Shown here piece after piece: positions 1 through 64,000 of a stretch of 64,000 nucleotides of DNA (position 1 is the stretch's first letter; every line of letters starts with the position of its first letter). A model generated the notes under the pieces. It was not told the DNA's origin and did not search any database. It saw only the letters and a program-made list of their open reading frames with translations. The stretch comes from an uncultured SAR86 cluster bacterium (lineage in GTDB: Bacteria; Pseudomonadota; Gammaproteobacteria; Magnimaribacterales; AG-339-G14), in assembly GCA_902523885.1 (NCBI GenBank), contig CABZAV010000002.1:68923-132922 (forward strand). Direction: 5' to 3'. The position numbers and the translations under genes are program-made.

Positions 1-956
1 TCCCTGTCCTTGTTTAAAGTACGCGTCAAACTTTCTCCGTTTTTTTTGAAAGTTTCCGATAAATCTCCTTTCATTAATCCTAGCCAATTTCCATAAACCT
101 CTGCTTTATCAGTGCCATCTACTGCAGCAACTGAGTCTTCACAATCCTGAATTGTTGTAATTGCACTTTCAACTAGAACATCTTTAATTCCTGCTGGATC
201 GTCACTTCCAATAGAATCATTCCTATCAATTTGAATTTCTAAGTGCAAAAGATTATTTTTTAATAAAATACCTGTTGGATTTTCCTCAGTACCAACGTAA
301 CCAATAAATTTTGAATCGTCTTCAATGGTTGTTTGGGTTTGATCAGATAGCGTGATTTGGAGTTTACCTTCTTTTATCTGAAATGCAGTAATGTCGTTAT
401 AAGAACCATTACTTAAGGAAAGATTTTCATCAAGAAATTTTTTTGAAAACTCAATAACCTTGGCTCCTCTTTTTGGATTATAAGCTCCAGCTTTTGCAGC
501 TCCTTCATCTTCGGAAATTACATCAGTTCCGTAAAGTGCATCGTATAAGCTTCCCCATCTTGCATTTGCTGCATTCAAAGCAAATCTAGCATTCATAACA
601 GGGACAACAAGTTGAGGGCCAGCGATTGATGCTATTTCAGGATCAACGTTTTTTGTTTCTATTGAAAAATCATCTGCTTCTTCCAGCAAATATCCAATTT
701 CTTTCAAGAAATTTTTATATTCGGCTTTATCTATTGGTTTGTTATTAGCTAAATGCCACTCATCAATTTTTTTTTGAATATCTTCTCTTTTTTCGAGTAA
801 TGCTTTATTTCTTGGGGTAAATTCCTCAACTACTTTTTCCAAACTATCCCAAAAACTATCAGGATTTACATCTATACCTATGCAAACTTTTTTTGTGATT
901 AAATCGTCTAATTCTTTAGAAACTTTTAGAGAGCCATGATTTATATATTCAGTCAT
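1..956 (-). CDS. glcB: Malate synthase G (partial, 3' end beyond window)
   Basis: This enzyme condenses glyoxylate with acetyl-CoA to malate in the glyoxylate pathway. I translated the minus strand from the ATG at 954-956; about 318 codons are visible and the frame runs off the window start, so the C-terminal part is missing. The N-terminus matches the GlcB family: MTEYINHGSLKVSKELDD, then NPDSFWDSL, a TPRNKALLEKR block, EIGYLLEEADDFSI, and the conserved IAGPQLVVPVMNARFALN followed by ARWGSLYDALYGTD. The family is about 720 residues, so under half is seen. It is divergent from dapE with only 66 bases between the start codons. Presence of GlcB suggests growth on C2 units or fatty acids, which fits the acyl-CoA genes elsewhere in the window. 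Confidence 0.93.
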   Translation of the reverse strand, partial: MTEYINHGSLKVSKELDDLITKKVCIGIDVNPDSFWDSLEKVVEEFTPRNKALLEKREDIQKKIDEWHLANNKPIDKAEYKNFLKEIGYLLEEADDFSIETKNVDPEIASIAGPQLVVPVMNARFALNAANARWGSLYDALYGTDVISEDEGAAKAGAYNPKRGAKVIEFSKKFLDENLSLSNGSYNDITAFQIKEGKLQITLSDQTQTTIEDDSKFIGYVGTEENPTGILLKNNLLHLEIQIDRNDSIGSDDPAGIKDVLVESAITTIQDCEDSVAAVDGTDKAEVYGNWLGLMKGDLSETFKKNGESLTRTLNKDR

Positions 957-1022
957 AATATTTTTATATTGATTAAAGGATAGATAATTCTAGCAGATGT
1001 TTTCAGCTTATAATTACGTAAT

Positions 1023-2147
1023 ATGAATTTAGAAAAACTTACTAAACAGCTTATTGAAATCGAATCTATATCGCCAAATGATGCGGGATGTTTTGATATC
1101 TTAGAGTCTGTGCTGTGTGGAATGAATTTTTCTTGCGAAAGAATTAACTATAAAAGTGTTGAAAATCTTTATGCAGTATTAGGGTCTGAAGGACCTACGT
1201 TTTGTTTTTTAGGTCACACAGATGTTGTTCCTACTGGGCCATTAGACAAATGGACTTACCCTCCGTTTGGTGGAGAAATTCATAATGACCACATGTATGG
1301 AAGAGGAGCTGCAGATATGAAAGGTAATATCTGTGCTTTTATAGAAGCCTTAGAAACTTTTTTAAAAACAGAAAAGTTAAACTATAAAATAGCTGTACTT
1401 CTAACAAGTAATGAAGAAGGAATACCAGAAGATGGCTTTATCGATGAGTTACTAGAAAAACTCAAAGCCAGAGGAGAAACTATAAATTATTGTTTAGTAG
1501 GAGAGCCATCATCCTCATCTAAAGTAGCTGACACTATAAGAATTGGCAGAAGAGGTTCATTAAGTGGTAAGTTAAAAATAGTTGGCAAACAAGGGCACAT
1601 CGCTTATCCTGAAAAATTCGTCAATCCTATTTTTTTAATTTCGGATTTAATAAAGATTTTAAAAGAAAAAAAATGGGATGAGGGAAACGAACATTTTCAG
1701 CCAACATCTTTTCAGATATCAAATATAAATTCTGGGACTGGTGCAGGGAATATAGTGCCTGGCGAGTTGATTATGGATTTTAATTTTAGATTTTGTTCCG
1801 AATCTACAAGCGACAATCTGATTAATAGCTTTGAAGAAATATTAAATTTTTTAGACCTAAAATACGAATTGGATTGGTCATTAAGCGGAAACCCGTTTTT
1901 GACAACAAAAGATTTTTTTATTAACAAAGTTATTTCTGCAATTAAAGAGACCACCGGCAGAGAACCTATCATTAACAATGGTGGTGGAACTTCTGACGGG
2001 AGATTTATGATTGCCATGGATGCAGAGATAGTTGAGCTTGGTCCCTTGAACGAGTCTATCCATAAAATCGATGAAAATGTATCTTTGAATGATTTAAAAA
2101 CACTTAAAGATATTTATGTAAACTTATTGAAAAATCTATCTACTTAA
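1023..2147 (+). CDS. dapE: Succinyl-diaminopimelate desuccinylase
   Basis: A zinc-dependent M20-family amidohydrolase that removes succinate from N-succinyl-LL-diaminopimelate in lysine and peptidoglycan precursor synthesis. At 374 residues it has the usual DapE length. Visible motifs are GHTDVVPTG (about 64-72, metal His65), RGAADMKG (metal Asp98), TSNEEG (catalytic and metal Glu131/132), GEPS (Glu161), the GGGTSDGRF substrate block near 320 and a C-terminal NESIHKID supplying the last metal His. The central dimerisation domain is present (GRRGSLSGKLKIVGKQGH). It starts at ATG directly downstream of the divergent glcB. Its stop overlaps the end of the convergent crotonase gene by 8 bases. 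Other M20 peptidases are possible, but the motif wording and length fit DapE best. Confidence 0.93.
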   Translation: MNLEKLTKQLIEIESISPNDAGCFDILESVLCGMNFSCERINYKSVENLYAVLGSEGPTFCFLGHTDVVPTGPLDKWTYPPFGGEIHNDHMYGRGAADMKGNICAFIEALETFLKTEKLNYKIAVLLTSNEEGIPEDGFIDELLEKLKARGETINYCLVGEPSSSSKVADTIRIGRRGSLSGKLKIVGKQGHIAYPEKFVNPIFLISDLIKILKEKKWDEGNEHFQPTSFQISNINSGTGAGNIVPGELIMDFNFRFCSESTSDNLINSFEEILNFLDLKYELDWSLSGNPFLTTKDFFINKVISAIKETTGREPIINNGGGTSDGRFMIAMDAEIVELGPLNESIHKIDENVSLNDLKTLKDIYVNLLKNLST

Positions 2148-2946
2148 GATTTCTGAAATTAGGTTTGCGCTTTTCTAAAAATGCCATTATTCCTTCTTTA
2201 AAAGGAGGAGCATCACACAAGACTCTCTGAGTTTTAGTTTCATATTCAAGCTGATCCTCTAGAGTAGAAATCAAAGCGTTGTCATGAGAATGCACTATCG
2301 CTTTCAAGCCTTCGATAGCTCCATCTGCCATTTTTGATGCGATTTTCATAGCTTCATCCATCAAATCTTCATCTGAAAATGTTTTCCATAAAAGTCCCCA
2401 TTCCTCAGCTTTTTCAGCTGATAAATCTTCGCCTAACATTGCCAAACCATTTGCCCTTGCTCTTGATAGAAGATTAGGGACAAACCAAGATGCTCCTACG
2501 TCGGAAATTATGCCTAACTGATTACCAAAAACTAATTTGAATTTAGCTGATTTAGAAGCAATTATTATATCGCCACTCAAAGCAAGTCCAGCTCCGCCGC
2601 CAGCTGCCACACCATTAATAGCATTCACAACAGGCTTAGGACAATTAACAATTTTTTTTATCATTGGATTCATTCCAATAATCATGCTGTTAGCTGCCGA
2701 TTCTCCAGCGGTCCATTCAGGTTCATTCGGCCAACCGCCACCAGTTAAATCCGCACCAGAGCAAAAACCTCTTCCTTCGCCAGTAAGAATTACTGATCTA
2801 ATTTCATCATTTGAACTTGCTTCATCAAAAGCAGCAATAACTCCCATGACAAGTTCATAATTGAGACTATTTAAACTCTCCGGCCTATTCAAAGTGACGG
2901 TTAAAACTCCGTCTTCACTAATTTCTCTTTTTACAACATCTCCCAT
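2140..2946 (-). CDS. Enoyl-CoA hydratase/isomerase family protein (PaaG-like)
   Basis: A cytoplasmic crotonase-fold enzyme of 268 residues acting on acyl-CoA. The oxyanion-hole regions are clear: RGFCSGADL (59-67) and INGVAAGGGAGLALSGD (110-126). The two glutamates of classical enoyl-CoA hydratase are not where expected. Instead the segment LGIISDVGASW carries an Asp (about 149) in the position used by PaaG-type isomerases, so double-bond isomerisation or a related reaction is as likely as hydration. The substrate cannot be told. It lies 2 bases downstream of the flavoprotein monooxygenase gene on the same strand, so the two are probably co-transcribed and may act on one substrate, for example an aromatic or unsaturated acyl compound. 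Confidence 0.85.
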   Translation of the reverse strand: MGDVVKREISEDGVLTVTLNRPESLNSLNYELVMGVIAAFDEASSNDEIRSVILTGEGRGFCSGADLTGGGWPNEPEWTAGESAANSMIIGMNPMIKKIVNCPKPVVNAINGVAAGGGAGLALSGDIIIASKSAKFKLVFGNQLGIISDVGASWFVPNLLSRARANGLAMLGEDLSAEKAEEWGLLWKTFSDEDLMDEAMKIASKMADGAIEGLKAIVHSHDNALISTLEDQLEYETKTQRVLCDAPPFKEGIMAFLEKRKPNFRNLK

Positions 2947-2948
2947 AT

Positions 2949-4172
2949 TTAAACCTCTAGTTTTACTTTATCAAATCCTTTAGAAATTTTATCAAATTCT
3001 TTATCTGCAAACCTTTTAATAACCTTAAATTTAAAAATAATTTTTATTATTGGCAATAATAAGTCTACTAAATATTTATTTACAAAAATAAATTTTGGAG
3101 GTCTTGATTGAATTTCTTGCACTTGCCTTACTTCATTCAGTCTCTCTTTTTCTATTTTTTCAAAAGCAAAATCTAAATCTGTTTTATCAGCATCTGTTTT
3201 TAACAAAGGCACTAGATGATTTGCACAAACAATAGCATCTCTTAGAGCTATATTTAATCCTTGCCCTCCAACCGCATTCATAGTGTGTGCTGCATCTCCC
3301 AATAACAACGCACCACTTTTATTCCATTTTTTTACTCGATCCAAAGTCATTTTTAAAACAAAAGGATCTGAAATTTCATTTTTATCCAAACAATCTTTAA
3401 GATGATCGGAAAAATCTTTTGGAGAATTTTCTTTTACATATTCAATCCATTTATCTTTGCCCTGTTGCTTTAATTTACCATATGATCCCGAAGGTATTAC
3501 CCAGCCGACTTGCATCTTCATATCATAGACGGGCACACAAACAAGCATAGACATTGGAAATAAACTAAAAAAAGCTTGGGAACCTGGAATAAAATTTTCT
3601 GGATAAGGAACTTTAAACCATAAAACATCCGCGGGCTGATGGAATTTCTCAACTGAAAAAGAAAGCTTTCTTCTGACCATTGAATTTCTCCCATCAAATC
3701 CAATGACAACTTTCCCGCTCAAAAAAATATCCTCATCCAAATTGCTTATTTTTACACCGTTGACTCTATCGTTTTCATAAACTAAATCTTCAGCTCTATA
3801 CCCTCTAAAAAATTTAAAATTTTCAAATTTAGATGATTCTTCTACAATTTTCTCTAACAACTGGGGTTGGGAAGCCCACCTGAATTGACCTTCTTTAATA
3901 AATTCAATATCTGGATTTCCTATCAAAGCTCCTTTGTAAAAAATATTTAATTTATCAACTTTCCTATATTTAATATTTTCTTTGTCTAAATCAATTCCTA
4001 TTTGATCCAGAACTTCTTTCCCACTGGGCATTAAGGCTTCGCCCCTAAATTCTTTAGAAAAGTCTTTCTGTCTTTCGATTAAAGCTACCTTTATACCTCT
4101 GGAGGCAAAGATATTTGCAAGAGTTGCACCACCTGGACCACCGCCAATAATGATTGCATCGAAATTATTCAT
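2949..4172 (-). CDS. FAD-dependent monooxygenase (PHBH/UbiH fold)
   Basis: A group A flavoprotein monooxygenase of 407 residues. The Rossmann dinucleotide motif IIGGGPGGATLA is at the N-terminus, the DG motif (VIGFDGRNS) lies near residue 160, and the second FAD motif GDAAHTMNAVGGQGLN lies near 295, followed by ALRDA. This arrangement is typical of p-hydroxybenzoate hydroxylase and ubiquinone hydroxylase relatives. I use the ATG at 4170-4172; a TTG one codon upstream is also possible. The basic C-terminal tail after about residue 355 (FVNKYLVDLLLPIIKIIFKF) is hydrophobic and may touch the membrane. The substrate is unknown; it is not an obvious UbiH/UbiF/UbiI by its neighbours. It precedes the crotonase gene in a likely two-gene operon. 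Confidence 0.85.
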   Translation of the reverse strand: MNNFDAIIIGGGPGGATLANIFASRGIKVALIERQKDFSKEFRGEALMPSGKEVLDQIGIDLDKENIKYRKVDKLNIFYKGALIGNPDIEFIKEGQFRWASQPQLLEKIVEESSKFENFKFFRGYRAEDLVYENDRVNGVKISNLDEDIFLSGKVVIGFDGRNSMVRRKLSFSVEKFHQPADVLWFKVPYPENFIPGSQAFFSLFPMSMLVCVPVYDMKMQVGWVIPSGSYGKLKQQGKDKWIEYVKENSPKDFSDHLKDCLDKNEISDPFVLKMTLDRVKKWNKSGALLLGDAAHTMNAVGGQGLNIALRDAIVCANHLVPLLKTDADKTDLDFAFEKIEKERLNEVRQVQEIQSRPPKFIFVNKYLVDLLLPIIKIIFKFKVIKRFADKEFDKISKGFDKVKLEV

Positions 4173-4295
4173 CAATAAACATTAACATTTGTGAGCTGGA
4201 AATTCTTAAATAAATGATATTACTAAAAGTAATATATAACTAATAATTAGAAACCTTTGGTTAACATCAAAAAAAAAGTTATATATAGTATTTTT

Positions 4296-4943
4296 ATGTT
4301 AAGTAACGATGAGCTTCCAAAAGACATAGAATTGAATTCTAGCGATAGAATTCAAGTTCATTTACATCCTGAATGTTTTTCAGACAGCGTTGCTCTTTTC
4401 ATCACCAGATCCCTTAGATTTTTCGCCGACACTTTTTTTAAAAAAAGATATGGTCATAGAGCTGTTGTTTTAGAAACCGTTGCTGCTGTACCTGGTATGG
4501 TAGGTGGGATGCTTGCTCATTTTAAGTCTCTTAGAAAAATGATAGATGATGGTGACTTTATTAAAGAACTTCTTGAAGAAGCAGACAATGAAAGAATGCA
4601 TTTAATGACTTTCATAGCTATTGCTAAGCCTTCAACTTTTGAAAGATTTATCATTATGGCAGGACAATTTGTATTCGGAGCCTTTTACACTGTTCTATAT
4701 ATTTTCTTTAAAAGAACGGCACATAGAATGGTTGGATACTTTGAAGAAGAGGCAGTTTTCTCTTACACAGAATATTTATACGAAATAGATTCTGGAAAAA
4801 TACCCAATACCCCTGCACCAGAAATAGCCATTAATTATTGGGGCTTAGATAAGAATGCTTCGCTTAGAGAAGTAATAGAAGTTATTCGTGATGATGAAGC
4901 TGGACATAGGGATCGTAATCACGCAATTGCAGATTCAATTTAA
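4296..4943 (+). CDS. aox: Alternative oxidase (ubiquinol oxidase, AOX type)
   Basis: A membrane-surface diiron oxidase that passes electrons from ubiquinol to oxygen without pumping protons. All diiron motifs are present, numbered from the ATG at 4296: LETVAAVPGMVGG (Glu60), EADNERMHLM (Glu99, His102), FEEEAVFSYTEY (Glu near 151) and RDDEAGHRDRNH (Glu201, His204). A hydrophobic hairpin lies at about 118-138. The length of 215 residues fits bacterial AOX proteins, which lack the plant targeting peptide. A TTG at 4257 in the same frame would add 13 residues; I prefer the ATG, although neither start has a clear ribosome binding site. It stands alone, between a divergent flavoprotein gene and a convergent tRNA, with proteorhodopsin just beyond. 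Confidence 0.92.
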   Translation: MLSNDELPKDIELNSSDRIQVHLHPECFSDSVALFITRSLRFFADTFFKKRYGHRAVVLETVAAVPGMVGGMLAHFKSLRKMIDDGDFIKELLEEADNERMHLMTFIAIAKPSTFERFIIMAGQFVFGAFYTVLYIFFKRTAHRMVGYFEEEAVFSYTEYLYEIDSGKIPNTPAPEIAINYWGLDKNASLREVIEVIRDDEAGHRDRNHAIADSI

Positions 4944-4960
4944 ATATTTTTCAAGAAAAG

Positions 4961-5036
4961 TGGAGCGATTGACGGGGTTCGAACCCGTGGCCTCGACCTT
5001 GGCAAGGTCGCGCTCTACCAACTGAGCTACAATCGC
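4961..5036 (-). tRNA. tRNA-Gly (anticodon GCC)
   Basis: The minus strand folds as a complete cloverleaf. The acceptor arm begins GCGATTG and closes with CAATCGC, the D arm holds AGCTCAGTTGGTAGAGC, the anticodon loop reads CTTGCCAA with anticodon GCC, and the T loop GGTTCGAACCC is canonical. The 3' CCA is encoded. The total is 76 bases. Confidence 0.98.
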
Positions 5037-5128
5037 AGTAAATATACAATTTACATTAAATTTTGCAAAACAAACAAATATTTTTGTTCTTTTTAATTTT
5101 TTATGTTACCAAAATCTAGAAATAAGTT

Positions 5129-5157
5129 TTGACGAAGTCAATTTTTTTTTATAAATT
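5129..5157 (+). promoter_or_regulatory. Possible sigma-70 promoter for a small plus-strand RNA
   Basis: TTGACG at 5129-5134 is followed after 17 bases by TAAATT at 5152-5157. Transcription would start near 5164, just at the base of a 10-bp inverted repeat that is followed by a strong terminator. The -10 box is only a moderate match and the spacer is a T tract, so this is a suggestion. Confidence 0.3.
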
Positions 5158-5163
5158 AAACTT

Positions 5164-5235
5164 CGCTTCTTGAGTCTTGGGGGAGAATCTCAAGAAGCTC
5201 CATAAAAAAACCCCGGCTATTGCCGGGGTTTTTTT
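5164..5235 (+). ncRNA. Candidate small RNA: hairpin plus intrinsic terminator
   Basis: The plus strand has a perfect 10-bp stem, GCTTCTTGAG at 5165-5174 pairing with CTCAAGAAGC at 5189-5198, with a G-rich loop containing GGGGGAG. A short A-rich linker is followed by the terminator hairpin at 5211-5228 and a run of T. With the promoter-like boxes at 5129-5157 this would give an RNA of about 70 bases. No open reading frame of note is present. Alternatively the hairpin may just be part of the 3' flank of proteorhodopsin on the other strand. The target and the family are unknown. Confidence 0.35.
5204..5235 (-). terminator. Bidirectional intrinsic terminator downstream of proteorhodopsin
   Basis: Seven A, then CCCCGGC (5211-5217), loop TATT, GCCGGGG (5222-5228) and seven T. 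The stem is perfect and GC-only. It is symmetric, so it can stop minus-strand transcripts leaving the rhodopsin gene at 5249 and plus-strand transcripts coming from the tRNA side. Confidence 0.92.
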
Positions 5236-5248
5236 CTTTAATATATAT

Positions 5249-5962
5249 TTAGCTTGAATAAGATTCTGAAGACTGAGAATCAGCAACTGCTGCAGCCCAT
5301 ATAGCTAAACCAAATGCAGTTTTATTAATCAAATCTGCAAGGTTATAAATAATATTTAAAGAATTAGCATCGACACCGCCAGGTGAAAAATATCCAATAG
5401 CGTAGCCTAAAGGATATATCGCCCAACCAACAGTAACAATCCATTTGATTGTATTAAATGCTTGTTGACTAGCAGCATTTCCGCTCGAGGCATTCGCTGC
5501 GGCAGTTTCTCCTAAGAAAATCTCATAAATTATGTATAGCCAAGCGACCATACCAATTATAAAACCAACGGTCACATTCATAAGTCCAGTTTCTCCGAAA
5601 TATCCAAAAACTAGCATTACTATAGAAGCTATTAAAAGCTTCCAGAAAATAACTGCTGAAATAGCAGTTACTGCAGCAATAACTAAATAAAATTCGATTA
5701 TTTGAAGTGGTACTGTTATTAACCAGTCAATGTAACGATATACTGTTGGAGTATCTCCCATTACTACCCATACTTCTCTCATGTATAAGTAATGCCAGAA
5801 AGCTACACCAGTTACTAATCCAGCAACAGTCATTGATGTTTTCCACTTACCTTTTACATCAGATCTTTCAACAAAGAAAAATACTGTTGAAGCAAGCATA
5901 ATCGCTGTTGCTAGCCAAAATGAAATACCAACATAATCATTGGTAGCTAAAATAGATTCCAT
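5249..5962 (-). CDS. Proteorhodopsin, light-driven proton pump, blue-absorbing type
   Basis: A seven-helix retinal protein of 237 residues in the inner membrane that exports protons when lit. By alignment to the green-absorbing reference, His57 matches His75, Asp79 (RYIDW) is the Schiff-base counterion (Asp97), Glu90 is the proton donor (Glu108), and Lys214 (LINKTAFG) binds retinal (Lys231). The tuning position 105 is Gln87 (VPLQIIE), the residue of blue-light forms found in clear open-ocean water. There is no cleavable signal peptide. A strong ribosome binding site GGGGAGG precedes the ATG by four bases, and a strong terminator follows. No carotenoid or retinal synthesis gene is beside it, so retinal must come from genes elsewhere or from outside. 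Confidence 0.97.
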   Translation of the reverse strand: MESILATNDYVGISFWLATAIMLASTVFFFVERSDVKGKWKTSMTVAGLVTGVAFWHYLYMREVWVVMGDTPTVYRYIDWLITVPLQIIEFYLVIAAVTAISAVIFWKLLIASIVMLVFGYFGETGLMNVTVGFIIGMVAWLYIIYEIFLGETAAANASSGNAASQQAFNTIKWIVTVGWAIYPLGYAIGYFSPGGVDANSLNIIYNLADLINKTAFGLAIWAAAVADSQSSESYSS

Positions 5963-6058
5963 AAAACCTCCCCGTTTTATATCTAAAAAATCCTTTTTCT
6001 AATATTCTCAGAGTTTAATATATAACAATTTTTAACCTTTTTATAGACTTACATACAT

Positions 6059-7438
6059 TTAAACTAATTTTTTTATCCATTTTCCTGAATTGAATCTGTA
6101 AGAAAAGAGAAAAGCTTTAACTAAATAGTCAATCATCAAGCTCGAAAAAATATATTCAATTGGTAAATTAAAAACTAAAAATATGAAAGCCACGCTAAGT
6201 CTGAAAAAAACTAACCCTATCATGGTAATGATAAGTGGAGATTTAGTATCCCCAGCTCCCCTCAAAGCACCACCCAAAGCAAATTCAATTGCCATAAGTG
6301 GTTGCATCGAACCCAGAAACCAAACGAAAATAACCGTCAACCTTATAACTTCCGGATCATTAATTAAAAATCCAGATATCTCCTCAGAAAAAATTGCAAC
6401 AGTAAGGCCAATAAAAGTCATTGAAATTATAGACAGCCCTGTGCTTCTCCATCCACTTCTCTTGGCTTCTTTTGGATTGTCAGCGCCTAAAAATTGACCG
6501 GTCAAAGTTGCCCCAGCTATTGAGAAACCCTGTCCAATCATAAACGAAAGCATCAAAATATTGATACCTATATTGTATGCGGCAACGGGGGCTGTTCCAT
6601 AAAGAGAAATTATCCAAAAATAAATAAGTAATCCAAATTGGAAAATTCCCTGTTCAACAGTCGCAGGCGTTGAAATTTTTAAAATTAATTTAATTCTATT
6701 TCTATTGAAAGAATTAAAATTAGGGCGTTTGATAATAGTAAGGTTAGATAACCAAAGAAAAAAACAAATTAATGTTCCGATAGTAAAAGAAATCCCCCAG
6801 GCAAATGCTGCTCCAACCACACCAAGGTTTGGCAATCCAAAGCTGCCATTAACAAGGCCGATTAAAAGAAAAACGTTTATGATATTTTGAAAAATCATAA
6901 TCGCTAAAGGTGTTTTTGCGTCGCCAGCAGCCCTCAAAGCAGCTCCAAAGATAAAAGAAGCTGAAAACATTGCTGAGAAAAGCATCGAGTATTTCAAATA
7001 ATCAACTGCCAATTCCTTTGATTGCTCATTTAATCCAAATAGTCCAAGGATATTCTCTCCGTAAATCCAACCAACGAAAGTAGTAAAAACTCCCAAAGCT
7101 ATACCAATCCACAAAGAGTCAAATAAAACTAATGCACCTTCATTTTTATTGCCTGAGCCATAAGCTCTGGCGATTAAAGCAGTTGTTCCGGTTGAAACTG
7201 CCATGATTAAAGATTGAATAACAAAAAAAATTCTTTGCCCTGTACCAACAGCTGCCAAAGCCTCGGTCCCTAAAGCTCCTACTGCCTTAAGGCCAACAAT
7301 CCCAACAGCTGCAAAAAGAATGTTTGCTAATATAGATGGCCAAGCTAAACCCCATATTGACAAAGTTTCAGGGCTTGAAACCTTTTCTATTTCTTCTTGA
7401 GAAACTTCAATATCAGGTGACTGGTCAATACTCGCCAT
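6059..7438 (-). CDS. MATE family multidrug/cation antiporter
   Basis: An inner-membrane exporter of 459 residues with about twelve hydrophobic helices in two similar halves. Family features seen are the start LSIWGLAWPSILANILFAAVG, the repeated A-LRAAGDAKTPL (first half) and GALRGAGDTKSPL (second half) loops, and GQGFSIAGATLTGQFLGA. These repeats are typical of the NorM/DinF superfamily. The substrate is unknown; MATE proteins use sodium or proton gradients to expel cationic drugs or metabolites. An acidic, soluble N-terminal tail of about 25 residues precedes the first helix. It lies 22 bases downstream of the TonB-dependent receptor gene on the same strand, so co-transcription is likely. 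Confidence 0.9.
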   Translation of the reverse strand: MASIDQSPDIEVSQEEIEKVSSPETLSIWGLAWPSILANILFAAVGIVGLKAVGALGTEALAAVGTGQRIFFVIQSLIMAVSTGTTALIARAYGSGNKNEGALVLFDSLWIGIALGVFTTFVGWIYGENILGLFGLNEQSKELAVDYLKYSMLFSAMFSASFIFGAALRAAGDAKTPLAIMIFQNIINVFLLIGLVNGSFGLPNLGVVGAAFAWGISFTIGTLICFFLWLSNLTIIKRPNFNSFNRNRIKLILKISTPATVEQGIFQFGLLIYFWIISLYGTAPVAAYNIGINILMLSFMIGQGFSIAGATLTGQFLGADNPKEAKRSGWRSTGLSIISMTFIGLTVAIFSEEISGFLINDPEVIRLTVIFVWFLGSMQPLMAIEFALGGALRGAGDTKSPLIITMIGLVFFRLSVAFIFLVFNLPIEYIFSSLMIDYLVKAFLFSYRFNSGKWIKKLV

Positions 7439-7460
7439 AAAATTCCTTATATTTTGATAT

Positions 7461-10025
7461 TTATAAGTTTATTTCAATCCCAAAAGAGAAAATTCTACCT
7501 CTAGGATCTATTTGTCTTGGATCATAACTAAACTCAGGCTGATTATTGACTTTCGGTGCGTCTTCGTCGGTTAAATTTAGAATTGAAAAATTTAAGTTGT
7601 AGTCAAAATTGTTTGTTTTGAAGCTGCGCTGATAACCCAGATCATACATCAGAGAAGAATCTACTTTATTGGTATATCCTCCAACAGAAATTGCTCTTGT
7701 AAGCAATTTTTTATGGTTATCGTAACCACTTACGTATCGGGCATTGAAAGTATATTTGTTAAGATTTTTTTCAATTAAGGCAAATAAATTCACTTTGTAT
7801 TCAGGAAGAGAATATCCATCGATATCATTATTAAATCTGCCAGCCCTCTCTATTGAAGAACCTCCTTGGGTAGTTTCGTACTTCAATAAATAGGTACCAT
7901 TTATCTTGTAATCAAACTGTCCAAAACTACTATCGTATTTTCCAGATTCAAAAGAAAAATCTATACCAGATAAATCAGTTTTTTCTTCATTTATATAACT
8001 TACATTAGCTGCAAAAAGGACACCTGACGAATCATAAGTAAAAATTGGATTATTAGAATTTGCATCATAGAGAGTTTTCGCACTTTCAACTGTCAATCGA
8101 TCTTTGTAATCTATTTGCCAATAATCTAGAGAAATTTTCCTATCCTCATATATATAAATAATTCCAAAATTTGAATTTGTTGATGATTGAGGTTTTAGAT
8201 CTGGATCTCCTACCTTAGAAACTCGAATAAAAATTCCTGATACGTTACCCAAAGATGTATTTGCAGAATACAACTGACCCAATGAAGGCATAGCGAAAGA
8301 AGTTCCCAGCGAGCCCCTTAATATTAAATTATTATTTACATATTTTTTTAGAGATATTTTTGGATCAAATGAAGATTCATCACCAATTTTTTCAAACCTT
8401 GCTGAAATTTTTAAATCTAAATCATTACTTATCTGAGGATAAAATTCGGAAAAAACTGCATATTTTTCTCTGTCGGAATTAACATTTGATCCGCCTCCTA
8501 AAAATAATAAATCTGCAGATTTCGTCATTTTGCCATTCGCATCAAATTCAACTCTTGCTAAGTCATTCCAAGTTACATCAAGACTTTCTGAACCAGCTTG
8601 AAAGCCTACAACATAATTAGAATCATTTATTTGACCCTCGTAAAGAAGATCAAAAATAGATAATTTTGCCTGATGGACCGAATCTTCACTGCCTAAAATA
8701 TAGTTTTTTAATGTTTCTGAATTTTGAGAAGAATCAAAGATATTCCATGTCAAATCATTATTTGGACCTCCAGTATTATTCAAAGCATCTATCAACCTTG
8801 AATTAATAGTATCCGGACGACTCATTGAATTTTCATGCTCACTATGAGTGAATGCTAATTTCATTTTATCGCTTTTATTTAAATCGATATCAAAATTAGT
8901 TGAAAAATGGAATTGATCTATTTCCTTTGGCGACAGTGGAGAAGGAGATGAAGCGCCCAAAGGTCTGCCATTCCATTTTACGGGATTGTTGAATGGGCTG
9001 CCTGCTTTTCCTACTGCTATTACTGGAAACGACAGTGCTGGATAAGATGGAGATTGGGGATTATCATTTACGTCTACGCTTGAAAAAATAAGAGTTGAAG
9101 AGAAACTAAACTTCTCTAAGGATTGATTAGCATTTAGATAAATTTTTTCGTGATCCTCATCATTTGTAATATTAAACCTGTCTCCATATAAAAATCCACA
9201 ATATAATTTTTCATAAGCTAAGTAATCAGGAATACCTCCGTTTTGAAGACAGTTAGCATCCTGAATGACATCTCCAGATGAATAAACATTGCCGGCATAA
9301 GCACCTGTACCAGTCGTGTCATCCACTGTGGCTTCAAAGCTATTTCCAAACATGCTTACTCCTAACTCAGAGATACCTTCTATTTTTTTTGAGGGCAAAC
9401 TAGATCTATCCAAAATTTCTAAACCTAAAACAAAATTAACATCGTTCAAACTGTTTCCGTATAGAAACTCTAATTTCCTTTCATTTTGTCCGTAATGTTG
9501 CGTCTTTTGGTTTGCAAGTTTTAACTTTCCTCCATTAAAATTTTTATAAGTTAAGAAATTTACCACTCCAGCAATAGCGTCTGAGCCGTATAAAGAAGTT
9601 GCTCCTTCTTTTAAGATTTCAATTCGCTCAACAGCAATTTGAGGAATTAAATTTATATCTACATAGCTATCTCCACTTTCCGCAGGCAATCCGGCTAATG
9701 TATTTCTCTTAGAATTAATCATTACTAAAGTCGCTGATAAATTTAAACCCCTTAGATTTATATTAGCCATTCCTTGATCCGTTCCTTCTAATGAGTCGCT
9801 TTGGAAATGGGAACCTGATGAGGTATGAATATATTTGCCAATTTCTGCTAAAGAAGAAATATTTAAGTTTTCTATTTCAGCCGCAGATAAAACATCTACC
9901 GGGGAAGATTCAATAGTTCTGTCTTCCAAATAAGAACCCGTAACCACAAGCTCTTCATCCGCTGAGGTTAGAATTTGAGCAGTTGAAACTAAACCAACAA
10001 TTAGTAAAGAATTTAAAAATCTCAT
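7461..10025 (-). CDS. TonB-dependent outer-membrane receptor
   Basis: A 22-strand barrel receptor of about 854 residues that imports a bulky nutrient across the outer membrane with TonB energy. I start at the ATG at 10023-10025 because it yields a signal peptide (MRFLNSLLIVGLVSTAQILTS) followed at once by a TonB-box-like DEELVVTGSYL. A longer frame upstream reads through promoter-like DNA. The plug domain shows the signature QIAVERIEILKEGATSLYG and SDAIAGVVNFLTYKN, and the barrel ends in the usual aromatic-rich strand (IFSFGIEINL). The many extracellular loop residues are Asn/Ser/Gly rich. The ligand cannot be read from sequence; the adjacent MATE gene gives no hint. A possible minus-strand promoter (TTGTCA at 10088-10093, TATACA at 10064-10069, 18-base spacer) lies upstream. 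Confidence 0.92.
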   Translation of the reverse strand: MRFLNSLLIVGLVSTAQILTSADEELVVTGSYLEDRTIESSPVDVLSAAEIENLNISSLAEIGKYIHTSSGSHFQSDSLEGTDQGMANINLRGLNLSATLVMINSKRNTLAGLPAESGDSYVDINLIPQIAVERIEILKEGATSLYGSDAIAGVVNFLTYKNFNGGKLKLANQKTQHYGQNERKLEFLYGNSLNDVNFVLGLEILDRSSLPSKKIEGISELGVSMFGNSFEATVDDTTGTGAYAGNVYSSGDVIQDANCLQNGGIPDYLAYEKLYCGFLYGDRFNITNDEDHEKIYLNANQSLEKFSFSSTLIFSSVDVNDNPQSPSYPALSFPVIAVGKAGSPFNNPVKWNGRPLGASSPSPLSPKEIDQFHFSTNFDIDLNKSDKMKLAFTHSEHENSMSRPDTINSRLIDALNNTGGPNNDLTWNIFDSSQNSETLKNYILGSEDSVHQAKLSIFDLLYEGQINDSNYVVGFQAGSESLDVTWNDLARVEFDANGKMTKSADLLFLGGGSNVNSDREKYAVFSEFYPQISNDLDLKISARFEKIGDESSFDPKISLKKYVNNNLILRGSLGTSFAMPSLGQLYSANTSLGNVSGIFIRVSKVGDPDLKPQSSTNSNFGIIYIYEDRKISLDYWQIDYKDRLTVESAKTLYDANSNNPIFTYDSSGVLFAANVSYINEEKTDLSGIDFSFESGKYDSSFGQFDYKINGTYLLKYETTQGGSSIERAGRFNNDIDGYSLPEYKVNLFALIEKNLNKYTFNARYVSGYDNHKKLLTRAISVGGYTNKVDSSLMYDLGYQRSFKTNNFDYNLNFSILNLTDEDAPKVNNQPEFSYDPRQIDPRGRIFSFGIEINL

Positions 10026-10127
10026 GAAGAAAGGATTATATCTTCTTTGAAGTCTATATCTAGTGTATATGTCGATAAGTTCTTTATTGACAATTAAACA
10101 AACAAATGAGTATTTTTTAAAAAAAAC

Positions 10128-10156
10128 TTGCAAAAAAAGTCCCTTAACTCTATAAT
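10128..10156 (+). promoter_or_regulatory. Sigma-70 promoter of the riboswitch / small peptide unit
   Basis: TTGCAA at 10128-10133 and a perfect TATAAT at 10151-10156 are separated by 17 bases, the optimal spacing. Transcription would begin around 10163, immediately before the first conserved base of the glutamine aptamer, which supports the assignment. Confidence 0.8.
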
Positions 10157-10164
10157 TGCACAGT

Positions 10165-10298
10165 AATCGTTCATTCCCTGCATCATTTTAATGCAAGGAA
10201 CGGAAGTAGGAAGATAGGAAAACCTCTTTCTTTTTATAAAGAAAGGCAAGCAAGTACCGATGAGGGAACGAGACCGAATATCTAACGAAGGAACGCGT
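10165..10298 (+). ncRNA. Glutamine riboswitch (glnA / Downstream-peptide aptamer class)
   Basis: The leader holds the conserved blocks of the glutamine aptamer in order: ATCGTTCA at 10166-10173, CGGAAGTAGG at 10201-10210 and CGAAGGAACGCG at 10286-10297. P1 is CGTTC (10168-10172) with GAACG (10291-10295). P2 is 10174-10183 with 10191-10200, ten pairs with one mismatch. An 8-bp stem, CTTTCTTT (10226-10233) with AAAGAAAG (10238-10245), fills part of the P3 region, which at 75 bases is much longer than the compact forms I know. GGAACG occurs three times (10197, 10265, 10290), so P1 has competing partners. No T-run terminator stands between the aptamer and the ATG at 10360, so control of translation is likelier than termination. 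Covariance search was not possible here. Confidence 0.82.
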
Positions 10299-10309
10299 TG
10301 AGAAGGGTG

Positions 10310-10325
10310 TGCATCTTAGGATGCA
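10310..10325 (+). promoter_or_regulatory. Leader hairpin between the aptamer and the peptide start
   Basis: TGCATC at 10310-10315 pairs perfectly with GATGCA at 10320-10325 around the loop TTAG. It lies between the aptamer and the ribosome binding site TGGAGG (10348-10353) and may be part of the expression platform. No U-run follows, so it is not a terminator. Confidence 0.5.
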
Positions 10326-10359
10326 TGTACGAAATCGAAACGAAAACTGGAGGCACGAT

Positions 10360-10524
10360 ATGACTACTTACAGAGGTATCAAAGTTACTCCTGAAAATAT
10401 CGCTAGAGATAAAAAATCTCCAAAAGCTGGTATTTACAGAGGTATAAAGCACGATGCTGTTAAAAGTGAAAAGTCTAACACGTCAGGTAAAGGAATTTAC
10501 CGTGGTGTTAAACACGTAGCTTAA
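10360..10524 (+). CDS. Small basic YRG-repeat protein, DUF4278-like (possible PII-binding peptide)
   Basis: A 54-residue protein whose start is fixed by a ribosome binding site TGGAGG six bases before the ATG at 10360. A frame open from 10309 would begin inside the leader and is rejected. It has three copies of an Y-R-G-(I/V)-K motif: TYRGIK (3-8), IYRGIKH (25-31) and IYRGVKH (46-52), 22 and 21 residues apart. Lysine and arginine (13) far exceed acidic residues (4). The YRGV pattern is that of DUF4278. From memory, the cyanobacterial DUF4278 protein PirA binds PII and tunes arginine synthesis. The glutamine riboswitch upstream and glnK-amtB downstream fit such a role, but binding here is inference. 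A nucleic-acid-binding role is also possible given the charge. Confidence 0.8.
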   Translation: MTTYRGIKVTPENIARDKKSPKAGIYRGIKHDAVKSEKSNTSGKGIYRGVKHVA

Positions 10525-10538
10525 TTATTAATGGCTTG

Positions 10539-10566
10539 AAAAAGGGAGACTGTGTCTCCCTTTTTT
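10539..10566 (+). terminator. Intrinsic terminator of the small peptide gene
   Basis: Five A, GGGAGAC (10544-10550), loop TGT, GTCTCCC (10554-10560) and six T, beginning 15 bases after the stop codon. The flanking A tract makes it usable from both sides. Confidence 0.9.
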
Positions 10567-10570
10567 AAAG

Positions 10571-10601
10571 AAAAAAGGCAGATCTTTCGATCTGCCTTTT
10601 T
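10571..10601 (-). terminator. Intrinsic terminator of glnK-amtB
   Basis: On the minus strand, GGCAGATC and GATCTGCC (10577-10584 and 10589-10596) form a perfect 8-bp stem with a four-base loop, followed by a T run (A tract at 10571-10576 on the plus strand). It starts about 20 bases past the amtB stop. With the neighbouring hairpin it insulates the two convergent units. Confidence 0.9.
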
Positions 10602-10617
10602 ATTAGGGGGGAGAATT

Positions 10618-11844
10618 TTACTCTGAAAACTCTGGGTAAGCTGAAACTCCAACTTCTGAAGCATCCATACCTTCCATTTCGTCTTCCATTGTAGGACGAA
10701 GCCCCATGATGGCTTTAATGACGAGAAGAGTTGCTCCTGCAGTTATAAAAGTCCAAAGGAATATTGAGACAGCTCCGATTGCTTGTGTGCCAAATGCACC
10801 AGCTCCAGATAAAGGAGTTGCCATTATTCCCCAAACACCTACCGTACCGTGAGCAGATATTGCCCCGACTGGGTCATCTACTTTAAGTACTGAGTCAAAG
10901 AATACGACTGAAAAATATACAATTACACCACCGATCAGACCAATAATAGTGGCAAGTCCGCCAGAGGGAGTGTCAGGAGCAGCTGTAATTGCAACTAAAC
11001 CTGCAATCGCTCCGTTAATTCCCATAGTAACATCCATTTTTCCTGTTAATATTTTTGAAATGATAATTGCTCCTAAAACACCACCAGCAGCTGCTGCATT
11101 TGTGTTAAGGAAAACTTGGGCTACAGCATTAGCATTGTCCACAGTGTGAACAGCTAATTGAGAACCACCATTGAATCCAAACCAACCCAACCAAAGAATA
11201 AAAGCACCTAAGGCAGCGATTGGAATGTTTGACCCTCTCATGACAGTAACTGATCCATCTGAACCATATTTACCTGATCTGGCTCCAAGTATTAAAACAG
11301 CTGCTAGTGCGGCCGAAGCTCCACATAAGTGAACTACTCCAGATCCCGCAAAGTCGGTATAGCCGATAGCGTCTAACCAACCACCACCCCATTTCCAATA
11401 ACCTTGAACAGGGTAGATAAATCCAGTCATAACAACTGCGAATAAAAAAAACGGTACTAGTCTCATTCTTTCAGCTACAGCTCCAGAAACAATTGACATT
11501 GCAGTAGCAACGAAAACAACCTGGAAAAAGAAATCAGCAGCATCGGAATAACCCAAATCATAGTTTGCAGTTAAACCAGCTAAGCTAATACCCCAAGTAG
11601 TACCCATACCTGGCAAGTATGCGTTAATAACATCATCACCTGGGTACATTAAATAAAAACCACATGCCAAATACATTACGCATGCAATTGAATATAGACC
11701 TAAATTTTTGGTTACAATTTCTGAAACGTTTTTAGAACGTACAAGTCCAGCTTCCAACATTGTGAAACCAGCTGCCATCCACATAACAAAAGCCCCAGAA
11801 AGTACTAAATAAAATGTATTTAGTGCAAATTCCATCTCAGTCAT
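10618..11844 (-). CDS. amtB: Ammonium transporter
   Basis: An inner-membrane Amt channel of 408 residues that takes up ammonium. Eleven hydrophobic helices are visible. The twin pore histidines are His172 (GSGVVHLCGASAA) and His332 (GAISAHGTVGVWG). The phenylalanine-gate and signature region SGAVAERMRL follows at 120-129, and the cytosolic tail LRPTMEDEMEGMDASEVGV keeps the conserved residues through which GlnK plugs the pore. Its start overlaps the end of glnK by 8 bases, so the pair is translationally coupled, as in most bacteria. The N-terminus has no clear cleavable signal peptide. Two terminators separate it from the convergent riboswitch-peptide unit. Confidence 0.97.
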   Translation of the reverse strand: MTEMEFALNTFYLVLSGAFVMWMAAGFTMLEAGLVRSKNVSEIVTKNLGLYSIACVMYLACGFYLMYPGDDVINAYLPGMGTTWGISLAGLTANYDLGYSDAADFFFQVVFVATAMSIVSGAVAERMRLVPFFLFAVVMTGFIYPVQGYWKWGGGWLDAIGYTDFAGSGVVHLCGASAALAAVLILGARSGKYGSDGSVTVMRGSNIPIAALGAFILWLGWFGFNGGSQLAVHTVDNANAVAQVFLNTNAAAAGGVLGAIIISKILTGKMDVTMGINGAIAGLVAITAAPDTPSGGLATIIGLIGGVIVYFSVVFFDSVLKVDDPVGAISAHGTVGVWGIMATPLSGAGAFGTQAIGAVSIFLWTFITAGATLLVIKAIMGLRPTMEDEMEGMDASEVGVSAYPEFSE

Positions 11845-12193
11845 TATTTTTCTCCATTATTGCATCTTCGCCAGATTCTCCAGTTCGGATGCGGATTACA
11901 TCTGAAAGTTCGTTGACGAAGATTTTTCCATCACCTATTGATCCGGTGTTAGCCACGTCACGAACAGCCTGAATGATGTTAGGAACATCATCATCTTTGC
12001 ACGCTACCATTAGCATGCCCTTTGGATTAGTATCAGTTACGTATTGTGAACCTCTATAAGAACTAGTATGTCCTCTGGAAGCACCAAAACCTCTAACGTC
12101 AAATAAAGTTGCTCCACCAATATTTATTGCAGCTAAAGCGCTTTTCACGACTTCCACTTTTGATGGTCTAACAACAATATAAACAAGCTTCAC
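11837..12193 (-). CDS. glnK: Nitrogen regulatory protein PII (GlnK)
   Basis: A 118-residue trimeric signal protein that senses ATP/ADP and 2-oxoglutarate and controls AmtB. It aligns without gaps to enteric PII in the N-terminal half. The T-loop reads GHTSSYRGSQYVTD, keeping Tyr46 and Tyr51, the uridylylation site of proteobacterial PII. The C-terminal signature TGSIGDGKIFV and the IRIRTGESGEDA block are intact. Position 50 is Gln rather than the usual Glu. It starts with GTG, supported by GGAGG five bases upstream. That ribosome binding site lies in a hairpin (12198-12222). No sigma-54 promoter could be seen upstream. Gene order glnK-amtB defines it as GlnK rather than GlnB. Confidence 0.96.
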   Translation of the reverse strand: MKLVYIVVRPSKVEVVKSALAAINIGGATLFDVRGFGASRGHTSSYRGSQYVTDTNPKGMLMVACKDDDVPNIIQAVRDVANTGSIGDGKIFVNELSDVIRIRTGESGEDAIMEKNND

Positions 12194-12197
12194 AAAT

Positions 12198-12222
12198 CCT
12201 CCGAAAAATCATTTTACAGAGG
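12198..12222 (-). promoter_or_regulatory. Hairpin covering the glnK ribosome binding site
   Basis: On the minus strand CCTCTG pairs with CGGAGG (one G-U pair), and the interior AAAA and TTTT also pair around a TGA loop. The 3' arm contains the GGAGG Shine-Dalgarno of glnK. This could lower translation until opened by ribosome binding, temperature or a factor. It is a structural observation only. Confidence 0.45.
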
Positions 12223-12339
12223 CCGTTTTTCCCTTTTTTTTAATTGATAATTCAAAATAAAATTAGATTTGCCTTAAATATGGGCATTTTTATTAAAAAA
12301 CTTTATTTTTGTGCTCTAAAACCGATCTTAGAACGAAAA

Positions 12340-12414
12340 TGGCGTCCCCTAGGGGGATCGAACCCCTGTTGCCGAGATGAAAACCCGGTGTCCTAACCGC
12401 TAGACGAAGGGGAC
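12340..12414 (-). tRNA. tRNA-Glu (anticodon TTC)
   Basis: The minus strand gives a full cloverleaf: acceptor GTCCCCT with AGGGGAC, D arm GTCTAGCGGTTAGGAC, anticodon loop with TTC inside GTTTTCATC, T arm AGGGGTTCGATCCCCCT, and an encoded CCA. It is 75 bases long. Confidence 0.98.
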
Positions 12415-12429
12415 TCAAACAGAAAAGGG

Positions 12430-12457
12430 ATTGTATCAGAATGATTTTATTTGTTAA
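12430..12457 (-). promoter_or_regulatory. Probable promoter of tRNA-Glu
   Basis: Read on the minus strand, TTAACA (12452-12457) and TACAAT (12430-12435) are 16 bases apart. The start point would lie about eight bases before the mature 5' end of the tRNA. The -35 box overlaps the last bases around the trmJ stop codon. Confidence 0.5.
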
Positions 12458-13193
12458 GCGCCTCTTGAATCTTACTTAAAAAACCTCTGAGGATTCCAAC
12501 CTCTAATTTATCTGGTCTAGCTTTCTTAAGTAACCTCTTGATTCTAGCTTTAACTTGTCTAGAACTATTCTGATCGTAAAAATTTAAATCTAACAGTACT
12601 TTATCTATATGCTCGAGCAAAAACTCATCATCCTTATTCGTACTTTTTGGAACATCATCTTTAATAAGTTTTTTAGAGCTCCCCAAAAGCATATTCCTCA
12701 ACTCGTAGGAAATAATTTGAACTGCGTGTGATAAATTAAGAGAGGAGTATTCTTCACTAGAAGGAATTTTCAAATGCAAATGGCATCTTTGCAATTCTTC
12801 ATTAGTTAATCCACTTTTTTCTCTACCAAATAAAATAGAAATTTTACTATCCATTTTTAAATTTAAATTTTCTTTGATAATTTCATTTATAAAAACTGTG
12901 GGCCAAGGAATAGTCCTATCTCTGGCACTGGTGCCTAAAACTATAGTTTTTTCGGCTAAAGCATCATCCAGATTCGAATAGATTTTTACGTCATCTAAGA
13001 TATCACCCGCTCCTTTAGCTCTATAGAAAGCTTCATCTGATGGAAAATTACTTGGGTTGACTAAACCCAATTTTCCGAAACCCATATTTTTTATTGCTCT
13101 TGCACAAGCACCGATATTTCCCGGATGAGAAGTTTCAATAAGAAGAAATTCAACATCGTAATTATTTTTTAAGATTAAATCAGTTTCAGACAT
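12447..13193 (-). CDS. trmJ: tRNA (cytidine/uridine-2'-O-)-methyltransferase TrmJ
   Basis: A SPOUT-class enzyme that methylates the 2'-O of residue 32 in the anticodon loop of several tRNAs. The N-terminal signature FLLIETSHPGNIGACARA and MGFGKLGLVNP is typical. The knotted SAM site is seen in KISILFGREKSGLTNEEL and in LNLSHAVQIISYELRNM. The 248 residues include a C-terminal helical region (about 170-248) that TrmJ has and shorter TrmH relatives lack. It is divergent from suhB with 31 bases between starts; the same divergent pair occurs in enterobacteria, which supports the name. Confidence 0.9.
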   Translation of the reverse strand: MSETDLILKNNYDVEFLLIETSHPGNIGACARAIKNMGFGKLGLVNPSNFPSDEAFYRAKGAGDILDDVKIYSNLDDALAEKTIVLGTSARDRTIPWPTVFINEIIKENLNLKMDSKISILFGREKSGLTNEELQRCHLHLKIPSSEEYSSLNLSHAVQIISYELRNMLLGSSKKLIKDDVPKSTNKDDEFLLEHIDKVLLDLNFYDQNSSRQVKARIKRLLKKARPDKLEVGILRGFLSKIQEALNK

Positions 13194-13224
13194 TGCAATA
13201 GTTTACAATTGTTTCTCAAAAATT

Positions 13225-14019
13225 ATGGAACCAAAAATAAATATAGCTCTCAAAGCAGCTCGACTTGCTGGAAAAGAAATAAGTAAATTCTCAAGAAGAA
13301 AAGATAAGATAAAAATTTCCGAAAAAGGGCCAACTGATTTTGTGACTCAAGTAGATCAAATTGCTGAGAAGATAATTATTGAAACGATTAAACTATCTTT
13401 TCCAGATAGCGCTTTTGAAGGAGAAGAATTAGGTAAATCTGGCAAAGAAGATGCCAAGCTTTTATGGGTCATTGATCCTCTAGACGGCACAACAAATTTT
13501 ATTCATGGTTTTCCTTATTATTCAGTTTCCATTGCGTGCTACGAGGATGGAATATTAGAACACGGTGTAGTTTATGACATAACGAGAGACGATGAATATT
13601 ATGCATCAAGAGGCAAGGGAGCATATTTGAATCAATCAAGAACAAGAGTTGCAAGCCTTCCTAGTTTAAGAAATTCTTTGATATGTAACTCTTTCCATTA
13701 TTCTGAAGAATTAGTTCCTAAAATGGATCAAATGAAAGTTATCAGAAATTTATATTCACAAAATTTAACCTTAAGAAGAACAGGCTCAACAGCAATTGAT
13801 TTGGCCTATGTCGCTTCGGGAAAATTAGACGCTTTTCTTGGATACGGAATGAAACACTGGGATTTTGCTGCGGGTGCCCTTCTAGTCAAAGAATCGGGTG
13901 GTTTTGTTACGGATCTATTAGGTAAGGAAAAAATTGATACAAGTCATCATATTATTGCGGCAAATAAAAAATGCAACGAAATAATTCTAAGTGACGTTTT
14001 AAAAGACTGTTTTAACTAA
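13225..14019 (+). CDS. suhB: Inositol-1-monophosphatase family protein SuhB
   Basis: A magnesium-dependent phosphatase of 264 residues that hydrolyses inositol monophosphates; in E. coli SuhB also joins the rRNA antitermination complex. Metal-binding motifs are FEGEELG (Glu67), WVIDPLDGTTNFIHGFP (Asp84 and Asp87) and HWDFAAGALLVKESGG near 212. The substrate block RRTGSTAIDLAYVASGKLDAF is complete. Its stop codon abuts the stop of the convergent secF with no gap. The divergent trmJ and nearby sec genes are the usual gammaproteobacterial company. Confidence 0.93.
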   Translation: MEPKINIALKAARLAGKEISKFSRRKDKIKISEKGPTDFVTQVDQIAEKIIIETIKLSFPDSAFEGEELGKSGKEDAKLLWVIDPLDGTTNFIHGFPYYSVSIACYEDGILEHGVVYDITRDDEYYASRGKGAYLNQSRTRVASLPSLRNSLICNSFHYSEELVPKMDQMKVIRNLYSQNLTLRRTGSTAIDLAYVASGKLDAFLGYGMKHWDFAAGALLVKESGGFVTDLLGKEKIDTSHHIIAANKKCNEIILSDVLKDCFN

Positions 14020-14931
14020 TTAAGGCATTCCATCGTCTAAGACTTCGGTTTTTCTTATCATCAAATCCTCCGAAGTAACTTTCAGACTCAATAAAGTGTT
14101 ACATACAATATAAATTGAAGAATAGGTTCCAGAGATAACTCCGACTATCAAGGCAATAGAAAAATTACTTATAGTTTCTCCACCAAAAATTAGAAGCGCA
14201 ATCAAAACCAATAAAGTAGTCAGGGAGGTTATTAAAGTCCTACCTATCATTTGGCTTAGAGACCTATTGATAGCAATTTCTGAATCAGACCTTCTCTTTT
14301 TTCTAAAGTTTTCTCTGACTCTGTCTGAAACAACTATGGTGTCGTTAAGAGAGTATCCAATTACAGCCAAGATTGCTGCTAAAACTGACAAATCAAAATC
14401 TAAAGAGAAAAATGAAAAAAATCCAAGCACAATCACAACATCGTGCACCAATGCCAAAAGTGCTCCGAGAGCAAATTTATACTGAAATCTAAACATGATA
14501 TAAACCATCATCACTGCCAGTGCAGCCAGCAAGCCTAAGCCCCCCTGATCTCTTAATTCCGAACCAACCTGAGGTCCGACAAATTCTTGTCTTCTCACTT
14601 CGAAATCAAAATCTTGTTTTAAATTTTGAATTAATACATCTTCATCTATGGAATTATCTCCTCCAGGCACTTTTATGCTTATGTCTCTGTTAGAGCCAAA
14701 ATAATTTACTTGGAAGTCGTTGAGATTCATCGATTGTAAAAGTCCTCTAATCTCTTCTAGAGAATCAATGTCTTCAGTTAATCTTATTTCGATTAATGAG
14801 CCGCCAGTAAAATCAAGTCCGAAATTCAATTTATTTACAAATAAGGAATAAATAGAAATGACAATTAAAATTATCGACAAAATTGTCGTTTGCCTTCTAA
14901 TTTTCATAAAGCCTATATTAGTCAAATCCAT
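14020..14931 (-). CDS. secF: Protein translocase subunit SecF
   Basis: An inner-membrane subunit of 303 residues that works with SecD and YajC to pull secreted proteins through SecYEG using the proton gradient. Six helices are visible. The N-terminal block NKLNFGLDFTGGSLIEIRL is a SecF hallmark, and the RND-like membrane motifs VGPQVGSELRDQGG, GYSLNDTIVVSDRVREN and the RTLITSLTTLLVLIALLIFGG segment are all present. It overlaps secD by 10 bases, so translation is coupled. It ends back to back with suhB. Confidence 0.97.
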   Translation of the reverse strand: MDLTNIGFMKIRRQTTILSIILIVISIYSLFVNKLNFGLDFTGGSLIEIRLTEDIDSLEEIRGLLQSMNLNDFQVNYFGSNRDISIKVPGGDNSIDEDVLIQNLKQDFDFEVRRQEFVGPQVGSELRDQGGLGLLAALAVMMVYIMFRFQYKFALGALLALVHDVVIVLGFFSFFSLDFDLSVLAAILAVIGYSLNDTIVVSDRVRENFRKKRRSDSEIAINRSLSQMIGRTLITSLTTLLVLIALLIFGGETISNFSIALIVGVISGTYSSIYIVCNTLLSLKVTSEDLMIRKTEVLDDGMP

Positions 14932-16742
14932 AATTTTTCAATCTCTTTTCTTCTGCCATAAATGAAATAAACCATCATTCGGGTAAATAAAATTGCAGTA
15001 AACATCGAAGTAAGAATTCCAATTGACAGAGTGATGGCAAAACCTTGTATTGGACCTGTGCCAACAACATATAGGATCACCGCAACTATTAAGGTGGTCA
15101 AATTCGCATCTATGATTGTAATCAGAGCCCTATCGTAACCAGCTGAAATTGCATCTTGTGGCTTTAAACTATTTTTAAGTTCTTCTCTGATTCTTGAAAA
15201 GATAAGCACGTTTGCATCTACAGCCATTCCAATCGTCAGAACTATTCCAGCTATTCCAGGTAGGGTTAGAGTAGCAGAAAGAATAGACATTGCTGAAACA
15301 ATTAAAACTATATTTAAAACTACGGCTAAATTAGCAATTAGGCCAAAAATTTTATAATAAAAAATCATAAATAAAAGAACGAGACCCAATCCCAATAACA
15401 AAGATTGTATTCCTAATTTAATATTATCTGCACCTAAAGATGGTCCAATGGTCCCTTCTTCTACAAAGTCCATTGGAGCTGCCAAAGCACCTGCTCTCAA
15501 AAGCAAAGCTAACTCTGAAGCCTCTTCTGGAGAGTCTAAACCAGTTATTCTGAATTGACTTGCAAGTGCTGACTGAATAGTGGCCAAACTAATAATTCTT
15601 TTTTCAAAAAAATTTATAACTTCTGGAATCCCATTAATTAATTCTGTTCTAGATTTTCTTTCAACAAAAAGAACTGCCATTTTAGTTCCAACATTATTTC
15701 TAGTAGATCTGTGCATCTTGGCGCCGCCCTCAGAATCCAGACTAATATTGACTTGAGGAAATCCATTTTCATCGTAACCGACACTTGCATCTGAAACTTG
15801 ATCTCCGGAAATTATTAATCTTTTTTCTAAATTAACGTCTCTTCCATTAAAAGGAAATTTATCTATTCTTGATGCTAAAGAGATTCTATTTGCTGCCTCT
15901 AATCTAAATTCCAAATTTGCCGTCTTACCAATAATTTTTTTTGCTTCAGCTGTATCTTGAACACCTGGAAGCTGAATAGATATTCTCTTTGCGCCTTGCC
16001 TTTGTACAACTGGCTCTGAAATTCCTAATTCGTTTACTCTATTTCTCAAAGTATTGAGATTCTGAAGAACCGCATAATCAATCATCTGTTCTAATTCTTC
16101 TTCGGTTAGTCTCAATCTATAATCGGAAGAATTTAGAGACTCTAAATCAAATCCATTCAGGCTTTGAACAGCTTCAGAGAGGAGTTCCTCGTCTTGTTGT
16201 GTATTTAAGGAAATTAAAATACTAGTATTTTCTATTTCTAGTGCCCTTGGCTTCAAAGACAAATCTCGTAAAATTCTCTTCAAATTACTTATCGCTGACT
16301 CTAATTTAGCCTCTATCAGCAGGTCGGTATCAGCTTCTAATAAAAAGTGCACTCCTCCTCTCAAATCTAAACCTAGTTTCATGGGAAATGCATTGAGGCT
16401 TTTTAGCCACTCAGGTGTATTTGGCGCAAGATTTAGTGCAATCACAAAATTGTTGTCTAAACTTTCCTCAAAATGCTGCTTTAATTTAATTTGATCGTCA
16501 TAATTGTTGGTCCTAAATAAAATTGATTTTTCATCGTTTTCGACAGATGAAAAATTTATTTTCTCTTTCTCTGCATTAAATTTAATTTTTTCTACAACTC
16601 TGTCATTAAAACTTCCACCTGAACTATTAAAAGTTATTTGAACTGCTGGATCAGGGGGAAAAATATTAGGCATTGAATAAATAACACCCAATAATAAAAC
16701 GCCAACTACCAATAAGATTTTCCAGAACTGAAAACGTAGCAC
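14922..16742 (-). CDS. secD: Protein translocase subunit SecD
   Basis: The large partner of SecF, 606 residues. One N-terminal helix (about 8-26) anchors a long periplasmic region, followed by five C-terminal helices. Motifs seen are MKLGLDLRGGVHFLLE near 122, the P1 domain segment LRNRVNELGISEPVVQRQG, and the membrane motifs FVEEGTIGPSLGADN, LPGIAGIVLTIGMAVDANVL and IFSRIREEL. The length agrees with the enterobacterial protein (about 615). It lies 8 bases after yajC, and its end overlaps secF, making a yajC-secD-secF operon that follows tRNA-Leu. The usual upstream tgt-queA pair is not here. Confidence 0.97.
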   Translation of the reverse strand: MLRFQFWKILLVVGVLLLGVIYSMPNIFPPDPAVQITFNSSGGSFNDRVVEKIKFNAEKEKINFSSVENDEKSILFRTNNYDDQIKLKQHFEESLDNNFVIALNLAPNTPEWLKSLNAFPMKLGLDLRGGVHFLLEADTDLLIEAKLESAISNLKRILRDLSLKPRALEIENTSILISLNTQQDEELLSEAVQSLNGFDLESLNSSDYRLRLTEEELEQMIDYAVLQNLNTLRNRVNELGISEPVVQRQGAKRISIQLPGVQDTAEAKKIIGKTANLEFRLEAANRISLASRIDKFPFNGRDVNLEKRLIISGDQVSDASVGYDENGFPQVNISLDSEGGAKMHRSTRNNVGTKMAVLFVERKSRTELINGIPEVINFFEKRIISLATIQSALASQFRITGLDSPEEASELALLLRAGALAAPMDFVEEGTIGPSLGADNIKLGIQSLLLGLGLVLLFMIFYYKIFGLIANLAVVLNIVLIVSAMSILSATLTLPGIAGIVLTIGMAVDANVLIFSRIREELKNSLKPQDAISAGYDRALITIIDANLTTLIVAVILYVVGTGPIQGFAITLSIGILTSMFTAILFTRMMVYFIYGRRKEIEKLWI

Positions 16743-16750
16743 GTTATTAT

Positions 16751-17062
16751 TTATATAGAGTTGATTGTTCCTTTGGGCAAAATACTGCTGACAGCGTCTC
16801 TTTTGATTGTAAATTGAGTATCGTTTGCTCTAACCGTCAAAAAGTCATCTGATATCTTAGAAATTGTGCAGACCAAACCGCCAGATGAAATAATCTCATC
16901 CCCAACTGCTAAATTATCTATCATTTCTTTTTGAGCTTTAATTCTTTTATTTTGAGGCCTTATGATTAAAAAATACATCACACCGATAAACCCTAGTAAA
17001 AGAATAAATTGTGGCCCCAAAAAACTTGATGTTTGAGCAGTTAAAATTTCAGTTTCAATCAT
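16751..17062 (-). CDS. yajC: Sec translocon accessory subunit YajC
   Basis: A small single-helix membrane protein of 103 residues that binds SecDF. I start at the ATG at 17060-17062, which has AGAGGAA in place as ribosome binding site. An open frame extends further upstream but runs into tRNA-Leu. One hydrophobic helix (QFILLLGFIGVMYFLII) is followed by the family motif RPQNKRIKAQKEMIDNL and GDEIISSGGLVCTISKI. The upstream tRNA-Leu ends just 12 bases before the start, so the sec operon may share its transcript. Confidence 0.94.
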   Translation of the reverse strand: MIETEILTAQTSSFLGPQFILLLGFIGVMYFLIIRPQNKRIKAQKEMIDNLAVGDEIISSGGLVCTISKISDDFLTVRANDTQFTIKRDAVSSILPKGTINSI

Positions 17063-17073
17063 AATCGTTCCTC

Positions 17074-17159
17074 TGGTACCGAAGGAGAGACTCGAACTCT
17101 CACGCCTTTTGGGCACTCGATTTTGAATCGAGCGCGTCTACCAATTCCGCCACTTCGGC
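17074..17159 (-). tRNA. tRNA-Leu (anticodon CAA)
   Basis: An 86-base class II tRNA with a long variable arm. Acceptor GCCGAAG pairs with CTTCGGT (G-U closing pair), the D arm has GCGGAATTGGTAGACGC, the anticodon loop is TTCAAAA with CAA, the variable arm TGCCCAAAAGGCG forms a stem, and CCA is encoded. Confidence 0.97.
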
Positions 17160-17256
17160 ATAATTAGTTATAAAATCAAATAACACTTTAATTTTAGTGG
17201 TTAAATACGTCAAATTTTGAGGAATATTAACACTTTAACCGAGACAAAACTTTATA

Positions 17257-19638
17257 ATGCTTGATTTTCTTATCAGCCCTGATGCAAATTTCGAAATAGA
17301 AGAATCTGAAGAATTACTTAAAAAAGAAAAAGTTTTGTATGTTTTATCTTCAGAGTCTGGTTATGACCTCACTGCGCTTAAAAAATGTGCTAAAAAAAAT
17401 TCTTTTGTATTTCCATCAAGAATTAAGAAAAATTTTTTTCAACTCAAAGGCGCTCGAAGATTATTTCCTTGGCAACGCCCTAGAAGAAGACATCCTAGAG
17501 AATTGAACGAACTTGCTCATTATCCAGAAAAAACTGTGAACCGAATTATCATCCCTGTGGATGTTTATTGGGGTAAAGCGCCTGATAGAGAAGATCATTG
17601 GGTAAGGCTTTTTTTCAGAGATTCTTGGGAAGGAGCTTCAAGTGTTAAAAATTTATTGAGAGCTATTTTCAATGGAAGACAAGCTATTGTTTATTTCCAT
17701 AAGCCATTAGAAGTAAAAGAAATATTTTTAAATAAAAATGCAGAGCCGTCTCAGCTAGTCCTAAAGACTGAAAGGCTTTTAAGAGCAAGATTTAGAAAGC
17801 ATCGTCAAGCAAAACTTGGAATTGATATCTCAAGCAGAAGAACATTGGTGCACGCAATAATTCAATCTAGATCGGTTAAAAAAATGATTGATTTGGAAGC
17901 TGGAGAAAATCAAAAAAAGAGGGAAAGATTAAAAATAACTGCTGAGAAATATGCATTAGAAATCTGCTCTAATTTTTCTTATCCAGTAATTTACTTATAT
18001 GACAAAGTTTTAAATTGGTTTTGGAACACTCGATATGAAGGTTTGTATTCAATCGGAATAGATCGGATAAAAGAATTAGCAGCTGGAAATACTATCATTT
18101 ATGCTCCATCTCATAGAAGTCATATTGACTATTTAGCTTTATCGCATCAGCTTTATCTTAATAATTTAATGATGCCTCAAATAGTAGCTGGTAAAAATCT
18201 TAATTTACCTATCATTGGTCCTATACTTAGAAATGGCGGAGCTTTTTTTATGAGGAGATCTTTTGGTAACAACAAATTGTACTCTAGGGTCTTTTATGAG
18301 CATTTAAGAAAATTATTACAAAGAGGAAGTTCAATCGAATTTTTCCCTGAAGGTGGCAGATCAAGATCGGGGAGATTACTTCCGCCAAGACCAGGCATAA
18401 TCTCAATGTTAATTAGAGCTTTTCAAGATATGGATGAAAAGCCTGTAAAGTTTGTTCCTATTTCTATGAACTACGAAAAGGTTTTAGAAGGGAACTCCTA
18501 TCATAAAGAAGCAATGGGCGATGCCAAAAAAAGGGAAAGCTTGCGATCCATTCTCAGAGTAGCAAAAGATTTCAGAGGTTATCTTGGAAATGCTTACTTA
18601 CAAATAGGAGAGCCCATAGATCTCAAAGAATTCTTGGATAATAATTTTGAAAATTGGACTAATAATATTATTTCTGAAGAACTAGATAACTCTCCAACTC
18701 AACAATGGCTTTATGATCTTACCCCCAAACTTGGGAAGGAAATAATGAAAAATATCAATAAAGCAACTGTAGTAACCCCAAGCGCTTTATTTGCCTCGGC
18801 AATTTTAAACGCAAATAAATTCCGTCTCTCTAAAGAAAAACTTAAATCAAGAATTTCTCTTTATACAAACTTAATAAAGTTATCAGATTATTCAGAACAA
18901 ATTAGCATTCCTGAACGTGATCCTGAAGAAGTTTTACAAAAAGTAGAAAAGCTTCAATTAATAAACAAATTATCAAATTCAAAAAAAATACAACTCAATT
19001 TTCAGCAGGCGGCGATGTTGAGTTTTTATAAGAATAACATTTCTCACCTATTGATTTTAGATTCTATGATTTGCGGAATGTTTCAATTTAGGGAATCAAT
19101 TGAAAAACATGAAATTTTTGATTTAACAAAGACTCTTTATCCATTTTTTGCGGAAGAGTATTTTCTGCCATGGCATTTTGAAGAAATTGAAACTCAGATA
19201 GACAAATCTATCAAAAAACTCGTTGATAATAATTTGTTAATTATCAAAGAAAATGAAGTTAAAAGGCCTAGTGTAAACTCTGAAGAATTTATTGAGTGTC
19301 AGGCGCTTGGAAGAATTGCCCAAAGAAGTATAGATAGATTTTATATTTTAATGTTGCAGCTATGGCGTAATGAAGAGTCGCATATTTCAATAAATGAATT
19401 GGAAAAGAAATGCCGCAAGATTTCTAAGAATCTCGAAGCAAGGCACAGTTGGTTAATGCCCGAGTTTTCGGAAAAGTGGACATTTGATTTATTCATAAAT
19501 CATCTCATTGAAGCAAAATTTGTCAAAAAAGATGAAAAAGGATTTGTTTATCCCCTAAACATCACTAAAAGGATAGAAGACGATTTTAAAACTTTTATAA
19601 CCCCTGAATGGCAAGAAGAACTATTCAACTTAGAGTAA
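17257..19638 (+). CDS. plsB: Glycerol-3-phosphate 1-O-acyltransferase
   Basis: A large membrane-associated acyltransferase of 793 residues catalysing the first step of phospholipid synthesis. The four acyltransferase blocks are in order: APSHRSHIDYLAL (283-295, His286 and Asp291 as the HX4D pair), GPILRNGGAFFMRRSF (321-336), IEFFPEGGRSRSGRLLPP (360-377) and VKFVPISMNYEKV. The N-terminal PlsB region with LFPWQRPRRRHPREL and IIIPVDVYWGKAPD is also present, and the length equals E. coli PlsB (807). Presence of PlsB with no PlsX/PlsY beside it is usual in gammaproteobacteria. It stands alone with the small methyltransferase gene 18 bases behind it. Confidence 0.95.
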   Translation: MLDFLISPDANFEIEESEELLKKEKVLYVLSSESGYDLTALKKCAKKNSFVFPSRIKKNFFQLKGARRLFPWQRPRRRHPRELNELAHYPEKTVNRIIIPVDVYWGKAPDREDHWVRLFFRDSWEGASSVKNLLRAIFNGRQAIVYFHKPLEVKEIFLNKNAEPSQLVLKTERLLRARFRKHRQAKLGIDISSRRTLVHAIIQSRSVKKMIDLEAGENQKKRERLKITAEKYALEICSNFSYPVIYLYDKVLNWFWNTRYEGLYSIGIDRIKELAAGNTIIYAPSHRSHIDYLALSHQLYLNNLMMPQIVAGKNLNLPIIGPILRNGGAFFMRRSFGNNKLYSRVFYEHLRKLLQRGSSIEFFPEGGRSRSGRLLPPRPGIISMLIRAFQDMDEKPVKFVPISMNYEKVLEGNSYHKEAMGDAKKRESLRSILRVAKDFRGYLGNAYLQIGEPIDLKEFLDNNFENWTNNIISEELDNSPTQQWLYDLTPKLGKEIMKNINKATVVTPSALFASAILNANKFRLSKEKLKSRISLYTNLIKLSDYSEQISIPERDPEEVLQKVEKLQLINKLSNSKKIQLNFQQAAMLSFYKNNISHLLILDSMICGMFQFRESIEKHEIFDLTKTLYPFFAEEYFLPWHFEEIETQIDKSIKKLVDNNLLIIKENEVKRPSVNSEEFIECQALGRIAQRSIDRFYILMLQLWRNEESHISINELEKKCRKISKNLEARHSWLMPEFSEKWTFDLFINHLIEAKFVKKDEKGFVYPLNITKRIEDDFKTFITPEWQEELFNLE

Positions 19639-19659
19639 TTTTTTTGATATATTTAATTG

Positions 19660-20094
19660 ATGAAAATTACATTTCCACCTGTCATTTTGTTGGCAAGCAT
19701 TGTTTTGCAAATAATACTTTTATTTTCTTTCCCCATATCCGTTGATTTAAGTTCTTTGTTAGGTTTAATTCTTATTTTTTCTGGTATCTCTTTGGTTTTT
19801 GTAAGCTTTAGATTTATGAGAAAAATGAAAACAACTTTTATTCCAGACGGAACACCAGAAGTGCTTATCTCATCTGGTCCTTTTAAGTTTTCAAGAAACC
19901 CAATCTACTTGGGTATGTTAGCTATTTTAGTGGGAGTAGCATTCTTAATGTCGTCTTTGTCAGCGATTATCATTGCTTTTGTGTTTGGGATAATCATTAA
20001 TTTCACTTGGATTGCCCACGAAGAAAAAAAACTTCATGAATTGTTTTCAGAAGATTGGGAAAATTACTCTTCTAAAGTTAGAAGGTGGATTTAA
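19660..20094 (+). CDS. Isoprenylcysteine methyltransferase-like membrane protein
   Basis: An integral membrane protein of 144 residues with about four helices, in the ICMT/PEMT superfamily of SAM-dependent methyltransferases. The signature is SSGPFKFSRNPIYLGMLAIL (residues about 71-90) and the C-terminal block HEEKKLHELFSEDWENYSSKVRRW, which bind SAM and the membrane-bound acceptor. The real substrate in bacteria is unknown; it is not expected to be prenyl-cysteine. I use the ATG at 19660 rather than the TTG three bases upstream. It follows plsB closely, so a role in lipid chemistry is possible but unproven. The stop overlaps convergent rsmJ by 4 bases. Confidence 0.82.
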   Translation: MKITFPPVILLASIVLQIILLFSFPISVDLSSLLGLILIFSGISLVFVSFRFMRKMKTTFIPDGTPEVLISSGPFKFSRNPIYLGMLAILVGVAFLMSSLSAIIIAFVFGIIINFTWIAHEEKKLHELFSEDWENYSSKVRRWI

Positions 20095-20813
20095 AATCCT
20101 CTTCTATCGAAAACTTCTAAAGATACAACCTTTCCTTTAATCACATAAGACGGTTTGACTGACTGTTTTGTGTTGCTTAATTTATGTCTTTTAATAACTA
20201 TTAAGCCTGCTGAAGAGTTAATTGAAGCATCAATAATTTCTCTTTCCAGGGAGCTGGGAATGCATTTTCTCAAGAATTGAATCTCTTTTTTTGCTAAGGA
20301 TTTACTATTAACTTCAAACATTGGGTCTACAAATAAAATATCTTTCTGAGTAAATGTATTAAAAGCTTCTAAAGAATTTAAATTAATTAATTTTAAGTTT
20401 TCTTTCTTTGAAAATTTCATACAGCTTTTAGTGAACTCAAACAACCAGGACTCTTTTTCGTAAGCTATCACTTCGAATCCCATATTTGCAATGCAATAAG
20501 CATCTTGACAAAACCCGGCAGTTAGATCAAAAACTTTGCAAGACTTATCAAATTTAGAAAAACATTTCTTTAACAAACCTCTATCGCTCTTTTCTTTTTC
20601 CAATAAATGAAAATTTAAGAAAAAAGGTTTTGAATTTTTATCGTCCAAGTCTTGAAGTAATATTTGATCTTTAGTGATCCAAATTACGAGTTTGGAGCCC
20701 TTTTTAATTCTTATTTGCCTTGGAGAAGCAAAAGTTAACTCATGCTTATCTGCAAATTGTTGTGCGAGTTTTTTTTCTTCGATTTTTAAGTATGAAACAT
20801 AAAGATGATTCAT
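20091..20813 (-). CDS. rsmJ: 16S rRNA (guanine-1516-N2)-methyltransferase RsmJ
   Basis: A Rossmann-fold methyltransferase of 240 residues predicted to methylate G1516 in helix 45 of 16S rRNA. The SAM motif KVFDLTAGFCQDAYCIANM is followed by an acidic residue ending the second strand (FEVIAYEKE), and the catalytic motif is DILFVDPMF, close to the DPMFP of RsmJ. The family usually has DPMYP; the Pro here is replaced by Glu (DPMFE). The N-terminal 80 residues match the cap region only loosely. It lies 2 bases downstream of uppP in the long minus-strand run. Confidence 0.82.
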   Translation of the reverse strand: MNHLYVSYLKIEEKKLAQQFADKHELTFASPRQIRIKKGSKLVIWITKDQILLQDLDDKNSKPFFLNFHLLEKEKSDRGLLKKCFSKFDKSCKVFDLTAGFCQDAYCIANMGFEVIAYEKESWLFEFTKSCMKFSKKENLKLINLNSLEAFNTFTQKDILFVDPMFEVNSKSLAKKEIQFLRKCIPSSLEREIIDASINSSAGLIVIKRHKLSNTKQSVKPSYVIKGKVVSLEVFDRRGF

Positions 20814-20815
20814 CT

Positions 20816-21586
20816 TTAAAAAATTAAAATAAAGCCAGCGAGAAAAAGCCTATAAATTCCAAAAGGAGCAAAGCCTATTTTTTCAATTAATTTTAAAAAA
20901 ATATGTATACAGCTTATTGCGCTTATAAAAGAAAGAAAAGCAACATAGCTGAGTTCAAAATAATCAACCTCGAAAGTCGCTTTGCTCAAGTCAATCAATT
21001 CTCCCAAGAATACAATAGATAAAGTTGGAACTGCGAGCAAAAAACTAAATCTTGCTGCATCAGATTTTGTAAAACCTAAAGCAAGAGCGGCAAGCATTGT
21101 AACTGCTGATCTTGATGATCCCGGAATCAAAGCAAAAATTTGGGTACCGCCTATTAATAAAGAGTCTTTTAAAGAAACTTGAGAAATATTTTTTTGATTG
21201 TTTGAAAATTTATTACTAAAAATTAAAGCAATTCCAAAAATAAGAGTGCTCCAAAAAATAACCTCTTCAGATCTTAAATTCAACTCAATAAAATCTTTAA
21301 AGATGAGACCAGTAATTGCAATTGGAATAGTTGCAAGAAACAAATTTAAGCCTAAGTTATTTTTCTCAAACAAATTAAAAGTTTGGATAACTTTTTTTAA
21401 GTCTTCACGAAAATAAAAAATTACAGCTAATAAAGTTCCAAAATGCGCAAAAATATCTACAGTAATTCCTTGATCAGGCCAATTCATAAAAGTTGAAACT
21501 AAAATTAAATGAGCAGAACTAGAAATAGGTAAGAATTCTGTGAGACCTTGTATTAAAGATAAAATGGTAAGTTGAATTAGTTCCAT
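20816..21586 (-). CDS. uppP: Undecaprenyl-diphosphatase UppP (BacA)
   Basis: An integral membrane phosphatase that regenerates the lipid carrier undecaprenyl phosphate for cell-wall synthesis. From the ATG at 21584-21586 it has 256 residues and begins MELIQLTILSLIQGLTEFLP, as BacA proteins do; nine more in-frame residues upstream would overlap tsaB and are not needed. The two active-site blocks are QGLTEFLPISSSAHL and the PGSSRSAVTMLAAL loop, with the catalytic Glu and Arg present. About eight helices are visible. Its start overlaps nothing but sits directly at the tsaB stop, so the two genes are coupled. Confidence 0.95.
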   Translation of the reverse strand: MELIQLTILSLIQGLTEFLPISSSAHLILVSTFMNWPDQGITVDIFAHFGTLLAVIFYFREDLKKVIQTFNLFEKNNLGLNLFLATIPIAITGLIFKDFIELNLRSEEVIFWSTLIFGIALIFSNKFSNNQKNISQVSLKDSLLIGGTQIFALIPGSSRSAVTMLAALALGFTKSDAARFSFLLAVPTLSIVFLGELIDLSKATFEVDYFELSYVAFLSFISAISCIHIFLKLIEKIGFAPFGIYRLFLAGFILIF

Positions 21587-21587
21587 T

Positions 21588-22259
21588 TCAAGCTCTTTTC
21601 CATTGACTTTCACCAGAAAGATAATTGATTGTTACTTGTTCAGCAGGAACAAATTTTTGATTAAGAATTAAATCATCGGCTATATTGAAACTGAAATTTG
21701 CCTTAGGAGTGAAATCATAGATAATTTTTTTTTGTAAATCCTTTTCAATAAAATGCATGGCATTACCAATAAAAGTAAAATCCTCTGGAAAGGAATTAAC
21801 TAATTCGTTGATTTCGACTCTATGGATGGAATAGTCAGGTTTCAAGTTTACAGCTATGTTTTTGGAACATTTATATTCTCCAACATATAGCTCTTCCATA
21901 TGTGCATCATTTATGACCACAATATTTTTAGAATTTAATTTTTCAATGGCTTGTTGAGCTGCAATTCTCAAACTAGAAATAGGTATGATAGGCACTTTCA
22001 AACCATAGCCAAGACCTTGCACAACTGAACATCCCACTCTCAAACCAGTAAATGATCCGGGTCCACTGCCAAAAACGATGTAATCTAAGTCTTCTTTGCT
22101 AATCTCGCTTTCTTGCAAAGCCGTTTTAATAAATTCAAAAATAATTTCTCCATGTGTATTAGGAGCGTTATTTTCATAAAGTTGTGTTTCTAAGTGATCT
22201 GTTTTTATACAAACAGAACAAGAAGCACTAGAAGTTTCTATCGATAAAATATTTGGCAA
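21588..22259 (-). CDS. tsaB: tRNA threonylcarbamoyladenosine synthesis protein TsaB
   Basis: An ASKHA-fold partner of TsaD and TsaE in making t6A at position 37 of ANN-decoding tRNAs. The N-terminus NILSIETSSASCSVCI and the motif VFGSGPGSFTGLRVGCSV are diagnostic. At 223 residues it is of usual length (E. coli 231). TsaB lacks the metal-binding histidines of TsaD, and none are seen here in those positions. It lies between adk (4 bases upstream) and uppP, in the single long minus-strand operon. Confidence 0.94.
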   Translation of the reverse strand: MPNILSIETSSASCSVCIKTDHLETQLYENNAPNTHGEIIFEFIKTALQESEISKEDLDYIVFGSGPGSFTGLRVGCSVVQGLGYGLKVPIIPISSLRIAAQQAIEKLNSKNIVVINDAHMEELYVGEYKCSKNIAVNLKPDYSIHRVEINELVNSFPEDFTFIGNAMHFIEKDLQKKIIYDFTPKANFSFNIADDLILNQKFVPAEQVTINYLSGESQWKRA

Positions 22260-22263
22260 AAAT

Positions 22264-22911
22264 TCAATCCTCTAATGCAGCATGTATTTGAGAGCTTACT
22301 TTCTCCATAGTCTTAGAACCGTCTATCTCAATATATTTTAAATTCGTTTGAACGGATTTCGATCGATAATAAACAATTAATGGGTTGGTTTGTTCCCAAT
22401 AAACTTCTAATCTATTTTTTACCGTTTCAGGTTTATCGTCGTCTCTTTGAATCAATGGCTCACCCGTGACATCGTCTACACCATCTTTTTCTGGAGGGTT
22501 ATATTCAAGGTGATAACTTCTGCCAGAGGGTTGATGAACTCTTCTTCCAGACATTCTATTTATAATCAGCTCATCTTTTAATGTGAGCTCTAAAACGACA
22601 TTCACAAATATTTCCTGATTTTCCAGAGCATCAGCTTGCGGAATAGTTCTTGGAAACCCGTCGAAAAGGAAACCGTTTTTGCAGTCTTCTTCTTTTATTC
22701 TGTCTTTTACTAAACTAATTATTACATCATCTGAAACAAGGTTTCCAGCATCCATAATTTCCTTTGCTAGTTTTCCAGTAGACGTTTCTTTAGCTATGGC
22801 CTCTCTCAACATATCTCCAGTTGATATATGGGGGATAGAAAAGTTTTTACATATGATTTCTGCTTGAGTGCCCTTACCTGCTCCTGGAGGACCTAAAAGG
22901 ATTATTTTCAT
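22264..22911 (-). CDS. adk: Adenylate kinase
   Basis: Interconverts ATP and AMP with two ADP. The P-loop GPPGAGKGTQ (7-16) starts the 215-residue protein. The AMP-binding block is HISTGDMLREAI and DGFPRTIPQADAL, and the LID domain GRRVHQPSGRSYHLEYNPP is the long form without zinc cysteines, as in enterobacteria. It is preceded by acpS with a gap of 10 bases and followed by tsaB. Confidence 0.98.
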   Translation of the reverse strand: MKIILLGPPGAGKGTQAEIICKNFSIPHISTGDMLREAIAKETSTGKLAKEIMDAGNLVSDDVIISLVKDRIKEEDCKNGFLFDGFPRTIPQADALENQEIFVNVVLELTLKDELIINRMSGRRVHQPSGRSYHLEYNPPEKDGVDDVTGEPLIQRDDDKPETVKNRLEVYWEQTNPLIVYYRSKSVQTNLKYIEIDGSKTMEKVSSQIHAALED

Positions 22912-22921
22912 AATTTTTTTC

Positions 22922-23305
22922 CTAACTAATTATCGCCTGTGCAACTGCAACTGCTAAATTATCAGTATCACTTAAGCTTAAAGAAATATTATCAATGCCT
23001 TTTTTTTTAGCAAGTTCTTTTGCTTTACCCTTCAGTTCAACTTTTGGAGGCCCATATCTTCTAAGAACTACAATATCTTTAGGTCTTACCCCTTGACTAA
23101 AACCAACTCCAAGGACCTTTGACACAGCTTCTTTTGCTGCGAAATTCTTAGCAAGAAAGTTTGGTTTAGCTCTATATGACTTTTTATTAAATTGTTCAAT
23201 TTCAAGAGGATCATAAATCCTTGTTAAAAATCTCGAGCCAAAGTTTTTATAAGCTTTCCTTAGACGTTCAACTTCTACTAAATCGATTCCAGAATTTACT
23301 TTCAT
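22922..23305 (-). CDS. acpS: Holo-[acyl-carrier-protein] synthase
   Basis: Transfers phosphopantetheine from CoA to apo-ACP for fatty-acid synthesis. From the ATG at 23303-23305 it is 127 residues, close to the family norm; a longer in-frame start would lie in the DUF3604 gene and lacks homology. The magnesium-binding motif GIDLVEVERL (Asp8) and FAAKEAVSKVLG (Glu) are intact, as is the C-terminal SLSLSDTDNLAVAVAQA, where the usual SHD is SDT. In enterobacteria acpS follows pdxJ; here a DUF3604 gene takes that place, overlapping or abutting it within 3 bases. Confidence 0.95.
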   Translation of the reverse strand: MKVNSGIDLVEVERLRKAYKNFGSRFLTRIYDPLEIEQFNKKSYRAKPNFLAKNFAAKEAVSKVLGVGFSQGVRPKDIVVLRRYGPPKVELKGKAKELAKKKGIDNISLSLSDTDNLAVAVAQAIIS

Positions 23306-23307
23306 AA

Positions 23308-25296
23308 TTAGTTTGAGTTCACCCAGATTGGTGAAGACCAAGCTCTCTCTTGTATTATTTCATCAATTCCCTGCCTTGGCTTATAATTATTTTTTATAGC
23401 GTCCCATGTAGACCAACGACAAGTTGGATTTTCTAAAACTCTTACATAATAAAAAGTTTCAATGTTAGGATCGTATTCTTCATCAACCCAAGTTGTTTTA
23501 AGCTCGCTTGCGCCTTTATCTTTAGAAAATTCACAAGTCTCAATATTTACCATCGCATTATTCGATTCACATAATTTAGAAATAGGGTCTGGCTTTAATC
23601 CATCAGAGCAAACCACGTCTATTAAATGCTCTTTGGTTTCTCTATCCTTTTCGCTGTAGAAACCCTTTATGATTTGAATCCTCTGTAATGGTGCACTATT
23701 TTTATCCTTCTGTGCCCAAATGATAAAGGAAGGTTTTTTTGTATCAGATAAAATTAAATCACTCCCCATAGAAACACCATTTTCATAAATTTTTGGAATA
23801 AATTCTTCATCGTTAAAATCAAGATTAGTTAAATTTTCACCAGCAAAAAATCTTAATCTTATTCTTGTTCCTGAGGTGGCATAGGTCTCTTTATTGGATA
23901 AAGCTTCAAAAATAGAATCTCTAGTATTTGCTTTTGCCCAAACCGCTGCAAGTCCTCCAACAGAATTAGAAATTGTTTCACCGCCGCTATAAAAACCTTG
24001 ATCATCTTCTGCTATAAAATCTAAGTTTTTTATATCTTCAGTTAGTGTTTCATTTGAAATAGGAATTGAACCTCTTACTTCAGGTGATGTAAGAATAGCT
24101 GCAGTTCCAACATTGTCAGATTCGTCAAAAATATAAGCACCATTGTGTGTGTCCGTAGATCCAATAAATCCAATTTTAAAAGGATTACCTCTTTCCTCAT
24201 GCTTTAATGCTAGTCCTTTTTGCAAACCTTGCCTAACATAACTTCCATCTGGCTCTGAATAAGCTGTTCGTTTGCCTTTTCTAGAATTTACGATTTCAAA
24301 ATTTGCCCATTTATCATTTGGGGATAATCGTGGATGAGTTTCAGAAGTTCCTTTAATTTGGGTAATTTCAACTATTGGCTCGTTTCTCATTCTTTGAACA
24401 GAATAATCTTTATCTATTGGATTCCCATCAAATTTATATTTTTTAAATACTTGGCCATTTGAACCATTTGGATTATGAGGAATGGCCAAGCTATCTAAAC
24501 CATCTGATCGAAGTCCATCCATCCAGTTCCAAAGTTCTTCTGGATTATTTGAATCAAAAGAAGAAAAAGGTCTTTTCGGCGCCTTTGAAGATTTAAAGAT
24601 TACATTTCGATGATAAGAAGCACTCTCTGGCTCCTGGTTTCTAACTGTCCACTCGTAAGCATTGAAAGTAGTAAATTTTCCTGGATCATTATGCTCCTCA
24701 GCTGCCTCCATAATTTTTTTCCAAGCAGATAAATGCTCTTCGTGATCATAAGCAGCGGAAGCAAAAATAAAATTTTGAGCGAAAAAAGCTCTAATGACAT
24801 CTAAAATACCTCCTCTTTCTCGGGGAAATCCTCCTGAATCTCCTCGAATATCGTTAAATAACAAAAATCTATTAAATGCTGATTCGGGACTTAAATTTTC
24901 TGGTCTGTTTAGATTGTGATAAGGCTTGGCCTTTGGATGCCTTCCAACATCTGAAGTTGGATCAGCCCATAGATTTGCCATGCCCAAAAGAATGGCGTGA
25001 TCAGTTACTGCGTAAAAATCCAAGGGCTCAGCTAAAGTCATATCTCTAACTCCATTGGAGATAGTTTCCCCTTTTGCAAATCTATAACTCATGTCTGGTG
25101 TGACGTTAGTACCTAGGAGATAAGCATCAAAAGAGTATTTGGTGTGCACATGCAAATCTCCAAAATACAGATTTCTTTCCTGATTCAAAGGAATATCAAC
25201 AACTTCTTTATTTAAGGAAAAATCTATAATTTGATCGTATTCTTTAGTGCAGCTATTTATAAACAAGACACTCAAAAAAATTAAAAATTTTTTCAT
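23308..25296 (-). CDS. DUF3604 family protein, predicted lipoprotein
   Basis: A 662-residue protein of the DUF3604 family, which resembles PHP metal-dependent phosphoesterases; the true activity is not known. The first 16 residues form a lipoprotein-type signal with Cys16 in INSC, so it is probably anchored in the outer or inner membrane facing the periplasm. Likely metal ligands are GDLHVHTKYS (His49, His51) and FYAVTDHAIL near 98, with later FIGSTDTHNG near 395. It is coupled to recO by a 4-base overlap and is followed by acpS. In E. coli this slot between recO and acpS is held by pdxJ, so its placement here is unusual. It may release phosphate or sulfate from organics, but that is speculation. 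Confidence 0.82.
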   Translation of the reverse strand: MKKFLIFLSVLFINSCTKEYDQIIDFSLNKEVVDIPLNQERNLYFGDLHVHTKYSFDAYLLGTNVTPDMSYRFAKGETISNGVRDMTLAEPLDFYAVTDHAILLGMANLWADPTSDVGRHPKAKPYHNLNRPENLSPESAFNRFLLFNDIRGDSGGFPRERGGILDVIRAFFAQNFIFASAAYDHEEHLSAWKKIMEAAEEHNDPGKFTTFNAYEWTVRNQEPESASYHRNVIFKSSKAPKRPFSSFDSNNPEELWNWMDGLRSDGLDSLAIPHNPNGSNGQVFKKYKFDGNPIDKDYSVQRMRNEPIVEITQIKGTSETHPRLSPNDKWANFEIVNSRKGKRTAYSEPDGSYVRQGLQKGLALKHEERGNPFKIGFIGSTDTHNGAYIFDESDNVGTAAILTSPEVRGSIPISNETLTEDIKNLDFIAEDDQGFYSGGETISNSVGGLAAVWAKANTRDSIFEALSNKETYATSGTRIRLRFFAGENLTNLDFNDEEFIPKIYENGVSMGSDLILSDTKKPSFIIWAQKDKNSAPLQRIQIIKGFYSEKDRETKEHLIDVVCSDGLKPDPISKLCESNNAMVNIETCEFSKDKGASELKTTWVDEEYDPNIETFYYVRVLENPTCRWSTWDAIKNNYKPRQGIDEIIQERAWSSPIWVNSN

Positions 25297-25979
25297 TTAA
25301 AAACCTCTCTCGAAGAAATCGGTTTTTCAAGAACATTTTCGATGGCTGCTCTCATTATCATTTTTAAAGAAAATCTAGTTTCCTTATCAGAAAAGTTATT
25401 ATTGAGAAAATTGATTAAATGTAATCCTAAAATTTTTTGCCCCATTTTACTTTTTATAAATCCTGATTGAGGATTAAAAGAATAATATGATTTGCTATCA
25501 ATAACCTCCCCTTCAATATCTCGGTCTATATTAAATCCGTATCCAAGTTCACTTATCAAGTTATATTCAAAGTGTCTTAACTTAAGTTCAACCGAATATT
25601 TGTCATTCTCATCAAGAAATTTAAAAATCTGCAAGATATTTTCATAAACTTCAGGCATTGGTTCGTAAAATTCTAACAATTTTAAAATTATTTCATTTAA
25701 ATAAAGATAAATCTTAAAATTATTTCTTTTTATATCTAGAGTTTCTAAAGATTCGCAACTTGTAAGAGTTTTTAGTTCATTCTTGCCAGAAAAGGCTATT
25801 TTAAAAATAGCACCTGGAACAGTTAATGTTTGAAACTTGCTTTTTTTTGATCTCGCACCTTTTGCAATGGCAGATACCTTTCCAAATTCTTTTGAAAAAA
25901 AGAAGCACAATAAACTAGTCTCTTTGAATTTAGTTGCGTGCAATAAGAAAGCGTCTGATTCCTTATAATTTGATTTCAA
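25293..25979 (-). CDS. recO: DNA repair protein RecO
   Basis: Loads RecA on single-stranded DNA with RecR during gap repair. The 228 residues begin with the OB-fold segment DAFLLHATKFKETSLLCFFFSKEFGK and VSAIAKGARSKKSKFQ, the RecO signature. A helical C-terminal region includes LRHFEYNLISELGYGFNID. The zinc cysteines of many RecO proteins are absent, as in several gammaproteobacteria. It overlaps era by 4 bases and the DUF3604 gene by 4 bases (ATGA junctions). Confidence 0.9.
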   Translation of the reverse strand: MKSNYKESDAFLLHATKFKETSLLCFFFSKEFGKVSAIAKGARSKKSKFQTLTVPGAIFKIAFSGKNELKTLTSCESLETLDIKRNNFKIYLYLNEIILKLLEFYEPMPEVYENILQIFKFLDENDKYSVELKLRHFEYNLISELGYGFNIDRDIEGEVIDSKSYYSFNPQSGFIKSKMGQKILGLHLINFLNNNFSDKETRFSLKMIMRAAIENVLEKPISSREVFK

Positions 25980-26872
25980 AAATTGTCTCCATAACCAAAT
26001 TTATTCATCGTATTCATATTATTGGTCCATTTTTTACTTACTTTTACAAATAACTGAAGATTTATTTTCTTTTTTAACTCAGCTTCTAGATCCTTTCTTG
26101 CAGATGTACCTATGGCTTTAATCATAGATCCTCCTTTACCAAGGATGATGCCTTTCTGGCTTGAGCTTTCAACAACTATATTTGCATAGATGGTAATCAA
26201 TCCTTTTTTTCTATCGACTTTATCTATTGCTACGTTCAATCTATAGGGTAATTCATCACCTAGTCGGTTGATAGCCTTTTCTCTTATGATTTCTGATATA
26301 AAAAAATTTTCCGAAAATTCTGTTACTGAATCCTCTGGAAAATGAAAAGGTCCTTCTGGAAGAGCTTTTTCTATTTCATTAGTCAATATTTCTAGGTTAT
26401 TTTTACGTAACGCAGAAATAGGAATTACCGAAAGAAAATTAAATTTTTGTTGTATTTCGTCTATTAATGGAAGCAACTCTTCTTTTTTTTCTAATCGATC
26501 TATTTTATTAATCGCAAGGATAACAGGCTTATTTAGATGCATAAGATTATTCAAGATATCTTTTTCTTCTTTAAGCCACTTTGATCTATCTACGACAAAA
26601 ACAACTAAATCTACCTCTTCGTAGCAATGTCTTGCTAACTTATTCATGTATTTGTTGAGAGCTCTTTTATAACCCAAATGAAAACCTGGCGTGTCTAGAT
26701 ATACGATTTGAGATTGTTGACTCGTTGAAATTCCTAAAATTCTATTCCTAGTTGTTTGTGGCTTCCTCGAAGTAATGGCAATTTTTTTTTCAATTAAAGA
26801 ATTAATCAACGTGGACTTACCAACGTTTGTTCTTCCACTGATAGATACAAAGCCAAATTTCTTGTTACTCAT
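25976..26872 (-). CDS. era: GTPase Era
   Basis: An essential GTPase that helps mature the 30S subunit by binding the 3' end of 16S rRNA. G1 is GRTNVGKSTL (13-22), the switch region holds TTRNRILGI, G3 is YLDTPGFH, and G4 is INKID near 141. The C-terminal KH domain appears in KGIILGKGGSMIKAIGTSARKDLE. The 298 residues match the family length. It overlaps rnc by 8 bases and recO by 4, as in the classical rnc-era-recO operon. Confidence 0.98.
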   Translation of the reverse strand: MSNKKFGFVSISGRTNVGKSTLINSLIEKKIAITSRKPQTTRNRILGISTSQQSQIVYLDTPGFHLGYKRALNKYMNKLARHCYEEVDLVVFVVDRSKWLKEEKDILNNLMHLNKPVILAINKIDRLEKKEELLPLIDEIQQKFNFLSVIPISALRKNNLEILTNEIEKALPEGPFHFPEDSVTEFSENFFISEIIREKAINRLGDELPYRLNVAIDKVDRKKGLITIYANIVVESSSQKGIILGKGGSMIKAIGTSARKDLEAELKKKINLQLFVKVSKKWTNNMNTMNKFGYGDNF

Positions 26873-27530
26873 CAGAATTAATTATTTTTTCTAATAAAAT
26901 TGCAGCGGCTTTTTGTTCAGCGTCTTTTTTATTTTTTCCGTCTGCCTCACTGGAAAGATTAAGCTCTTTCACTTCACAAAAAACTTTAAACATTCCCTTG
27001 CTTGTGTTTTTCAATTGATAAACTGGGAGATTAATTTTTCTTTGTTGAAGCTCTTCTTGAAGAAGAGTTTTTTTATCTTTAATTTGATTTAATGTTAAGG
27101 ATCTAATTTCTTCTTTCAGAAAGCACATTACTACAGTTGCAGCTTTATCGAAGTTTTCGTCAAGATAAATTGCCCCAATTATTGCTTCAAAAGCATTTCC
27201 AAAAATAGAGATTTTTTTATTTTCCTGGTTTGAAAGAGATTTTCCCATAATTAGATAGCTTTCTAATTCTATGTTGGACGCTAATCTTGATAACGTATTT
27301 CTGCTTACAAGTTTCGCTCTTAATATAGATAAAGAGCCTTCATCTAAATCAGAAAAGTTTTTAATTAAATGTTCAGAAACAGCAAGATTAATTACCGCAT
27401 CCCCCAAATATTCAAGTCTTTCATTATTATCTTTTGACTTACTGCTATGTGTGAGAGCTTTTGTTAAATAACTTTGATTTTTAAAAGAATAATTTAATGT
27501 CTTTTCAAGACTTTTTAAATTCTTTGTCAT
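26865..27530 (-). CDS. rnc: Ribonuclease III
   Basis: Cuts double-stranded RNA, including rRNA precursors. The signature NERLEYLGDAVINLAVSEHL (36-55) has catalytic Glu40 and Asp44; the second acidic pair is in GNAFEAIIGAIYLDENFDKA. The C-terminal double-stranded RNA-binding domain (about 150-221) ends with DGKNKKDAEQKAAAILLEK. It overlaps lepB by 4 bases and era by 8, within the long operon. Confidence 0.98.
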   Translation of the reverse strand: MTKNLKSLEKTLNYSFKNQSYLTKALTHSSKSKDNNERLEYLGDAVINLAVSEHLIKNFSDLDEGSLSILRAKLVSRNTLSRLASNIELESYLIMGKSLSNQENKKISIFGNAFEAIIGAIYLDENFDKAATVVMCFLKEEIRSLTLNQIKDKKTLLQEELQQRKINLPVYQLKNTSKGMFKVFCEVKELNLSSEADGKNKKDAEQKAAAILLEKIINSDE

Positions 27531-28501
27531 TTTATGAATTTATTTCTAGAAAATTTTGGAAAACAGCCCAAGCATTCCCAATGCATCCAAATGAAGCTAG
27601 CTTTTCCTGAAACATCTTCTTCTGAAACAAATCCCCAACTTCTACTATCAAGACTGTTATCTCTATTATCTCCTGAAACAAAGTAATGTCCTTCAGGAAC
27701 TTTCCATGAATTATTTAAATTTCTATTCTTGTCTGTTTGTCGAACTAAATAATCTTTAGAAGCTTGTGTTTCTTCAAAAATAAATTCATTTGATTCTTGA
27801 TTCATAAATTTCTTTTTCAATGGCATGCCATTTATAAAAAAATTTTTGTTCTGATAAACAACCTCGTCTCCAGGCAGCCCAACTACTCTTTTAATGTATT
27901 TAACTCCCAGCTCAGTACAACTTTCATAATATCTTTGCCAATTGAATCTCTGTTGATTTGATAATAAATCAAGACTATCGGGATAAGCGCTTTTTAAATT
28001 AGAAGAACAAACTGTATGTTTGGGGGTAAAAACAATCACATCGCCTCTTTGAGGAGAGCCAATATTAAATAATGTTTTGTTGCCAATGGGATTTTTCAAG
28101 CCATAGCTATATTTATTCACTACCAAAAAATCTCCAATTTCTAACTGCGGCAACATAGATTCGGAAGGAATTTGAAAAGGCTCAAATATAAATGATCTAA
28201 AGATCGTAATAAGAAAAAGGATAGTAAAAAAAGACCTTCCTTCTTTTTTTAAACTATGAAGATTAAAAAAAGCACTTGTTACCCAAACTAAAAAGGCCAA
28301 AACAGTAATAGATACTAAAACGTAGCCAAAATCTAAATTTAATTTGAAAATTGCATAAAGAGCTAAAAGCGGAAAAGGAAAAGAAATCCAATTAATAATC
28401 TTATTAAATTTTCCTTCTAGTTTTGTGTCGGAATAAACCCAACCAAAAAAAAGCCCAGAAAGAATAAGAATTGAAATAATTAGTAACAATTCAAAATTCA
28501 T
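27527..28501 (-). CDS. lepB: Signal peptidase I
   Basis: Inner-membrane protease that cleaves secretory signal peptides. The catalytic Ser115 is in [16 protein letters not shown] and the general base Lys204 is in [13 protein letters not shown]. The later boxes [14 protein letters not shown] are intact. Three hydrophobic segments (about 3-22, 40-75, 90-106) precede the catalytic domain; the family usually has two, and the length of 324 equals E. coli LepB. It overlaps lepA by 4 bases, keeping the lepA-lepB-rnc order. Confidence 0.97.
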
Positions 28502-30297
28502 TTAGTTACTCGCAGAACTGATAAAAAGGCTTCTTGTGGAACTTCAACTTTTCCAATTTGTCTCATTTTTTTCTTTCCTTTTTTTTGTTTTTCTAAAAGT
28601 TTTTTCTTTCGAGTTACATCTCCTCCATACAATTTAGCAGTTACATCTTTTCTATAAGCTTTAACAGTTTCTCTAGCTAAAATTTTACTACCGATTGCGC
28701 CTTGAATTGCGACATCGTACATTTGTCTTGGAATCACTTCTCTTAACGATTTGACGATTTCTCTGGCTTTATAATCTGCTTTCGATTTGTGCACCATAAA
28801 ATTAAGCGCGTCGACTTTTTCGCCATTCAGTAAAATATCTATTTTAGTAATATCACTGGGTTCAAACCTCAGAAAATCATAGTCCAATGAAGCGTAGCCT
28901 TTACTGGATGATTTTAATTTGTCAAAAAAATCTAAAACTATTTCATTCATGGGCATTTCATAAATAAGTTCAATCTGTCCTCCAACATATCTTAAGGACT
29001 TTTGGACTCCTCTTCTTTCGATGCAAAGTGAAATTACATTACCAATATATTTTTCTGGAACGAGAATTGTTGCTCTTGCGATAGGCTCTCTAACTTCGTT
29101 TACATTGCTTTGATCTGGATATTTGCTAGGATTTTCTACTTCAATAAGATTTCCTGAGGTGTCTTCTATTTCGTAGATAACTGTTGGAGCTGTTGCTAGA
29201 AGCTCTATTCCATGTTCACCCTGAAGCCTTTCTATTACAATTTCCATGTGTAATGTGCCCAAGAATCCGCATCTAAAGCCCGAGCCTAATGCTTGCGATT
29301 GTTCTGGTTGAAAAGTTAAAGCTGCATCATTTAAAGACAACCTTTCTAGAGACTCTCTAAATAATTCAAACTCAGAGGAATCAAGAGGATATAAAGCTGC
29401 GTATACCTGTGGTTTTACCGGTTTAAATCCAGGAAGTGCTTTTTCATGATCGGGATGAGTAATGGTGTCACCAACTGGCGCCCCTCTTATATCCCTTACT
29501 CCTGCACAAATAAAACCAACCTCTCCTGCTTTCAATTCTTTTTTTTCTAATCTTTTGGGAGTAAAGACACCTATCTTTTCTGCTATGTGAATATTTTTAT
29601 TAGAACTAAGTTTAATTTTTTCTCCAGCAACCAAAATTCCATTTACAACTCTTACCAGAGAGACTACTCCCAGGTATTGATCAAACCAAGAATCAATAAT
29701 TAAGGCTTCTAACTTATCATCTATATTTCCTTTAGGTTGAGGTATGAAAGAAACTAAGATGTTGAGCAATTCCTCTATACCATCTCCGTTTTTTGCACTT
29801 ATCACTGGTGCTTTTGAAGCGTCTATCCCAATTATTTCTTCTATTTCAGTTTTAACTCTTTCTGGATCAGCCTGAGGTAGGTCAACTTTATTTAACACCG
29901 GCAAAATACTTAATCCCTGATCAATTGCGTTGTAACAAGTTGAAAGTGTTTGAGCCTCCACGCCTTGAGAAGCGTCAACTAACAAAATTGCTGCTTCACA
30001 GGCTGCCAAAGATCTTGAAACTTCGTATGCAAAGTCAACATGTCCTGGCGTATCAATTAGATTAAAATTTATAATCTCTTCGCTTGTCTCGAACCTTAAT
30101 GCAACAGATTGAGCTTTAATAGTAATTCCCCTTTCTCTCTCAATATCGAGAGAGTCAAGAACTTGCGCCTGCATTTCTCTATTGCTCAAACCTCCACAAA
30201 ATTCGATCAGACGATCAGCTAAAGTAGATTTCCCATGATCAATATGAGCAATTATTGAAAAATTTCTAGTGGACTCCTTTTTTTCATGCTTTGGCAT
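28498..30297 (-). CDS. lepA: Elongation factor 4 (LepA)
   Basis: A translational GTPase that acts on stalled or back-translocating ribosomes. The 599-residue length is that of the family. G1 is [17 protein letters not shown], the effector loop contains [15 protein letters not shown]3 is [16 protein letters not shown] and G4 is [13 protein letters not shown]. The C-terminal LepA domain reads [21 protein letters not shown] and ends [14 protein letters not shown]. It is 14 bases downstream of the mucD-type protease gene. Confidence 0.98.
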
Positions 30298-30311
30298 GAG
30301 GCGATTATGTC

Positions 30312-31730
30312 TTATTTTTGGATTTTTAGCGTCAGAAAAGTACCGTTTCCATTTCTAATAATTCTTACTGGAACGCTCGAACCATTTTTAAGAAAACTAA
30401 CTATTTTTCTATAATCATTTAAGCTTTTAATTTCTTTCTGTGCGATGGAAGTTATTATGTCTCCAACCTGGATCCCTGCTTCTTGAGCAGGCCCTGGATA
30501 AACTTCTTTAACAAGCACTCCATTAGTAATGTTAAACCTCTCTTGATCTTCAGGAGAAATTTCATCTATCGAGCTAACAACTATTTCTAATTTATTTCTT
30601 TTTTTAGATTTCTCTGCAATTATCGGTTGATTTGGATCAATTTCCTCTAATTGTCCAACTTTCACAGAAATAATTTTTTCTTTTTTGTCTCTAAATATTA
30701 AAGCTTGGACCTTTGCATCTGGTTTTATTCTTCCAACAATTAAAGGCAAATCGCCTGAATATACTATTTTCTTTCCGTCGAATTCTAAAATCACATCTCC
30801 ATTCTTAAAGCCTGCTTTCTCTGCGGGGCTATCTTTAATTACACTACCAATCAAAGCTCCTCTAGGTGTGCCTAATTGGAAAGAATCAGCTAAATCTTTG
30901 GTAATTTCTTGAACACTAACTCCTAACCAGCCTCTAGCAACAACTCCTGTTTCTATGATTTGATCAACTATTTCTTTTGCATAGTTCATCGGGATAGTAA
31001 AAGAAATTCCCATGTAACCGCCAGAACCAGAATAAATCATTGCGTTTATTCCGACGACATCACCATTCATATTAAAGAGAGGACCTCCTGAATTACCGGG
31101 ATTAATAGCAACATCGGATTGAATAAAAGGAATGTACGATGTTTCCCGACCGGGAACACTTCTCGTTTTTGCACTTACTATTCCAGCTGTTACGGAAAAA
31201 TTTAGTCGGTATGGTGAACCAATAGCAACAACCCAATCTCCAACTTTAACTTCATCTGAATTTCCTAGAATTAAAAAAGGTAAATCTTTTTCTGAATCAA
31301 TTTTAAGCACTGCAACATCTGCTTTTTTATCGCTTCCTATTAGTTTAGCCTTGAACTCTCTTCTATCATTCAAACTGATTGTTATTTCAGAAGCGTCTTC
31401 AATTACGTGATGATTAGTAAGCACATAACCATCAGAGGAAATAATAAATCCTGATCCGCCAGATTGAATTTTTCTTTCAGGCGGGTTTCTTTCTTCAAAA
31501 GGAAAATTAAAAAAATCTTCAAATGGACTGCCTGGAGGAAAAGGAGATCTAGAGCCATTCATGCCATTCCTCGAAGGAATTACTTTTACTACACTGACGT
31601 TTACAACAGCCGGTGAAGTATACTCCGCTAAAGATGAGAAATTAGGTAAGTCTTTTGAGTCTATTCCAGAAAAAGAGAAGGCTGTTGACGAAATTAAAAA
31701 AAATATTAAGTTAAAGCTTCTCCTAAGCAT
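30312..31730 (-). CDS. mucD: Periplasmic serine protease/chaperone, DegP/MucD type
   Basis: A HtrA-family protease of 472 residues that degrades or refolds envelope proteins. A signal peptide (about 1-20) is followed by the protease domain with the triad His108 (TNHHVIEDA), Asp138 ([10 protein letters not shown]) and Ser214 ([12 protein letters not shown]). Two PDZ domains follow, beginning near 255 ([12 protein letters not shown]) and near 385. It lies 14 bases after the anti-sigma gene in an operon rpoE-rseA-mucD, as in Pseudomonas, which supports a role in the sigma-E envelope stress response. The choice between degP, degQ and mucD rests on this context. Confidence 0.94.
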
Positions 31731-31744
31731 ATAAATTACAGATT

Positions 31745-32458
31745 TTATTTTTTAAAAAAGGTGTTGGAAATTTTTATTAACTTGCTATTTGAAATTTGAT
31801 CACTAGAAACATTTAGAACAACTGGTTCATTTCCAGCTTTTGTGTGAAGTGTTATTCCACTTTCAAGTAAATTTAATCTTTCTGTCTGAGGCACGTCATT
31901 AAAAAAAACTTTAATTTTTACTGCTTCGTTGCCAGCTAATTGATAATTAGCTTCTAAGGCATTTTCAGACACCATTCTATAATTTTTTAAATTACCATTA
32001 AAATTAGAACCCAGATCGACAAGAAGAGCTTCGTTTCCTGGTAAAGGTAAATTTTTATTAAAAGTTTTGGAAGAATTTGTTATTTTGGAGAAAGAGTCTG
32101 AAGGAGAAAAGTTGTTTAGATTGAGAAGAGGAAATGAAAGAACTAAGAAAAAACCTAACAAGTAACAACAAGCCTTAAAATAGTGCGTAGGAAAAAAATG
32201 TGAAATATGCCAGGTTTTTTTATTTTTAAGAGAGATTGTTTGAGAGGTTGAGTTTAAATGGGACATTACTGAGGAAGAGATATCAAGGGCTGGATCAATA
32301 AGCTCCCCTTTTAGAGCTGCCCTTTGCTTATTCATCCTTAGCCAAAGGGCTTTCATATGAGGATTGCAGTCAATTTCGTCGACAAGCCTTTTAGTTTCGA
32401 ATGGAGTAACTTCTCCATCCAGTAACATTGATAATCTTTCTTCTAAAGTCTCATTCAT
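31745..32458 (-). CDS. rseA: Anti-sigma-E factor RseA/MucA
   Basis: A single-pass inner-membrane protein of 237 residues that holds sigma-E inactive. The cytoplasmic domain begins ETLEERLSMLLDGEVTPFET, matching the RseA N-terminal family, one helix is at about 93-113 (FKACCYLLGFFLVLSFPLL), and the periplasmic part is about 120 residues, longer than in E. coli RseA. It overlaps rpoE by 8 bases. The usual third gene, rseB/mucB, is missing: mucD follows directly after 14 bases. The function of RseB may be supplied elsewhere or by the extended periplasmic domain, which is inference. Confidence 0.88.
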   Translation of the reverse strand: MNETLEERLSMLLDGEVTPFETKRLVDEIDCNPHMKALWLRMNKQRAALKGELIDPALDISSSVMSHLNSTSQTISLKNKKTWHISHFFPTHYFKACCYLLGFFLVLSFPLLNLNNFSPSDSFSKITNSSKTFNKNLPLPGNEALLVDLGSNFNGNLKNYRMVSENALEANYQLAGNEAVKIKVFFNDVPQTERLNLLESGITLHTKAGNEPVVLNVSSDQISNSKLIKISNTFFKK

Positions 32459-33035
32459 ATTTTATAGCCTCAAAGTTAGACAGGTTATATTTCGAAAAAG
32501 TTTGATCAAGCATTTCACGCCCTTTGTGAATTCTGGATCTCACAGTCCCTATAGGACAATTAAGGACCTTGGATATTTCTTCATAGCTAAGCCCATCAAA
32601 TTCGCGCAAACTTAATGTAACCCGAATATCTTCAGGCAAATTTTGCAAAGCCTTATTAATTTCAGATCTTAACTGCTCAGCTTGAAGAATATTTTCTGGA
32701 TTTTCAGACGTCGTAGCAGATTCGGATAACAGCTGATCGGTTGTGTCATTATCGTACACTTCCGATGCTCTAGCTTTAGTCGAAATTACGTTCTTGGCAG
32801 TATTTATAGCTATTCTGTAAATCCAAGTATAAAACTGGCTATCGCCTCTAAATTTTTCTATATTTTTATAAGCTTTTATAAAGGCTTCTTGAGCTATGTC
32901 CTGAGCAAGCTCAAAATCTTTCAAAAATTTATAGACAGAAAAAACCAGCCTGTCTTGATATTTCAAAACAAGGGTATTGTAGGCCTTCTTGTCGCCCTTT
33001 TTGACCAATTCTATAAGAGCTATTTCATTATCCAT
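32451..33035 (-). CDS. rpoE: RNA polymerase sigma-E factor (ECF type)
   Basis: An ECF sigma factor of 194 residues controlling envelope stress genes. Region 2 shows NTLVLKYQDRLVFSVYKFL and the core contact AQDIAQEAFIKAYKNIEKFRG followed by FYTWIYRIAINTAKN, nearly the same as E. coli RpoE. Region 4 has LPEDIRVTLSLREFDGLSYE and CPIGTVRSRIHKGRE for -35 recognition. A sigma-E-type promoter stands directly upstream (33052-33078), suggesting self-activation. The gene heads an operon with rseA and mucD and probably reads on into lepA. Confidence 0.96.
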   Translation of the reverse strand: MDNEIALIELVKKGDKKAYNTLVLKYQDRLVFSVYKFLKDFELAQDIAQEAFIKAYKNIEKFRGDSQFYTWIYRIAINTAKNVISTKARASEVYDNDTTDQLLSESATTSENPENILQAEQLRSEINKALQNLPEDIRVTLSLREFDGLSYEEISKVLNCPIGTVRSRIHKGREMLDQTFSKYNLSNFEAIKYE

Positions 33036-33051
33036 TTTTGTCCTTTTTCAG

Positions 33052-33078
33052 TTTGACAGGTGCATTGTGCATAAGTTC
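33052..33078 (-). promoter_or_regulatory. Sigma-E-dependent promoter of rpoE
   Basis: On the minus strand TGAACTT ends at 33073 and TCAAA lies at 33052-33056, with 16 bases between GAACTT (33073-33078) and TCAAA. The sigma-E consensus is GGAACTT, 16 bases, TCTRA/TCAAA. The likely start lies about ten bases before the rpoE ATG, whose Shine-Dalgarno is AAGGAC. Confidence 0.68.
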
Positions 33079-33080
33079 AG

Positions 33081-33344
33081 CTAAATTTCACTAGAAAATT
33101 CAATTATTTTTGAAATAATTTTTTTAAACTTTTCTGAGGATTTTACTTTTTTATATAGAATTAAATCTGCTAAATCTACATCCTCGAACTCTAATAACTC
33201 CAGAAAAAGAGTTTTTTCTAATTCTTCAAGCTGCTGAAATTTTTTTGTTACAAACGGAACTAAAATTTGATCCAGTTCATTCAAGCCTCTTCTGCTCTTG
33301 AATTTTGCTTTATCGAGTAAAAATGGGCTCTCTTTTTTGCTCAT
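33081..33344 (-). CDS. sdhE: Succinate dehydrogenase flavinylation factor SdhE
   Basis: A small helical protein of 87 residues that helps attach FAD covalently to SdhA. The key RGxxE motif is present as RRGLNELDQILVPFV (about 18-32), and the rest follows the family: LEELEKTLFLELLEFEDVDLADLIL. It is divergent from ygfZ by 24 bases, the arrangement ygfY-ygfZ known from enterobacteria, which strengthens the call. Confidence 0.88.
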   Translation of the reverse strand: MSKKESPFLLDKAKFKSRRGLNELDQILVPFVTKKFQQLEELEKTLFLELLEFEDVDLADLILYKKVKSSEKFKKIISKIIEFSSEI

Positions 33345-33368
33345 TAAATTGTAAAATAAAGACTAAAC

Positions 33369-34067
33369 ATGAATATTTCTTCCTCTGATTCTATTATACA
33401 AATTTCAGGTGTTGATTCTGCTGAATTTCTTCAAGGTCAAATTACTAATGACATAAATTTTACGTCAAAAAGTAAAATGTCAATGAGTGCCATTTGCAAT
33501 GTGAAAGGCAGAATAATAGCGGTCTTCAAAATTTTAAAAACTAGTTCAGGTTTTTTAATTTTTGTTAACAATACTGTAGCAAAAAAATTTAAAAATCATC
33601 TAGAAAAGTACGCAGTTTTTTTTAAAACAAAAATTGAATTTATAGACAACGCGATAAATGGCATTGAAATTATTCCATCATCAGATTGGAAGCTTGATTG
33701 CATTGAAAAGGGATTTGTTGAAATTAACGAGTCAATTTCTGAAGCTTTCACTCCGCATGAATTAAATTATCAGAATTTAGGTCTAATTAGTTTTGAAAAA
33801 GGTTGCTTTACTGGTCAAGAAGTCATTGCAAGGATGCATTACAGAGGCAAACTAAAATTTAGTCTCGCAAAATTTAGCGTAAACGACAAAAAACTTTTAA
33901 GAGAACAAGATTATGTTTTCAATAAAGACGGTAAAAAGTTAGGGCAAGTCGTCTCGGAAGAACGAAATAAAGGTTTGATGACTTTTAAAGACAAATCTGC
34001 TTTCAAAGAAGAGTTATTTGATAAAAATCTAAAAAGAATTAAATTTTTAAACATCGAATCTATATAA
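33369..34067 (+). CDS. ygfZ: Folate-binding tRNA-modifying/Fe-S protein YgfZ
   Basis: A GcvT-like folate-binding protein of 232 residues that supports certain iron-sulfur enzymes such as the tRNA methylthiolase MiaB. The hallmark KGCFTGQEVIARMHYRGKLK (about 149-168) contains the conserved Cys. The N-terminus ISGVDSAEFLQGQITNDI is also typical. It is shorter than E. coli YgfZ (326), lacking much of the C-terminal domain, like other small-genome homologues. Its end overlaps convergent ung by 8 bases. Confidence 0.9.
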   Translation: MNISSSDSIIQISGVDSAEFLQGQITNDINFTSKSKMSMSAICNVKGRIIAVFKILKTSSGFLIFVNNTVAKKFKNHLEKYAVFFKTKIEFIDNAINGIEIIPSSDWKLDCIEKGFVEINESISEAFTPHELNYQNLGLISFEKGCFTGQEVIARMHYRGKLKFSLAKFSVNDKKLLREQDYVFNKDGKKLGQVVSEERNKGLMTFKDKSAFKEELFDKNLKRIKFLNIESI

Positions 34068-34731
34068 TTTTCCAATTTATCTCTTTTCTTCCTGAGCTTT
34101 TTAAAAAAGTATTACATTTACTAAAGTGTTTGCAACCAAAAAAACCTTTATAACAAGAGAGTGGCGATGGATGAGAGGCTTCAAGAACAAAATGTCTTTC
34201 TTGATTAATAAATTTTTTCTTGTTAACGGCAAATTTCCCCCACAACATAAAAACAATATCCTTTTTCTTATTGAAAGATTTAATTACGTGGTCCGTAAAT
34301 TCTTCCCATCCAAACTTTAGGTGGGAACCGGGAATGCCTTGCTCTACTGTTAGAGAAGAATTTATCAAAAGTACGCCTTGTTTTGCCCAATCAGACAAAT
34401 CTCCATTCGTACCATTTTTTATCCCTAAGTCTTCTTCAATTTCTTTGTATATATTTTTCAATGAGGGAGGTAAAGCTTCATTCTTTTTCACAGAGAAACA
34501 TAAACCGTTTGCTCGGTTAGGATTATGGTAAGGATCTTGTCCTAAAATAATTACTTTAGTTTTTTCGGGAGATGTTAATTCAAAAGCTTTAAAGATTTCT
34601 CTTTCTGAAGGAAAGATTTTTTTTTGAAGTGCTTTTTCTTTTTCAAGTCTCAGTTTCAACGATAGCATATACTCTTTTTTAAGCTCATTTGATAAAAAAT
34701 TTTCCCACTTTTTTGGTACATCAAAATCCAT
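34060..34731 (-). CDS. ung: Uracil-DNA glycosylase
   Basis: Removes uracil from DNA at the start of base-excision repair. The water-activating motif GQDPYHNPNRANGLCFSV has Asp66 and His69, the Ser-rich loop LLINSSLTVEQG is present, and the DNA-intercalation motif is HPSPLSCYKGFFG with the catalytic His near 187. The 223 residues match family-1 Ung. It lies upstream of, and faces away from, the AT-rich intergenic region that holds DnaA boxes. Confidence 0.97.
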   Translation of the reverse strand: MDFDVPKKWENFLSNELKKEYMLSLKLRLEKEKALQKKIFPSEREIFKAFELTSPEKTKVIILGQDPYHNPNRANGLCFSVKKNEALPPSLKNIYKEIEEDLGIKNGTNGDLSDWAKQGVLLINSSLTVEQGIPGSHLKFGWEEFTDHVIKSFNKKKDIVFMLWGKFAVNKKKFINQERHFVLEASHPSPLSCYKGFFGCKHFSKCNTFLKSSGRKEINWKII

Positions 34732-34740
34732 TTATATATC

Positions 34741-35095
34741 GTAACAAAGTGATTTTTTTTATCCACAGAATCTGTGGATAAGTCTTTGGATAAAAAAATC
34801 TTTTTAACTGAAGCCCTTATGTAAAAGGGTCTCAACTTAAATTGGTTAAAAAATGATCAATATAAAAAAGGCAGTAAAATCAATAGTTTATAAATGCATT
34901 ATAAAAGTGCAAGGTTATATCATTGGTAGAGTTAAAATTTTTTAAGTTTTAAGTAGTTTGATAGGTTTGTGTGTAACTTGAGCAAAATCTTTAAAAAAAA
35001 ATATAAAAAAAAATTTTTTTATTGATAAATATTCTTATAAATTAAAAAAAAATCTTGCATTTTTTTATTGAAGAAAAATCAACAGGTTAAAGTAT
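34741..35095. other. Intergenic AT-rich region with DnaA boxes, candidate replication origin
   Basis: This 355-base gap is the longest non-coding, RNA-free stretch in the window. It has a perfect inverted pair of consensus DnaA boxes, TTATCCACA at 34759-34767 and its reverse complement at 34773-34781; the whole 34759-34781 stretch is a 23-base palindrome with one central base. A third near-match, TTTGGATAA, is at 34785-34793. To the right, 34985-35080 is almost pure A/T with runs of eight or nine A or T, as expected of an unwinding element. I see no gene in it. The usual origin neighbours (dnaA, mnmG, gyrB) are not present, so it may instead be a DnaA-titrating or regulatory site. Confidence 0.5.
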
Positions 35096-35878
35096 TTATT
35101 TTAAAGAAACTGGGCCACCAAGGTGCATCCCCCCGTCTAACAAAAGGGTTTCACCTGTTGTTGTCACAGCATCCTCAACAAAATATATGATTGAATCAGC
35201 TACTTGATCAGCAGTAACTGTTAATTTTAAAGGTGTAGATTTTTCTGTTGCTTCTTTAACCATCTCGTAAACTTCATCTCCAAGACCATTCCTTAACCAG
35301 TCGCCTTGAATAAACCCTGGGCAAATTGCATTTACTCTAATTGGTCCTAAAGCACGAGCTAATGACTTTGTCATATTCAACAAAGCTCCCTTTGATGAAG
35401 CATAAGCAATTGAACTTCCAATTCCTGTTACCCCAGCTATAGAACCCACGTTTACGACACTAGGGTTGGAACTTTCAATTAGATGCGATTGGGCTTCTTT
35501 AAGCATCATGTAGGGTCCAACAGTATTTACACTATAAAGTCTAAGAAAATCTTCTGAAGTTAAGCCAGATAGGTTTTCATGAGCATTAAATTTTGTGGTT
35601 CCTGCATTATTAATCAAAGCGTCTAGTCTTCCCCATTTTTTTATTGTTTGTTCGACAACATCTTTGCAGTTTTTCTCTTCAGACACATCTGATTTTATTA
35701 CCAAGGTCTCCCCGCCCAAGCTTTTACATTCTTCAGAAACCTCAATAGCTTCTTTTTCAGAGCTGGAACATGTAATTGTCACATTCCAACCCTTTGAAGC
35801 AAGTTTAATAGCTGTAGAGGCTCCTACACCTCTACTAGAACCAGTTACTATTGCTGTTGCTCTTTCTGATTTAGTCAT
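35096..35878 (-). CDS. SDR family oxidoreductase (3-ketoacyl reductase-like)
   Basis: A short-chain dehydrogenase of 260 residues. The cofactor motif TGSSRGVGASTA (12-23), the NNAG motif (ALINNAGTT), the catalytic Ser (NVGSIAGVTG) and YASSK (Tyr and Lys of the active site) are all present. The C-terminus ending TGETLLLDGGMHLGG resembles FabG relatives. The Ser after the first Gly and nearby residues favour NADPH, but this is uncertain. The substrate is unknown. It lies 4 bases downstream of serA and may be transcribed with it. Confidence 0.88.
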   Translation of the reverse strand: MTKSERATAIVTGSSRGVGASTAIKLASKGWNVTITCSSSEKEAIEVSEECKSLGGETLVIKSDVSEEKNCKDVVEQTIKKWGRLDALINNAGTTKFNAHENLSGLTSEDFLRLYSVNTVGPYMMLKEAQSHLIESSNPSVVNVGSIAGVTGIGSSIAYASSKGALLNMTKSLARALGPIRVNAICPGFIQGDWLRNGLGDEVYEMVKEATEKSTPLKLTVTADQVADSIIYFVEDAVTTTGETLLLDGGMHLGGPVSLK

Positions 35879-35882
35879 ATTT

Positions 35883-37064
35883 TTATATAGCTCTCACATT
35901 TATAACGTTTTCTAAAGCCTCTAATTCCTCAATTACTTTATCAGAGGGTTCAGTTTCAAGATCAATTACATTATATGCAATTTCTTCTCTGCTTTTATTA
36001 ATCAATTCTACGATATTAATATTATTTTCAGCCAGAATCGTTGTAATTTGACCAATCATTCCTGCAACGTTTCGATTTGACAAAGTTAATCTAAAATCAG
36101 ACTGTCTTTCTTCGATTAATTCTGGAAAATTTACAGAATTTTTAATATTTCCATTTTCCAGAAAGTCTTTAAGTTGATCTGCCGCCATGGCAGAGCAATT
36201 TTCTTCTGCTTGTCTAGTACTAGCTCCAATATGAGGCAAAATAATTACATCTCCAACTTCTTTGGCTCTCTTTATAAGATCAAGATCTGCAAAATCCGTA
36301 ACGTAAGAACCGAGTTGCCCTGACTCAAGTGCTTTTATAATTGCACCAGAGTCAACTATCTCGTCTCGAGCAAAATTAATCAGTTTTAAACCTGCTTTGC
36401 ATTCAGAAAGAACAGAATGGTCAATTAAGTTTTTTGTAGCCTCAATAGCTGGGACGTGTAACGTAACATAGTCAGAGTTTGTGAATATAGTTTTTAAATT
36501 ATCTGTTCTAGAAACATTATTCGGCAATTTCCAAGCTGCTTCTACAGTAATGGCTGGGTCATATCCTATAACTTCCATATCAAGAAAAACTCCCATTCCA
36601 GCTACTTGAGCTCCTATAGCCCCCATTCCTACAACGCCCAAGGTTGCTCCCTTGAGCTCCCTTCCTTTAAATTCTTTTTTACCCGCTTCTATATGTGCCT
36701 TTAAATCTTTAGAGTCAATACCATCTATTTCATTAACAAAACTAGCTCCAGCATATATTCCTCTTGATGACATAAGCAGGCCTGCAAGAACAATTTCCTT
36801 AACAGCATTTGCATTTGCACCAGGAGTATTAAAAACAACTATTCCTTTTTCAGAGCATTCTTTAACAGGAACATTATTAAATCCAGCTCCCGCTCTAGCA
36901 ACAGCTTTAAGAGAGTTATTCAACTCATCTACAGGCAGTTTGTAACTTCTTAAGATGATTGCATCAGGATCGTTTTCTTCTTTTGAAACAGAAAAACTAG
37001 CTTCGCTTAACATAGTAAGGCCTGATTCAGCTATGGCATTATGTGTTTTTACTTTAAAATTCAT
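35883..37064 (-). CDS. serA: D-3-phosphoglycerate dehydrogenase
   Basis: Oxidises 3-phosphoglycerate in serine synthesis. The NAD-binding motif GVVGMGAIGAQVAGMG (about 143-158), the substrate segments ARAGAGFNNVP and LINFARDEIVD, the catalytic Glu region and LPHIGASTRQAEENCS with its His are all seen. A C-terminal ACT domain (about 325-393, NRNVAGMIGQITTILAENNINIVEL) suggests feedback by serine. It is a 393-residue form without the extra domain of the long type. The gene is divergent from argF by 49 bases. Confidence 0.94.
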   Translation of the reverse strand: MNFKVKTHNAIAESGLTMLSEASFSVSKEENDPDAIILRSYKLPVDELNNSLKAVARAGAGFNNVPVKECSEKGIVVFNTPGANANAVKEIVLAGLLMSSRGIYAGASFVNEIDGIDSKDLKAHIEAGKKEFKGRELKGATLGVVGMGAIGAQVAGMGVFLDMEVIGYDPAITVEAAWKLPNNVSRTDNLKTIFTNSDYVTLHVPAIEATKNLIDHSVLSECKAGLKLINFARDEIVDSGAIIKALESGQLGSYVTDFADLDLIKRAKEVGDVIILPHIGASTRQAEENCSAMAADQLKDFLENGNIKNSVNFPELIEERQSDFRLTLSNRNVAGMIGQITTILAENNINIVELINKSREEIAYNVIDLETEPSDKVIEELEALENVINVRAI

Positions 37065-37113
37065 AAAACTTTGAAAAAAATTAACCGATTCGCAATTCTA
37101 TAGTCTAAATTCC

Positions 37114-38010
37114 ATGAGACCAAAACATTTTTTAAATTTCGAAAAAATCTCAAATCAAGAATTTGTTTCAATAATTGAAAGAGGGATTGAACTCAAAAAT
37201 TCTAATGAGACTGAAAAAACTTTAAAAGGTAAGATTTTAGGACTTGTTTTTGAACAACCCTCAACCAGAACAAGAGTTTCTTTCGAGGTTGGCATTAATG
37301 ATCTGGGAGGAAGTTCTATATTTCTTTCAGGTAGTGAATTACAGCTCTCCAGAGGTGAGCCCATATCAGATACGGCAAAAGTTTTATCATCCATGCTAGA
37401 TGTAATAGTCTTGAGATCAGATAATCATGAAAAATTAGAAATATTTTCTCAAAACTCGTCTGTTCCTATAATAAATGGCTTAACTAATTTGTTTCATCCC
37501 TGCCAAATAATGGCAGATCTTATGACTTTCCGAGAAGTTTCCGAAGGCAAGAACTTAGAAAAAGTCTGTTGGATAGGCGATGGAAACAATGTATGCAATT
37601 CTTATATCGAAGCAGCCAAATTATTGAATTTTGAATTATCAATTTTTTGTCCAAAAGGGTATGAGCCAAATGCGAATATTTTAGAATCTTCTAAAAAATT
37701 CGTATCTTTAGCAGCAAACAAAGAAGATGCCCTAAGGAACGCAGATATAGTGACAACTGATGTTTGGACTTCGATGAGTTCAAATACAAAGTTGAAAGAC
37801 AGAAAGGAAACCTTTAAAGAATTTTTCGTTTCTCCAGACGATATGAAGAAAGCTAAAGATAAATCAATTTTTTTGCATTGTTTGCCGGCACACAGAGGAG
37901 AAGAAATAACTGTTGATATGTTAGAGGATCAATCATCTAAAGTATGGGTGCAAGCTGAAAACAGAATGCACATTCAAAAAGCCGTTCTTGAATATTTATT
38001 GCTCGATTAG
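37114..38010 (+). CDS. argF: Ornithine carbamoyltransferase
   Basis: Joins ornithine and carbamoyl phosphate to citrulline in arginine synthesis. The carbamoyl phosphate loop STRTRVSFEVG starts at residue 50, followed by the HPCQIMADLMTF block, GDGNNVCNSY and the HCLPAHRGEEI motif near 259 with the active Cys. The absence of the aspartate-carbamoyltransferase residues and the HCLPAH motif identify it as OTC. At 298 residues it is a compact form. It stands alone. Because cyanobacterial PirA and PII act on arginine synthesis, its presence is worth recalling, though nothing here links it to the riboswitch. Its stop overlaps glpK by 15 bases. Confidence 0.95.
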   Translation: MRPKHFLNFEKISNQEFVSIIERGIELKNSNETEKTLKGKILGLVFEQPSTRTRVSFEVGINDLGGSSIFLSGSELQLSRGEPISDTAKVLSSMLDVIVLRSDNHEKLEIFSQNSSVPIINGLTNLFHPCQIMADLMTFREVSEGKNLEKVCWIGDGNNVCNSYIEAAKLLNFELSIFCPKGYEPNANILESSKKFVSLAANKEDALRNADIVTTDVWTSMSSNTKLKDRKETFKEFFVSPDDMKKAKDKSIFLHCLPAHRGEEITVDMLEDQSSKVWVQAENRMHIQKAVLEYLLLD

Positions 38011-39447
38011 TTTTTTTAAATGCTTCTGCCAAGCCTTAAACTTACTGTCTACATCATTTTTTGGAAGAAACTTTTTATCAACCTTCCAAAAATCTTTTAA
38101 ATCTTCCTTTTTAGCAAATCCTGATCCAATGGCAGCGAGGTATGTCGCTCCTAATGCCGTTGTTTCAATATCTTCAGGCCTATAAATTTCTGTATTAAGC
38201 GTATCAGCCAATAGTTGCGAGAAGAAAGAATTGTTTGACATTCCACCGTCTACCTTTATAGAAGATATTTCCCCTCCATCAGCTTTCATGGCCTCTAACA
38301 GCTCTCTTGTTTGAAATGCTATAGATTCAAGTGTTGCTAACGTCAGTTCCTCAATACCTGAATTTAAGGTTAACCCAAATATTGCTCCTTTAGCATCTGG
38401 CACCCAATGAGGGGCTCCAAGTCCCGTAAACGCTGGCACTAAAAAAACATTTGAATTCTTATCAGCTTCTAAAGCTAACTTTTCTGAATCTTCTGCTTTT
38501 TCAAAAAATTTAAACTTATCTCTTAGAAACTGCATAGAAGATCCAGCAACAAATATACTTCCTTCCAACGCATAAGTAATTTCATTATTTAGTTTATATC
38601 CAATGGTAGTTAATAATTTATTTTTTGATTTCACTAAATCTTGTCCTGTATTCAACATCAAAAAACATCCTGTTCCATAAGTGCTCTTTACCGACCCCAG
38701 GTCGAAACATGTTTGACCTATCAAAGCTGCCTGTTGGTCTCCCGCAACTCCACAGATCCTAATTTTTCCTCCAAACAATTCTGTTTCACCAAAAAAGTCT
38801 GCATTTTCTTTCACATCAGGAAGCTGAATGCCCTCTAAATCAAAAATCTTAAGAAGATCTTCGTCATATTTGCATTCTTGAATGTTAAATATAGATGTTC
38901 TTGATGCATTAGTAATATCAGTTAAAAAACTTTTACCTTCTGTTAATTTAGATATTAAAAACGTATCAATTGTCCCAAGAAGATAATTTGAGTTTTTCTT
39001 CAGGTCTAGATTATTCTTCAACCATTTCATTTTTGAAGCAGAAAAATAAGGATCTAATAAAAGTCCGGTCTTTTCCTTAATAACTTCCTCAATTCCGTCT
39101 TCTCTCATTTTCTGGCAGTAGTTTGATGTTCTTCTGTCCTGCCAAACAATTGCTCTAGATAAAGGTTTCAGTGTTTTATTATCCCAAATAGCAACAGTTT
39201 CTCTTTGATTCGTAATACCGATACTTACTATCTCATCGGATTTCAGAGAGTTATTTTTGATTAAATTACTGACACATGAAGTAACAGAAAGCCAAATTTC
39301 TTCTAGATCATGCTCTACCCAACCATTTTTCGGGTAGTATTGAGTTAATTCAATTTGGCTGATGTCTAGTTTTCTTATTTTATCGTCATAAAGTATGGCT
39401 CTTGTACTAGTTGTGCCTTGATCAATTGTTAAAAAGAAACTTTTCAT
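37996..39447 (-). CDS. glpK: Glycerol kinase
   Basis: Phosphorylates glycerol to sn-glycerol 3-phosphate. The 483-residue FGGY-family protein begins LTIDQGTTSTRAILYD (ATP-binding phosphate-1 motif). Glycerol contacts are visible in ITNQRETVAIWD and AIVWQDRRTS, and later blocks are GVAGDQQAALIGQTCF, STYGTGCFLMLNTG and SSIKVDGGMSNNSFFSQLL. No glpF or glpD lies nearby. The product feeds plsB and the phospholipid pathway. It is convergent with argF. Confidence 0.96.
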   Translation of the reverse strand: MKSFFLTIDQGTTSTRAILYDDKIRKLDISQIELTQYYPKNGWVEHDLEEIWLSVTSCVSNLIKNNSLKSDEIVSIGITNQRETVAIWDNKTLKPLSRAIVWQDRRTSNYCQKMREDGIEEVIKEKTGLLLDPYFSASKMKWLKNNLDLKKNSNYLLGTIDTFLISKLTEGKSFLTDITNASRTSIFNIQECKYDEDLLKIFDLEGIQLPDVKENADFFGETELFGGKIRICGVAGDQQAALIGQTCFDLGSVKSTYGTGCFLMLNTGQDLVKSKNKLLTTIGYKLNNEITYALEGSIFVAGSSMQFLRDKFKFFEKAEDSEKLALEADKNSNVFLVPAFTGLGAPHWVPDAKGAIFGLTLNSGIEELTLATLESIAFQTRELLEAMKADGGEISSIKVDGGMSNNSFFSQLLADTLNTEIYRPEDIETTALGATYLAAIGSGFAKKEDLKDFWKVDKKFLPKNDVDSKFKAWQKHLKKLIEQ

Positions 39448-39466
39448 GAGTCATATTTATATCTAC

Positions 39467-39475
39467 TTATTCACA
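39467..39475 (+). promoter_or_regulatory. DnaA box upstream of nrdAB
   Basis: TTATTCACA fits the relaxed DnaA consensus TTWTNCACA. In E. coli DnaA also binds the nrdAB promoter, so a link between replication and nucleotide supply is plausible. A single nonamer can occur by chance. Confidence 0.4.
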
Positions 39476-39524
39476 CTTAATCCACTGTATTTTCATAAAT
39501 TGTTCTATTGATTTTTTATTAAAA

Positions 39525-39571
39525 ACACTTTATCTTGTATATATCTCAGATTGTGGCACTATATGTAGGGT
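39525..39571 (+). promoter_or_regulatory. Tandem NrdR boxes of nrdAB
   Basis: Two 16-base boxes, ACACTTTATCTTGTAT at 39525-39540 and GCACTATATGTAGGGT at 39556-39571, match the NrdR palindrome ACACTATATATAGTGT at 12 and 13 positions. They are 31 bases apart, the usual three helical turns. NrdR represses ribonucleotide reductase genes when dATP is high. The boxes end 38 bases before the nrdA start. Confidence 0.75.
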
Positions 39572-39609
39572 CTACAAAAAAGAAAAAATCGTATAAATAA
39601 TTAAGAATT

Positions 39610-42429
39610 ATGGACTTAACTGAAGGAAATCAGCCTAAAACAATGGAGAACTTGGGTTCCCAACCACAAAAAAAAGAGGTTATAGAACCAGGCAAATTAA
39701 GAGTTATAAAAAGAAACGGATCAGTTGTAAACTTTGATTCATCTAAAATTGATGTTGCAATTACAAAAGCTTTTTTAGCAGTTCATACTAGTGCAGCAGC
39801 AGCTTCTTCTAGCGTTCAACAAAAAGTAAAAGAACTGTCAAAAAGCGTCTTCGAAACTTTTTCAAAGCGTATGCCCTCTGGTGGAACCATCCATATAGAA
39901 GAAATCCAAGATCAAGTTGAACTTGCCTTAATGCGTACTGAGGAGTTAAAAGTGGCTCGTGCTTATGTTCTTTACAGAGCAGAACGAACAAAAGTTAGAG
40001 AGGAAGAGTCTCCGCTTCTTGCGGAAAATAAAGTAGAGCCTTCCGAAAGAACAGAGCTTATTGCAAACGAAGCTTGCGAGGGCTTAAAAGGCACAGAACC
40101 TTCCAAAATATTAGGTGAAGCAAGAAAAAACCTTTATGAGGGAGCGCCAGAAGAAGAGATTAAGGAGGCTTTAATTCTTTCTTCAAGGTCTCTCGTTGAA
40201 ATTGAACCAAATTATACTTACGCAACTGCAAGAATCCTGCTTGATAGCCTCAGAACTGAAGCCTTGAGTTTTTTAAAAGTAAAAGACAATGCAACCTTTG
40301 CTGAAATGAAAAGTTTATATGGTACGTCGTTAAAAGCTTTTATAGATAAGGCAATTTCTTTAGAGCTTATAGACCCAGAGCTTCAAAAAATGGACCTAGA
40401 ATTCCTTGGAAGTCAAATAAAGCCAGAAAGGGATCTTTTGTTTTCATATTTAGGACTTCAAACGCTTTATGATAGGTATTTTATCCATAGCGATGAAGTA
40501 AGATTTGAGTTGCCTCAGGTTTTTTTCATGAGGGTTGCGATGGGTCTTGCTATTGCAGAAGATAATAGAGAAGAGAGAGCTGTCGAATTTTATAATCTTC
40601 TATCATCTTTTGACTATATGAGCTCAACTCCAACACTTTTTAATGCTGGAACGCCTCATTCGCAGTTATCCTCTTGTTACTTAACAACTGTTCCAGATGA
40701 TCTCCATGGGATATATGGCGCTCTTCAGGATAACGCTATGCTGTCTAAATGGGCTGGTGGTCTCGGAAATGACTGGACTCCTGTAAGGGGAATGGGCGCA
40801 CACATAAAAGGAACAAATGGAAAATCGCAAGGAGTAGTTCCCTTCTTAAAAGTTGTCAATGATACAGCCGTTGCAGTCAATCAAGGAGGCAAAAGAAAAG
40901 GAGCCGTTTGTTCTTATCTGGAAACCTGGCATCTTGATATCGAAGAGTTTGTAGAACTAAGAAAAAATACAGGAGATGATCGAAGAAGAACTCATGATAT
41001 GAACACCGCCAATTGGGTACCTGATTTGTTTATGGAAAGAGTTTTTGAAGGAAAAAACTGGACTCTTTTTACTCCCAATGAAACACCTGATCTACATGAC
41101 TTAACCGGGTCTGATTTCAAAACAAGATACGAAGAATATGAAAAGGCAGCACAAGATGGCAAGATAAAAGTTTTTAAAGAAGTAGAAGCTGAAGAGCTAT
41201 GGAGAAAAATCATTTCGATGCTCTTCGAAACAGGCCACCCATGGATAACATTTAAAGATGCCTGTAATCTGAGATCTCCTCAACAACATGCAGGAGTGAT
41301 TCATTCTTCAAATCTATGCACAGAGATTACGCTTAATACTTCTGAAGATGAAATAGCTGTTTGCAACTTAGGATCTGTAAACCTGCCAAATCACCTCAAC
41401 GAAAAAGGTGAGTTAGATGAAGGCAAAATTGAGAAAACAGTAGCAACAGCTATAAGAATGTTAGATAACGTCATCGATATTAATTATTATGCGGTTCCTC
41501 AAGCAAAAAATTCTAATGCTAAACATAGACCTATTGGTCTGGGTTTAATGGGCTTCCAAGATGCTCTTTATATAAGAAAAACTCCATATTCTTCTGATGA
41601 AGCAGTTGAATTTGCTGACAACTCAATGGAAATGATTAGTTATTACGCGATTAAGTCATCTTCTGATTTAGCTAAAGAGAGGGGAACTTATTCCTCTTAC
41701 GAGGGCTCTTTGTGGAGTCAAGGAGTGATGCCTTTAGACTCAATAAGCATTGTAGAAGAACAAAGAGGTGAAGGATACATTGAGGTAGATAAGTCTACTA
41801 AGATGGATTGGGATGCCCTTAAGAAAAAAATAAAGGCTCAGGGAATGAGAAACTCCAATGTTATGGCAATTGCTCCTACTGCAACAATCGCAAATATAAC
41901 GGGGCTAACTCAATCAATTGAACCAACTTATTCTAATCTATTTGTTAAATCTAACTTATCAGGAGAATTTACTGTAATCAACATGCACTTAGTTGATGCA
42001 TTAAAGGAAATAGATATGTGGGATGAAGTCATGGTTTATGATCTGAAAAACCTCAATGGAAGTTTAGAAGGAATAAATAGAGTACCTGAGGATATAAAAA
42101 AACTTTTCGCAACCTCTTTTGAAGTTGAGCCAAGATGGCTTATCGAATCTGCAAGTAGAAGACAAAAATGGATTGATCAAAGCCAGTCACTAAATCTCTA
42201 TATTTCAGATCCTAATGGTAAGAAATTAGATGTCATGTACAGAATGGCTTGGTTAAAAGGTTTAAAGACTACTTATTATTTAAGATCAAGAAGTGCTACA
42301 ACTTCAGAAAAATCAACAATTACTAATTTAGAACTTAACGCAGTCAAATCAGCAGCGCAAGTCCCAGAAGCTCCAGAAGCTCCGTCAGCTTGTTCCATAC
42401 TAGATCCTGATTGCGATGCATGCCAATAA
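39610..42429 (+). CDS. nrdA: Ribonucleoside-diphosphate reductase, class Ia, alpha subunit
   Basis: Large subunit reducing ribonucleotides for DNA synthesis, 939 residues against 761 in E. coli. An ATP-cone for dATP/ATP control lies near the start (KLRVIKRNGSVVNFDSSKID). The catalytic core shows SSCYLTTVPDDLHGIYGAL, GGLGNDWTPVRGMG and the active site NLCTE with Asn568, Cys570 and Glu572. The C-terminal tail CSILDPDCDACQ has cysteines that take electrons from thioredoxin or glutaredoxin. Similar long forms occur in many marine and chlamydia-like class I enzymes. nrdB follows after 17 bases behind AAAGGAGG. Control is by upstream NrdR boxes. Confidence 0.96.
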   Translation: MDLTEGNQPKTMENLGSQPQKKEVIEPGKLRVIKRNGSVVNFDSSKIDVAITKAFLAVHTSAAAASSSVQQKVKELSKSVFETFSKRMPSGGTIHIEEIQDQVELALMRTEELKVARAYVLYRAERTKVREEESPLLAENKVEPSERTELIANEACEGLKGTEPSKILGEARKNLYEGAPEEEIKEALILSSRSLVEIEPNYTYATARILLDSLRTEALSFLKVKDNATFAEMKSLYGTSLKAFIDKAISLELIDPELQKMDLEFLGSQIKPERDLLFSYLGLQTLYDRYFIHSDEVRFELPQVFFMRVAMGLAIAEDNREERAVEFYNLLSSFDYMSSTPTLFNAGTPHSQLSSCYLTTVPDDLHGIYGALQDNAMLSKWAGGLGNDWTPVRGMGAHIKGTNGKSQGVVPFLKVVNDTAVAVNQGGKRKGAVCSYLETWHLDIEEFVELRKNTGDDRRRTHDMNTANWVPDLFMERVFEGKNWTLFTPNETPDLHDLTGSDFKTRYEEYEKAAQDGKIKVFKEVEAEELWRKIISMLFETGHPWITFKDACNLRSPQQHAGVIHSSNLCTEITLNTSEDEIAVCNLGSVNLPNHLNEKGELDEGKIEKTVATAIRMLDNVIDINYYAVPQAKNSNAKHRPIGLGLMGFQDALYIRKTPYSSDEAVEFADNSMEMISYYAIKSSSDLAKERGTYSSYEGSLWSQGVMPLDSISIVEEQRGEGYIEVDKSTKMDWDALKKKIKAQGMRNSNVMAIAPTATIANITGLTQSIEPTYSNLFVKSNLSGEFTVINMHLVDALKEIDMWDEVMVYDLKNLNGSLEGINRVPEDIKKLFATSFEVEPRWLIESASRRQKWIDQSQSLNLYISDPNGKKLDVMYRMAWLKGLKTTYYLRSRSATTSEKSTITNLELNAVKSAAQVPEAPEAPSACSILDPDCDACQ

Positions 42430-42446
42430 AATAAAGGAGGACAATT

Positions 42447-43691
42447 ATGTTATCTTGGGATGATTTCGATAAAAACGAAGAAATAAAAAAAGAAGAGCCA
42501 GTTCAGAACAAAGTTATAGAAAAGTCTGTAATTGAAAAAACTGAATCCTTAAAAGAAGAAGTAGAGCCCGTTTTATCTTCCGAACAAAACAGTTCAAACA
42601 GAGAAGAAAAAGCTCTACATGGTCTTGAAAATCTAGACACTGAAGCTGGACTTGCAGATTTAGAAGGCGCATCGAGTAGAGTCGATGTAAGCGAAAAAAT
42701 GATGATTAACTGTCGAGCTGACGTCAACCAACTCGTGCCTTTCAAATATGACTGGGCATGGCAAAAATATTTAGATGGAAGTGCAAACCATTGGATGCCC
42801 CAAGAGATTAATATGACTGCAGACGTGGCTTTATGGAAAAGTAATGATGGTTTGACTGAAGACGAAAGAAGAATAGTCATGAGAAACCTAGGTTTCTTTT
42901 CTACTGCTGATTCTTTAGTTGCAAACAATATTGTTTTGAGTGTTTACAAGCAAATAACGAACCCTGAATGTAGACAGTATCTTCTTAGACAAGCCCTAGA
43001 AGAAGCTATTCATACTCACGCTTATCAATATGTGATCGAGTCGTTAGGAATGGACGAAGGAGAAATCTTTAATATGTATAAAGAAGTTCCTTCGGTGGCA
43101 CGAAAAGCAGCTTGGGCTTTGCCATTTACAAACTCAATGGCAGATGAAAATTTCAAAACAGGCACCTTAGAAGACGATAAAACACTGCTAAGAAATTTAA
43201 TTGCGTTTTATTGTGTCTTGGAAGGAATTTTCTTCTACTGTGGATTTACTCAAATACTGTCCATGGGAAATAGAAATAAAATGACTGGAACAGCCGAACA
43301 GTTTCAATACATTTTAAGAGATGAATCAATGCATGTTAATTTTGGTATTGATATGATTAATCAAATTAAACTTGAAAATCCTCAACTATGGGATGAGGCC
43401 ATGCAAGAAGAAGCAGCCGAAATGATTCTTCAAGGTACTGCATTAGAAATAGAATATGCCAAAGACACTATGCCTACTGGAATTCTTGGAATGAATTCAG
43501 ATATGATGGCTGAGTACCTAAGGTTTATTGCTAACAGAAGATTAACTCAAATTGGCTTAACCGAAGAGTTCCCTAACGCAACAAATCCTTTCCCTTGGAT
43601 GTCCGAAATAATGGATTTAAGGAAAGAGAAAAACTTTTTCGAGACAAGAGTCATCGAGTATCAAACTGGTGGCGCACTCAGTTGGGACTAA
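42447..43691 (+). CDS. nrdB: Ribonucleoside-diphosphate reductase, class Ia, beta subunit
   Basis: Radical-generating ferritin-like subunit of 414 residues. The diiron and radical residues are present: STADSL (first Asp), [11 protein letters not shown] with Glu186, His189 and the radical Tyr193, and DESMHVNFG near 295 supplying the last Glu and His. Tyr193 corresponds to Tyr122 of E. coli, so this protein has about 70 extra N-terminal residues. That extension (about 10-75) is Glu/Lys rich, low complexity and probably disordered; its role is not known. A strong ribosome binding site (AAAGGAGG) precedes it. Its end overlaps the next frame by 23 bases. Confidence 0.96.
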
Positions 43692-44424
43692 AAGCCCGTT
43701 AGTCATAGCTCATAGAGGCGCCTCTTACAAGGCGCCTGAAAATACTTTAGCTGCTTATAATTTGGCTTGGAAATTAAATAGTGATGCTATTGAAATTGAT
43801 ATCAGAAAGACCAAAGACGGTTTTCTCGTATGCTCTCACGATAATAATTTAAATAGAATATCTTCAAACCGGAAGAGCATATCTTCTATGCTCTTATCAG
43901 AGTTAACTGAAGTAGACGTTGGTTCTTGGAAATCTAAAGAATATAAAAATGAAAGAATGCCTCTTTTATCAAAGGTTTTATCAACTATACCTAAAGGGAA
44001 AAAAGTTTTTATTGAGATCAAAGGAGCTCTTAAAGAAATAGATGAATTAATATCGATCGTAAAAAAATCTAAATTAAAAATAAAAGACTGCCATTTTCTG
44101 TCTTATATTCCAGCAAACATAAAAAAAATTAAAAAAGATTTTCCAAATTTTAAAGCAACCTTAAACACAATACCCGCCTTCTATAATTACGAGACAGAAA
44201 AAATTAAAAAATTAATGAAAAGTACTAATTCGGATGGAATTAGTCTCCATATAGATTCGAGTGAATCCATTAAGCTTGTAAAAAAATTAAAAAAAGAAGA
44301 AAACTTTGTCCTAACTTGGACAGTTAATGACAGCAGGTTTATGAAAAAACTAACCAAATGGCAAGCTGACGGCATCATCACAGATTATCCGCAAAAACTA
44401 ATCAAGATTCTTAATAAAAAATAA
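43669..44424 (+). CDS. Glycerophosphodiester phosphodiesterase
   Basis: A GDPD TIM-barrel enzyme of about 250 residues hydrolysing glycerophosphodiesters to glycerol 3-phosphate and an alcohol. Motifs are [19 protein letters not shown] (catalytic His and Arg, metal Glu), [20 protein letters not shown] (metal Glu/Asp, catalytic His), and KKVFIEIKG. The C-terminal block [27 protein letters not shown] is standard. No signal peptide, so it is the cytosolic UgpQ-like type. The only start codon I see is a GTG at 43669, inside the end of nrdB; the first conserved residue follows 11 codons later, so the true start may differ slightly. Confidence 0.88.
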
Positions 44425-44452
44425 CTTATCATTAAAAAGTATTTAATAAATT

Positions 44453-45379
44453 ATGAATGAATTAAAAAAATTGACTGGCGGGCTTTATTTTGGAGAAGGT
44501 CCAAGATGGCATGATGGTAAATTATGGTTTTCAGATTTTTATTCTCACAAAGTTATGACATTGGATGAAAACAACCTATTAGAAACGGTTTGTGAAGTTC
44601 CTAATCAGCCATCTGGTCTAGGTTGGTTGCCAAACGGAGACCTTTTGATAGTCTCTATGTTGGATAGAAAAATTTTAAGATATTCAAATGGTCAAATCTC
44701 AGTTCACGCAGATTTATCAGAAGACGTAACTCACAAGTGTAATGACATGGTTGTTAGTAAAAACGGCACTGCGTATGTTGGTAACTTTGGAATGGAAGAT
44801 GCTGGTGAGAATCTAAATTCTACTCATTTGATGATTGTGAAACCTGATGGTTCTGTTTTAAAAGGCCCAGATAAGATTCTTTTTCCAAACGGAACTGTAA
44901 TAACAAAAGATGGAAAAAAGTTAATCGTGGCTGAAACCCTAGGAGCAAAATTAACTTCTTTTGATATTGATGAGAATGGAGAACTTACAAATAGAAAATT
45001 GTGGGCAAGGACCTCACCTTTATTTTCACTTTTAATAATTAGGTTTTTGAGTGCTTTGGGTTTTGATTTATCTAAAGTTGATTTTTCAAAATATTCAAGA
45101 AATCTTCATGTACCAGATGGAATTTGTTTAGATGAAAAAGATGGTATCTGGATAGCTTCTCCTACATCTAATGCTGTAGTAAGAATAGAAAAAGGTGGCA
45201 GAATCACAGATACTATTAAAACTCCTAAAGGCGCTTTTGCTTGTATGTTAGGAGGGAAAGAAAGGAAAACCTTGTACGTGATTCTTTCAAACAGCTCTGA
45301 TCCTGAAGAAGCCCAACTAAGCCCTGAAGGAGAAATTCACTCTATAGAAGTAGATATCGCTGGAACCGGAAAACCTTAG
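44453..45379 (+). CDS. SMP-30/gluconolactonase family protein
   Basis: A six-bladed beta-propeller hydrolase of 308 residues. Metal-binding residues are likely Glu in LYFGEGPRWHDGKLWFSD, Asn in KCNDMVV and Asp in LHVPDGICLDEKDGIW, the three positions conserved in gluconolactonase and SMP-30. Members open lactones such as gluconolactone, but substrates vary widely, so no specific reaction is claimed. It lies between the phosphodiesterase gene (28 bases upstream, same strand) and a convergent SDR gene that it overlaps by 4 bases. Confidence 0.87.
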   Translation: MNELKKLTGGLYFGEGPRWHDGKLWFSDFYSHKVMTLDENNLLETVCEVPNQPSGLGWLPNGDLLIVSMLDRKILRYSNGQISVHADLSEDVTHKCNDMVVSKNGTAYVGNFGMEDAGENLNSTHLMIVKPDGSVLKGPDKILFPNGTVITKDGKKLIVAETLGAKLTSFDIDENGELTNRKLWARTSPLFSLLIIRFLSALGFDLSKVDFSKYSRNLHVPDGICLDEKDGIWIASPTSNAVVRIEKGGRITDTIKTPKGAFACMLGGKERKTLYVILSNSSDPEEAQLSPEGEIHSIEVDIAGTGKP

Positions 45380-46284
45380 CTCTTTCCAATCAGCTCAAAT
45401 ATTTTGACAGTTTGATCGCCGCCTTGATAAGGGAGTTTTGCATTAGTCATATCTGATATTTTTTCCCAATTATCAGCAATATTTTCTGCAGTCATATCTT
45501 CGCCTGTTCCAAGATTAACGCCCATTGTTTCGTGAATCATTACTCTGGTGAAGACTCCTGCGCCTGCAGCTATTATTGCACCATTCGGAGCATCTTCAGA
45601 AACCATATAAGTTACAGCAGGAGTTACAAATTCTGGTTGAAGTTTTTCTAAAACTTCTCCTGGCATTAGATCTTCTGTCATTCTTGTCCCTGCTACAGGA
45701 GCCAAAGCATTACATTTGATATTATATTTTGCCCCTTCAAGTTTAAGAGTATTGATTAAACCAACACAGCCAAGTTTTGCTGCACCATAATTAGTTTGTC
45801 CAAAATTTCCGTATAAACCGCTAGAGGAGGAAGTAACTACTATTCTTCCATAATTTTGTTCTTTCATAATCTCCCAAACAGCTTTGCAGCAATTCACACT
45901 TCCCATCAAATGAACTTCTAAAACAAGCCTAAAATCTTCATCGGATACTTTTGCAAAGCTTTTATCTCTCAATATTCCTGCGTTATTGACTAGTATGTCT
46001 ATGCGACCCCATTTATCCATGGTTTCTTTAACCATTTCTTCTACTTGAGATACATCTGTAACACTTGCACCGTTGGCCATAGCTTCGCCTCCAGCAGCGG
46101 TTATTTCTTCGACCACTTTTTCAGCTGCAGATAAAGAGCCATCATCAGAACCATCAACATTTCCGCCCAAATCATTTACAACTACTTTGGCTCCTCTTTT
46201 GGCTAAATCTAAAGCATGACATCTGCCTAAACCGCCTCCTGCTCCAGTAACAATTGCTACTTTTCCTTCAAAATTAATGGTCAT
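45376..46284 (-). CDS. SDR family dehydrogenase, (3R)-hydroxyacyl-CoA type
   Basis: A 302-residue short-chain dehydrogenase resembling the dehydrogenase domain of peroxisomal multifunctional enzyme 2. The cofactor motif is IVTGAGGGLGRCHALDLAKRGA, followed by VVNDLGG where the Asp favours NAD. NNAGILRDKSF, SSSGLYGNFGQTNYGAAK (active Tyr and Lys) and the C-terminal extension are typical of this subgroup, which acts on 3-hydroxyacyl-CoA in beta-oxidation-like routes. It is divergent from the thiolase-like gene with 58 bases between starts; a GGAG ribosome binding site precedes it. Confidence 0.88.
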   Translation of the reverse strand: MTINFEGKVAIVTGAGGGLGRCHALDLAKRGAKVVVNDLGGNVDGSDDGSLSAAEKVVEEITAAGGEAMANGASVTDVSQVEEMVKETMDKWGRIDILVNNAGILRDKSFAKVSDEDFRLVLEVHLMGSVNCCKAVWEIMKEQNYGRIVVTSSSSGLYGNFGQTNYGAAKLGCVGLINTLKLEGAKYNIKCNALAPVAGTRMTEDLMPGEVLEKLQPEFVTPAVTYMVSEDAPNGAIIAAGAGVFTRVMIHETMGVNLGTGEDMTAENIADNWEKISDMTNAKLPYQGGDQTVKIFELIGKS

Positions 46285-46342
46285 TTAGTTCTCCTTGTTA
46301 TTTAATACGCGTTTAATTATTTCAAGTCGCTAATATTACATC

Positions 46343-47884
46343 TTGTCTGAAGCTAAGCAAAATAAAATAGTAGAAAAAAATACTGCAGTAATTGTTGGCA
46401 TTGGTGATTATGTTGATAAATCAAAAGAAGATGGTTTGAATCTTCAAGAACTTCTGGCCAAAGCGAGTTCATTAGCAATTCAAGATAGCGGCATCAAAGA
46501 CTTAAATTATCATATTGATTATGTTGGAGTTGTCAGATTTTCAGTCGATTTTTTAACGGCTTCAAATCAATCAAATTTTCAGTATTCAAACTTTCCTAGA
46601 ACATTGGGAAATAAGCTAGGCATTTCTGCTAAAGAAGAAGTATATGCACCGATGGGAGGGAATAGCCCTCAAGTTCTTCTTGATGATGCTTTAACTAAAA
46701 TATCAGCTGGAGAAGTAGATTGCGCTTTGTTATCCGGAGGAGAAGCTTTGCAGACGATGATAGCGAGATTGAAGTCGGGTTTGTCTCTAGATTGGTTAGA
46801 TGAGCCTGGAGGGAACCCCGAGATGATTGGTAATAATTCTATCGGATTTTCTGAGCATGAAAAATTACATGGCATGGATCTTCCTACAAATGTCTATCCT
46901 TTGTTTGCAAATGCATTAAGAGGACAAGAAAACAAAACAGCAAAAACTCATCTGAAAGAGAGCAGCGAATTATTCAGTGAATTTAGTAAAGTTGCGGCCA
47001 GTAACCCTTTATCATGGTTTCCAACCTATCGAAGTTCTCGAGAAATATCTGAAGTAACTCCAGAAAATCGTATGATAGGTTTTCCATACACTAAATATCT
47101 AAATTCCATTATAAGAGTGAATATGTCTTCTGCTTTTATATTGATGTCTCAAAAAAAAGCTGATGAATTAAGCATACCAATCTCAAAAAGAATATATGTT
47201 CATGGGTGCTCAATATTAGATGATATTTGGAATGTGACTGAAAGACCAAATTTTCATAGTTCTCCTGCTATCAATAAGTGTGTCAATCAAACTTTAGATA
47301 AAGCGGAGATTTCTCTATCTGACATAAAATACTTTGATTTGTACTCTTGTTTCCCTTCTGCGGTTCAAATAGCCAAAAAAGAACTCAACATTCCTCAGGA
47401 GAAAAAAGATTTAACTGTTACCGGCGGATTGCCATATTTTGGTGGTCCAGGAAATTCTTACACTATGTTTTCAACTACAGAAATGGTAAGGCGGCTTAGA
47501 AATGATCCAAAATCTTTTGGGTTATTAACTGCCAACTCATGGTTTATTACAAAGCATGCTGCTGTAATAATGTCTTCAAAACCCTCTGGACCTTATGAAA
47601 AAATAAAAAATTCTGTCGAACAGAAAAAAATTAATCAAAAAGCCATTACAAATTTTACTGAAAATCCCGAAGGAAATGGAAAAATAGATACATACACCGT
47701 AATAAATGGTCGCAAAGGTCCAGAATTTGCTTTAATAATCGGCACATTAGAAAATGGCTGGCGTTTTGTTGCTAACAGCGAGAAAGATAACTTTTTATTA
47801 GAAAAAATGATGAAAGAAGAAATGTTGGAAGCAAAAGTTTCAGTTTCAAAAAAAGAAGGAAAAAATATTTTTAACTTAATTTAA
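46343..47884 (+). CDS. Thiolase-like protein (TLP1 type acetyl-CoA acetyltransferase relative)
   Basis: A thiolase-fold protein of 513 residues with an additional C-terminal domain (about 420-513, TYTVINGRKGPEFALIIGTLENGW), a build seen in mycobacterial thiolase-like protein 1. At the site where degradative thiolases carry the nucleophilic Cys, this protein reads MGGNSPQVLL, without Cys. The second-half motifs DLYSCFPSAVQIAKKEL and GGLPYFGGPGNSYTMFS are present, so it may bind CoA esters but its cleavage activity is doubtful. It starts with TTG. It is 11 bases upstream of the malate dehydrogenase gene, likely in one operon, and divergent from the SDR gene. Confidence 0.85.
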   Translation: MSEAKQNKIVEKNTAVIVGIGDYVDKSKEDGLNLQELLAKASSLAIQDSGIKDLNYHIDYVGVVRFSVDFLTASNQSNFQYSNFPRTLGNKLGISAKEEVYAPMGGNSPQVLLDDALTKISAGEVDCALLSGGEALQTMIARLKSGLSLDWLDEPGGNPEMIGNNSIGFSEHEKLHGMDLPTNVYPLFANALRGQENKTAKTHLKESSELFSEFSKVAASNPLSWFPTYRSSREISEVTPENRMIGFPYTKYLNSIIRVNMSSAFILMSQKKADELSIPISKRIYVHGCSILDDIWNVTERPNFHSSPAINKCVNQTLDKAEISLSDIKYFDLYSCFPSAVQIAKKELNIPQEKKDLTVTGGLPYFGGPGNSYTMFSTTEMVRRLRNDPKSFGLLTANSWFITKHAAVIMSSKPSGPYEKIKNSVEQKKINQKAITNFTENPEGNGKIDTYTVINGRKGPEFALIIGTLENGWRFVANSEKDNFLLEKMMKEEMLEAKVSVSKKEGKNIFNLI

Positions 47885-47895
47885 GGGAAAAAGTA

Positions 47896-48891
47896 ATGAA
47901 AGAAATAAATGTTTTAGTTACAGGGGCAGCAGGTCAAATTGGTTACGCACTCTTAACGAGATTAGCAAGCGGAGAAACGTTTGGAAAAGATACTAAAGTA
48001 AATCTAAATTTGGTGGAAGTACCTCAGGTGGTCTCAAAATTAGAAGGCTCTAGAATGGAATTAGAAGATTGTGGATTTAATGCATTAGGTGAAATCAAGA
48101 GTTTTTCGGATATTAACGAAGCTTCAGGTGATATAGATTGGGCTTTATTAGTGGGAAGTATTCCAAGAGGGATAACTATAAATGGTAAAAAAATTGAAGA
48201 ACGTGCTGATTTGTTAAAAATTAATGGAGGAATTTTCACTGAACAAGGCAAAGCTTTAGGAGAAAATGCAAAACAAAATGCAAAAATTTTAGTAGTAGGA
48301 AATCCTGCAAATACCAATGCGCTTATTGGGTGCACTCACGGAAATAACTCGACACAAACTTGGATGGCTATGACAGCTTTAGATTCAAACAGAGCTAAAG
48401 CCCAAGTTGCAAATAAATGCAATGTTGCGATATCTGATATAAAAAAAATGACCATATGGGGAAATCATAGTCCTACCATGTATCCAGATCTCGATAATGC
48501 TGAAATTAATAATGAATCTGTCAGCACTCTAATAAATGATAAAAGCTGGATTGAAAAAGATTTTTTACAAATTGTACAACAACGAGGAAAAGCTATTATT
48601 GATGCAAGAGGCGCATCATCAGCAACTTCTGCAGCCAACGCAGCTATAGATACAATAAAAGCAACATTAAGTGAAACTGCTGAAGATGACTGGTTCAGTG
48701 CAGCCGTGATGAGCGATGGCAGTTACAATGTACCGGAGGGTATTATTTTTGGTTTTCCTTTAAGGACAAACTCATCAGGAGAAATATCAATAGTCCAGAA
48801 TTTACCGATCAGCGAATATGCTCAAGATAAAATTAATTTAACTACCCAGGAACTTTTAGACGAGAAAAAAGACATAAGTGACTTGCTTTAG
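47896..48891 (+). CDS. mdh: Malate dehydrogenase, with an enlarged catalytic loop
   Basis: An NAD-linked malate dehydrogenase of the cytosolic-like type 2 group, 331 residues. The dinucleotide motif VTGAAGQIGYAL (8-19) and NLVEVPQVVSKLEGSRMELEDC with Glu after the second strand indicate NAD. NPANTNAL, TALDSNRAKAQ (Arg166) and the catalytic His191 (WGNHSPTMYPD) are conserved. The mobile substrate loop is unusual: between the substrate arginines Arg91 and Arg103 it has ten residues (GITINGKKIE), while the family normally has four between PR and ER. This may alter substrate choice. It follows the thiolase-like gene after 11 bases, with GGGAAAAAG as ribosome binding site. Its end abuts the small convergent membrane ORF. 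Confidence 0.88.
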   Translation: MKEINVLVTGAAGQIGYALLTRLASGETFGKDTKVNLNLVEVPQVVSKLEGSRMELEDCGFNALGEIKSFSDINEASGDIDWALLVGSIPRGITINGKKIEERADLLKINGGIFTEQGKALGENAKQNAKILVVGNPANTNALIGCTHGNNSTQTWMAMTALDSNRAKAQVANKCNVAISDIKKMTIWGNHSPTMYPDLDNAEINNESVSTLINDKSWIEKDFLQIVQQRGKAIIDARGASSATSAANAAIDTIKATLSETAEDDWFSAAVMSDGSYNVPEGIIFGFPLRTNSSGEISIVQNLPISEYAQDKINLTTQELLDEKKDISDLL

Positions 48892-49017
48892 TCAGTGACG
48901 ATGCATTATGTGCTCAAAAGAATGTTCCATCTTAACCAATTGAGTTTGGTATAAGTTGTAAAGAAGAAAACTTCCAATTGAAAGGATTGCTATCAATAAT
49001 AATATGCCCTTTCTCAT
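48892..49017 (-). CDS. Small single-span membrane protein, 41 residues
   Basis: Not recognised. The minus strand encodes MRKGILLLIAILSIGSFLLY and then NLYQTQLVKMEHSFEHIMHRH before the TGA at 48892-48894. Residues 4-20 form a hydrophobic helix, and the tail is rich in His and charged residues. Its ATG overlaps the TGA of the DUF6285 gene (ATGA), so it is likely translated by coupling. Its stop directly abuts the mdh stop codon. It fills the whole gap between those genes without spare DNA, which argues that it is real, but no homologue comes to mind. Confidence 0.6.
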   Translation of the reverse strand: MRKGILLLIAILSIGSFLLYNLYQTQLVKMEHSFEHIMHRH

Positions 49018-49367
49018 TCTTTTAGGTATTTTGGATTATCTATCTTTATTTTTTCTATCGTTAAATCACATAAAAAATCTAAAAGAGGTTGATCTTCAAT
49101 ACTAAGTTCTTCGTTTCGAATTTTTTCTGAAATTTTTTTAACAGAAAAATTATCCTCTTTCAATAAGTCTAAGCCTTTATTAAAAAAAGATTCGTCTATT
49201 TTTCTACCCAAGTTCACTTCTCTTTTCACAATATTAAGAACATTCATAACTATAAGAAATTTAAACCTATTATCTTTTGTATAATCGTTGGATTCTATTT
49301 CTTCATTTACAAAGCCTAGAACTGCCTCTAGTAATTCCTTTGATGTAGGTCGATCAAAAATGTTCAT
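49014..49367 (-). CDS. DUF6285 domain protein
   Basis: A small helical protein of 117 residues. The opening MNIFDRPTSKELLEAVLGFVNEE and the later LIVMNVLNIVKREVNLG fit the DUF6285 family, whose members lie next to aminoglycoside-phosphotransferase-like and acyl-CoA dehydrogenase genes. That is exactly the context here: it overlaps the phosphotransferase gene by 4 bases and continues an operon from the acyl-CoA dehydrogenase. Its function is unknown; a role as partner or regulator of the kinase/dehydrogenase pair is inference. Confidence 0.78.
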   Translation of the reverse strand: MNIFDRPTSKELLEAVLGFVNEEIESNDYTKDNRFKFLIVMNVLNIVKREVNLGRKIDESFFNKGLDLLKEDNFSVKKISEKIRNEELSIEDQPLLDFLCDLTIEKIKIDNPKYLKE

Positions 49368-50326
49368 AAAAAATTTTTATTCTTAATCATATTCATCAGA
49401 TCGAACTCAGTTTCCGATACCCTTCTTCCTATTGCAGCTTTTTCTAATGAATTTACTGCTCCACTCAAATGAGCAAAAGTTTGTACCATACAAATAATGC
49501 CCCATTTCAAAGAGCCATATAATTGCCATATATCTAATTGAGATTTATCTACTTTTATTTTTGAATTAGATTCGTATCCTGCAATCAAATCGTCAATATC
49601 TCCTAAACCCGCAGCGCGTTTCTCAACATTTCCAAAACGCCAAGAGCGAACACATAACCATCCTAAATCTTCCATCGGATTGCCAATATGAGCTAACTCC
49701 CAATCAATAATAGATTCTAGTTTTTTTTCAGAAATAATAAAATTTCCAAATCTATAATCTCCATGTACCAAAACCTTACCGTAATCTACTATTTTTCGAG
49801 TCTCTAACCACTTAAAGGCTAAATCAAATACAGGCTGAGGCTGCTTAAAATTTTCGTAAATAATAAATAATTTATTTAAAGATTCTTCAAAAGTAACTTG
49901 CTCTAATTCCTGTAATCGATCAAGTTCGGTTTGATGGATTTGTGCTAAAGATCTTCCAATTTCGAATGGTAATTTGTCTCTTATATATTCGTAGTTATCA
50001 TTTTTCAGTATTTTTCTTGGTATAGTCTCGCCGAGAACTGCCTCCATAATATAGCCTTCGCCAATTTCATCTGCTTCTGAAAACTCCATAATTATCTCAG
50101 GAACAGGTGCCCCAAAGGACTTAACTGTTTTTTGAATTTTTGCTTCTAAAAGTTTTGGAATTGCCATCACGGCTTCGTCTTTAATAACTGAACGTCTAAC
50201 AATGAGTTCTTTGTTATTTGCAAGGATAATTCTATTTATATCAGCAGATGCTCCACCTGTAAGTGGAATTAAATTTTTTATTTTTTGCTTGAGTGAACTT
50301 TCTAAAAATTCCTGAAAAATTGACAT
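49364..50326 (-). CDS. APH-fold phosphotransferase (ACAD10/11 kinase-like)
   Basis: A protein-kinase-like phosphotransferase of 320 residues. The catalytic block is LVHGDYRFGNFIISEK (His, Asp, Asn) and the metal Asp is in SIIDWELAHIGNPMEDLGW. The N-terminal ATP-binding lobe includes ANNKELIVRRSV. It belongs to the family fused to acyl-CoA dehydrogenase domains in human ACAD10 and ACAD11, which phosphorylate 4-hydroxyacyl-CoAs so that the hydroxyl can be removed. Here kinase and dehydrogenase are separate neighbouring genes, 1 base apart. Catabolism of hydroxylated fatty acids is therefore a reasonable inference. It is not a resistance gene. Confidence 0.87.
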   Translation of the reverse strand: MSIFQEFLESSLKQKIKNLIPLTGGASADINRIILANNKELIVRRSVIKDEAVMAIPKLLEAKIQKTVKSFGAPVPEIIMEFSEADEIGEGYIMEAVLGETIPRKILKNDNYEYIRDKLPFEIGRSLAQIHQTELDRLQELEQVTFEESLNKLFIIYENFKQPQPVFDLAFKWLETRKIVDYGKVLVHGDYRFGNFIISEKKLESIIDWELAHIGNPMEDLGWLCVRSWRFGNVEKRAAGLGDIDDLIAGYESNSKIKVDKSQLDIWQLYGSLKWGIICMVQTFAHLSGAVNSLEKAAIGRRVSETEFDLMNMIKNKNFL

Positions 50327-50327
50327 T

Positions 50328-51539
50328 TTAGGAAGATACTAAAGAAGCGTCCCTTTCGCCAAAATCCCAACCGGGGCCATTATTTTCATAATTTTTTAGA
50401 ATTCTTCTAGCCACAGATTGAACATGTACTTCATCAGGACCATCATAGATTCTTGCTTCACGAGCATGACGATACATAAGACTTAAAGGGGTATCATCTG
50501 TAAGTCCTTTGGCTCCGTGAACTTGAATAGCTCTATCAATGACATTATGCAACATTTCAGCCCCAAGAACTTTTATGAGACCAATTTCAATTCTTGCATC
50601 ATCGCCCTGATCAATTCTCTTTGCAGCGTCTAAAGTTAAATGTCTAGAAGCTTGAATTTCACAAGCACTATCAAAGACAAACTTTTGAAGAAGTTGTTTT
50701 TTCGTTAAAGGAGTTCCAAAAGTTTCCCTTTCGTGCATTCTTTCACAAAGCAAATCAAAGGCTCTCTGAGCTTGTCCTAGCCAACGCATACAGTGAAAAA
50801 TTCTTCCAGGGCCTAATCTCTTCTGAGCAATAATAAATCCCTGTCCTCTAGGTCCTAATAAGTTTTCTTCAGGAACTTCGACGTTGTCATATTCAACTTC
50901 GTAATGTCCTCCGTTGATTCCTAAAACAGGAGTTTCTCTAATTATTTTATAACCCGGATTGTCTGTTGGAACTATAATCATACTAAAAGCACCATGACTT
51001 GGTGCATCTAATTCTGTTCGACACATTACTGTCGTGTATGCTGCCCTAGAAGCTCCAGTCGTAAACCATTTTCTTCCGTTAATCTTCCAAGAGCCATTGT
51101 CTAAGATAGCGGTTGTTTGAAGTTGTGTTGGATCAGAACTAGCTACATCTGGCTCTGTCATCCCAAAACTGGGAAAAATTTCTCCTTGAACCAAAGGTTC
51201 TAAATATTGATCTCGCCAATGAGATGAAGCGAACTCTCTTAGCATGATTGAATCCTGAAGGGAGTGAGTTCCTAAAGCCACCATTGCAAAGGAAGATCTT
51301 CCAATGACTTCGTTCACATAAACGTACTCCATAAAAGGCATACCTCCTCCGCCAATATCTTTGGGATGCCCCAAAGCCCAAATCTTTTCATCCTTAGCAA
51401 GTTGCATTAAAGAACCTAATATCTCTCTGGATTCTTGAGTTCCCTTTGATAACTCGTTCTCTTTTGGATAAATTTCGTTTTCAATGAAATCTTTTACTTT
51501 TGCTCTTATTTTTGTCCAGTCTTTACTCATATCTTTCAC
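50328..51539 (-). CDS. Acyl-CoA dehydrogenase
   Basis: An FAD enzyme of 403 residues that introduces a 2,3 double bond in acyl-CoA. FAD and substrate motifs include FGMTEPDVASSDPTQLQT and INGRKWFTTGASRA, then GLTDDTPLSLMYRHAREARI and YDGPDEVHVQSVARRIL at the C-terminus, resembling the ACAD10/11 group and long-chain types. The probable catalytic acid is in the DGPDEVH region (Asp instead of the Glu of some families). It heads an operon with the phosphotransferase and DUF6285 genes, and overlaps the end of lysS by 4 bases. Confidence 0.92.
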   Translation of the reverse strand: MKDMSKDWTKIRAKVKDFIENEIYPKENELSKGTQESREILGSLMQLAKDEKIWALGHPKDIGGGGMPFMEYVYVNEVIGRSSFAMVALGTHSLQDSIMLREFASSHWRDQYLEPLVQGEIFPSFGMTEPDVASSDPTQLQTTAILDNGSWKINGRKWFTTGASRAAYTTVMCRTELDAPSHGAFSMIIVPTDNPGYKIIRETPVLGINGGHYEVEYDNVEVPEENLLGPRGQGFIIAQKRLGPGRIFHCMRWLGQAQRAFDLLCERMHERETFGTPLTKKQLLQKFVFDSACEIQASRHLTLDAAKRIDQGDDARIEIGLIKVLGAEMLHNVIDRAIQVHGAKGLTDDTPLSLMYRHAREARIYDGPDEVHVQSVARRILKNYENNGPGWDFGERDASLVSS

Positions 51540-52990
51540 TTATTTTTTAATTGGGGAAATAATAAAACATCTCTAATAGATTCTGTACCTGTAATTAACA
51601 TAGTTAGTCTATCTATTCCAATTCCTACTCCAGCACATGGTGGTAGTCCATGTTCTAAAGCCTCAATATAATCTTCATCAAAATGCATAGCTTCTTTATC
51701 TCCAGAATCTTTTTTTGCCACTTGATCTTTAAAACGTTTTACTTGATCTTCGGGATCATTAAGCTCTGAGAAACCATTTGCTATTTCTTTACCATCAATA
51801 AATAATTCAAACCTTTCAGCAATATCAGGGTTAGAAATTGATGCTTTGGCCAATGGAGAAATCTCTATTGGATAATCCGTAATAAAAGTTGGTTCGATTA
51901 ATTTATTTTCTACACAAGCTTCAAAAATTTCATTTTTGATTATTGAAATAGAAGCTTTATTATCAACTTTAATATTTTGTTTCTTGCAGAATTCTTTAAG
52001 CTGCTTTGAGTCAAGCAAATCCTTTTTCTTTAAAGAGGTGTTCTTAATAATGGCATCATCCATACTCAATTTGAAAAAAGATTTTTTAAAAATCTTATAT
52101 TTTGAAGCTAAATTTTTAACAATTGTTTTGAACATTCTTTCAACGAAATCCATTTGAAAATTACTATCTACAAAAGCAGTGTAAAACTCCAACATTGTGA
52201 ATTCTGGATTATGTCTTGTAGATAATCCTTCGTTTCTAAAATTTCTATTTATTTCAAATACTTTCTCAAAGCCCCCCACTACTAATCTCTTTAAATACAA
52301 TTCTGGGGCTACTCTTAAAAATAAATCCATATTTAAAGAATTATGATGAGTTACAAATGGTCTAGCACTCGCACCACCAGGAATAGGATGCATCATGGGA
52401 GTCTCAACTTCTATGAAATTTTCATTTACTAAAAAAGACCTCATGTTGTTTACAATTTCTGCTCTTATCTTGAAAACTTCCAAGCTTTCTGGATTAGTAA
52501 GCAAATCCAAATATCTTTTACGATAACGCAACTCTGTATCTGTTAAGCCCAAGTGCTTCTCTGGAAGCGGTCTTAGAGACTTGGTTAAAAGTCTAATTTT
52601 TTTTACATGAATGGATAACTCACCAGTATTTGTTTTAAAAATAGTTCCTTCGGTTCCAACAATATCTCCTAAATCGTAATTTTTAAATTCATCATAATTA
52701 GAGACTTCATCGGCTCTTACATATAACTGGATTCTTCCAGAAAAGTCTTGAATGGTTGTAAAGCTAGCCTTCCCCATCATTCTTCTAAGCATAATTCTTC
52801 CTGCTACAGAGACTTTTTTCTTTTTCTTTTCAAGCTCTTCTTTAGAAAATTGATCCAGTTCTTCTTTGATTTCTCCAGCTAAATTTTTTCTTTTGAAATC
52901 ATTAGGATAAGCTTTCTCAGCAGCTCTGAGTTCAGCTAGTTTTTTACGACGCTCCTCAATTAAATGATTCTCTTCTTTGTCTTGCGTCAT
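51536..52990 (-). CDS. lysS: Lysyl-tRNA synthetase, class II
   Basis: Charges tRNA-Lys; 484 residues. An N-terminal OB-fold anticodon domain (VSVAGRIMLRRMMGKASF, about 64-81) is followed by the class II core: motif 1 in VEVNFIEVETPMMHPIPGG context, motif 2 FRNEGLSTRHNPEFTMLE and motif 3 GVGIGIDRLTMLITG. It is 1 base from prfB, with which it overlaps at the start codon; prfB-lysS is a classical gammaproteobacterial operon. Confidence 0.97.
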   Translation of the reverse strand: MTQDKEENHLIEERRKKLAELRAAEKAYPNDFKRKNLAGEIKEELDQFSKEELEKKKKKVSVAGRIMLRRMMGKASFTTIQDFSGRIQLYVRADEVSNYDEFKNYDLGDIVGTEGTIFKTNTGELSIHVKKIRLLTKSLRPLPEKHLGLTDTELRYRKRYLDLLTNPESLEVFKIRAEIVNNMRSFLVNENFIEVETPMMHPIPGGASARPFVTHHNSLNMDLFLRVAPELYLKRLVVGGFEKVFEINRNFRNEGLSTRHNPEFTMLEFYTAFVDSNFQMDFVERMFKTIVKNLASKYKIFKKSFFKLSMDDAIIKNTSLKKKDLLDSKQLKEFCKKQNIKVDNKASISIIKNEIFEACVENKLIEPTFITDYPIEISPLAKASISNPDIAERFELFIDGKEIANGFSELNDPEDQVKRFKDQVAKKDSGDKEAMHFDEDYIEALEHGLPPCAGVGIGIDRLTMLITGTESIRDVLLFPQLKNK

Positions 52991-54082
52991 TATTCTATTC
53001 CTTGCTTCAAACTAGCTTCGATGAATAAATCCAAATTACCATCTAAAACGTCATTACAGTTTCCCGTCTCTACTCCTGTTCGAAGATCTTTGATTCTAGC
53101 CGAATCTAAAACATAAGACCTTATTTGACTTCCCCATCCAATATCGGATTTCGTCGCTTCTAAATTATCCATTTCTTGTTGTTGTTTTTTTAATTCTATC
53201 TCAAAGAGCTTTGCTCGTAACTGTTTCATAGCACTATCTTTATTCTTGTGTTGCGATCTTTGTGTTTGGCATTGAACTACAATTCCAGAGGGAATATGCG
53301 TTAGTCTTACTGCAGAATCAGTTTTATTTACGTGTTGGCCTCCGGCTCCACTTGCTCTATAAGTGTCAATTCTAATATCAGCAGGGTTTAGATCAATTTG
53401 AATTTCGTCGTCCACTTCAGGAGAGACAAAAATAGATGCAAAGGAGGTATGTCTTCGACTTCCAGAATCAAAAGGAGATTTTCTTACGAGTCTATGAACG
53501 CCAGATTCAGTTCTCAACCACCCATAAGCAAAATCACCATCAAATTTAATGGTTGCACTTTTTATACCAGCTACTTCTCCAGGAGACACTTCAATTAGCT
53601 CTGTTTTGAAGCCTTTATTTTCTCCCCATCTCAAGTACATACGCAGTAGCATTTCTGCCCAATCTTGTGCTTCCGTTCCTCCCGAACCAGACTGAATGTC
53701 AAGATAGGAACTTGCCTGATCCATTTTTCCAGAAAACATTCTTCGGAACTCTAGATCGCTAATCATTTCTTCTACATATAAAAGATCTTTTTCGAGTTGA
53801 TTTAGCTCAACTTCATCGTTACCAACTAATTCAAACAATTCGTTTAAGTCTTTTATAGATGAACTCAAATTTTCAATTAGATTAACTAATTTCTCTGAAG
53901 AAGATTTTTCTTTGCCTAATTTTTGACTTTTTTCTTGGTTGGACCAAATTTCTGGATCTTGGAGTATGGTATTTATTTCTTCTAAACGTTTTCTTTTAGC
54001 ATCAAAGTCAAAGATACCCCCTAAGCTCTTCAAGAGACTTAAAAGCAGATTTTATTCGCTCACCTATGGATTGTTCGCTCAT
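52990..54082 (-). CDS. prfB: Peptide chain release factor 2 (programmed +1 frameshift)
   Basis: Reads UAA and UGA stop codons. The gene is in two frames joined by programmed +1 frameshifting. Frame one starts at the ATG at 54080-54082 ([19 protein letters not shown] then LRGYL) and meets an in-frame TGA at 54008-54010; the second frame continues DFDAKRKRL to 52990, giving about 363 residues. The slip site and its upstream Shine-Dalgarno are listed separately. The SPF tripeptide that reads stop codons (RKSPFDSGS) and the catalytic GGQ ([15 protein letters not shown]) are present. The ATG follows the thrC TAA with no gap, and lysS follows. It is not a pseudogene. Confidence 0.97.
54007..54022 (-). 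promoter_or_regulatory. RF2 autoregulatory +1 frameshift site
   Basis: On the minus strand AGGGGG (54017-54022), three bases (TAT), then CTTTGAC (54007-54013) reproduces the E. coli element AGGGGGTATCTTTGAC base for base. When RF2 is scarce the ribosome pauses at TGA and slips +1 on CTT, making more RF2. Confidence 0.97.
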
Positions 54083-55471
54083 TTAGTTCAATACCTCAGA
54101 ATTTATAAAGCTCAATACGTCTTCATAATTATTTTCAACTACAGAAAAAGATTCATCCATTGTCATAATTTCTTTCAACTTTGAAGGGGTATTTTCTTCA
54201 AGAACATCTAATTTAGCATTTACAGCTTCTGGAAACTTAGCTGGATGAGCTGTTGCAAATGTTACTACCTCAGATAAATCATAATTTAAGTCTTTATTTC
54301 CTTTTAAAGCTGTTGCTGTGTGAGGATCAAATAAAAGGTCTTCATGATTGAAGTTGTTTACGATCGTATCAATTATATCTTCATCACTGCATGTTGAGCT
54401 TTGAAAAAAATCCTTGATCCTATTCCATCCGTCATCTGGCAAATTACTTAGTTTGATTGGTTTAGAAGGGAATGAAGAGAACAAATTTTTTAGAAAAGAG
54501 CCATCTTTTTTATAAACTTCAAACAATAATCTTTCAAAATTACTAGCAACAGATATATCCATCGAAGGGGCTAAAGATGACGTAGCTTCTTTTTGCTGAT
54601 AAATGTCTTTTAGAAACAATCTATGCAGTACGTCGTTCTTATTAGTAGCAACATTAATTCCTTTGAAGGATAAACCCATATTTTTGGCTGTCCATCCTGC
54701 ATAGGCATGACCAAAATTTCCTGAAGGAATTGATGCTATAAAATCTTTTTTAATTTTTAGCTTGGTATAAAAAAAATAAACACTTTGTGCCATAATTCTC
54801 GTCCAGTTAATTGAATTTATCGAAACAAACCGAACATTTTCATCATTGTTTTCTAAAAATATTTTTTTTACATGATTCTGACAATCATCAAAATTACCCT
54901 TTACAGATAAGGGAAAAACATTATCCGCATTAGAAGTCGTCATCTGTCTTTGTTGAACAGCCGAAATTTTTTGATCTGGAAACAATATAACAATATTAAT
55001 ATCTTTAAAATTCTTACAAGCTTCTATTGCTGCGGAGCCTGTATCTCCTGAAGTAGCTCCCAATACTACAATCTTTTTATCTGATCTTTCTGCAGCTTTA
55101 TCTAAAAGCGCTGCCAAAAGCTGCATTGCAACGTCTTTGAAAGCAAATGTCGGTCCATGAAATAATTCAAGAACAAATCCTAAGCTTCTTGTTTCATTCA
55201 ACCTCACTATTTCAGAAATACTAAATGAGCTATAAGCGTTTTTAACTATTTCTTCAAAATCATTCTTAGAAAGAAATCCTTCTATATATGGGAAAAGAAG
55301 ATTTGCAGCTAATTCCTCATAGCTTAAATTCTCAAATGATCTTATTTCATCTTCCGAAAAATTGGGAAATCTCTCAGGCATGTACAAACCGCCATCCTTT
55401 GCAGTACCAGATGTTAAAACCTCCATGAAGTCTAATTTCCTTGAGTCTCCTCTTGTACTAATGTATTTCAT
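54083..55471 (-). CDS. thrC: Threonine synthase
   Basis: PLP enzyme converting O-phosphohomoserine to threonine, 462 residues. The PLP lysine is Lys112 in FHGPTFAFKDVAMQLLAALL, and the phosphate-binding motif is LGATSGDTGSAAIEA. The N-terminus YISTRGDSRKLDFMEVLTSG and the segment PSGNFGHAYAGW are typical of the long gammaproteobacterial/fungal type. It is 2 bases from hom, an arrangement hom-thrC as in Pseudomonas rather than the thrABC operon, and no leader peptide or attenuator was found. Confidence 0.96.
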   Translation of the reverse strand: MKYISTRGDSRKLDFMEVLTSGTAKDGGLYMPERFPNFSEDEIRSFENLSYEELAANLLFPYIEGFLSKNDFEEIVKNAYSSFSISEIVRLNETRSLGFVLELFHGPTFAFKDVAMQLLAALLDKAAERSDKKIVVLGATSGDTGSAAIEACKNFKDINIVILFPDQKISAVQQRQMTTSNADNVFPLSVKGNFDDCQNHVKKIFLENNDENVRFVSINSINWTRIMAQSVYFFYTKLKIKKDFIASIPSGNFGHAYAGWTAKNMGLSFKGINVATNKNDVLHRLFLKDIYQQKEATSSLAPSMDISVASNFERLLFEVYKKDGSFLKNLFSSFPSKPIKLSNLPDDGWNRIKDFFQSSTCSDEDIIDTIVNNFNHEDLLFDPHTATALKGNKDLNYDLSEVVTFATAHPAKFPEAVNAKLDVLEENTPSKLKEIMTMDESFSVVENNYEDVLSFINSEVLN

Positions 55472-55473
55472 TT

Positions 55474-56742
55474 TTATATATCCAGAATTCTTAAGTGAGA
55501 AATCGAATTTTTTACTTCCGATAACTCTCGTAAATCTGAAATAGCTTTCTGGATAACTTTTTCTTCAGAATTACTTGTAACAATCACTAAAGGGATTACA
55601 TCTTCTTTCTTATCTAATTCTTTCTGAATTAGATTATCTATAGAGAGACCATTTTCTGCCATTACTGTAGATATTTTAGCAATTACTCCGGCCTCATCGC
55701 TCACTTCCATTCTTAGGTAGTGTCCACATGAAAAATCTTCAAAACTTGCATCAAGAGAAGTTTTTACAAATTCTTGATAATCAAAGATTTTACCTCTTGC
55801 TATATCAATAATATCTGTCAGCACTGAATTAGAAGTAGGTTTTGCACCTGCTCCAGGCCCAGCGTACATTGTTCCTCCTGTGCTTTCAGTATTCATTAAC
55901 ACAGCATTACTTTCGTTTTGAATTGAAGCCAATAATGATTTTTCTTTAACAAAAGCTGGGAAACTGCCTAAAGTAAATTTATTATTTTTTGACATTCCAA
56001 TTGATAGAGGCTTAAGGACTAATTGTAGTTGTTTCCCATAATCAATATCTTGAAGTGAAATATTATCAATTCCTTCATAATGCACGTTTTCAATAACTGC
56101 ATGTTTAAAAAATGAGAGTGTTGCTAAGATGCATGTTTTCTGGGCTGCATCTTGTCCCGATATGTCAAAAGTTGGATCTGGTTCTGCAAAACCTTCTTTC
56201 TGTGCCAAAGAGAGAGCTGTTTCGAAAGATAACCCTTCGTCAGCCATTTTAGAAAATATAAAATTAGACGTACCGTTCAAAATCCCAGCAAAAGAGTTAA
56301 TTTGATTACTCATTAATCCGTCTCTTATAACCCTAATAATAGGAATTCCTCCAGCAACAGAAGCTTCAAAGCCCAAATGAACTTGATTTTGTTTTGCAAT
56401 TTCAAAAAGCTCTTTTGAATGAGCAGCAATAAGTGCTTTGTTTGCTGTTACAAAGTGTTTTTTATTATTTAATGCAGCTTTTGCAAGCTTGAAGGATTCT
56501 TCGACTCCACCTATTAATTCTACTACTACATCTACTTCATCGGATAAGGGAACTTCTTGGATATCTTTTATAACTTTAATATTCTCAAGTCCTGGCACTT
56601 TTCCTTTTCTTGCTCCAATTAAAGATAAGGATAAATCAAGGCCATAATTTTGATTAATTAATAATTTTGAATTTATTATAGTTTCTGCAAATGCAAAGCC
56701 AACGTTTCCTGTCCCGCAAAGCCCTATTCTTAATTTATTCAT
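55474..56742 (-). CDS. hom: Homoserine dehydrogenase
   Basis: Reduces aspartate semialdehyde to homoserine, the branch to threonine and methionine. The dinucleotide motif is IGLCGTGNVGFAFAE near the start. The catalytic and substrate region is GILNGTSNFIFSKMADEG and FAEPDPTFDISGQDAAQK with the conserved Asp/Lys pair. A C-terminal ACT domain (from about 345, LRMEVSDEAGVIAKISTVMAENG) allows threonine feedback. This is the single-domain, 422-residue type with no aspartokinase fusion. It is 3 bases downstream of the aminotransferase gene. Confidence 0.96.
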   Translation of the reverse strand: MNKLRIGLCGTGNVGFAFAETIINSKLLINQNYGLDLSLSLIGARKGKVPGLENIKVIKDIQEVPLSDEVDVVVELIGGVEESFKLAKAALNNKKHFVTANKALIAAHSKELFEIAKQNQVHLGFEASVAGGIPIIRVIRDGLMSNQINSFAGILNGTSNFIFSKMADEGLSFETALSLAQKEGFAEPDPTFDISGQDAAQKTCILATLSFFKHAVIENVHYEGIDNISLQDIDYGKQLQLVLKPLSIGMSKNNKFTLGSFPAFVKEKSLLASIQNESNAVLMNTESTGGTMYAGPGAGAKPTSNSVLTDIIDIARGKIFDYQEFVKTSLDASFEDFSCGHYLRMEVSDEAGVIAKISTVMAENGLSIDNLIQKELDKKEDVIPLVIVTSNSEEKVIQKAISDLRELSEVKNSISHLRILDI

Positions 56743-56745
56743 GCT

Positions 56746-57924
56746 TTACTTAAAAAGTTTTTTGATATTTTTCAGAGCTTGCTTAGTTCTTTGATCATTC
56801 TCAATTAAAGAAAATCTAATAAAATCATCTCCATATTCTCCAAAACCTATTCCTGGAGAAACAGCTACGTTGGCCTTTTCGAGTAAAATTCTGGAAAATT
56901 CTAACGATTTCATATTAAAACTTTCAGGGATTTTTGCCCAAACAAACATTGTTGCTTTTGGTTTATCTACTTCCCAACCTAAAGAATTTAATCCATCACA
57001 TAAAATATCTCTTCTAGATTTATACATATTACAAATTTCTTCTACGTACTCGTCACCATTATTTAAAGCTTCAATTCCAGCAACTTGAATTGGAGTAAAG
57101 TGTCCATAATCAAAGTAAGATTTTAGTCTAGCTAAAGCGCTTATAAGTTCTGTATTTCCGCAGCAAAAGCCAATCCTCCAACCAGGCATATTGTAACTTT
57201 TTGAGAGTGTAAAAAATTCCACTGCAATGTCTTTAGCTCCGTCGACTTCTAGAATTGAAGGCGCTTTATATCCATCAAAACATAAATCCGCATAGGCTAA
57301 ATCATGAACAACCCAGATAGAATTTTCTTTAGCTATCTTTATTATTTTTTCAAAAAAAGCTTTATCAACACACTGAGTAGTTGGATTACTTGGAAAATTT
57401 ATCAATAACATTTTTGGTTTAGGGAATGAAGACTTTATGGCTTCTCGAAGGCTTTCAAAAAAATCAATGTCTGGTCCAATAGGAACATGTCTGATATCAG
57501 CACCAGAAATTACAAATCCAAAAGGATGAATTGGATAAGCAGGATTTGGAACCAGAATAGTGTCTCCTTTATCTACAGTAGCCATTGCAAGATGGCCTAA
57601 TCCCTCTTTTGAGCCTATTGTGACAATAGCTTCGGTTTCTGGATTTAAGACAACTTCAAATTTTCGTTCATACCAATCGGTAATAGCTTTTCTCAACCTT
57701 GGTATGCCGATGGATTGAGAATATCTATGAGTATCAGGCCTCTGAACGGTCTCAGTAAGTTTATTGACAATGCTTTTTGGAGTCTCGCCGTCTGGATTTC
57801 CCATACTAAAATCTATGACGTCTTCTCCTTTTCTTCTGGCTTCCATCTTAAGTAAATTAATTTGTTCAAAAATATAAGGAGGCAACCTATTGATTGCAGA
57901 AAAATTTTTATCTAATTCATCCAT
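56746..57924 (-). CDS. alaC: Class I aminotransferase AlaC-like
   Basis: A PLP aminotransferase of 392 residues, close to AlaC (glutamate-pyruvate type) and LL-diaminopimelate aminotransferase relatives. The PLP lysine lies in FFTLSKSYNMPGWRIGFCCG (about Lys236), with NFPSNPTTQ for the cofactor ring and FIRFSLIENDQRTKQAL with the substrate Arg. Next to hom and thrC it may take part in the same amino-acid branch, but genomic context alone does not decide; alanine synthesis is the conservative reading. Its start shares one base with the dsbC stop (TAATG). Confidence 0.87.
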   Translation of the reverse strand: MDELDKNFSAINRLPPYIFEQINLLKMEARRKGEDVIDFSMGNPDGETPKSIVNKLTETVQRPDTHRYSQSIGIPRLRKAITDWYERKFEVVLNPETEAIVTIGSKEGLGHLAMATVDKGDTILVPNPAYPIHPFGFVISGADIRHVPIGPDIDFFESLREAIKSSFPKPKMLLINFPSNPTTQCVDKAFFEKIIKIAKENSIWVVHDLAYADLCFDGYKAPSILEVDGAKDIAVEFFTLSKSYNMPGWRIGFCCGNTELISALARLKSYFDYGHFTPIQVAGIEALNNGDEYVEEICNMYKSRRDILCDGLNSLGWEVDKPKATMFVWAKIPESFNMKSLEFSRILLEKANVAVSPGIGFGEYGDDFIRFSLIENDQRTKQALKNIKKLFK

Positions 57925-58637
57925 TATTTTAAGTACTCAATTAATTCTTTAGCTTCGATATATCCTGGGATAGTAAAACCTGATTGAGAGATTATAGTCG
58001 GAGTTCCTTGTATATCTATGCTTTTGGCTAATTCAAAATGAGTTTTTATTGGATTATCTTCACAATCAATTTGTTCAAAATCCTTATCTTTTTTTAATCC
58101 TGTTAATACTTCTTGTCTATTTGGAGAACACCAAGCGATAGTCATCTTTTTGTAGGTATCACTATCGGTACCAGATCTAGGAAACGCTAAATAATTTACT
58201 TGAATTCCTTGATCTAAATAAGAAGAAATTTGATTATGAAATTTTCTACAAAATCCACAGTCCACATCTGTGAATACGTAAACTTTATACTTAATCTCTT
58301 TGGGGGAAAATTTTATTAAAGATTTTTCATCTATTTTCTGAAGCATATCCTTAGCTTTAGAATAATTTTTTTCTCTGGATAAATTAACTAATTCTTCGTT
58401 TTTAATTTTAAAAATATCTCCTAGAACTAAATATTGACCTCCTTTCTCAACATAAAAAAAGGAACCATCGGATAGTATGACTTCATAGAAATTAGGTAGT
58501 TGAGATTCTTTTATTGAATCAATATTCAATTCTATGGGAATGACTTTAGATAACTGTTCTTCAATCAATTGACTAGAGTCGTTTTCTATTTGAGAACAAG
58601 AAATTATAAAAAGAAATACAAAAATAATTTTTTTCAT
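57924..58637 (-). CDS. dsbC: Thiol:disulfide isomerase DsbC-like, predicted lipoprotein
   Basis: A periplasmic disulfide isomerase of 237 residues. The thioredoxin-fold active site is VFTDVDCGFCRKF (Cys127, Cys130) and the cis-proline is in IQGTPTII. Two further cysteines (AWCSPN and QIDCEDN) match the structural disulfide of DsbC. An N-terminal dimerisation domain of about 70 residues is present. The signal peptide ends in IISC (Cys14), a good lipobox, so the protein may be membrane-anchored; classical DsbC is soluble. The dsbC-xerD-hom-thrC neighbourhood is that of Pseudomonas. Confidence 0.9.
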   Translation of the reverse strand: MKKIIFVFLFIISCSQIENDSSQLIEEQLSKVIPIELNIDSIKESQLPNFYEVILSDGSFFYVEKGGQYLVLGDIFKIKNEELVNLSREKNYSKAKDMLQKIDEKSLIKFSPKEIKYKVYVFTDVDCGFCRKFHNQISSYLDQGIQVNYLAFPRSGTDSDTYKKMTIAWCSPNRQEVLTGLKKDKDFEQIDCEDNPIKTHFELAKSIDIQGTPTIISQSGFTIPGYIEAKELIEYLK

Positions 58638-59537
58638 TTATCCCCTTGGGTGATGTTCATTATGAAGTTGTTTCAGTCTATATTTAGCAACTTCTGTATA
58701 AATCTGAGTTGTATTTAAATCACTATGTCCTAATAAAAGCTGAACCACTCTTAAATCAGCGCCATTATTTAGCAAGTGCGTGGCAAAAGCATGTCTCAAA
58801 ACATGAGGAGATATATTTTTTTTATTAAGACCTGCTTTATCGGAATAGAATTTTATTCTATGCCAAAAGCTTTGTCTCGTCATTTTTGAGCCTCTTGAGG
58901 ATATAAAAAAATAATCTGAAATATTTCTGTTTAGCAATTTAGGCCTACTGTCGTTTAAATAAGCATCCATTATATTTATTAACTTCTCTCCCATAGGAAC
59001 TAACCTTTCTTTTTGACCCTTACCCAAAACTTTCATTACTCCTTGACGAGCATTTACATTTATCAGCTCTAGGTCAATCAACTCAGATACTCTAAGTCCA
59101 CAGGAATATAAAGTTTCTATCATTGCCTTATCTCGAAGACCTAAGGCTGAATTTACATCAGGACATTCCAAGAGCTTTTCAATTTCTTTCTCATCCAAAG
59201 TCTTGGGAATGGATTTCATAACTTTTGGAGTCTCAACTTTTTCACATGGGTCTATAATGAGAATATTTTTTACGACTAAATATTTGTAAAAAACTCTTAA
59301 TGAAGAAAGTTTTCTTGCTACTGATTTGCTTCCTAGTTTTTGGCTAAATAAAAAAGAAAGATATTCAAGGATTTCAGCTCTGGAGACTTTTTTATAATTT
59401 AAAGAATTCTTTGACAACCATAAAAAATATTTTTCAGTATCGCTTTTATAAGAATTGAGGGTATTTTGACTTAAACCTTTTTCTATCCAGATAGTATCTA
59501 TAAAGGCGTCAAGAATTTGCCCCTCGTCTCCACTCAT
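58638..59537 (-). CDS. xerD: Site-specific tyrosine recombinase XerD
   Basis: Resolves chromosome dimers at dif with XerC. The 299-residue integrase has an N-terminal SAM-like core-binding domain and all catalytic residues: Arg149 (SCGLRVSEL), Lys174 (LGKGQKERLVP), His245 and Arg248 (HVLRHAFATHLL), His271 (LLGHSDLNTT) and Tyr280. The choice of XerD over XerC rests on the dsbC and rplS neighbours. It is not associated with mobile-element features. Confidence 0.95.
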   Translation of the reverse strand: MSGDEGQILDAFIDTIWIEKGLSQNTLNSYKSDTEKYFLWLSKNSLNYKKVSRAEILEYLSFLFSQKLGSKSVARKLSSLRVFYKYLVVKNILIIDPCEKVETPKVMKSIPKTLDEKEIEKLLECPDVNSALGLRDKAMIETLYSCGLRVSELIDLELINVNARQGVMKVLGKGQKERLVPMGEKLINIMDAYLNDSRPKLLNRNISDYFFISSRGSKMTRQSFWHRIKFYSDKAGLNKKNISPHVLRHAFATHLLNNGADLRVVQLLLGHSDLNTTQIYTEVAKYRLKQLHNEHHPRG

Positions 59538-59546
59538 AGAATGATT

Positions 59547-59900
59547 TTAAATTTTTTCTTTGATCCTTGCCGATCTTCCTGACCTTTCTCTAAGATAAAA
59601 AAGCTTAGATTGCCTTACTTTACCTTTTCTTTTTCTTTTAATGGATTTTATTAAAGGACTATGAGTTTGAAAGGTTCTTTCAACACCGACACCATTAGAA
59701 ATCTTTCTTACAGTAAAAGCAGAGTTCAAACCTCTATTTTTGATAGCGATAACTACGCCTTCGTAAGGCTGAAACCTTTCTTTTGAGCCTTCTCTAACAA
59801 GATAATCTACAAGAACCGTGTCTCCCTGAGAAAACTCAGCTATATCTTTCTTTAATTGAGAAGCCTCAACAATCTGAACGGATTTTCTTGAACTTGTCAT
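59547..59900 (-). CDS. rplS: 50S ribosomal protein L19
   Basis: Ribosomal protein at the 30S-50S interface, 117 residues. The family blocks [60 protein letters not shown] and [14 protein letters not shown] are complete. It ends the rpsP-rimM-trmD-rplS operon, overlapping trmD by 4 bases. Confidence 0.98.
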
Positions 59901-60676
59901 TTTTTATTTATATTCTTTAATAAGTCGGCAATTCTATCAGATTCGTACCCAAGGTCACTAAGAAATTCTTTTAAGAGCTTAAAATCATCAGAACTTAATT
60001 CTTTTGGAAAAATATCTTTTCTTAAAAGAAAAGTCTTTCCAAGAGACTGTTTTTTTCTCCAAGTTTTAATTTTTTTATGATCTCCAGATAATAAAACCTC
60101 GGGAACATTGCCTAAATTATTTTTTTCTGGTCTTGTGTATTGGGGATATTCAATTAATTGATGGGAGAATGATTCCTCTTCAAGCGAGTTTATATCTCCC
60201 AATACTCCTTCAATATTTCTTACAATTGATTCGAAAACTATTAAAGCAGGCAATTCTCCACCTGTTACCACATAATCGCCGATGCTAATTTCCTCATCTA
60301 TCTTTGAATCGATTATTCTCTGATCTATTCCTTCATATCTTCCGCAAACAAAAATCAATTCTTTATCCAGCGCCAATTTTTTTGCTTTTTCTTGTGTTAG
60401 CTTTTTTCCTTGAGGTGATAAATTAATAACTTTTGCGTTACTGGAGGTTAGTTTTTTTGATTCATTGATGGCCTCTTCTAAAGGCTCAGACCTGAAAAGC
60501 ATTCCAGGACCGCCTCCATATGGAGCGTCATCTAAACGTTCATTATTTTTTAGGAACTTGATAGGGTTTACTACTTCAAAGTTTATAATAGATTCATCCA
60601 AAGCTCTATTGATTACACCTACTGAAAAGAAAGATTCAATTAATTCGGGAAATATTGTGACGAAAACCGCTTTCAT
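59897..60676 (-). CDS. trmD: tRNA (guanine-37-N1)-methyltransferase
   Basis: A knotted SPOUT enzyme of 259 residues methylating G37 next to the anticodon, which prevents +1 frameshifts. Motifs are [75 protein letters not shown] and [19 protein letters not shown]. It lies directly after rimM (no gap) in the conserved ribosomal operon. Confidence 0.98.
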
Positions 60677-61180
60677 TTAAGTATGCCAATCTACGATGAT
60701 TAAATCACCACTCACCTTTTTTATCACTTCTCCAAAATTAAATGGAATAAGTTCTTTTTTATTTTCTTTCTCGACAACCAAAACATCATCAGACCCAGTT
60801 TCTATTATTTCTGTGACAACTCCAATGAAAGTTCCATTTTCTAGTTCTACATCTTTGCCAATTAAGTCTTTCCAATAAAATTCATTTTCCTTAAGTTTGG
60901 GAAGATCTTTTGAATTAATAAATATTTCTTTATTTTTATACCTTTCTATTTCTTCAAGGGAATTAAAAGATTCAATTTTAAAAATATAGTTTTTACCTGA
61001 TTTAGAGAATTTCTTTATTTTAAAAACTTTTTTTGTTCCACCTTCATCAATGAAGAAATTTTTATAATTAAATAAATTTTCAGGAGGTCTTGTAAAAGAA
61101 TTTACTTTTGCCCAACCTTTAAGTCCTATTGGTTTGCCCACAGAAGCGACCAAAATGAATTCGTCATCTTGGTTATTCAT
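60677..61180 (-). CDS. rimM: Ribosome maturation factor RimM
   Basis: Helps assemble the head of the 30S subunit by binding S19. The 167 residues have the N-terminal barrel (LVASVGKPIGLKGWAKVNSF) and the C-terminal PRC-barrel (FYWKDLIGKDVELENGTFIG, then DVLVVEKENKKELIPF). The usual PRC end IPF is intact. It lies 11 bases after rpsP and abuts trmD. Confidence 0.96.
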   Translation of the reverse strand: MNNQDDEFILVASVGKPIGLKGWAKVNSFTRPPENLFNYKNFFIDEGGTKKVFKIKKFSKSGKNYIFKIESFNSLEEIERYKNKEIFINSKDLPKLKENEFYWKDLIGKDVELENGTFIGVVTEIIETGSDDVLVVEKENKKELIPFNFGEVIKKVSGDLIIVDWHT

Positions 61181-61191
61181 ATTAAATATTT

Positions 61192-61650
61192 TTATTTATC
61201 TTCTTTTTTTTCTGAATCTTCAGTAGCTTCTTCGGCTGGAGCTTCTGCTGCTTCTTCGGCAGCTTCTTCGGCTGGAGCTTCTGCTGCTTCTTCGGCTGGA
61301 GCTTCTGCTGCTTCTTCGGCTGGAGCTTCCTTATTTTCCTTTTTCTTAGCTAATTTTTTTAATCTAAGTTGTTCTTTCTTTTCTTCTACCTTTAATATTT
61401 CTTCTGGAGATAATTTTGATTCTTTTATAAGAGATTCAACCCTTTCACTTAATGTAGCTCCTGTGCCGACCCAATAATCCACCCTTTCATGATCTATACT
61501 TAACCTAATGTCCTTTCCTTGGGCAATAGGGTTAAAAAACCCTACCCTTTCAATGAATCTTCCATCCCTAGGTTTTCTAGAGTCAGTCACAGTAATATGA
61601 TAATAAGGACGCTTTTTCGCACCTGCTCTAGAAAGTCTGATTGTTACCAT
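61192..61650 (-). CDS. rpsP: 30S ribosomal protein S16 with long acidic repeat tail
   Basis: The first 80 residues are a normal S16 ([54 protein letters not shown]). A tail of about 70 residues follows: a basic helix-like stretch ([19 protein letters not shown]) and then imperfect repeats of AEAPAEEA to residue 143, ending EDSEKKEDK. The usual bacterial protein is about 80-90 residues, so the tail nearly doubles it. It leads the conserved rpsP-rimM-trmD-rplS operon and is divergent from the CorB-like gene. The tail is low complexity and probably disordered; its role is unknown. Confidence 0.95.
61225..61330. repeat. Tandem 24-base repeats inside rpsP
   Basis: About four nearly identical copies of a 24-base unit (gcttcttcggctggagcttc plus tgct), with one partial copy between the first and second, encode the AEAPAEEA tail of S16. 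The near-identity at base level suggests recent slippage or recombination and likely length variation between strains. Confidence 0.85.
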
Positions 61651-61765
61651 AATTTATTATTTTTATTTTAAGAATGGCTATTCTAAGTAAATTCATTTGG
61701 TATTCAAGTAAAACATCATATAATTGAGAAACAATGTTAATTTTCTTAAACTTCTTCACTGAAAT

Positions 61766-63049
61766 TTGAACGAACTTCCTATTTGGATGCTTGTTGTTAG
61801 CATCTTTATTTTACTTTGTCTCTCTGCTTTTTTTTCTAGCTCTGAAACTGGAATGATGGCGCTTAACCGATTTAGGTTGAAACATTTAATCAAACAAAAA
61901 GATAAATCAGCTATCAGAGCAAACAAATTACTGCAGAGACCCGATAGATTGCTCGGAATTATCTTAATAGGTAATAACTTTGTAAATATATTAGCTGCTG
62001 CTTTAACTACAATTTTATGTTTGAGATTGTTTGGAGATAGTGGAGTTTTTATAGGTTCAGTAATTTTAACAATGATAGTCTTAATATTTGCAGAAGTAAC
62101 TCCTAAAACTTTCGCTGCAAATTATGCAGAAAAAGTCGCTCTTCCTGCATCAATAATTCTTAAATTCCTTCAGAAAGTCCTTTATCCCTTGGTATGGATT
62201 GTTAACTTTTTTTCAAACTCTATTCTGAAACTTTTTGGAGTCGAAGAAAAACAAACTGATGATGACATATCTCCAGAAGAATTAAAAAGTATTTTAGAAA
62301 ATTCTGGAGATTTAATTCCGTCTAGGTATCAAGAAATGCTTTTAAGTGTATTAGAACTGGACAAAATTTCTATTGATGAAGTGATGATTCCTAAAAATGA
62401 TGTCATAGGAATTGATCTTTCTAAAGATATCAATGAAATAAAAAGTTTTTTAGAAAGCTCGAAAAAAGAATTCTTCCCAATCTTTGATCAAAACCTTGAT
62501 GATATAAAGGGAATAATAGATTTATATGGAATCAACTCATTCTTGTCCTCAAATAAATATAATAAAGACTCTTTGTTAGATAATTCTGAAGAAGTTTATT
62601 TTGCTTTAGAGAATACTTCTCTAAATATTCAACTCAATAATTTTCAAAAAGATAAAAAAAAGGTGGCCATAGTTTTAGATGAATATGGCTCAGTTAAAGG
62701 TATGATTGACATCAAGGATATCTTAGAGGAAATCGTTGGTGAACTTTCCGATCCACACGAAGAAGTTAGGGTAGATATCAAAGAACAAAAAGATGGTTCT
62801 TATTTAATCGATGCAAGCATATCCGTCAGAGAAATTAATAAAAGACTTGGGTGGAATTTACCCCTTTCGGGCCCTAAAACTTTAAATGGTCTAATTTTAG
62901 AAAATACTGAAACTATCCCAGAAGCTAATATTTCCTTAGAGATAGAGAATTACCTAATAGAAACAGTTCTTATTAAAGATAATATGATTAAATTTACCAA
63001 GGTCACAGAACTTTCGCCCCCTGACCCTGATGAAGAAGATCTAGACTAA
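61766..63049 (+). CDS. CNNM/CorC-family transporter protein (CorB/YfjD-like)
   Basis: A membrane protein of 427 residues with a DUF21 (CNNM) domain, a CBS pair and a C-terminal CorC_HlyC domain, thought to take part in magnesium or cobalt efflux or homeostasis. The start of the membrane domain reads FFSSSETGMMALNRFRLKHL, a strong family mark; three further helices follow to about 150. The CBS region is about 185-320 (SIDEVMIPKNDVIGIDL, VAIVLDEYGSVKGMIDIKDI) and the C-terminal domain runs from about 345. I keep the TTG start at 61766; the ATG at 61787 is an alternative. It is divergent from rpsP, as its relatives near ffh-rpsP in enterobacteria. Confidence 0.9.
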   Translation: MNELPIWMLVVSIFILLCLSAFFSSSETGMMALNRFRLKHLIKQKDKSAIRANKLLQRPDRLLGIILIGNNFVNILAAALTTILCLRLFGDSGVFIGSVILTMIVLIFAEVTPKTFAANYAEKVALPASIILKFLQKVLYPLVWIVNFFSNSILKLFGVEEKQTDDDISPEELKSILENSGDLIPSRYQEMLLSVLELDKISIDEVMIPKNDVIGIDLSKDINEIKSFLESSKKEFFPIFDQNLDDIKGIIDLYGINSFLSSNKYNKDSLLDNSEEVYFALENTSLNIQLNNFQKDKKKVAIVLDEYGSVKGMIDIKDILEEIVGELSDPHEEVRVDIKEQKDGSYLIDASISVREINKRLGWNLPLSGPKTLNGLILENTETIPEANISLEIENYLIETVLIKDNMIKFTKVTELSPPDPDEEDLD

Positions 63050-63688
63050 ATAGTAAACTAAACCTGAGAATATAATCGTTAGAGCTATGCTTGAAGTAAT
63101 AACTGCTCTTACAGACGCTATTACAGGATACATTTTTCCAAATATAGCATTAGCTTCAATTAACAAGATTGATGCCAAAACAATTAGAAATCCTAACCCA
63201 CTATATCCTTGCATGAAAGTTGGGTAATGTTCAGTTCCAATGGGCATGTGAGCAGAGAAAACCATAAAATACAACATTGGTAAGGAAAATAAAGTATTAG
63301 TTCTCGAAGCAAGCCCTGCTCTAGCTCCTGCTAATGCAACATCTCCTTCTTTAAGTCCGATGACAATTTTTTGGTTTCTCCAAATAATTCCCCAAACATT
63401 GAGCATCATTATCGTTCCCATCAATGCGCCCAAAATTATTATTGAAGATGCCCCAGTTTGAAGAATATATAATAAATAAAGACCCGTTAAAAAAGTTAGG
63501 AAAGCTGCCCATCTGAACCACCACAGAGCATTAGGGGCTAATTTTTTTAAAACATCTGATTTAGCATCAGGTTCGGCTTCTTTTAAATATTCCGTTTGGA
63601 CAAAATTAAAGTAATAAAGCAATCCAATCCAAACTATCCCAACAGCTGTATGGGCAAATCTAAAAAGAACATATGTAAAATATTCCAT
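63041..63688 (-). CDS. PuuD-type membrane protein (urate hydroxylase N-terminal domain family)
   Basis: An integral membrane protein of 215 residues with about seven helices. AVGIVWIGLLYYFNFVQTE and LWWFRWAAFLTFLTGLYLLY, together with MLNVWGIIWRNQK, fit the family of the membrane part of bacterial urate hydroxylase PuuD. The cytochrome c domain that the full enzyme carries is absent, so urate oxidation is unproven. The start is at 63688: it has GGAGGTG at the right distance, whereas the in-frame ATG at 63700 would put that sequence inside the gene. It overlaps the CorB-like gene by 9 bases in convergent orientation. Confidence 0.8.
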   Translation of the reverse strand: MEYFTYVLFRFAHTAVGIVWIGLLYYFNFVQTEYLKEAEPDAKSDVLKKLAPNALWWFRWAAFLTFLTGLYLLYILQTGASSIIILGALMGTIMMLNVWGIIWRNQKIVIGLKEGDVALAGARAGLASRTNTLFSLPMLYFMVFSAHMPIGTEHYPTFMQGYSGLGFLIVLASILLIEANAIFGKMYPVIASVRAVITSSIALTIIFSGLVYYLV

Positions 63689-63736
63689 TCTCACCTCCAT
63701 TTATATTTTTAATTATAAAACAAGTATGAGTTCCCA

Positions 63737-64000
63737 ATGTATAGTATTTTTAATAAAATAAAAAAACAAATGTCTAAAGAATTTACTATTTTGGGTTATG
63801 AAATGGAAAAAATATCAATCTTTTTTGGTTTTTTCCTATTATTTTGGGGAATAGTTATTTCAGCATTATCTCAAAGTGATTCGATTACCTCTTATATTCC
63901 ATCTTTTTTTGGTTTGCCATTAATCTTATTTGGATTTCTTAGTCTAAGATTTCCAAGTAGAAAAAAACTTTTAATGCATATTGTCGTTTTATTTGGGTTA
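63737..64000 (+). CDS. Membrane protein of unknown function (partial, 3' end beyond window)
   Basis: Not recognised. The frame is open from the ATG at 63737 to the window end (88 codons). Two or more hydrophobic helices are visible, ISIFFGFFLLFWGIVISAL and SFFGLPLILFGFLSLRF, joined by a short polar loop, and a third starts at the end (KLLMHIVVLFGL). Another in-frame ATG at 63770 would skip the lysine-rich opening. It is divergent from the PuuD-like gene. Nothing further can be said without the rest of the gene. Confidence 0.6.
   Translation, partial: MYSIFNKIKKQMSKEFTILGYEMEKISIFFGFFLLFWGIVISALSQSDSITSYIPSFFGLPLILFGFLSLRFPSRKKLLMHIVVLFGL

Follow-up and report, generated by a model that had tools for sequence, protein, structure and literature searches.

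A glutamine-I riboswitch of SAR86 bacteria and marine viruses with a predicted second three-way-junction domain nested in its P3 arm

Background

Known multi-input riboswitches are mostly serial, with their modules placed one after another. For glutamine riboswitches 157 doublets and 4 triplets have been reported, and the review of tandem riboswitches that covers them does not contain the word "nested" in its text (PMC9481103). The E-loop is a feature of the glutamine-I aptamer (PMC5393176, PMC6698751), and in cyanobacteria the glutamine riboswitches in front of DUF4278 genes turn expression on with glutamine (PMC6316151). No nested riboswitch came up in a literature search, though an earlier mention may exist outside the papers covered. 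Here we describe a leader RNA from a 64-kb stretch of DNA of an uncultured SAR86 bacterium (the whole stretch analysed, referred to as the window), in which a glutamine-I aptamer is predicted to carry a second conserved domain inside one of its arms.

Results

The outer aptamer and the gene behind it

The Rfam covariance model of glutamine-I (RF01739) matched the window at 10166-10299 with 37.7 bits (gathering score 35), and the Rfam alignment placed an insert of 76 bases in P3. The hallmarks of the family are present, namely P1 CGUUC/GAACG, P2 and CGGAAGUA with the GAA E-loop. In faster genome scans the window aptamer scored 27.8 bits and the matched stretch stopped at the GGAACG copy at 10265, and a viral member of the composite reached 51.1 bits. 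A single RF01739 match was found in the window and in the genome, and not two complete aptamers in series. The model of glutamine-II (RF01704) gave 14 bits at the window, below its cutoff of 33. The earlier note on this DNA had described 75 bases between CGGAAGTAGG (10201-10210) and CGAAGGAACGCG (10286-10297), an 8-bp hairpin CTTTCTTT/AAAGAAAG within them (10226-10233/10238-10245) and an oversized P3; all of this was confirmed. The P3 arm is unusually large, since the compact aptamers seen in SAR86 measure only about 50-64 nt in their whole length. Its outer aptamer places the element in the glutamine-I family, with glutamine as the predicted ligand, and its putative nested domain sets it apart as an apparently new form of that family.

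The coordinates of the leader and of the gene are collected in Table 1. From the position of the sigma-70-like promoter the transcript would begin just ahead of P1. The window protein matched Pfam PF14105 weakly (E 3.5e-4, 21.3 bits, cutoff 25.3), and 16 of 16 homologues matched the same family at E values up to 0.1, the best being 6e-10. The hairpin with the T-run behind the gene, which was read from the sequence and is not listed by the pattern scan, is probably a terminator that would give a short monocistronic mRNA. On the other side, in convergent orientation, the window contains amtB and a PII gene, and several SAR86 genera, not all, keep this pair no more than a few kilobases away. A longer multi-YRG protein without a recognisable glutamine aptamer core before it was seen at another SAR86 locus (L177, G191 contig C37 9000-9800).

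Table 1. Features of the leader and of its gene in the window
Feature	Position	Strand	Evidence
Sigma-70-like promoter (TTGCAA, 17 nt, TATAAT), candidate	10128-10156	+	10/12 consensus matches; consensus match alone
P1 5' strand CGUUC, partner 10291-10295	10168-10172	+	Invariant in 91/91
P2 hairpin, the end of which forms the 10197 GGAACG copy together with CG	10174-10200	+	Covaries
Glutamine-I core CGGAAGUAGG: J2/3, E-loop strand AGUA (10205-10208), P3 start GG	10201-10210	+	Rfam; PMC5393176, PMC6698751
P3 inner helix 5' strand, the nested closing helix, partner 10278-10283	10212-10217	+	Covariation
Nested J1/2 GAAAACCU	10218-10225	+	GAAAACCUC in 90/91
Nested hairpin P2' (the 8-bp hairpin of the earlier note)	10226-10245	+	Covariation
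Nested J2/3 GCAAGC; C10251 pairs with G10270	10246-10251	+	GGnnAGC pattern, C-G invariant
Second E-loop-like strand AGUA	10253-10256	+	AGUA in 90/91, AUUA in 1
Nested stem-loop P3' (C10257-G10265, C10258-G10264)	10257-10265	+	100 % paired; 16 and 15 two-sided changes in 91
Second E-loop GAA (within the 10265 copy) and nested J3/1 GAGACCGA (10270-10277)	10266-10278	+	GAGACCGA in 91/91
P3 3' strands	10279-10286	+	Covariation
E-loop GAA and P1 3' strand (10290 GGAACG copy)	10287-10295	+	Rfam, 91-RNA count
P5 CGU (10296-10298)/ACG (10340-10342) around hairpin P4 (10308-10327) and a conserved internal loop	10296-10342	+	
Shine-Dalgarno GGAGG	10349-10353	+	Sequence; conserved in SAR86 leaders
54-aa YRG-repeat protein, DUF4278-like	10360-10524	+	Three YRG motifs; weak Pfam PF14105
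Perfect hairpin followed by T-run, 3' of the gene	10541-10566	+	Read from sequence

A three-way-junction domain inside P3

The comparison set comprised 91 distinct composite RNAs, 39 from SAR86 and 52 from uncultured marine viruses (the latter among the matches listed). Their comparison showed that P3 encloses a predicted second three-way-junction domain, for which P3 provides the closing helix and of which the two arms are a hairpin (P2') and an E-loop-like hairpin (P3'). Pairs one and two of the P3' stem are formed in 91 of 91 RNAs and occur as CG, GC, AU, UA and GU. By an anchor-based count of the same RNAs the first four pairs of P2' are formed in 99-100 % and the main inner pairs of P3 in 92-95 %, and both helices covary as the P3' stem does; the covariation of the 10226-10245 stem among homologues, proposed in the earlier note as a check, was thus observed. 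Over 47 diverse sequences the nested domain was 92 % paired with 143 two-sided cells, a result matched by 0 of 500 shuffles, and slid controls were 26-55 % paired; its covariation score was 0.602, compared with 0.211 for shuffled and 0.026-0.192 for slid versions. The 39 distinct SAR86 leaders were aligned and scored over P1, P2, P3, the nested hairpin, the nested E-loop hairpin, P4 and P5, with 94.4 % of cells paired and two-sided changes at 18 pairs, the register of the second E-loop stem lying one base off in this count relative to the 91- and 47-sequence counts. The pairing and covariation scores of this structure were reached by no shuffle and its pair count by 2 of 500, shuffle statistics being inflated throughout by the relatedness of the sequences.

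Among the SAR86 leaders the insert's unpaired junction strands are the most conserved parts, helices and loops the least conserved. Across genus-level representatives the identity was 0.98 for J1/2 and J3/1 and 0.87 for J2/3 with the E-loop strand, in comparison to 0.96 for the known aptamer core and 0.42 for P2. As far as the alignments tell, the nested junction strands (GAAAACCUC, GGnnAGC and GAGACCGA) are nearly invariant, with a conservation comparable to that of the aptamer core. Selection accounts in part for the invariance that the pattern letters (GAGACCGA and GAAGGAACGC for the largest scan) show among viral members, because the viral scans used exact patterns and members with changed junctions were missed; the variable helices, GAAAACCUC and AGC lie outside this effect in the largest viral scan. 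The AGUA and GAA strands are assigned to a second E-loop-like motif with putative non-canonical pairs, from their sequence and by analogy with the glutamine-I E-loop (PMC5393176, PMC6698751). Some members have only about three pairs of P3 between the two junctions (GAC/GUC, AAC/GUU), and since its length varies from 3 bp upward a rigid contact between the two domains does not seem to be required.

Single-sequence folding of the nested domain was no better than that of shuffles, and the minimum free energy structure contained the proposed stems in 3 of 4 cases. When the nested part alone (10209-10286) was compared with the Rfam families the best E value was 3.5 and all scores were far under the gathering score; the Rfam Glutamine model did not match it. 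The tetranucleotide CCUC at 10223-10226 was considered as an anti-Shine-Dalgarno sequence and is conserved in 91 of 91 RNAs, but it is a part of the invariant junction and its conservation is therefore no independent evidence for such a role.

Distribution in SAR86 and in marine viruses

DNA matches to the leader were found in 44 of the 203 genomes of the order, two of them short and partial, and the profile of the small protein matched in 48 of 203. The covariance model R1 of the insert gave 42 strong matches, at the same sites as the leader matches and directly upstream of the protein matches. The nested leader is present in 42 of the 48 SAR86 genomes with the protein, and tandem aptamers in 4. 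With models R1 and R2 the nested domain was detected in SAR86 only at the gene of the small YRG protein; weak extra matches elsewhere in the genomes, as far as examined, look like coding sequence or chance. The nested-domain models were also run on class and phylum samples of 369 and 398 genomes, and neither in these samples nor in SAR86 nor in the viral scans was the nested domain ever found outside a glutamine aptamer.

When the viral scan demanded the 3' strand exactly as in SAR86 it gave no match, and viral members appeared when the pattern was relaxed. With relaxed patterns the composite was found in dozens of IMG/VR contigs, one scan yielding at least 120 matches, some of them by chance. 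The 52 distinct viral composites (among the matches listed) parse under the same grammar as those of SAR86. The outer aptamer is present in 41 of 41 true viral matches to a pattern that does not demand it, although in two the contig ends within it. In every case with a reliably readable start, the gene behind the viral composite encodes a protein of two or three YRG motifs; automatic choice of the start gave a frame lacking YRG for four listed viral proteins, and the YRG frame is present in the raw sequence of L225. Several of the viral contigs carry T4-like myovirus genes for portal, tail sheath, prohead, DNA polymerase and major head proteins, and for one scaffolding protein the nearest named relatives are Pelagibacter phages, with less than 50 % identity. 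Searches of named phages gave no DNA match to the window leader, only short chance matches to two viral leaders and no protein match to one viral peptide. The similarity of leader and protein makes SAR86 our guess for the viral host. Taken over both sources, the comparison shows that the predicted composite fold covaries, that every find is joined to a glutamine aptamer and that the composite stands in front of small YRG/DUF4278-like proteins. The design is shared by SAR86 and viruses and so far apparently undescribed.

Tandem aptamers before the same gene

In 4 SAR86 genomes, from two genera of one family, the protein gene stands behind two compact glutamine aptamers. These leaders have a related post-aptamer region, without the nested domain and without the 10265 copy. 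Tandem aptamers before the same gene, with the nested domain absent, suggest that the nested domain and the second aptamer could be alternative solutions to one need. The earlier note had set against its own model any homologues that lack the inserted stem and the extra copies and keep full regulation; homologues of this composition exist in the 4 genomes and, if fully regulated, would speak against that model. Other genes, too, stand behind tandem compact glutamine aptamers (L126, L128, L131, L046 and further SAR86 genomes), a single SAR86 genome can have as many as six RF01739 matches, and in genus g4 a compact glutamine aptamer precedes an apparent glutamate synthase gene.

The post-aptamer region

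Positions 10296-10342 make up a third conserved RNA module, composed of P5, GAGAAGGGUGU, hairpin P4 and AUGUACGAAAUCGA. P4 covaries in the 39 SAR86 leaders. The P4/P5 module is present in 69 leaders, 31 of them viral, in which P5 occurs as CGU/ACG, CUA/UAG, CAU/AUG and CUU/AAG; about 20 viral leaders have other hairpins instead. The module may be another E-loop-like motif, and P5, which adjoins P1 and has the support of covariation, may link P1 with the ribosome site. Among the viral members there are no fewer than two other kinds of platform. Viral composites with different platforms include L193, L206, L225, L242 and others, in some of which the Shine-Dalgarno lies in a hairpin directly after P1, an arrangement that suggests a separable sensor.

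All SAR86 nested leaders in which the P3 3' strand reads AATATC have GATATG at the start codon (10357-10362), and none of those with other strands has it. SAR86 folding and a joint change in one subgroup had raised the idea that the P3 3' strand pairs with the Shine-Dalgarno-start region to form an OFF helix. Shuffled spacers gave helices about as good, matched partners over all composites reached -2.52 kcal/mol versus -2.81 kcal/mol for permuted ones (4700 of 5000 permutations as good), and the permutation test was again negative for a restricted set, so the helix was rejected as a general mechanism.

Discussion

Alternative explanations

The earlier note located GGAACG at 10197, 10265 and 10290, correctly in each case, and proposed that these copies vie for the 5' strand of P1 and thereby act as the switch. 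The motif is not enriched over the 64-kb window (11 found versus 8.2 expected), and three copies inside 100 bases are a real local cluster. As partners of P1 they fared differently: the 10290 copy is P1, whereas the 10265 copy is an internal-loop element (one stem G, the E-loop GAA, a C, then G10270 paired with C10251) and the 10197 copy is P2 followed by the conserved CGG. The 10197 copy was dismissed as a conserved element, being present in 4 of 41 SAR86 leaders and absent from 37, a coincidence of P2. The 10265 copy, whose conservation had been suggested as a check, is lost or interrupted in many homologues: GGAACG is kept there in 63 and GAACG in 78 of the 91 composites (25 and 40, respectively, of the 52 viral ones), 11 of the 91 read GAAC-A-GAG and have an extra T on the opposite strand to match the inserted A, 2 read GAAA (C to A), and the first G is another base in many viral members, P1 being unchanged in all these cases. 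A natural change of C10269 occurs in L117. Since the copy varies with P1 unchanged, it appears to follow the E-loop and not P1. P1 CGUUC/GAACG itself is identical in all 91 composites and hence has no covariation support of its own. In favour of competition, the helix between the 5' CGUUC and GAACG 10266-10270 had a mean probability of 0.51 in nearest-neighbour folding of the 39 ligand-free SAR86 leaders, and it may occur as a misfold. This helix shows no covariation, however, and the copy is interrupted or substituted in 13 of 91 composites with the same P1; together with the rarity of the 10197 copy this makes competition for P1 an unlikely switching device.

That the long P3 is a neutral insertion could be argued from the tolerance of the glutamine-I P3 for extension, as the crystallised constructs had an engineered U1A-binding loop in place of L3 (PMC5393176), but with junction conservation equal to that of the aptamer core and strong covariation over three SAR86 families and viruses this is hardly credible. 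Two further possibilities are sub-readings of the best explanation. The nested domain could be a true second aptamer for a non-glutamine ligand (a nitrogen or energy signal), which would make a two-input gate on one mRNA. It has the hallmarks of an aptamer, near-invariant junction strands with variable covarying helices, its closing helix varies in length and sequence, and related genomes have a second sensing aptamer in its place; yet no Rfam family matches, and confinement to the glutamine aptamer is unusual for an independent sensor, so we take this possibility as a tentative one. The boldest form of it, a new aptamer class that would exist only inside the glutamine-I P3 and serve SAR86 and marine T4-like viruses as an aptamer-within-aptamer two-input gate for YRG microproteins, is offered with the same reserve. 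Alternatively, the domain could be a glutamine aptamer that has diverged or persists as a ghost, or else a scaffold, and give the outer aptamer ligand-free support (or bind a second glutamine). The glutamine-I topology of a three-way junction with an E-loop in the third arm points this way, as does the linkage to the outer aptamer in every find, and ghost aptamers that support singlet glycine riboswitches are known (PMC9481103). The junction sequences differ from those of glutamine-I, though, and the nested part alone is not matched by the Rfam Glutamine model; we give this reading close to an even chance.

Proposed mechanism

Whichever of the two applies, sequence comparison, modelling and analogy make it likely that the element is a translational glutamine ON switch in which the nested domain, coupled by way of P3, either supports the aptamer or serves as a second sensor. 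As the earlier note had stated, no terminator-like site lies between the aptamer and the ATG at 10360, and control is probably exerted at translation. Forcing P1 and P3 to form raised the modelled opening of the Shine-Dalgarno from 0.56 to 0.88, with a rise in 39 of 39 leaders. The absence of a terminator, this modelled opening and the cyanobacterial precedent (PMC6316151) together favour a translational ON switch. Against it, other folds come out as more stable when the free RNA is modelled by nearest-neighbour folding, which puts the cost of the aptamer state at about 7 kcal/mol.

According to the proposed model, glutamine would bind the intact outer aptamer and stabilise P1 and P3, by which the ribosome binding site would stay open. 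The nested domain, closed by P3, would determine how stable the outer aptamer is, whether as a support module or by sensing a second signal, and would fill the role that in related genomes falls to the second tandem glutamine aptamer. The tiny protein would be made under ample glutamine and probably serves to tune nitrogen assimilation. If borne out, a conserved domain placed inside an arm of a metabolite aptamer would be a different coupling of two RNA modules, and it would suggest that streamlined ocean bacteria and viruses tune nitrogen assimilation through RNA and tiny proteins. The ligand, if any, of the GAAAACCUC/GGnnAGC/GAGACCGA junction makes it a testable orphan.

Comparison with known systems

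With glutamine-I (glnA motif, RF01739) the element shares P1, P2, the ACGGAAGUA/GAAGGAACGC core, the E-loop and the association with nitrogen genes. It differs by the second conserved three-way junction predicted inside P3, by the additional post-aptamer domain P4/P5 and by its hosts, a gammaproteobacterium (SAR86) and marine viruses. Glutamine-II (Downstream-peptide, RF01704) likewise precedes small DUF4278 proteins (PMC6316151), but it has a pseudoknot architecture and its model scores the window below the cutoff. The singlet glycine riboswitch with a ghost aptamer offers a parallel in that a non-consensus second module supports the real aptamer (PMC9481103); the glycine ghost, however, stands in series beside the aptamer, whereas here the module lies inside an arm. 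Tandem glutamine riboswitches also have two RNA modules in one leader before one gene, but in the leader described here the second module is not an RF01739 aptamer and the two modules are nested rather than serial.
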